From: a virus
Strand: one strand, 5' to 3'
IMG/VR virus record: IMGVR_UViG_3300021963_000651
Coordinates: 1-23,800 of that record
Length of the DNA stretch: 23,800 nt
Shown: piece after piece, positions 1-23,800 of the stretch
How the letters are laid out: each line of letters starts with the position of its first letter
Position numbering within the stretch: position 1 is the stretch's first letter
Made by a program: the position numbers and the translations under genes
The notes under the pieces: generated by a model
Databases searched by the model: none
Seen by the model: only the letters and a program-made list of their open reading frames with translations
What the model was told of the DNA's origin: nothing

Positions 1-1455
1 TCTCAGTTCTTATCTGACGGTACAAGTTTTGAGTTATTATATGACGTAGATTTTGCTTCTAATTTTAATATTTCCAATAAAATGGACAGAAGTAAGACCC
101 CAATTTACACAAATGGGGTTTTAAGCGCATATAAGATCACAAAAACTGGTATTGTTGTGGCTGGTACAACTAGAATTTATACCCAAGTTATAAACAACAC
201 AAGACCATTTTATCAAATAACACTACCAGAAAATAATGTTTTATCGATTGAATCGGTAATACATAAAAACGGTACGAACTACCAAACATTACCAACCCAA
301 AGCGAGTTTTCGTCTGATATTAATAAATGGTATGAGATGCCATCTTTAGCGGAAAATTCAATTTTTGTTGATGATAAAACAGTTGCACCAGTTAATGGTG
401 TTTATAGTGGTAGTTATATGAATGTTGATAGAAAATTCATAAAAGAGTTCACACCAAACGGATTTTGTATTTTAACATTTGGTTCACAAACAAACCAAGG
501 GTTAGATATTTTAGATGATTTTGTAGATGGTGGTGGTTTTGACCTTAAAAGTTTCTTAAATAATGATAGTTTAGGTTGGGCACCATTAAATAACACAACA
601 CTGTATGTTAAATATAGAGTTGGTGGTGGTGCGGACACCAATGTCGGTGTTAATACAATTACAACAGTTGGTCAAGTTGGTATGAATCTTAACGGCCCTG
701 ACGCACAAACTAACGCTATTGTTCAAGGATCATTAACAGTTAAAAATATTACACCAGCTATTGGTGGTGGTGATGCCCCATCAATTGAAGCATTAAGAAA
801 TTATATCTCATACAATTTTGCGGCACAAAATAGAGCTGTGACCTTACAGGATTACAAAGCGGTTTTATTGGGTATGCCACCAAAATTTGGAACGCCAGCA
901 AAGGCGTCAGTTACTCAAGTCCAAAATAAAATTAATGTTGGTATTCTTTCAACAGACAGTGATGGTAATTTAAGTGATTTGGTATCAACTGTTGTACTAC
1001 AGAATGTTGCAAATTATTTATCCAGATATAGAATGATAAATGATTATGTGGTTGTTAAACCAGCATCAGTTATAAATGTTGGATTTGAGATATCAATACT
1101 AACTGAATCTGGTAACCAAGTAAATGCCATAGCATCAATTGCTCAGTTATTAAAGGATGAATTCGATCAAAATAAAATGCAATTAGGTCAAAGTTATTTA
1201 GTCGGTACGCTAATTAAAAAAATATCGCAAATTGATGGTGTTTTAAATATCAACTATATTAAGGCATTTAATAAAGTTGGTGGTGGTTATTCAACCAGTG
1301 CGTTAGATAGTACTATGATATTAGACATAAACACAAATGAAATTGATATAACATCTGGGGCAATAAAAGTTTCAGGTGATCAAATATTACAATTAAAATC
1401 ACCAGAAAAAGATATTGTTGTTATCCCAGTAACACAAAACACCTCAATAATATAA
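1..1455 (+). CDS. T4 gp6-like baseplate wedge protein (baseplate J family), 5' end missing
   Basis: The frame is open from base 1, so the gene starts left of the window and 484 C-terminal residues are visible. The ATG at 82 is internal: the upstream codons encode compatible protein (SDGTSFELLYDVDF). The best marker is at about 820-870, AAQNRAVTLQDYKAVL, which matches the conserved AxxRAVTxxDYKA-type segment of T4 gp6 and related baseplate J proteins. After it come alternating beta and helical stretches and a C-terminal part (LIKKISQIDGVLNI) typical of the family's ring-forming domain. In T4, gp6 dimers tie the wedges together around the tail hub and move during contraction. That role is inferred here from family membership. 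It implies a contractile tail. The next gene starts two bases after this stop, so they are almost certainly co-transcribed. Family call is fairly secure; exact gp6 equivalence is less so. Confidence 0.82.
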   Translation, partial: SQFLSDGTSFELLYDVDFASNFNISNKMDRSKTPIYTNGVLSAYKITKTGIVVAGTTRIYTQVINNTRPFYQITLPENNVLSIESVIHKNGTNYQTLPTQSEFSSDINKWYEMPSLAENSIFVDDKTVAPVNGVYSGSYMNVDRKFIKEFTPNGFCILTFGSQTNQGLDILDDFVDGGGFDLKSFLNNDSLGWAPLNNTTLYVKYRVGGGADTNVGVNTITTVGQVGMNLNGPDAQTNAIVQGSLTVKNITPAIGGGDAPSIEALRNYISYNFAAQNRAVTLQDYKAVLLGMPPKFGTPAKASVTQVQNKINVGILSTDSDGNLSDLVSTVVLQNVANYLSRYRMINDYVVVKPASVINVGFEISILTESGNQVNAIASIAQLLKDEFDQNKMQLGQSYLVGTLIKKISQIDGVLNINYIKAFNKVGGGYSTSALDSTMILDINTNEIDITSGAIKVSGDQILQLKSPEKDIVVIPVTQNTSII

Positions 1456-1456
1456 T

Positions 1457-3802
1457 ATGGAAGAAAGAAATATTAGAATTCCAGTTGATTTAAAAAGTGG
1501 CGATAAAAACTTAACGGTAAAAATAGAACAAGAATTTGATAATCTTGAGGTTCTAAGTTTAAAAATCTCAAACGCAGACGCCTATTCTAGGATGTGTTCA
1601 GATTTTGGTGTTATCGTTGGAAGAGTCATGTTAAATAACGGGTTTGGTGTTGAAAACGCCAAAGTTAATATTTTTATACCCATAACAGAAGAAGATAAAA
1701 ATAGACCTGAAATATATGAGTTATATCCATTTGAAACGGTAAATGATACATACCCAAATGGAGTTAGATATAATTTATTACCAAGGATTAGAAACCAAAG
1801 AAACCCAAGCCATAGAGCTGTTGGTAATTTTCCACATGAAAGTGATTTTTCACACTACCCTCAGTTATTAGAAATAACTGATAAATATTACAAGTATACA
1901 ACCACAACAAACGAATCTGGTGACTATATGATTTTTGGTGTACCATTAGGACAAAAAGATATTGTCATGGATTTTGATATTTTTGATACAAAATCATTTG
2001 ATTTAACAGCTAATGATTTAGTTGAGCAAGTCTCATTAAATGGTAGTATAAAAGCGCTAGAATCTTTATTAGCATCATCAGCCGATCCAGCGTTAAGCGC
2101 AATAACAGGCGCCACCGAGAATCAAACTAAAGTACCTAATTTTATTTACAAAGGTAATAATAATTATGAAGTTGAGGTTAAAACAAACTTGGATGACATG
2201 GTTAATATTTTCCATGAAACCAAACAAGTTATGGTTTCACCATTTTGGGGTGATGATGATTTTTGTGATGTTGGTATAACAAGATGTGATTTTAAAATTG
2301 ATTTCAAATACACACCGACAGCAATATTCTTTGGTTACATACACGCCCCATCGGCTGGTTTTGCCATTGATGGTGATTATAACTATACTGGCGCCTATAA
2401 TGATAGAAATCCAGAAATACACGGATTAGATACCTCACTTAATTATTATACTGGTGATATATACCCATACCAAAAAATGGAAGTGGTTGTATATCGATTA
2501 GATGATAACCTAAACCCTGGTAGTAGAAAAAGATTAGGTATTTTTGCTGGTGTTTATTATAGTGGTGTGTTTAGAATTAGTTTACCAATGTATGCGGACT
2601 ACTACACAACAAACGAATTTGGTGACCTGGTTCAAACAACTGATAAAAATTCTGGCATACCAACAAAGGGGTATTACTGTTTTGAGATATATGATACAGA
2701 TGATGGTTGGACAAATAGAAGATCACCATTGGGTGGTTTTGACTTAGCTCCGTTACCTGGTATTAGAATCCCATCTAGTTCTGCTGGTGATTATTGGATT
2801 GGTGGTTGGGATGGCACTTGGGATGGTTTATTTGAATATGATATCTTCAAAAGAAGACGTAAATTTTATACAGTTAAAACAATTCACACTAAACATGATT
2901 ACGAAAATATAAAAAAACCTGGTGATTATGTTAGATATTTCCCTGTTTTAAACAATAATAAAGTTAATACTTACTGGAATTTTCCTATATCGGTTGATGA
3001 AACACTTAATATTGAAGAACCAACAATAATTGGGTCAATATTAATACCTAGAATACAAGTTAAAGTTAAAAACCCATTTGGTCAATTATCATTTCCAGAT
3101 GAAATATTATCAACTTATTGGTTATCACCAGATGATACATACAACGAATGGGTACAAGATTGCGAAATGTTCTTGGGTTTAGGGACAAAAAAAGTTGGTG
3201 GTAAAAATTCTGGCTCGGTATTTACGGATCTGTTTAACGCAGATCAATTTATATACGATAACGGTGATAATATTTTTGGGGACATTGATACTTGGAATTA
3301 CGGTGATAATAGCCAGGTGGCCTTTACTCCATCATTATACGCTGCTGAGTTAGCAAAAAAGAAAGGCGCTAACGCTAATGGTTTTGGTGTACATAAAGCA
3401 TACAACCAAGTTGTTAGCGATGTTTCAACATACGGGGTTTTTATAAATTGTGCCGATTCAACAATCAGCAACAAAAGATCAGTTATGGAAATATTAATTT
3501 ATGATATAACAGATGATCTACCTAATTTAATTAAAGACGCTGTTTATTCGTCATATCAAAAAGGTGATACTCAAAATGTTATAGTTGCTAATAGCACAGC
3601 ATCGGCTCCAATATCAAGTATTATCCAAAGTAATAACGTTGATATATATGTTGAAGAAAACAATATAACAACAGACCAAGCTGGTAATATAATATCAACA
3701 ACTACTAATCCAAATGCTTATAATGGCCAGTATTATTATTTTGGTTTATGGAAAGATTCAAATGCACTGTATGATATTGAAAAAAATTATTTTGTTAAAT
3801 GA
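1457..3802 (+). CDS. Large baseplate/tail structural protein with carboxypeptidase-regulatory (CnaB-like) domain
   Basis: A 781-residue protein beginning one base after the gp6-like stop. Residues about 51-76 (GVIVGRVMLN followed by VENAKVNIFIP) and 152-175 (NESGDYMIFGVPLGQKDIV) are the two halves of a carboxypeptidase-regulatory-like beta sandwich. The usual pattern is G-x-V, GA-x-V, then a G-x-Y-x-F-x-x-(L/V)-P-x-G loop. Here a stretch of about 75 residues rich in Pro, Arg and aromatic residues separates the halves. The remainder is rich in Tyr, Asp, Gly and Trp (for example GGWDGTWDGLFEYD near residues 450-463) and is not assigned. No signal peptide or membrane segment is seen. Position directly after gp6 suggests a wedge-periphery protein, perhaps filling the place of T4 gp7, but no gp7 similarity was recognised. 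The TGA stop overlaps the next ATG (ATGA), implying translational coupling. Confidence 0.72.
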   Translation: MEERNIRIPVDLKSGDKNLTVKIEQEFDNLEVLSLKISNADAYSRMCSDFGVIVGRVMLNNGFGVENAKVNIFIPITEEDKNRPEIYELYPFETVNDTYPNGVRYNLLPRIRNQRNPSHRAVGNFPHESDFSHYPQLLEITDKYYKYTTTTNESGDYMIFGVPLGQKDIVMDFDIFDTKSFDLTANDLVEQVSLNGSIKALESLLASSADPALSAITGATENQTKVPNFIYKGNNNYEVEVKTNLDDMVNIFHETKQVMVSPFWGDDDFCDVGITRCDFKIDFKYTPTAIFFGYIHAPSAGFAIDGDYNYTGAYNDRNPEIHGLDTSLNYYTGDIYPYQKMEVVVYRLDDNLNPGSRKRLGIFAGVYYSGVFRISLPMYADYYTTNEFGDLVQTTDKNSGIPTKGYYCFEIYDTDDGWTNRRSPLGGFDLAPLPGIRIPSSSAGDYWIGGWDGTWDGLFEYDIFKRRRKFYTVKTIHTKHDYENIKKPGDYVRYFPVLNNNKVNTYWNFPISVDETLNIEEPTIIGSILIPRIQVKVKNPFGQLSFPDEILSTYWLSPDDTYNEWVQDCEMFLGLGTKKVGGKNSGSVFTDLFNADQFIYDNGDNIFGDIDTWNYGDNSQVAFTPSLYAAELAKKKGANANGFGVHKAYNQVVSDVSTYGVFINCADSTISNKRSVMEILIYDITDDLPNLIKDAVYSSYQKGDTQNVIVANSTASAPISSIIQSNNVDIYVEENNITTDQAGNIISTTTNPNAYNGQYYYFGLWKDSNALYDIEKNYFVK

Positions 3803-5538
3803 GTAATATAGTTGAAATATTAGGTGAAAAGAAATTCTCTGGATCTAAACCAGGGGATATTAAGTCGTCAATCGTATTAGAGGAAACGAATCAGATGCGA
3901 TATGATAATAATTTATTTTATACCGTATCACAACAAACACAATTTATAGATGAAAAAAGAAACTGTGGTAATTTTAGAATTTACGGTAAGATAAACCCAA
4001 TTATTGCACTTGATGTACATAAAAAAACAACAGCTGGTTATAAAAAAATAAATGTTGATAATAATTTATTTGACCTCAATTTAGACAACTGGTCTATTGT
4101 TGTTTTAAAATCTAAAAGAATTGAAACTGGATTAAATTCTGATGGGAAACAAACATATTCTAAAGGTATTAAAAGAATAATAAAACATGAGGGTGATGAC
4201 CCCAATAAAGGTAAAATACTTTTTAATTTAGATTTAAAAAACGGATTACCAGCTAAAACATACAAAAGTAATATATATACGGATAATTACGGTTTATATT
4301 TTCCGCTTGGTCACAACTTTTCAGTTGGTGATAGAATTAAAATAGATAGCCTGGCTCAACATAAAATACCTAACGGTTTTTATAATGTTGAGATTGTTGA
4401 TTCAGATAGAATTTATATAAATTACCAACCATATGAAATGAATCGTGCTCTTATACCTACAAGCATTAGCACTAAAGGTTTGGAGGCGATTAATTTAGCT
4501 GATGTTATACCACCAGAAAATTCAACAATAATAAAAAATAACGAAGAATTAAAGTCAACGATGGTGGTTGGTAATTTAAGTTTCTCATCTAGTGTCGATT
4601 CGATTAAAAATTTAAGCGCACTAAGACCAAAGATAGCTCCATTTACACAACCAGAATTTTACATCACAAAAATACAAGAAAAAGAAGCTCTTGAATATTA
4701 CGTTAAAGTATTGGAGGTTATTGATATCATAGATGAGATTGATGATTGTGGATTTTCAAAAAATTTCATGAATCAGCAAGTTAAAAGTTTTTTCTTAAAT
4801 AAAGATTTATCATTAGATGGTTTAACTAACAATAAAAACGAACCATTGGTTGATATCTATATCGGAATAATCAAAAACGCATCAGTAGACTCCAAATCGT
4901 ATACAACGGTTGAGGCGCACTTTAGTGATTTTATTGATCATGTTAGTGATGGTGATGGTTTACAAACTATAAATAAAACTATTAGCTATAATGATATAAA
5001 AAACACAAACAAAAAACCAAAAATTGGTGATACTTTTTATTATTGTGTTTGTGAGCATTCAACTGAAGAATTAACCGAAGTTGAGTTAGGTCAAATATAT
5101 CATAGATTTATACATAGAGATGTTTTATTTAATTATAAACCATTTTATAAAATTAATTTAAAATTAAAATCACCATATATTGAAGATGGTGATGCGAATA
5201 TCAGCGGTATACCAGCGCATGCGGTATATAGTAGACAAAGGGAAAAATATATTTGGCGTGATATTTTTGATGTTGGGGTTGCTGATGATGGTGGGAATGT
5301 AATCGATTTTCCGTTTATGAATAATGCGTTATATGTATTTAACCAAATCAACTTTTTTGTTAAATCAGAAAAATCAGCAACAAAGTCATTTAAATTAAAT
5401 TTAAATGATATAACTAATAATAGTAATGGTGGCAATGAATTAAATAGTATGTTATCTGATATTTTAGATGATATGAATTTAAATGAAAAAGACCCAAATA
5501 CTAAACCATATAATCAATATAAAGAAGAGAAATGTTAA
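3799..5538 (+). CDS. Unrecognised baseplate-region structural protein, 579 aa
   Basis: The start ATG overlaps the previous TGA stop by four bases, which fixes the start. The protein is acidic and beta-rich, with no signal peptide or membrane segment. Visible elements: an N-terminal region with NCGNFRIYGKINPIIALDVH (about residues 55-75); a region around 165-200 containing SVGDRIKIDS and NGFYNVEIVDSDRIYINY, which looks like a small beta-barrel; and a late aromatic segment REKYIWRDIFDVGVADDGG (about 478-495) followed by DFPFMNNALYVFNQINFFV. The last 40 residues are Asn/Asp-rich and probably flexible. I do not recognise the family. Its place in a coupled row after the gp6-like gene makes a baseplate or tail component the best inference. 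It overlaps the next gene by seven bases. Confidence 0.62.
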   Translation: MSNIVEILGEKKFSGSKPGDIKSSIVLEETNQMRYDNNLFYTVSQQTQFIDEKRNCGNFRIYGKINPIIALDVHKKTTAGYKKINVDNNLFDLNLDNWSIVVLKSKRIETGLNSDGKQTYSKGIKRIIKHEGDDPNKGKILFNLDLKNGLPAKTYKSNIYTDNYGLYFPLGHNFSVGDRIKIDSLAQHKIPNGFYNVEIVDSDRIYINYQPYEMNRALIPTSISTKGLEAINLADVIPPENSTIIKNNEELKSTMVVGNLSFSSSVDSIKNLSALRPKIAPFTQPEFYITKIQEKEALEYYVKVLEVIDIIDEIDDCGFSKNFMNQQVKSFFLNKDLSLDGLTNNKNEPLVDIYIGIIKNASVDSKSYTTVEAHFSDFIDHVSDGDGLQTINKTISYNDIKNTNKKPKIGDTFYYCVCEHSTEELTEVELGQIYHRFIHRDVLFNYKPFYKINLKLKSPYIEDGDANISGIPAHAVYSRQREKYIWRDIFDVGVADDGGNVIDFPFMNNALYVFNQINFFVKSEKSATKSFKLNLNDITNNSNGGNELNSMLSDILDDMNLNEKDPNTKPYNQYKEEKC

Positions 5539-8039
5539 AAAGTAGGGTTATAGATAATGATATTATTATTAATAGTTTAATAACAGGGCAAGATTATAGT
5601 AGCGATCGTGATTACTATAATAATAAGTTATTAAATCTCGGGGCGTTAAGCGTTATTAATTCAATCAATGATTCGGAGGTTTATGAATTTAAACCAAATG
5701 CCAATGAATTAAATTTTAATATCTTCTTTTTAAGGTATATGCAAACTAATGAGATAAACGAGATAACACCGTATATCGAATCTAATTTTATTACACATGT
5801 AAATAAAACAAAAATAGAATTGGGTATTACAAATAGTGCTGGGGTCAATTTGGGTGCGTCTTTTAATAACATATTTGAAGTTAGACAAGCCGACACAAAT
5901 CTAAGGGAACCAAAATTAAAAGTTGAAAAAAATGAAGCGATAACCCAATCACTTGAAAAAAAACCATACGTATCATTTGATAAAGTTGGTGAGAGTTTAC
6001 TATTAAGACCAGTTAAAAGTGGTACACCTGTATTTTATAATAGTTATACAATTCCTTTTTGGGATAAAAAAAACGATTGGGTTAATAATGGGTTATTATA
6101 TACCAATAAACCATATTTTAATAATTCATTCATGTTGCTGGAGTTTTACGACTCACCATCACCACTTAATCAAAATAGAATATTATCAACACCAGTTTTT
6201 GTTAACAGTAGATACAATATAAAAGAAATAACAAATAATGGTAAAAAAAGTGTGATGCATGAAAGACCTTGTTTTAAATTAAAAAATGGTTCAGACGGCT
6301 TCTCATTTTTCTTCTTAAACAATTTCATTAAAAACGATTTTTACGTTAAATTTTCTTTTTGGGATGCCGCTAATGGTAACAAAATACCACTACTACCTTC
6401 TTGTGAAAACGAAAAGAGTAAAAAATGGTTTCAAGATGTTAACAAGTTTAAACAGGAATTTAATTATTTAAAATACGTATTAGATTATACTAATAAAACA
6501 TATAAAATATATGAGTACAATACCCAGACAAATGATTTTGATTTGGAGAGAGTTAATTTTGATTTGTACGAATTAGCATTTGACCCGTATTTTAATAATG
6601 TATTTGTTAGCAACGATATACCTATTGACGCTTTAACACTCAAGCCAGTTGACAGACCATTTTGCCCTTTAAAATTTAGTGTTCGCAACTTGTATACAGA
6701 TAAATACTTGGGTGATTCAGTATCAATACAAAAAAGCGTGGTATACACCAAAAGCTCAACACCGCTGTATAGTTATTTAAGTAGTGAAAAACACACTGGT
6801 AGATTTTTAGATAAAATGGAATCTTATATAAAAAGTATACCATCAAAAACAATAACAAATTTACCAGAAAGTGAATTTGTATACCCAACAATATCAAATT
6901 ACAGGGATCCAATTAAGATAAATGGATTTGTTCATAAAGTACAAAAATTAATTGCAAGTAATGTTGACACTGATTCTTGGAAAATAAGAAAACTATCACT
7001 ACAAGATGTATCAGTTATTATTGACGATCATAAAATATATGATAAAACCTATTACCTAGAGATGGAGTCAAGCTGGGAGAGACCAAACCGTGATAGGATA
7101 TCTGAAGCTATGACACTCATGCTTAACGGTACAACCGATTCTATTAGCACAAGTAGCACCGCCAATGATTTAATATATAAATTAATGACATCTGTTGATT
7201 TTATTGAATATGTTATAAATTATTTTAACGATGAATTGGATAAAGAGGTATCAACAATCAATAGTAATGGCGCTTACCAAACTGGATTCAGTTACCTAGC
7301 TCAATTAATGCAAGTTATTTTGGATGGGATGGGTTATGTTGAAACATTCGGTGTTGCTTTTTATGGTTATGATTATGATTATAATGCCCAAAAATATGTT
7401 TATTATAACCAATTATCACCATATAAAAATGACATCATTTCACAATATAAAAATCTTGTCGCATATGGTGATTCAAAAGTATCGAAAATAAGAAAAGATG
7501 TTATTAATGTTCTTAAAAACGTTTATGAATATTATGATAAAGTTAATGACCACAAAACTGTTGATACAATAGTTGATTACATTTATAATAATTTTGATTC
7601 ATTTCAATTAAGTGGTATGGTCGATGATTATATTGCCGTGGCAAATAATAACCAAGTCGACACATCAATTAAGAATGAATTAGATAAAATTTATAATGGT
7701 GGTGAGGACTATGTGATGTCGCAAATCGATGATAACCCAGGTTTAAGAGATTATTTATTAAACTTTGTTGTCATACAAGATAGTGATAGGTTTATTAGTG
7801 AAAATGAAACTATTGGCTTTACGATAAATGTTATTATTGGTAAAAATACCAAACAGTTGGTGTATGGGGCAACTAGTTTATCGGTAATGGGTAAATTAAA
7901 AATATCACTAATAGATGAACAATCCAACATTAAAAACATATTTGTACCAATTAATATTAAACTAAAACCTGGCTCTAAACCAAAAATAACCCCAACAACA
8001 ATTATCCCACAAATAAATTTAACAGCGATTAATATTTAA
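5532..8039 (+). CDS. Unrecognised large structural protein, 835 aa
   Basis: The start lies seven bases inside the end of the previous gene, in another frame. The purine-rich AAAGAAGAGAA just upstream is one of the few stretches here that could weakly act as a ribosome binding site. The N-terminal half is Asn/Phe/Tyr-rich and probably beta-stranded (for example PFWDKKNDWVNNGLLYTNKP and PVFVNSRYNIKEI). Residues from about 515 to 770 are more helical, with DRISEAMTLMLNGTTDSI, a Tyr-rich run YYGYDYDYN-like near 615-625, and ISQYKNLVAYGDSKVSKI. The C-terminus returns to strands ending in a Pro/Thr-rich tail (about 815-835). No enzyme motif, signal peptide or transmembrane segment is evident. I cannot name the family. 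The neighbours argue for a baseplate or fibre-support component. The following gene begins five bases after its TAA stop. Confidence 0.6.
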   Translation: MLKSRVIDNDIIINSLITGQDYSSDRDYYNNKLLNLGALSVINSINDSEVYEFKPNANELNFNIFFLRYMQTNEINEITPYIESNFITHVNKTKIELGITNSAGVNLGASFNNIFEVRQADTNLREPKLKVEKNEAITQSLEKKPYVSFDKVGESLLLRPVKSGTPVFYNSYTIPFWDKKNDWVNNGLLYTNKPYFNNSFMLLEFYDSPSPLNQNRILSTPVFVNSRYNIKEITNNGKKSVMHERPCFKLKNGSDGFSFFFLNNFIKNDFYVKFSFWDAANGNKIPLLPSCENEKSKKWFQDVNKFKQEFNYLKYVLDYTNKTYKIYEYNTQTNDFDLERVNFDLYELAFDPYFNNVFVSNDIPIDALTLKPVDRPFCPLKFSVRNLYTDKYLGDSVSIQKSVVYTKSSTPLYSYLSSEKHTGRFLDKMESYIKSIPSKTITNLPESEFVYPTISNYRDPIKINGFVHKVQKLIASNVDTDSWKIRKLSLQDVSVIIDDHKIYDKTYYLEMESSWERPNRDRISEAMTLMLNGTTDSISTSSTANDLIYKLMTSVDFIEYVINYFNDELDKEVSTINSNGAYQTGFSYLAQLMQVILDGMGYVETFGVAFYGYDYDYNAQKYVYYNQLSPYKNDIISQYKNLVAYGDSKVSKIRKDVINVLKNVYEYYDKVNDHKTVDTIVDYIYNNFDSFQLSGMVDDYIAVANNNQVDTSIKNELDKIYNGGEDYVMSQIDDNPGLRDYLLNFVVIQDSDRFISENETIGFTINVIIGKNTKQLVYGATSLSVMGKLKISLIDEQSNIKNIFVPINIKLKPGSKPKITPTTIIPQINLTAINI

Positions 8040-8044
8040 ATAGA

Positions 8045-8851
8045 ATGCAAGTAATTTTAGGTGAAACGGAAAGTCAAATAAAGGTTTATTTAGAATCAAA
8101 TACGATTCTACCAGGGACTTATGTTAATGCGGAATATAATATCCCAGAGGACTACCGCATACAACAACTTGAAAAAATAGCTGATAAATTTGTCACATAT
8201 CCAGTTAAAAATTCAGCCACTGGTTATACCACAAATACAAAAATAATATCAACATACGAAGATGTTATAACTCATTTTGAAAATGCGGATGACAAGTATT
8301 TTGTAACTGGATATACCGACAGTAAATTTGATTTATTATCTAAATTTTTTAGTAAAACCGCTATATCAAATTTAAAAAATGCCAGCAGTGATGTGAAATT
8401 TAAAGAGTTCATTGGTGATGAATCAGGTAAAAAGATTGAAGTTATTAGAAGTCAAGAAAATAACAATATTGTTAGGACAAAAATAAAATTTATGATACCA
8501 GGGTTGGATATTTCAGCCATGATTTTACTAGATGACGATAAAACTCCAGAATATGTACTTTATTTAGATACACAAAACCCTATAAAGTATGTTGATTTTG
8601 GTGAGGGATATACTATATTTAAGTACATGAGATCTAATATAGAAGAAGCTGAGACAGCAAATATTATTTTTTATGATGGTTTTATTGAGGAGCCAAAAAT
8701 AATCTCGGAAGTATTTATAGATAGAGGTTTAAATAGTGGATTTGAAAAGATGAAAAAACTTAAAAATGTCACAGATTTAAACGAATTAAACAAAATGGGA
8801 TTGGGTTATTATAAAATAAATAAAAAGGGATATAATTTTAAAAATATATAA
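8045..8851 (+). CDS. Unrecognised baseplate-region protein, 268 aa
   Basis: A 268-residue Lys/Glu-rich protein whose ATG lies five bases after the previous stop with no Shine-Dalgarno sequence. The N-terminus (MQVILGETESQIKVYL) looks like paired strands. The middle holds a helical stretch around 100-130 with DLLSKFFSKTAISNLKN, then a beta region (KIKFMIPGLDISAMILLDDD). The C-terminal part has SEVFIDRGLNSGFEKMKKL and ELNKMGLGYYKINKKG. This FIDRG...L...G.GYY pattern feels like a conserved structural-protein motif, but I cannot attach a family name. No catalytic or membrane features are seen. Placement between large structural genes suggests a virion role. Three bases separate it from the next start. 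Confidence 0.6.
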   Translation: MQVILGETESQIKVYLESNTILPGTYVNAEYNIPEDYRIQQLEKIADKFVTYPVKNSATGYTTNTKIISTYEDVITHFENADDKYFVTGYTDSKFDLLSKFFSKTAISNLKNASSDVKFKEFIGDESGKKIEVIRSQENNNIVRTKIKFMIPGLDISAMILLDDDKTPEYVLYLDTQNPIKYVDFGEGYTIFKYMRSNIEEAETANIIFYDGFIEEPKIISEVFIDRGLNSGFEKMKKLKNVTDLNELNKMGLGYYKINKKGYNFKNI

Positions 8852-8854
8852 AAA

Positions 8855-9757
8855 ATGGCTATCGGTGTTTATGGGGTTAAAAGACCCGCAGATGTGGATC
8901 CTAACGATATAGAAGTAGTGGTTATTTACACTAAAACTAGGAATGCGGGTGAATCGCAAATAATAACAAAACTATTTGGTAATCAAGTAATTAAACCAGT
9001 TATGTCAACACCAGAATTTGGTGGTAAAGACGTTGAAATACTTGGTGGTTTATATAACATGACATTACCAAAAACTGTTTTTAATCAAAAAGGGTTCTAT
9101 ACGATATACATTAGACCAGCCCAAATTAGACTTAAAATTGAGGATTGTGCTGAATTGGCGACATATCCTGATGTTAAAGGTTTGGTTTTTAACATTGATA
9201 CAGCCCCAACAAACTTTATCAATAAATTTACGAATAATGGTTTAGATGGGTATAGAATTGAATATCTAAATAACGATGGCACCAAAATACCCAACTTATA
9301 CAGAATTATCACATCATCTTTTATCGCTGAACCAGTACAAATTAACACACCAAACTCGTCTCAAAAGTCGATTAAATACATTTATAACAATGTTGGTAAT
9401 ATGCTATTCTGTACTGTAACACCAAACACAGCTCCTAGTTTTAAACCAACATCAGCTCCATTTATAGGTAGAAAAGATCAAAATATCATCATAACCAACA
9501 CCAACTTTTCTCCACAGATAATAGAAGTTGAAATGGTAAATTATGATTTGGAAAGTTTAGCCATAGGTTTATTCGCTGATCAAACAAAATCAATGGATGA
9601 TGGGATATATACATTATACGATTTTGATGGTAACATTTATGCGCAATATGATCTATATGAGATTAGAGACGCTGTAGATAAAAAATTATTTGAGGTCAGA
9701 AAGAAAAGAACAAGTATTGACACAACAAAAGCCCTAAACAGAATAGTTAAACAATAA
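8855..9757 (+). CDS. Unrecognised baseplate-region protein, 300 aa
   Basis: A 300-residue protein starting MAIGVYGVKRPADVDPNDIE, a compact N-terminus that probably folds at once; there is no signal peptide. The body alternates predicted strands with loops (FYTIYIRPAQIRLKI near 88-102, and NLYRIITSSFIAEPVQI near 147-163). The C-terminal 75 residues include DGIYTLYDFDGNIYAQYDLYE and a basic, helical end (about 265-300, VDKKLFEVRKKRTS...). A basic helical tail after a beta body is compatible with docking onto a larger partner, which is inference only. Its TAA stop shares one base with the next gene's ATG (TAATG), so it is translationally coupled to the giant 2526-residue protein. The family was not recognised. 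Confidence 0.6.
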   Translation: MAIGVYGVKRPADVDPNDIEVVVIYTKTRNAGESQIITKLFGNQVIKPVMSTPEFGGKDVEILGGLYNMTLPKTVFNQKGFYTIYIRPAQIRLKIEDCAELATYPDVKGLVFNIDTAPTNFINKFTNNGLDGYRIEYLNNDGTKIPNLYRIITSSFIAEPVQINTPNSSQKSIKYIYNNVGNMLFCTVTPNTAPSFKPTSAPFIGRKDQNIIITNTNFSPQIIEVEMVNYDLESLAIGLFADQTKSMDDGIYTLYDFDGNIYAQYDLYEIRDAVDKKLFEVRKKRTSIDTTKALNRIVKQ

Positions 9758-12700
9758 TGGCTAATATTAGTTTTACAACAGATAATAGAATCATACGTGA
9801 TTTGTATGATACCGCAGATGCGGCCTATGAGGCATCAAGAGCACTTGGTTGTGATGGTGGGTATCGAACATATTTAATTAATGGTGAAACTAAATATGTA
9901 CCATGCTCTTCATATGTGCAATATGAGAGTGCATTGAGATATAAAATAGTCCAAGGTAAAATTGGTGCGTTTGGTAGTGATACATTTGGTGATAAATTAG
10001 TTGGTTTACAATTTGCTAACGCTAAAGATGAAATCGCTGGTGATCCGTTTTTTACGTTAGGTAATTTCGGTATAAACAAAAGTGTACCGTTTTCACAAAA
10101 CCAAATAAGACAAACACAATTAAATCTAAATGCGGCTTCAGTACAAAATGATGCCACTAAAAGTTTTACGGTTGAAAGCATTGCTCAAAGAAATTTAACC
10201 TATTTTGAGGGTAAGTCGTATGTTGAGACGTTAAAGAAAAAAGTTGATTCAAACATTACAGCTAAAGTTCTTTTTGATAAGAGAAAATTAGATAATTACG
10301 TTTTATTCTCATCATTAAAAGATAGGATAAAAAATGTTTTATTAGAAATTTACAACCAATATCCAGCGGCCATTAAACTAAGTGCTGTTTCGGTATTGAA
10401 CCCAACAATCGCAAATTACGCCACTTATCCATTAGAAAAACGTTCAGAATTTAAAGTTAATTTATACGGTTTAACAAACCCTTTCGGTATTGAATACACA
10501 ACATCTGGATCAACATTACAAGATAGTGAGACCATAACAAAATACAGAAACTTTACAAAAACATTTAAGGATTATGTTTTACATTATGATGGTGTTGAAT
10601 ATGAAATATTGAGTGCGACATTACCAACTAATTATAACGATGATGCAACTGGTATTAAATTAAGTATTAACGGTGACCCATTTAGTGCGCTAGTCAATGT
10701 TAACGGTGAATTAAACGCTGGATTTTATTTAAAACCAAAAAAGGCTGTATATGATGAATTTTTTAATAATTTATCTGACTTGGCTGCGTTTTTATTAAAT
10801 AAAGACGAAAGTGGTAATTATGTGAGCGAATTTTTATTCCCTAAACTATCAGATGACGGTAAGTTGTTTAATGTAAAAGAAACGGTATCATTCCCAAAAT
10901 ACGATGAATTTAACATTGATATGTTTGCTGATCCGTTTGATGTTTACACAACCAAATTAAATGATTTAGCGGATAGTTATGATTCAGTTAAAACAAATTT
11001 AATAGCTAGGTTTTTAACAACAGATAGTTTACAAGAATTCGACACCGATGATAGAAAAGCTAACCTAGTTTTCCAATTGTACGGTAAACAATTTGATGAG
11101 GTTAAAAAATATATTGACGGTATTACATTTATGCGTAACGTTAGTTACAACAAAATTGAAAATATACCAGATTTATTGATTAAGAATTTCGCCACAATGC
11201 TTGGGTTTAAATCCTACGAAATTGAGGATGAGGATAGTTTAATTGAGTCGCTATTCCAATTAGATGACAAAAATACGTTAAAAACGATAACACCAGCTGA
11301 ATTGGACATTGAGATTTGGAGAAGAATAATGATAAACGCAATTTATCTTTTCAAATCAAAGGGTACTAGAAAATCAGTTGAGTTTATTTTAAAATTAGTT
11401 GGTTTACCTAACGAAGTTTTTGATTTAAATGAATTTGTCTATACTGTTGAGAATCCAATAAACCCAATAGATAGTTTAAATAAAATCTATGAGGGTGATA
11501 GTAGGTATAACCCAAATAAATTATTTGATATAGTACCATTTGATTCAAAGGGTAACCCAACGGTACCTAAAACTGTGGTATACCAAGAAAACGGTGGTTA
11601 TATCTTTGAGGATAAAAACAATGTTGGTTTATTTGATTTCGGTAAAAAATATATCAATGAGTACAAAAAATTCAACCAAGTTAAATTATTCACGTTAGAT
11701 AGAACAATTGATAACGTAAAATCTTGGGTATATACTGATAAGACAAAAGAATATGTTGCTGACGATTTAAATGGTTATACCGAATATACCGTAGACTCAA
11801 GTGATCTTGTGATTAACTCAAAGGAGCTTGAAGTTTATTTAGCATCAAATAGAGTTTTTGATGTGACAGTTTATAGGCAATATTATAGAAATATAGGTTT
11901 AGTTAATAGTGATTTAAATATAAATTCAGCATTAAAATTTGACGTTTCATCGTTATCATTTAATCAATTCATAAAGAAATCTTTAGACAACTTTATAAAT
12001 CCAACCAATAGGAAAACAATCAAAACATACCCAACTTTAACAAAGTTATATTTTGATTATTTAAAAACAACATCAACACCGATAACATCAGCCGTTGCTT
12101 TAGATTTTTTAAGTAAATTTGACACATCTTGGGTTAAATTGATTGAACAATTCGTACCAGCGACATCAATTGTTAATGCTGGTAAAAAAGTGCAGAACTC
12201 AATATTTTTAGATAATAAATTCATTTATAAACATGGTAAAAATGAAAAAGTTGGTTGGTTAGGAACTGACGGTTCAGAATTCCAACAAGCGGCACTTAAA
12301 CCAGTTTATTTGGGTACGACAAATGTTACCGAAAATAATGGTATTATTCGTGAAACAATAGTTGGTGATTCACCAACATTCCAAATTAGTGGTAGACAGG
12401 GAACTAAAATCATTGGAACCGATCCAACAGTAAATGAATATTTTGGTGTTCATTATGGTATGTTTGAATACTGTGATACAACTGAAGGTAGATTTTATGT
12501 TTGGGAGTCTGGTGTTGATTATGGAAATGATACCGTATTTGGTGGTAATATTAACAAGGTACTTTACACCACAACTGAACAAAGATATGGGGTATTTGTA
12601 GTTTATGATGGCTCGGTTTATAGGTTAAATACTAGGTACCTATTTCAAGGTACTGGGGCTATACCAAATATACACACAGCTGGTACTGGTGTTGCATTAT

Positions 12701-15700
12701 CAAACACATTACCACCCAATAGAGCAACTGTAACAAACACAGCTGGTATCACTAAAAAAATATGGGATCATATTCATATGGATGTTGATACAAGAACAAT
12801 CACATTTGGTGATACTTTAAGTTTAGGTATCCGTCAATCGGAGCGTTCGTTTTATATGAATAGTATTGGTAGAGCTTTAGCGTATGCCCAACTCGGTATT
12901 GATTTTGATTGCCCACCACCAAAACCGCATGTTTGTTACTATGATTTTAATGGTAAAACCATAAATTTAACAACATATGTTGGGTCAACATATAAAACGT
13001 ATTTAGATGAAACTGGTGCTTTATTATCGGTTAAACAACCTAAGTTTTATGGTTATAGTAGAGATTATTCGGGAGAACAACCAACTGGGGTAACACACGG
13101 TTCATATACACAATGGGTTGTTCCTTATAAAAAAAGATTTGCATGGGAATTAAATAAGGTATATTATACTGGTGAAATAATAGCTAACATTCATCCAACA
13201 CATAAATCAAATTTAGTCTATAATAGTAATGTATATTTAGTAACGGGTACAACTACCCAAAATTATATTATAGGTACTGGTGGTACTTACCCAGCAACAG
13301 CTCCACTTGGAACTAAACTAATAGCAACAGCCAGTGCAACATCGGTTACGACTGGAGCAAGCGTTAATGCAACAACAATTACTGGTGACACACCAGGTAG
13401 TATGTTTGGTAGATACCAAGATAGGACTAAAACCGATCCGTTTATGCATGTTGATACGGCATTCATAAATAAAATTAAATTAAACCCAAATCAAACTGTA
13501 CACTCAGTTAATTTAACTAAGTCGTTAAATTTAGCACATATTTTTAGCGGTAGTACGGCAGCTACAACATATAGAGTTTCGGATAATATCGTTAATAACG
13601 AATTATTCATTTCCGATTCAATTAGTGTATCATTTGATGGTTTTTATCACATAGATAAAAACAAGATAGGGCCTTTTTATATATTAAAAGATGATAATAT
13701 TTTTACACATACTTTAAATGAATCAATTTTATTATCACCAGATACTGATAATTATATTTCAATACAATCATTAAATGAAAATTTTGAAACCAACGGTAAT
13801 GATTTAAATTTAATTAACGCAACAAATGGTTATTATTTAATAACTAAAAACTGTTTTTTAAATTTTAATTTCGGTTTATATTTTGAGTCTGTAAATAATG
13901 TATTGCAAACTGTTGAGATTAAATTAGTTAATAATTTGGGCTATGTGTATGACACACAATTATTTGATTTTATTGGTGACGACTCTGGTGATTTAAGACA
14001 ATATTTGTTTCAGTATTCTGGATTTTTTAATGCTGGTGAAAAAATTTATCTTGTAATTAAACCAATAAATTTGGGTTGTACTTTGACTAGATACGAAAAA
14101 GTAAATGTTGATTATACAGAACCAACAACATTTGACCCAATGAATGACCCAAGATTTAGATTATTATTTAATTCTGGTTTTAATGGTAAAGGTTACATTT
14201 CCGAAGGGTTCTCAATCAAACCAATCTATAACCTAGCGGATTTTGGTACTAATTCAATTCAATATAAAAATGATGCTGTAAAATACACTGATTTAAATAT
14301 ACCAGAAATTAATTACACTTCAGATCCTAGTTATTTATTTAACACTTTATTTTACAAATACTATTCAAAGTTTGGTCAAGGTCAAATTGTTTACGATACA
14401 ACTGAATTTGATAAAGAGCTTGGTAATGATAAGATTGATTTCACAATTACATTAAGAGGTAAAAATGAAAATATCGCAGCGGATGCCTTAGTTAATTCAA
14501 ACCAAGCTAGCAATAGTGCTGTCGGGGTTGAAAGTAGTAAAGTCGAATTTAGCGTATCTTTATTTGATTATTATTTAGGTAATACACCTGAGGTTACTGA
14601 ATTTAATAATGTTAGTAACACAATATCAATAGGTAAAAACCCACGAAATAGAAAATTGGGTTACACTAGAAATATAAATTACATACCAGCGTATAGTTTT
14701 TATAATGGTGGTTCCATTGGAACTGGCACAACACAAACAACCGCAATATTAAAATCATATGATGATGGTTTATTGGATTATACAAAATTAAATTATTCTT
14801 TTGATTTTGTAACACAATTAAAATTATATAAGAGATTTTATACAGATGTACCTAGTGGGACTAATTTTAGTTATCATAAATTAGAAAATCAAATATATGA
14901 CAGTGAAATATATAAAGCTGTTTTGGATAAAGCGCCATTATTTAATTCAAAAATTATTAATTACGAATTAAATGATATTGTTAAAGTACCTGTAGAAAAC
15001 TATAAAGTCGTTGTTGATACACCAACAGGTAAAACTGTTGAAATCAAAACGGTTTATAGATTATTTGTTTGTGTTAATGATATACATAAAGATCATTGTT
15101 ACAAAGCCCAATTAACCTCTACTAGCCCAGTAGTTCAAGGTGATATTCACCCAGTCTACCGACCAATGGGATCTAGATCTTGCTTTGTACCAATTGAAAA
15201 ATATAACCCAGCCAATTTTACACCTTGGGGTTATGAAGAATTTAACTTTGGTGCAAAACAAAATGCCAACTTAACGGATTATATTTATAAAAATATAAAA
15301 CCATACGACCCAGAAAGTTCAGATTATAAATTTGGTGATGTCTTTATTGGTAGTTTTGAGGATGTAAACTCATTTTTTAGATATGTTTACCAAAAACCAT
15401 TAGCGTACTCAGCAACCACAACATATAATCCAGGCGATTTTATTTTACGAAGTGAAACTGTTAGTGGTGTTACATATAATAGATTTTATTGTGCTAGAAC
15501 AACAACAACAAACCACGCACCACCAACACCACAATTTAATGCCACTGGTGGTACAATATCTGGTGTTGGTAAAACATGGAACACATATTGGATGAGAATT
15601 GGTGGTGATTTATTTGACCACAGATCTTTAATTGGTACACCTGGTACAACACCAACGGGTATAACAATATCGGGTATTACGTCATTTGGTACAACTTGGG

Positions 15701-17337
15701 TTAACTGGGATAGTTATACAGCATTCGGATCGACTGCGGCCAGGATACCAAAAACGTTACCAATAACAAGTGGTGGTACACCATATATCACAACTGGAAC
15801 TAGTACTGGTTATACTTATCATGGTATAACGTATGGTAAAAAATACAATTCACTATTAGATTTAAATAAAGTTTATATCGAACAAAGTTACCAACACTTA
15901 GATACGTATGAAACAATTAACATTAATAGGTTATTTAGGGCTAAAAATACCAGTGGTGGTGCCACAGATTTAAGAAATTATAGTGGTGTTTATGCTTTGG
16001 GTACAACAGATACTGATGCATATAAAGATTATAGTGGAACACTTAGAACTGGGAAAACAAACATATATTTAAAACCTGGTTATCCAATTGATAACACTAG
16101 TAATTCATATTACGTGTATCCGTTTTTTAATGATTTATCTGGATCGGATCCGTTATTCGAGAGATTAGGTTTTGTTAGCGATAAAAACAACCCAACAAAT
16201 TGGGTTGTCGGAACCACAGGAACAACTTTCCAGGGCTCAAATTCAGACCCATTATATTTGGGTGCCAAATATGCGGTTAATAGAGGTGTACTTTATAAGT
16301 ATATGGGGGCTGGTAATTTAACATTAACAGCAACCACAACTGAACCATATAACGACTCGACCAATTGGGAAGAAAGAGATTTTTGTCTGGTTAATAATTT
16401 CACTTTTTATAAAGATAGAACCAAAGTTACCGTATTTGAATCTGATATTGAAAGTTTAACAACAGATGTTAAAAATAATTTGTATTTCTATAATAAAAAT
16501 TTAGCGTTAAAAAGCGGATTCACTAGCAGATCTTTCAGTGGCTCAACAATTAATAATAAATTAATGACAGCGCTAGATAAATTTTACGATATAACAGATG
16601 AAAACAGAATCACACCTGGTTCACATGGTATTGTTGATTTTAGAGCTAGTGGTAATGACATTATTTTAGATTATTACCCAGAAAAAGACCAAGTTGGATA
16701 CCCATTAACAGGTGAATTTATAGGTAGATTAAAATTAACAAACCCTTGCGGTCAAATGGCCACAACGTTTTTTGGTCTTTTATTTGATACCGATGTTACA
16801 TTACTGGATAGGGCTACAAATATAAGCTCAGCTCCAGTCGTTATCCCTGAAACTGCGGATATTTTACCATATTTAACCAGAATTATTGTTAATCAAAGCG
16901 CTAATGCTTCAGCTACTATAACGGTTAAATATATTAGCACTGAAACATCACAAATTGTTACAGATACTAATATTGTTAATAGTAAAGGTTTACTCGATAA
17001 AAAATATGATGTTATGCCTAACACCAATGTTGAAATTAGTGTTGAGTATGAAACTGGTAAATTCCAAACAAAATTTGGTTCAGCGTCAATAAATGGTAAC
17101 CCGATATTTGTTAATGATCAAATTAGTGATACAGTTACATTAAAAACATCACTAACAAAATCAACAAATACTAGTGGAAAAACAATTGAAAATAGGGGTC
17201 TTATTATTAGAGATATTACAGAAAATAAAACTGTTTATGTAAACTTAATTGGTATTGTAGAACAAACCTCACAAAACACTGAAACATTTGCAAAATATAA
17301 TATAGAGCAAATTAAAGTAAGTAACAAAAATTTATAA
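9757..17337 (+). CDS. Giant tail/baseplate protein (2526 aa) with gpI-like region and fibre-like extension
   Basis: At 7.6 kb this single uninterrupted gene is almost a third of the window. Residues 1-60 contain GCDGGYRTYL and KYVPCSSYVQYE, a paired-cysteine motif (C32, C50). Residues about 466-560 resemble P2 gpI-type tail proteins: IENIPDLLIKNFATMLGF, then EIWRRIMINAIYLFKSKGTR with the typical KGTR at 535-538, then SVEFILKLVGLP. In that family this region sits at the baseplate and carries fibres. The following ~1900 residues are Thr/Gly/Asn/Tyr-rich and beta-stranded, with aromatic modules that look carbohydrate-binding-like near 1127-1170, 1882-1946 and 2144-2203. The end (about 2370-2526) looks like one or two beta sandwiches. 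The start is fixed by the TAATG overlap with the preceding gene. Role inferred: a linker or arm joining baseplate to adhesion structures. The gpI assignment is by motif only, and no frameshift is visible. Confidence 0.72.
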   Translation: MANISFTTDNRIIRDLYDTADAAYEASRALGCDGGYRTYLINGETKYVPCSSYVQYESALRYKIVQGKIGAFGSDTFGDKLVGLQFANAKDEIAGDPFFTLGNFGINKSVPFSQNQIRQTQLNLNAASVQNDATKSFTVESIAQRNLTYFEGKSYVETLKKKVDSNITAKVLFDKRKLDNYVLFSSLKDRIKNVLLEIYNQYPAAIKLSAVSVLNPTIANYATYPLEKRSEFKVNLYGLTNPFGIEYTTSGSTLQDSETITKYRNFTKTFKDYVLHYDGVEYEILSATLPTNYNDDATGIKLSINGDPFSALVNVNGELNAGFYLKPKKAVYDEFFNNLSDLAAFLLNKDESGNYVSEFLFPKLSDDGKLFNVKETVSFPKYDEFNIDMFADPFDVYTTKLNDLADSYDSVKTNLIARFLTTDSLQEFDTDDRKANLVFQLYGKQFDEVKKYIDGITFMRNVSYNKIENIPDLLIKNFATMLGFKSYEIEDEDSLIESLFQLDDKNTLKTITPAELDIEIWRRIMINAIYLFKSKGTRKSVEFILKLVGLPNEVFDLNEFVYTVENPINPIDSLNKIYEGDSRYNPNKLFDIVPFDSKGNPTVPKTVVYQENGGYIFEDKNNVGLFDFGKKYINEYKKFNQVKLFTLDRTIDNVKSWVYTDKTKEYVADDLNGYTEYTVDSSDLVINSKELEVYLASNRVFDVTVYRQYYRNIGLVNSDLNINSALKFDVSSLSFNQFIKKSLDNFINPTNRKTIKTYPTLTKLYFDYLKTTSTPITSAVALDFLSKFDTSWVKLIEQFVPATSIVNAGKKVQNSIFLDNKFIYKHGKNEKVGWLGTDGSEFQQAALKPVYLGTTNVTENNGIIRETIVGDSPTFQISGRQGTKIIGTDPTVNEYFGVHYGMFEYCDTTEGRFYVWESGVDYGNDTVFGGNINKVLYTTTEQRYGVFVVYDGSVYRLNTRYLFQGTGAIPNIHTAGTGVALSNTLPPNRATVTNTAGITKKIWDHIHMDVDTRTITFGDTLSLGIRQSERSFYMNSIGRALAYAQLGIDFDCPPPKPHVCYYDFNGKTINLTTYVGSTYKTYLDETGALLSVKQPKFYGYSRDYSGEQPTGVTHGSYTQWVVPYKKRFAWELNKVYYTGEIIANIHPTHKSNLVYNSNVYLVTGTTTQNYIIGTGGTYPATAPLGTKLIATASATSVTTGASVNATTITGDTPGSMFGRYQDRTKTDPFMHVDTAFINKIKLNPNQTVHSVNLTKSLNLAHIFSGSTAATTYRVSDNIVNNELFISDSISVSFDGFYHIDKNKIGPFYILKDDNIFTHTLNESILLSPDTDNYISIQSLNENFETNGNDLNLINATNGYYLITKNCFLNFNFGLYFESVNNVLQTVEIKLVNNLGYVYDTQLFDFIGDDSGDLRQYLFQYSGFFNAGEKIYLVIKPINLGCTLTRYEKVNVDYTEPTTFDPMNDPRFRLLFNSGFNGKGYISEGFSIKPIYNLADFGTNSIQYKNDAVKYTDLNIPEINYTSDPSYLFNTLFYKYYSKFGQGQIVYDTTEFDKELGNDKIDFTITLRGKNENIAADALVNSNQASNSAVGVESSKVEFSVSLFDYYLGNTPEVTEFNNVSNTISIGKNPRNRKLGYTRNINYIPAYSFYNGGSIGTGTTQTTAILKSYDDGLLDYTKLNYSFDFVTQLKLYKRFYTDVPSGTNFSYHKLENQIYDSEIYKAVLDKAPLFNSKIINYELNDIVKVPVENYKVVVDTPTGKTVEIKTVYRLFVCVNDIHKDHCYKAQLTSTSPVVQGDIHPVYRPMGSRSCFVPIEKYNPANFTPWGYEEFNFGAKQNANLTDYIYKNIKPYDPESSDYKFGDVFIGSFEDVNSFFRYVYQKPLAYSATTTYNPGDFILRSETVSGVTYNRFYCARTTTTNHAPPTPQFNATGGTISGVGKTWNTYWMRIGGDLFDHRSLIGTPGTTPTGITISGITSFGTTWVNWDSYTAFGSTAARIPKTLPITSGGTPYITTGTSTGYTYHGITYGKKYNSLLDLNKVYIEQSYQHLDTYETININRLFRAKNTSGGATDLRNYSGVYALGTTDTDAYKDYSGTLRTGKTNIYLKPGYPIDNTSNSYYVYPFFNDLSGSDPLFERLGFVSDKNNPTNWVVGTTGTTFQGSNSDPLYLGAKYAVNRGVLYKYMGAGNLTLTATTTEPYNDSTNWEERDFCLVNNFTFYKDRTKVTVFESDIESLTTDVKNNLYFYNKNLALKSGFTSRSFSGSTINNKLMTALDKFYDITDENRITPGSHGIVDFRASGNDIILDYYPEKDQVGYPLTGEFIGRLKLTNPCGQMATTFFGLLFDTDVTLLDRATNISSAPVVIPETADILPYLTRIIVNQSANASATITVKYISTETSQIVTDTNIVNSKGLLDKKYDVMPNTNVEISVEYETGKFQTKFGSASINGNPIFVNDQISDTVTLKTSLTKSTNTSGKTIENRGLIIRDITENKTVYVNLIGIVEQTSQNTETFAKYNIEQIKVSNKNL

Positions 17338-17366
17338 AAATAAATCTATTTATGATAAAACAATAA
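17338..17366 (+). promoter_or_regulatory. Spacer with CTATTTAT motif and short palindrome; candidate promoter
   Basis: This 29-base AT-only-rich gap is one of just two real spacers in the window. It contains CTATTTATGATAAA (17346-17359); CTATTTAT followed by an ATNAA-type continuation recurs in the other spacer at 22863. ATAAAT and ATTTAT (17340-17345 and 17348-17353) form a short palindrome around CT. The next gene begins 14 bases after the motif. A late promoter or an mRNA processing/regulatory site is possible, but no experimentally defined consensus was matched. Confidence 0.35.
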
Positions 17367-20099
17367 ATGAGCTACATAATAAAGAAAAACGAACCATTGG
17401 TTAATTTAAAATTAACCGACACTGGTAGGAGGAATCTATCATCTGGTAGTCTAACTTTCACATCATTCAGCCTTGGTGATGGTGAGATGGATTATAGCTC
17501 TGATAATTTTACAAAAGTTAATATTTTAAGACCAGTTGATAAACAACACGATATACAATACCCCGTACCAAGTGAGGGTAGTAATTATAAATTACCAATA
17601 TCAATACTAACATCACTACCTAATGAAGTATACACCACAGCCAAAGAACGTGGATTTTTTATTTACGACACAACTGGTGGGACTATAAGTGTTGATAATA
17701 CTTTAACACTAATTGGTAATTTAAGCGGGTCAATTATTAGTGGTGCAACACAAAGCGGTAATAAAAACCAACTTGATTTAGTTTATACTAATGTCAGCTC
17801 AAAAAATACAGCATATAGAACAACTGTTAACACTGGTGATTATTTGTTTGTTAAATTTAATACTAGTGGTTATACAAATAACTACACAGCTTCAGCTATT
17901 AGTGAAATAGGTATCGACCCAACACCATTTTTGATGTACCAAATCACTGAAATTATTGATACAACTGGTGGAACAGTTTATGATGCGTTTGATTTAACTG
18001 GGTATACTACTGGTGTAACACTTAGTTTTGGATTAGACAGGATGCTACCTAATTTTAGTTTAGCTGATGTTGAAGCATATATTTACCCAGGCCCTCAAAC
18101 AATTAAAAATTATTATGATAATGAAACACCAATAGCGTACTGGAACGGTGGTTTATTGGATTTCACATCAAATTGTACTCTAGCTAATGATGATGTACCT
18201 GTTTGGAATATGAATATATTGACAATAGAAGAAATCATTGGTTTGGATAATACCTTATATAAGGGTAAGTACTTAAATAACGGTAGAGATTTTTGGGGTA
18301 CAGCGATAAACTATGATTATTTCTTAACAAATAGATTAGATAAAGTTGGTCTTATACATTACACAAACAATTCTGTTAGTAATTTTTATGCTGAGGGTTT
18401 TTATAGAAACACATTAACATTAAAGTTACCGTATTTAATGTGGCATAAAAAACAATTTGGTGGCCCAGCGTTGGCTGATGATATAGGGTACACCTTTGTT
18501 TGTGATACCGAACTAAAGTCGATGGGTACAAATAATAGTATATTTTATTATGATTTGGTTGATCAGGAGGTTGATAAGACTGTTGTTGGTAAAGTTTTGA
18601 TTGATGAAAAGATTATAATAATCGAACATCCAGAATTATTAACAGCTTTATCTTATAAATCAAATAGAAATTGGACATTACCAAAACCAAAACTAACGTT
18701 AATTCAACCAGGAGCCTGTCCAGGTAATAATACGTTAGGTGCATTACAACCAAACGAAGCGTTACACGTTACTTATTTATTTTTAGATACTGATGGTATT
18801 ACTGGTATTCATTGTGAAGATTATACAACAATATCAAACACAACTAGTGTGGCACAAGATGTTGTATTTGAATTCCCAAAGAGTAACACAGACCCAACAT
18901 ACAGCGAATTTGGGTATTTAAAAAACTATACGGATATTGAGGGTTATGGTTATAAAACAAACTCAATAATTTTATTGTGGCAAAAAACACAGATTAACAC
19001 ACTACCAGACCCAATCGATTGGAATAAATTAAATATCAATAGATTTATGGGCACCAATGGCTGTTTAAGTAATGTGACCAGTCTATGTGATGATTTTACA
19101 TTATACACGGAAACTGGATTTTACCCATCTAATTTTGATATATCTGTTGCTGATAGATATAGTTTAACTAAACAACCAATTGGTGAGGTTATTGTGTCAC
19201 TAGACGGTGGCATATTAACTGAGGCGTCATCTTTAGCTAATCTAGGTATTGATGGTGATTACTATGTTTATCCATTAAATGTTTTATCATCAACAAACAA
19301 CACACCAATAATTGAGTTTACCGCTGGATTAATTAATTCATCAACAAACAAATATGTTTTATTTCATTATCTAATTGGTACAACAAGTACATCAAAAACT
19401 ATTAGAAAAAATATAGATATACCATTAAGCGGTGTACCAACTGGTAATACCTATGTTGATGGTGTTTACATTGTCAATGGTAATATCGCACTTACATTGG
19501 ATTACCAACCAAATAATGACGTTGTTTGGCTATTTTATAATGGTCAATTAGTAAGTTCAAATAATTACGGTGTTTACCCAACTGGAACCACAGCTGAAAG
19601 ACGTGTTGAATTGACTTTCACTCCTTCAAATGGCTCAATGATATCTTTATTCTATTTAGATAATAGTGGGTTGGGTCAGGATCCAATAAACACAACGTTT
19701 ACATCAGCTAATATCGAAAAATTAAGAGTTAACATTGACAAATCTTTATTAGATATTAGTATTGATACGAAATATGATTTAAATGATTATATTCAATTAG
19801 CCGAATTAAATTCACCAACTGGACATACATTTGGTGACGAGACGTTCTTTTATGGTAATATAACAACGGATGTTAAAGCGACAATATATAAATCGTTGAT
19901 AACATGTAATGTACTACCAAATAAATTTATAAATTCAGCTAACCCAACATTTAACCCAAATCAGGATAAAACATGTTTTACCGAAATGGGGATTTACGAT
20001 AATAATGATGAGTTAGTCGCTATTGGTAAATTTAGCCAACCGTTAATTAGAAAATATAATTCGGATATGTTAATAATACAAGCAACAATTGATTTTTAA
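17367..20099 (+). CDS. Tail-collar-fibre-like protein, 910 aa, with a very large internal insertion
   Basis: The N-terminus carries LTDTGRR (16-22) and SLGDGEMDY (35-43), a pattern like the start of the phage tail-collar fibre N-terminal domain (LTxxG...GDG). The last 40 residues carry the matching end of such a domain: TEMGIYDNNDELVAIGKF (872-889), then a final strand (LIIQATIDF). In P2-type fibres these two halves lie roughly 100 residues apart; here about 830 residues separate them. The middle includes a conserved-looking stretch VGKVLIDEKIIII and YKSNRNWTLPKPK (about 410-440), and many Thr/Asn-rich strands. There is no signal peptide or catalytic motif. The start follows the first spacer, so this may open a new transcription unit. 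Role inferred: fibre attachment or decoration. Its stop directly abuts the next ATG. Confidence 0.7.
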   Translation: MSYIIKKNEPLVNLKLTDTGRRNLSSGSLTFTSFSLGDGEMDYSSDNFTKVNILRPVDKQHDIQYPVPSEGSNYKLPISILTSLPNEVYTTAKERGFFIYDTTGGTISVDNTLTLIGNLSGSIISGATQSGNKNQLDLVYTNVSSKNTAYRTTVNTGDYLFVKFNTSGYTNNYTASAISEIGIDPTPFLMYQITEIIDTTGGTVYDAFDLTGYTTGVTLSFGLDRMLPNFSLADVEAYIYPGPQTIKNYYDNETPIAYWNGGLLDFTSNCTLANDDVPVWNMNILTIEEIIGLDNTLYKGKYLNNGRDFWGTAINYDYFLTNRLDKVGLIHYTNNSVSNFYAEGFYRNTLTLKLPYLMWHKKQFGGPALADDIGYTFVCDTELKSMGTNNSIFYYDLVDQEVDKTVVGKVLIDEKIIIIEHPELLTALSYKSNRNWTLPKPKLTLIQPGACPGNNTLGALQPNEALHVTYLFLDTDGITGIHCEDYTTISNTTSVAQDVVFEFPKSNTDPTYSEFGYLKNYTDIEGYGYKTNSIILLWQKTQINTLPDPIDWNKLNINRFMGTNGCLSNVTSLCDDFTLYTETGFYPSNFDISVADRYSLTKQPIGEVIVSLDGGILTEASSLANLGIDGDYYVYPLNVLSSTNNTPIIEFTAGLINSSTNKYVLFHYLIGTTSTSKTIRKNIDIPLSGVPTGNTYVDGVYIVNGNIALTLDYQPNNDVVWLFYNGQLVSSNNYGVYPTGTTAERRVELTFTPSNGSMISLFYLDNSGLGQDPINTTFTSANIEKLRVNIDKSLLDISIDTKYDLNDYIQLAELNSPTGHTFGDETFFYGNITTDVKATIYKSLITCNVLPNKFINSANPTFNPNQDKTCFTEMGIYDNNDELVAIGKFSQPLIRKYNSDMLIIQATIDF

Positions 20100-20687
20100 A
20101 TGGGATTTATAAAAGATAATACAAACACATTTGAGGTTTATTTAACGGATCTTGGTAAAGAGGTGTTTTTTAAAGGTGGTTTTAAAGATTCGGTCGTATA
20201 TTTTTCAATGTGCGATGGGGACTCTAATTACCAAATTTTTATGCCAGATAAATATAGAGTTGCACCATTTAAGAGTGGTACTTTATATTACAATGGCGAT
20301 GTTGTATCATATGGAACATCACCTGTTAAATATTATAGATATAAACAAGCTAGTTCATTAGGAACTAATTACGCACCAACCATGGCAACATATTGGGAAG
20401 AGATTGATATATTTGATCCAAGATCAATAGAAACACAAGCAATACCAACAATAAACCACAATAATACAAAACTTACATCATTAGGCAATGGTACCATGGG
20501 TAACGCTGACGATTATGTCAATGATGTTTTTGTCCAAGTGCCACTAAGGGGTAAAGTTGCTGATAATATAGAATATAGAAGGGCTTTATTGGGTACTAGA
20601 CAAAATACACAAAAAGAATATATAATGAGGGAGCCAGACTTCAACTCAACACAAACATTAAATTTATTAACATACACTAATATATAA
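20100..20687 (+). CDS. Collar-domain-like protein with carbohydrate-binding-like module, 195 aa
   Basis: Residues 15-20 (LTDLGK) and 36-44 (SMCDGDSNY) match the motif of the 910- and 80-residue proteins at nearly the same spacing. Directly after it, residues 59-102 form an aromatic module: SGTLYYNGDVVSYG, then KYYRYKQASS, then NYAPTMATYWEEI. The Y-x-x-GD-x-V, Y-x-x-Y, P...YW order is that of small CBM5/12-like modules found in chitinases and phage tail proteins. The rest (about 105-195) is probably the continuation of the collar-like fold, with VPLRGKVADNIEYRRALLG. The start ATG immediately follows the previous TAA, and the stop overlaps the next ATG (TAATG). Role inferred: fibre or baseplate decoration able to contact host sugars. 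The sugar-binding activity is not shown. Confidence 0.66.
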   Translation: MGFIKDNTNTFEVYLTDLGKEVFFKGGFKDSVVYFSMCDGDSNYQIFMPDKYRVAPFKSGTLYYNGDVVSYGTSPVKYYRYKQASSLGTNYAPTMATYWEEIDIFDPRSIETQAIPTINHNNTKLTSLGNGTMGNADDYVNDVFVQVPLRGKVADNIEYRRALLGTRQNTQKEYIMREPDFNSTQTLNLLTYTNI

Positions 20688-21604
20688 TGGGTAAGCAATT
20701 TAATTTAACGGGGGTTAATGGTTTATATCTATCTACTAAACCAACAGAGGTGTTGTCTTTGTCTAATTACGGCAGTCAATTACTTAAGGATTATGATTTT
20801 TTTCCTGATAATATAACATCGGCCAATTTATTTGATTTAAAAAACACGAAATATAAATCAGGTGGTTTTATTGGATCAAACGCCATAGCAACCTCCAATT
20901 CCTCATTAACATATAGTCAAATATATAAAAGTGATGCCCTTATAGCTAATAAAACATATTTTAACACATTTAAACTTAATTTTAAATTCACATCATCGGA
21001 TTTAGGTTCTTTTGTTTTCCCTGGTTTCAGTGGTACATCAGCATCCTCATTAACAAAAAAAGTTTTAAACGCATTAAGAATTAAAGTGTATATACAAATT
21101 GGGGCTAATATAGTACCAGCAACTTTAAGTGGTTTAAAAAAATATACCACAGCATGGGTTGACGTTACGACATCAGATGCGGCTACCAGTGGCTCAACTA
21201 TTGGTAATATATCAGCTACTGGTGGGACTGTAAATGGTATACAATTAACAACTGGTTTAAATAGTGAAAGTTGTATTGATATGAGATGGGTTGGTACTGG
21301 TACAATCTCAAATTTATTTAAGACTTTTTCACCCGATGGTTATAGCTTCCAAGTTGATGTTTCCTTACCCGATTTTGATCAGGTGGCGTTAAAAAATAAA
21401 GACTACAAAATAATAGTTAAATATTATAATATTGGTGTTATGGGAACTGGTGTCCCAACAACATATACAACATCCGAATCGGTTGAATTAATGTCGAATA
21501 GATACGTCTATTACCAACAAATAAGTGTACCAAAATACAGCTCACCCGTTTCTGGTAGTTATAATAATGCAAATAATTTTACACCACAGCAACAAAATAA
21601 CTAA
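20687..21604 (+). CDS. Unrecognised fibre/tail structural protein, 305 aa
   Basis: Translationally coupled to the previous gene through TAATG. The sequence is rich in Ser, Thr, Gly and Asn, with predicted beta strands throughout, such as KTYFNTFKLNFKFTSSDLGSF-type alternation near 85-110 and KDYKIIVKYYNIGVMG around 245-260. The central part (about 160-205) holds Gly/Thr repeats (ATSGSTIGNISATGG) typical of beta-structured virion proteins. It ends in a low-complexity Asn/Gln tail (TPQQQNN). There are no catalytic residues, signal peptide or transmembrane helix. I do not recognise the family. Location within the fibre-like gene group suggests an exposed tail component, possibly a partner of the 237-residue protein that follows two bases later. 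Confidence 0.57.
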   Translation: MGKQFNLTGVNGLYLSTKPTEVLSLSNYGSQLLKDYDFFPDNITSANLFDLKNTKYKSGGFIGSNAIATSNSSLTYSQIYKSDALIANKTYFNTFKLNFKFTSSDLGSFVFPGFSGTSASSLTKKVLNALRIKVYIQIGANIVPATLSGLKKYTTAWVDVTTSDAATSGSTIGNISATGGTVNGIQLTTGLNSESCIDMRWVGTGTISNLFKTFSPDGYSFQVDVSLPDFDQVALKNKDYKIIVKYYNIGVMGTGVPTTYTTSESVELMSNRYVYYQQISVPKYSSPVSGSYNNANNFTPQQQNN

Positions 21605-21606
21605 CC

Positions 21607-22320
21607 ATGAATTATTATAACGACACTAATATATCCACACCAACATCTAACATAGCTCAAGCTGAGTTATCAACGGTTAATTTATATACAAAAAAATTAG
21701 CCATTCAACCAGTTTTTGATTTTAAAATATTTCGTGATGATTTCTATATTAATACACATGGTGTTAGTGTTACAGAATCGACAAAATCTTTTACAACACT
21801 AAATAATGGTTTATTTCATATTTTAAATAAGAATAACCAGCCCATGGTTTTTAATGGTATCACATTAACATCGGTTAGGTTTAGAAATGAAAGTGCGGTG
21901 CCAGCAAATACATTAAAACATGTATTTGTTAATACCACATACAATGCATCAAATACATACGCATACGATAATTACAATATATTATTTAGATCCAATGTTA
22001 TTGGTACATTATCAATTAGTAGAAGCGTAGAACACGCAAATGATCTAAATTTTATTTTAAACCCCTTCCAATCAATCCATTTTGGTGCAACATACACCGT
22101 TAAAAATGTTAATTTATTGGATGTCCAATATTATGGTGCGAGCAACATTAATAAAGATAAAAAAGTTGGTACATTAGATATGAGACTTACAATAAAATCA
22201 TTCACTGATCTCACCCTTACCACACCTATATATGACTCAATGACAATTACCGTTAATTTGGTCAATTCGGGTTATGTACCATCAGCATTATCAACTGGCT
22301 CAGGTCAAAACGTATCTTAA
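21607..22320 (+). CDS. Unrecognised fibre/tail structural protein, 237 aa
   Basis: Starts two bases after the previous stop; no Shine-Dalgarno sequence is visible. The protein is strand-rich and Asn/Thr/Val-rich. Recognisable stretches include FDFKIFRDDFYINTHGVSVTE near 37-57, NNGLFHILNKNNQPMVFNGI near 67-86, and TVKNVNLLDVQYYGASN near 162-178. The C-terminal VNSGYVPSALSTGSGQNVS looks flexible. Overall it resembles a small all-beta virion component, with no enzyme signature. Its 3' end contains an in-frame-shifted ATG (22274) that could be misread as the start of the next gene; see that entry. Family unknown; the tail or fibre role is inferred from neighbours only. Confidence 0.56.
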   Translation: MNYYNDTNISTPTSNIAQAELSTVNLYTKKLAIQPVFDFKIFRDDFYINTHGVSVTESTKSFTTLNNGLFHILNKNNQPMVFNGITLTSVRFRNESAVPANTLKHVFVNTTYNASNTYAYDNYNILFRSNVIGTLSISRSVEHANDLNFILNPFQSIHFGATYTVKNVNLLDVQYYGASNINKDKKVGTLDMRLTIKSFTDLTLTTPIYDSMTITVNLVNSGYVPSALSTGSGQNVS

Positions 22321-22321
22321 T

Positions 22322-22858
22322 ATGAAGTATATATATAATTTTAAAGATAAAACAGACATAATAGATAGTGGGATTCTTAGAAGAGATTCTTATGGTCTTT
22401 TTACATCAGAAATTATCGAATTAAATAAACAGTTTAATTATTCCGTATACCTATTCGGTTCATACATTGGGTATCTAATTAATGGGGACAAATACAATGA
22501 TATTGATTTTATTTTAACATCTGAAAAAATATTGGAACTCAATGATTTAACCCAATTTTTTAAATCATTTCATGACATATGTAAAAAATATAATGTTGGG
22601 TACAACCTAATGTACTCAACAGACAAAAATGAGGGTGATTTTGATTTGGATGTGTATAACGGATCGATATTTAACACTGGTTCATCTAAGGTTATTAGAT
22701 TATATAAGAGAATTGATGTTAATAATAAACTTGGATTTGAGTTTAAACCATTAATTGGTACAGAACTATATGAGGGTTTAATGGTACCAGTTAACCAAAA
22801 AATGGCTAAAAAAATGCAAATGGGTGTAAAATTTTATGCCCCAATAAAAATACAATAA
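22322..22858 (+). CDS. Nucleotidyltransferase-like protein (DNA polymerase beta superfamily motif), 178 aa
   Basis: Residues 42-65 show the core signature of the polymerase beta-type nucleotidyltransferase superfamily: a strand ending in FGS (45-47), a 12-residue gap, then DID in a second strand (NDIDFIL, 59-65). The general pattern is hG[GS]x(9-13)Dh[DE]h. A third acidic strand may be DFDLDV (106-111). In this superfamily the acidic residues bind metal and transfer a nucleotide to protein, RNA or a small molecule; the target here is unknown. Length is close to minimal nucleotidyltransferases, without a recognisable extra domain. I chose the ATG at 22322, one base after the previous stop; an in-frame ATG at 22274 would add 16 residues overlapping the upstream gene and looks less likely. 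A non-structural enzyme-like gene amid tail genes is unusual. Catalytic function is inferred from motif only. Confidence 0.6.
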   Translation: MKYIYNFKDKTDIIDSGILRRDSYGLFTSEIIELNKQFNYSVYLFGSYIGYLINGDKYNDIDFILTSEKILELNDLTQFFKSFHDICKKYNVGYNLMYSTDKNEGDFDLDVYNGSIFNTGSSKVIRLYKRIDVNNKLGFEFKPLIGTELYEGLMVPVNQKMAKKMQMGVKFYAPIKIQ

Positions 22859-22907
22859 AAGACTATTTATTATTAAGGATAAATAACTATAATTAAAAAA
22901 AAATAAA
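22859..22907 (+). promoter_or_regulatory. Spacer with CTATTTAT motif and inverted repeat; candidate late promoter or regulatory hairpin
   Basis: This 49-base spacer is the longest non-coding stretch in the window. It contains CTATTTAT (22863-22870), shared with the spacer at 17346. TATTTAT (22864-22870) and ATAAATA (22879-22885) are a perfect 7-base inverted repeat around an 8-base loop. GATAAATA (22878-22885) differs by one base from the T4 late promoter box TATAAATA, which may be coincidence in such AT-rich DNA. An A-rich run leads into the next ATG, as is common before Bacteroidota genes. It could be a promoter or a weak hairpin. It lacks the G+C stem and T-run of an intrinsic terminator. 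Confidence 0.38.
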
Positions 22908-23150
22908 ATGGGTTTAGTAAACACGGGTACAACGGTCGAAATGAAGGTATATTTGACCGAACTAGGTAGAAGACGATTATTGGAGCAGGGTTTTGTTCCA
23001 TCTAGATTTTCATTATCGGATGATGATGTCAACTATAATGCGGATTTATACGTAACACAGAGAGTTGCGGATTTAACTGGTGATTATAATGATAATGTAT
23101 ATTCATTGTCTAAAAACGTAACAATAACAAGCCAAATCATACAAAAATAA
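22908..23150 (+). CDS. Small stand-alone collar-domain-like protein, 80 aa
   Basis: Residues 16-22 (LTELGRR) and 35-43 (SLSDDDVNY) match the N-terminus of the 910-residue protein at identical positions (LTDTGRR at 16-22, SLGDGEMDY at 35-43), and that of the 195-residue protein nearly so. Unlike those, nothing large follows: the chain ends after a short VYSLSKNVTITSQIIQK strand region. It therefore looks like the minimal version of the shared domain. It follows the 49-base spacer and is probably the first gene of its transcript. The A-rich leader and lack of Shine-Dalgarno fit the other genes. Small size lowers certainty, but the motif match argues that it is real. Role inferred: a cap, adaptor or attachment piece for a fibre. 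Confidence 0.66.
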   Translation: MGLVNTGTTVEMKVYLTELGRRRLLEQGFVPSRFSLSDDDVNYNADLYVTQRVADLTGDYNDNVYSLSKNVTITSQIIQK

Positions 23151-23154
23151 CAAA

Positions 23155-23800
23155 ATGAGCTCAATATTAAAAATCAGAGTACCCTTTAAAAGGAGAAAAA
23201 CTGCTGGTGGTGTGGACGGTAGAGCCACATTCTATCTAGAATCAGTACCTAATTATGTACCACAAGTTGGTCAAACGGTGATCATAACCCACACTGGTGT
23301 GCCAGCTAATAGCCCATTAGCAACCAAATTAACCAACATTTCAACAAATACGGTTACAGGTGTATTCCAAAGTGTCGAACAAAATACAACACAAACATCC
23401 ATACAACAAACTGATGGTTTTTCTGTGTTCATGGTATTACAATATACAGATACAACGTTTTCATCAAACCAATTTAATGGTGATTGTACTGGTTATATTG
23501 AATATGATATTAACCCAAGTAATTATAACGTATTAAAACCAATTGAGAGTGCTGTTATTGTAAATGAAAGCATTCCTTTTGATTTGGCTGATGGTATAAA
23601 CACTATTACAAATGGTTTAACTGCGGCTACCATAACTGGTACCACATATACTGGCTACCCTAATTTTATGAAGGGTATGTTTGTTAAAAGAAACGATACA
23701 AACACCATTTTTGCTAACTTGTTAAAATCATTAAACTTACCTGTTACAGATGAGGAAATGAAAAAATACACAAGAAGTGAATACGGTACATTATCGATTG
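23155..23800 (+). CDS. Unrecognised structural protein, 3' end missing
   Basis: The ATG lies four bases after the previous stop in an A-rich context (AACAAAATG), and the frame stays open through the right edge: 215 codons are visible. The N-terminus MSSILKIRVPFKRRKTAGG is basic, followed by Thr/Val/Asn-rich strands (FYLESVPNYVPQVGQTVII near 26-44, FQSVEQNTTQTSIQQTDG near 71-88). Further on come IPFDLADGINTITNGL (about 151-166) and a more helical end (NTIFANLLKSLNLPVTDEEMKK near 184-205). No domain was recognised. The strand-rich composition and co-directional position point to another tail or fibre component, but the missing C-terminus could hold a different domain. Confidence 0.6.
   Translation, partial: MSSILKIRVPFKRRKTAGGVDGRATFYLESVPNYVPQVGQTVIITHTGVPANSPLATKLTNISTNTVTGVFQSVEQNTTQTSIQQTDGFSVFMVLQYTDTTFSSNQFNGDCTGYIEYDINPSNYNVLKPIESAVIVNESIPFDLADGINTITNGLTAATITGTTYTGYPNFMKGMFVKRNDTNTIFANLLKSLNLPVTDEEMKKYTRSEYGTLSI

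Follow-up and report, generated by a model that had tools for sequence, protein, structure and literature searches.

The window analysed in this work is the whole stretch of 23,800 bases corresponding to positions 1-23,800 of the IMG/VR record IMGVR_UViG_3300021963_000651. It includes the gene of a 910-residue protein, hereafter P0001, together with the following features:

1..1455, + strand: Baseplate J / T4 gp6-like wedge protein, 5' end beyond the window (PF04865, E 2.5e-7, above cut-off)
9757..17337, + strand: 2526-aa ORF directly upstream of the P0001 gene, weakly P2 gpI / T4 gp7-like (baseplate wedge; profile matches)
17367..20099, + strand: P0001, 910-aa candidate split-collar protein (ORF and translation; full-length homologs in many IMG/VR contigs)
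17388..17522, + strand: putative N half of the collar domain, residues 8-52 (hhalign to columns 6-40 of the PF12571-type profile, 29.6 bits)
17523..19856, + strand: putative insertion of several beta-rich domains, residues 53 to about 830, with domain-level PDB matches and no PF12571-type match
18684..18737, + strand: break point of the four two-gene relatives, residues about 440-457 (family HMM)
19047..19781, + strand: extra inserted domains, residues 561-805, largely missing in the 710-aa group of homologs
19857..20099, + strand: putative C half of the collar domain, residues 831-910, with the stop codon (hhalign to columns 84-125, 46 bits; structural model)
20100..20687, + strand: 195-aa ORF with an N-half-like element only (motif search)
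22908..23150, + strand: 80-aa ORF with an N half only (HMM, E 0.02)
23155..23799, + strand: start of a protein truncated by the window end (open ORF; homologs in L001, L002 and L003)

The product of 1..1455 also matches PHROG 219 (baseplate wedge, E 4e-9). The 2526-aa ORF has a clear relative in Flavobacterium phage immuto and a weak profile match to P2 gpI. PF09684 matches the corresponding gene of three relatives in one place, below cut-off (E 0.03-0.13), and gave no match in the window's own 2526-aa ORF. Among P2-type records with an annotated upstream gene, that gene is mostly tail protein I or an unnamed tail protein. In P2, gene H comes after gene I; the P0001 gene comes after an ORF with weak gpI-like features, and the gene order of the window resembles P2 J-I-H, T4 6-7-8 and A511 104-105, the gpI-like assignment being weak here. 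A 194-aa ORF located among the tail genes (22274-22858) harbours motifs such as INGDKYNDIDFILTSEK and has a counterpart in the equivalent position of relative L003 (9122-9670).

The P0001 ORF starts with ATG and is devoid of internal stops. A preliminary description had proposed that the protein begins with an LTxxGRR...GDG element and carries a second collar element at its C-terminus. Both were located by motif search, as LTDTGRRNLSSGSLTFTSFSLGDGEMDY (residues 16-43) and FTEMGIYDNNDELVAIGKFSQP (residues 871-892), respectively. In the AlphaFold2 model, the N half comprises a strand (12-16), a helix (18-25) and a second strand (33-37), and the C half comprises four strands (835-849, 870-877, 883-894 and 902-909), the last of which is the final predicted strand of the protein. 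Relatives of P0001 are found on contigs of up to about 360 kb, and every full-length homolog fetched has kept both end elements; the shorter ones are contig-end truncations, interrupted ORFs or two-gene relatives. Overall identity among the homologs is 30-66%, the insertion being included as conserved, and the ends rank among the best conserved stretches, with within-group identities of 0.70 (residues 1-35) and 0.72 (876-910).

Two irregular forms of the gene were noted in this survey. In L003 (5001-7072), the 910-aa homolog is interrupted, yielding a first ORF of 608 aa; the C half lies in a second ORF of 104 aa, which overlaps the first in another frame. A sequencing error, decay or frameshifting may each account for it. 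In L072 (4009-5013) and also in L076, an ORF that contains repeats such as HNNKYDYSLVDYKNNKTKIKITCPTH and may encode a homing endonuclease is joined to an incomplete copy of the 5' end of the gene (MSYIIKNTNPFVSIKLTEKGREQLA). This fusion sits directly upstream of a complete copy of the split-collar gene, and shorter forms of it occur in L070, L073 and L074.

In proteins of the PF12571 family (Phage_tail_fib, DUF3751), such as P2 gpH and the R pyocin protein PA0620, the collar domain is a contiguous N-terminal domain of ~150 residues followed by a trimeric fibre. P0001 departs from this arrangement, since its putative halves occupy residues 8-52 and 831-910. Neither hmmscan against Pfam nor PHROGs gave a usable match for P0001, and PF12571 is absent from the Pfam families matched by 52 homologs. 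The best related PF12571 match, in the L001 genome, covers profile positions 89-108 with 12 bits, below the Pfam gathering cut-off of 23 bits. We therefore compared profiles with hhalign, using on one side a PF12571-type profile of 13 P2-type collar domains, P2 gpH among them, and on the other end profiles cut from a 52-row alignment of the P0001 family. The N end scored 28-30 bits (columns 6-40) and the C end 46 bits (46.4; columns 84-125). Joining the two ends raised the score to 60-64.5 bits (E about 1e-10, probability 97, columns 6-107), as the preliminary description had predicted. The gain was present in 12/12 trims once family-specific insert columns were omitted; a first, wider trim that retained them (residues 822-910) gave 45.6 bits, with no gain over the C end.

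This gain depends on both ends and on their order. Joined in reversed order, the ends scored 46 bits; the N end joined to a middle slice reached at most 33.5 bits, and a middle slice joined to the C end at most 50.2 bits (40 draws each). A family of paralogs of ~400 residues behaved in the same manner, with 34.3 bits for the N end, 44.4 for the C end and 65.2 for the two joined. Thus, the two halves match PF12571 in the native order, N then C. As the motifs LTxxG...GDG and xEMGIYD span few residues and go unrecognised by Pfam, they might be a fortuitous resemblance between beta-rich tail proteins. However, 40 pairs of middle slices taken from the same alignment and joined never exceeded 14.6 bits, compared with 29.6 and 46.4 bits for the ends, and conservation across the homologs peaks at the ends, so that we regard chance as an extremely improbable explanation. 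The initial assignment to the P2-type tail-collar domain therefore holds for the presence and order of both halves and fails at the Pfam cut-off. Since Pfam's own model misses P0001, the kinship lies at the profile-profile level and does not amount to formal membership of PF12571.

The AlphaFold2 model of P0001 has a mean pLDDT of 78 and a pTM of 0.61, with weak stretches present. Its top match with VIA-align is HFTV1 gp44 (Z 9.3, 2.4 A, 113 residues, range 9..910), and the two ends of P0001 together hold roughly as many residues as this alignment. The model also superposes on T4 gp7, with residues 11..910 on gp7 113..620 (Z 6.7, 3.6 A). Because such ranges give only the first and last aligned residues, we also modelled a 386-aa paralog. 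Its model matched HFTV1 gp44 with Z 9.2 (range 4..386), followed, at Z 5.7-7, a range that carries the tool's own warning, by A511 gp105 (180 aa; Z 7.0, 117 residues, 3.9 A, range 21..386), the phi812 arm protein (174 aa; Z 7.0, range 24..386), a 107-aa phage connector (Z 6.7, 94 residues, 3.0 A, range 25..386), KP1 (Z 6.2) and T4 gp7 (Z 5.7, range 11..386). The remaining matches were a phiKZ protein (Z 5.4) and others at or below 4.2; T4 gp8 was not among the structural matches listed for the paralog model. Foldseek alone gave weak E-values only, and a sequence search of the PDB returned no solved PF12571 domain.

The best matches of the paralog begin within its first 25 residues and reach the end of the chain, so that the outermost aligned positions of this 386-residue chain fall within single domains of 107-180 residues. 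In the models, both chain ends appear to lie within one compact unit, and the alignment ranges suggest that residues 9-45 of P0001 would pack against residues 835-910. The ends are thus predicted in one domain, in line with what had been anticipated from the sequence, and the superpositions on single baseplate domains span both of them. Taken together, the profile matches and the superpositions at both ends indicate that P0001 very probably has a collar domain interrupted by some 780 inserted residues.

Domain-level PDB matches within the insertion correspond to residues 114-240, 577-672 and 674-767, and the last two segments resemble domains of baseplate wedge, neck and tailspike proteins. 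The length of the insertion varies from about 580 to 816 residues across full-length homologs, both ends being retained. In 34 homologs of the 710-aa group, the gap fraction over residues 561-805 is 0.68-1.00; the near absence of this segment from that group argues for domains gained or lost inside the insertion, with the ends unchanged. The match of P0001 to the P2-type profile stops at column 125/149, and the fibre of P2 would begin beyond that point. The chain therefore ends inside the collar domain, with no fibre to follow. This agrees with the earlier proposal that the rest of the protein is an inserted excursion rather than a C-terminal fibre, the C half at 831-910 closing the chain. That the excursion has the shape of a closed, loop-like arm is a guess, and a closed chain is not required, since the chain is broken midway in four relatives.

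A circularly permuted or truncated P2-type tail fibre, i.e. a receptor-binding trimer with a relocated fibre, would also account for the sequence kinship of both halves with PF12571 and for the position of the gene behind a weakly gpI-like ORF. Nevertheless, the halves come in the PF12571 order, N before C, which argues for an insertion and against a permutation, and the chain stops within the collar domain. Moreover, the insertion is conserved along with the rest of the protein, unlike a variable fibre tip. We thus consider a rearranged fibre very unlikely.

In the four broken relatives (L043, L101, L102/L103 and L114), the protein is encoded as an N gene and a C gene, each with its own start. 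On the family profile, the N genes run from position 1 to 450-451 and the C genes from 465-468 to 711, so that each polypeptide carries one half of the collar domain. For L043, L101 and L102, the halves joined across the two genes scored 54.4 bits versus 26.3 (N) and 41.2 (C). In L101, whose two proteins have 434 and 242 residues, the C gene begins three bases after the end of the N gene. A search with the family profile found no intact copy in the contigs of L043, L101 and L102, which are possibly fragments. The four two-gene relatives form a single clade (100/100), adjacent to the single-chain L104, on a midpoint-rooted tree. This topology favours one fission without proving it, and fission rather than fusion is the likely origin of the two-gene forms as far as a tree rooted at its midpoint can indicate.

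Two further ORFs were noted around these genes. A 412-aa ORF with repeated, propeller-like NGGxTW-type motifs lies exactly between the two half-carrying genes of L043 (6556-7794). In single-chain as well as two-gene relatives, the C-half gene is followed by an RuvC/RNase H-like ORF (LGLDVSTKTIGVALF, SLDISTTNIG; L001:12251-12712, L002:11996-12592, L043:8824-9456 and L114:5652-6284).

Elements resembling single halves are also encoded elsewhere in the window. The 195-aa ORF that follows P0001 occupies the gene position of the ~400-aa two-half paralog of the 710-aa group; its counterparts in L001 and L003 gave weak HMM matches (E 0.06-0.2), and the 195-aa ORF of the window scores under the threshold. 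The protein truncated by the window end has homologs of about 590-650 residues that terminate in a C half. In the 900-aa group, we identified 24 pairs in which an 80-aa-type N-half ORF precedes a 590-650-aa C-half ORF with a spacing of -25 to +9 bases. A single N-half ORF precedes one C-half ORF in Rhodothermus phage RM378, two in immuto and five in Mel-JY01; a second match in RM378, at E 0.05, is doubtful. The five ORFs of Microcystis phage Mel-JY01 that each end in a C half behind a single N-half ORF are located in L006:688-10303.

These unequal numbers of N-only and C-only ORFs, five to one in Mel-JY01 and two to one in immuto, are the best argument for a C half that stands alone or finds another partner. 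The two ends of P0001 could accordingly be separate modules: the N-terminal one would serve as an anchor, the C-terminal one would be a beta domain sufficient in itself, and domain shuffling from a shared pool would have brought them together. The LTxxGR element is missing from RM378 gp128 and from the C proteins of Mel-JY01 and immuto, and the halves of the 80-aa/590-650-aa pairs are weak (22.3 and 26.6 bits) and gain nothing from being joined (26.6 bits). In contrast, for both families, that of P0001 and that of its paralogs, joining the ends raises the profile score, and does so only in the native order; moreover, compact single domains superpose onto both ends of the paralog model. We therefore consider independent modules unlikely. 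A broader proposal is that the collar domain is a two-part docking unit whose halves lie on one chain, in adjacent genes, or in an N-half gene accompanied by several C-half adhesins. The halves would reassemble between polypeptides, and outward parts would be exchanged via the C-half carriers. We put this forward as a speculative extension that we hold to be rather doubtful.

The preferred reading of P0001 as a split collar domain has parallels among known baseplate proteins. The P2-type collar domain is thought to connect the fibre with the baseplate (PMC6363177). Such domains and the A511 gp105/T4 gp8 connectors form the link between the wedge protein and receptor-binding proteins (PMC6363177, PMC10811340, PMC9863714), and A511 gp105, the phi812 arm segment and T4 gp8 have been termed BW3-tail fibre network connectors (PMC10811340). 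Connectors of this class are dimers. P0001 shares with the PF12571 proteins the same halves in the same order, but they are separated by ~780 residues, and nothing comes after them. Unlike P0001, A511 gp105 and the phi812 arm are compact (174-180 aa) and have no insertion. We found no sequence link of A511 gp105 or T4 gp8 to the domain: an 8-sequence gp105 profile scored at most 18 bits, and controls reached 16. In phage Vp4, Gp119 consists of a gp105 homolog and two carbohydrate-binding modules (PMC11406892), a precedent for accretion onto a connector.

The best structural match to both models, HFTV1 gp44, spans both chain ends. It is described as the baseplate hub of an archaeal siphovirus (PDB 9h4p; PMC12494034), and its collar-like domain is placed behind hub domains, unlike that of P0001. 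Inspection by eye of residues 378-953 (L098:23025-25889) suggested compact and split collar-like copies in tandem. HFTV1 gp44 seems, from its sequence, to hold one copy of each kind: the compact copy corresponds to about residues 378-510, and the split copy, with candidate halves at 512-572 and 885-953, surrounds a carbohydrate-binding domain. Profile support for the split copy is weak (28.6 bits joined versus 17.8 unjoined), and the passages of PMC12494034 consulted do not present gp44 as a split collar domain. T4 gp7 (PDB 5iv5, 5hx2) superposes over both ends of P0001 and of the paralog with Z values in the weak range, so that its fold may be the same, with candidate halves at 113-175 and 575-622 and about 400 residues between them; it shows no sequence similarity. 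T4 gp7 also includes a wedge-core part, which here would fall in the upstream ORF. Thus, the split topology does not appear to be unique to P0001 but common to the solved structures of T4 gp7 and HFTV1 gp44. We found no paper on a split tail-collar domain in the literature searched, the coverage of which was partial.

Our analyses suggest that P0001 is most likely a baseplate-periphery connector with its outward part in an internal loop. We consider it probable that the anchoring tail-collar domain is split and that ~780 beta-rich residues are looped out from between its halves. The anchor would be a beta-alpha-beta plus four-strand domain of the tail-collar type, made of residues 1 to ~52 and then ~831-910, with the beta-rich domains exiting from and re-entering the loop between the halves. 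By analogy with P2-type collar domains and the A511 gp105 / T4 gp8 connectors, it would dock on the gpI / T4 gp7-like wedge protein encoded upstream, and the inserted domains would face outward, possibly holding or forming receptor-binding parts. Their placement in an internal loop would allow domains to be added, such as residues 561-805, or the chain to be cut into two genes, the anchor remaining unchanged.

An unannotated family of jumbo-phage proteins can now be tied to a baseplate anchor that is already known. Split-collar proteins of this kind would escape searches designed for a collar domain with a C-terminal fibre behind it. The natural two-gene versions provide direct test material for how a split anchor reassembles. 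P0001 indicates, as T4 gp7 and HFTV1 gp44 seem to do as well, that an internal loop of the anchor can accommodate large domains, and such a split build would let phages attach new parts while the anchor stays put.

Follow-up and report, generated by a model that had tools for sequence, protein, structure and literature searches.

A gene resembling nucleotidyltransferases (NTases) among the tail genes of a phage raises the question of whether its product is such an enzyme and, if so, what it would act on in that setting. The gene lies at positions 22322–22858, on the forward strand, of a 23.8 kb stretch from an IMG/VR virus record (the window), in which the genes are co-directional. The start codon of its 178-aa open reading frame is supported by an equivalent M[KR]Y that opens every relative. 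At the beginning of the window is the gene for a Baseplate J-like protein (1–1455, forward strand, its 5′ part outside the window; PF04865, E 2.5e-7), which identifies the gene cluster as a tail/baseplate module and bears out the tail-gene context given by an initial sequence-only reading. That reading also placed both neighbours within one or two bases. This holds upstream: a conserved 237-aa tail-region gene (21607–22320, forward strand) ends 1 base ahead of the NTase gene. It does not hold downstream: 49 bases, with a conserved element in them, separate the NTase gene from a conserved 80-aa gene (22908–23150, forward strand; 64–81% identity in aligned relatives).

The signature first noticed in the product, F45-G46-S47-x12-D60-I61-D62, is read directly from the sequence (codons at 22454–22507, forward strand), with G[GS] after strand 1 and DxD on strand 2. 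The strict form of the motif, hG[GS]-x9-13-DhDh, has a single occurrence in the 14 window proteins. Residue shuffling predicts it by chance 0.0055 times in a protein of this composition and 0.088 times in a window, so that by itself it is no more than suggestive. Single-sequence searches of IMG/VR and of phages with the 178-aa protein found no relatives; these were reached through a neighbouring gene (L001 and L002), and alignments then brought in further carriers. Besides the window, the carriers are L001, L021, L023, L024, L026, L027 and L045, with five distinct protein sequences (L026, L027 and L045 being the same) that are 37–44% identical to the window protein, in a family of 178–186 aa. 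All five keep G[GS]-x12/13-DID. Across the aligned sequences the position after strand 1 is GS or GG, and DID, on predicted strand 61–66, is invariant. Pairs of closer relatives that are unsaturated at synonymous sites give a dN/dS of 0.04–0.2, which indicates a gene maintained under purifying selection. Together, the conservation in five relatives, the dN/dS values and the predicted fold confirm that the motif goes beyond chance.

The AlphaFold2 model of the window protein, built from an 8-row alignment, has a pLDDT of 77 and a pTM of 0.79. It contains helix 21–35, strand 41–46, helix 47–54, strand 61–66, helix 73–89 and strand 94–99, and this helix-strand-helix-strand-helix-strand arrangement is the core described for NTases (PMC11646218). 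When the model was compared to the PDB with Foldseek, AAD(9), CCA-adding enzymes, HI0073 and MNT ranked first, with a best E of 0.008 and zero matches below 0.001. The Pol-beta-type fold expected from the motif is therefore upheld, as its core is present in the model and the top PDB matches are NTases. The top viral match is a full-length fold match to A0A516ML51 (E 2e-7, TM 0.67). A second model, made on the L024 protein, is of low confidence (pLDDT 55); its core order is unchanged, and its matches to MNT, HI0073 and Pol beta lend weak support only.

Profile searches gave a similar picture. Weak matches were found in different members to SidM_N (2.8e-5), Polbeta (0.003), NTP_transf_2 (0.005) and DUF6932 (0.005), the first three being restricted to some members of the family. 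The best SidM_N (PF20879) match is that of L023, at 24 bits against a curated cut-off of 27, and this profile is not listed for the window copy. L024 scores 17.6 bits against NTP_transf_2 (PF01909; cut-off 21) and 18.1 against Polbeta (PF18765; cut-off 26.9), for which the window copy reaches 14 bits. The NTase-family profiles anticipated for this protein thus do appear, but none at its curated cut-off; searches of Pfam, NCBIfam and PHROGs gave no model above cut-off or convincing, and PADLOC gave nothing useful for the family. It could be argued that the protein is not an NTase at all and carries a chance motif on an unrelated fold, given the 0.088 occurrences expected per window, the PDB matches staying above E 0.001 and the low confidence of the second model. 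We consider this very improbable, since the motif is conserved across 37–44% identity and correctly placed in the predicted core, and both profile and fold matches converge on NTases. The agreement of these individually modest lines makes for a strong assignment, and the product almost certainly belongs to the Pol-beta-like NTase superfamily, within which it is an undescribed family.

Whether the window copy could be a working enzyme depends on the third catalytic carboxylate. DFDLDV (residues 106–110; 22637–22654, forward strand) had been put forward as a third acidic strand, but the relatives do not have it, and the model puts it in a loop of low confidence, away from both the sheet and the core; we no longer consider it a candidate. 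Position 95 (22604–22606, forward strand), on strand 94–99, the following core strand, fits the third carboxylate better in the predicted structure, with the placement of residues 47, 60, 62 and 95 being judged from secondary structure and the alignment. Four of the six distinct sequences have Asp here (L021, L023, L024 and L026), as does the same alignment column in phrog_36119, an independent phage NTase-like family. The window copy and L001, its nearest relative, have Asn (codon AAC in the window). From their sequences, the relatives with Asp95 look catalytically canonical, and the window copy, lacking the third carboxylate of a canonical NTase, is not classed as such; it may be weakened, slower, changed in its metal site, inactive, or a binding protein. 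RelA/SpoT enzymes are without one of the acidic residues and Tam41 has only one of the three, and both are still enzymes (PMC11646218), so Asn95 is no proof of inactivity, yet inactivity is a real possibility.

This leads to the main rival explanation, in which the protein is a non-catalytic NTase-fold derivative serving as a nucleotide-binding or chaperone-like assembly factor for the adjacent tail proteins. The Asn shared by the window and L001, the location among tail genes and a C-terminal F..PIKI strand that is conserved as strongly as the signature all speak for it. However, GS or GG and DID are kept in all members, Asp occupies the third position in the remaining four sequences, the RelA/SpoT and Tam41 precedents apply here as well, and most relatives assemble their tails without the gene. 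We see this explanation as unlikely, though it deserves to be kept in mind.

Comparison of homologous loci shows what kind of gene this is. The 237-aa and 80-aa genes flank the NTase gene in all carriers. The same flanking genes are found without it in L002, L028 and most other members of the group, and in L033 (14832–15461), likewise in L034, a gene for an FkbM methyltransferase (PF05050, 5.9e-19) occupies exactly the same slot. The tight spacing that had been taken to argue against insertion does not carry that argument, as the gene is an optional insertion absent from between the same flanks in most relatives. The related claim that it was not inserted recently does stand: copies sharing just 37–44% identity with that of the window point to an old acquisition. 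A tree of the 910-aa neighbour lacks resolution in its backbone and is compatible with one single acquisition of the NTase gene.

The downstream edge of the slot is a conserved AT-rich intergenic element (ACTATTTAT...AATAACT...; 22859–22907, forward strand). It precedes the 80-aa gene in the window and 16 other loci, with similar motifs in all 17 loci compared, whether cargo is present or absent. We infer that the element is probably the promoter of the 80-aa gene, a reading under which cargo genes would come last, at the 3′ end, in the transcript before it. In more distant members of the group, modifying-enzyme genes occupy other places than the NTase slot: SET-domain and sulfotransferase genes lie upstream of tail-region genes in L081 (152–1365), and L048 has a glycosyltransferase gene near tail genes. 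These fit with a tail region in which optional modifying enzymes are acquired. A family of 324–330 aa (L120, 2994–3974) is also found near tail genes in 10 related loci; it has no Pfam match and by eye looks like a glycosyltransferase.

The related records are 141–321 kb long and encode a T4-type major capsid protein (PF07068) and a terminase. The nearest annotated capsid proteins are ~33–34% identical and belong to an uncultured 484-kb phage and Microcystis phage Mel-JY01. We describe the carriers as an uncultured T4-like jumbo-phage group. Among the sequences found, the NTase-fold family is confined to one phage clade. Two pattern-based scans of 84,980 bacterial and archaeal genomes detected no homologue, nor did searches of annotated phages or a sequence search of the PDB; a family HMM run over 143 collected sequences found no divergent member, and no near-identical contig turned up in an exact-match scan with part of the upstream gene. 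The comparison of loci shows that the NTase-fold gene is lineage-specific accessory (moron-like) cargo of this T4-like jumbo-phage group.

Several known systems resemble the protein to some degree. Minimal NTases of the MNT type (HI0073, MntA) share the G[GS]...DxD core and small size and are among the best fold matches, whereas the window protein has extra N-terminal strands, a C-terminal beta extension, Asn95 and no adjacent HEPN gene. An MNT-type antitoxin or an aminoglycoside-type small-molecule NTase acquired by the phage could be suspected from AAD(9), MNT and HI0073 being among the best fold matches and from very weak MntA or Lnu matches in one member (about 0.04). However, the neighbouring 237-aa and 80-aa genes match no Pfam HEPN model, as a type VII toxin-antitoxin partner would, and in none of the loci examined does a HEPN-like gene lie next to it. 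Curated cut-offs are not reached either, and it is not obvious what purpose modifying drugs would serve in a tail operon. We regard this origin as highly improbable.

RNA repair is another role to consider, as the Pol-beta-type NTases that jumbo phages commonly carry are RlaP-like and CCA-adding enzymes (PMC7824862), members of the same superfamily, and the fold matches of our model include the latter. In the largest carrier, a 298.8-kb record, the family gene is at 22 kb, and RlaP is encoded apart (255 kb), together with an RNA ligase (248 kb); with both functions encoded more than 200 kb away, a repair role is disfavoured. The RlaP profile (PF10127) gives no match to the NTase-fold family, no tRNA gene is present in the window and the neighbours are tail genes. 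We therefore regard an RlaP-like or CCA-adding function as very unlikely.

phrog_36119 is a second NTase-like family of this phage group; two related records have it close to structural genes (L155, 1345–2085, forward strand; L156, 1063–1815, reverse strand). It resembles the window protein in its GS-x-DID motif and in a third Asp aligning with position 95, but its proteins are 246–250 aa long and 18–23% identical, and it is widespread (Lak, Maribacter, Synechococcus and Caulobacter phages), unlike the NTase-fold family with its one clade. In one Synechococcus record phrog_36119 is annotated as an aminoglycoside nucleotidyltransferase.

The last of these systems is SidM_N, the AMPylase domain of DrrA, in which a G-S-x11-D-x-D motif is accompanied by a third Asp (PMC7815794). 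It is the best sequence-profile match in several relatives and its motif is comparable, but the profile has 285 positions against the 178–186 aa of our family, which has no GEF or lipid-binding domains. This weak resemblance bears on the idea that the protein is packaged in the virion and injected, in the manner of T4 Alt, to modify a host protein when infection begins, though through transfer of a nucleoside monophosphate (NMP). Host RNA polymerase is a target of protein-modifying enzymes in T4-like phages (PMC7824862), which sets a precedent, and the gene is encoded among tail genes. Adjacency to tail genes does not demonstrate packaging, though; no packaging signal was identified, and the gene is optional. 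An injected effector seems rather unlikely to us.

The reading we prefer, at a probability of roughly 0.5, is a lineage-specific, late-expressed accessory NTase that passes NMP either to a protein or to a surface acceptor, where we infer the acceptor, the activity and the timing. The gene would be the last of a late transcript, upstream of the promoter-like element. Its product would bind NTP-Mg at the DID strand and, by a reaction such as protein AMPylation, pass NMP on to a macromolecule or a surface acceptor. The phage might gain a conditional advantage from this through altered fibre or host-surface chemistry or through superinfection exclusion. The roles suggested at the outset, namely modification of a fibre or surface molecule, an injected effector or a moron gene, could each still hold. 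Of these, the moron-type reading is the one favoured by the comparative data, which leave the targets undistinguished. A more specific version, in which an enzyme coexpressed with the tail genes nucleotidylates tail-fibre proteins or the host-surface receptor, as a counterpart to the FkbM methyltransferase in the same slot of other phages, is doubtful, and that methyltransferase is found there in one lineage only.

With these results, a previously undescribed NTase family joins the cargo of an uncultured T4-like jumbo-phage group. The results also define a precise slot among tail genes, before a promoter-like element, that holds an NTase in one lineage and a methyltransferase in another. If the protein is active, it would allow a direct test of phage nucleotidylation of virion or host-surface molecules, for which the natural Asp/Asn split at position 95 provides built-in test pairs.

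The surrounding tail genes showed some features of their own. Three window proteins, with starts at 17367, 20100 and 22908, have a similar N-terminal stretch (M...LTxxGR...FSLxDxxxxY), and by eye they may be paralogous, perhaps sharing a common attachment domain. In L056 (12804–14015), a single open reading frame of 403 aa is a fusion of the counterparts of two window genes, those of 195 aa and 305 aa. The L002 gene at 16166–17893 encodes 575 aa, compared to 246 aa for the same gene in L001, and by eye is apparently interrupted by an intein.
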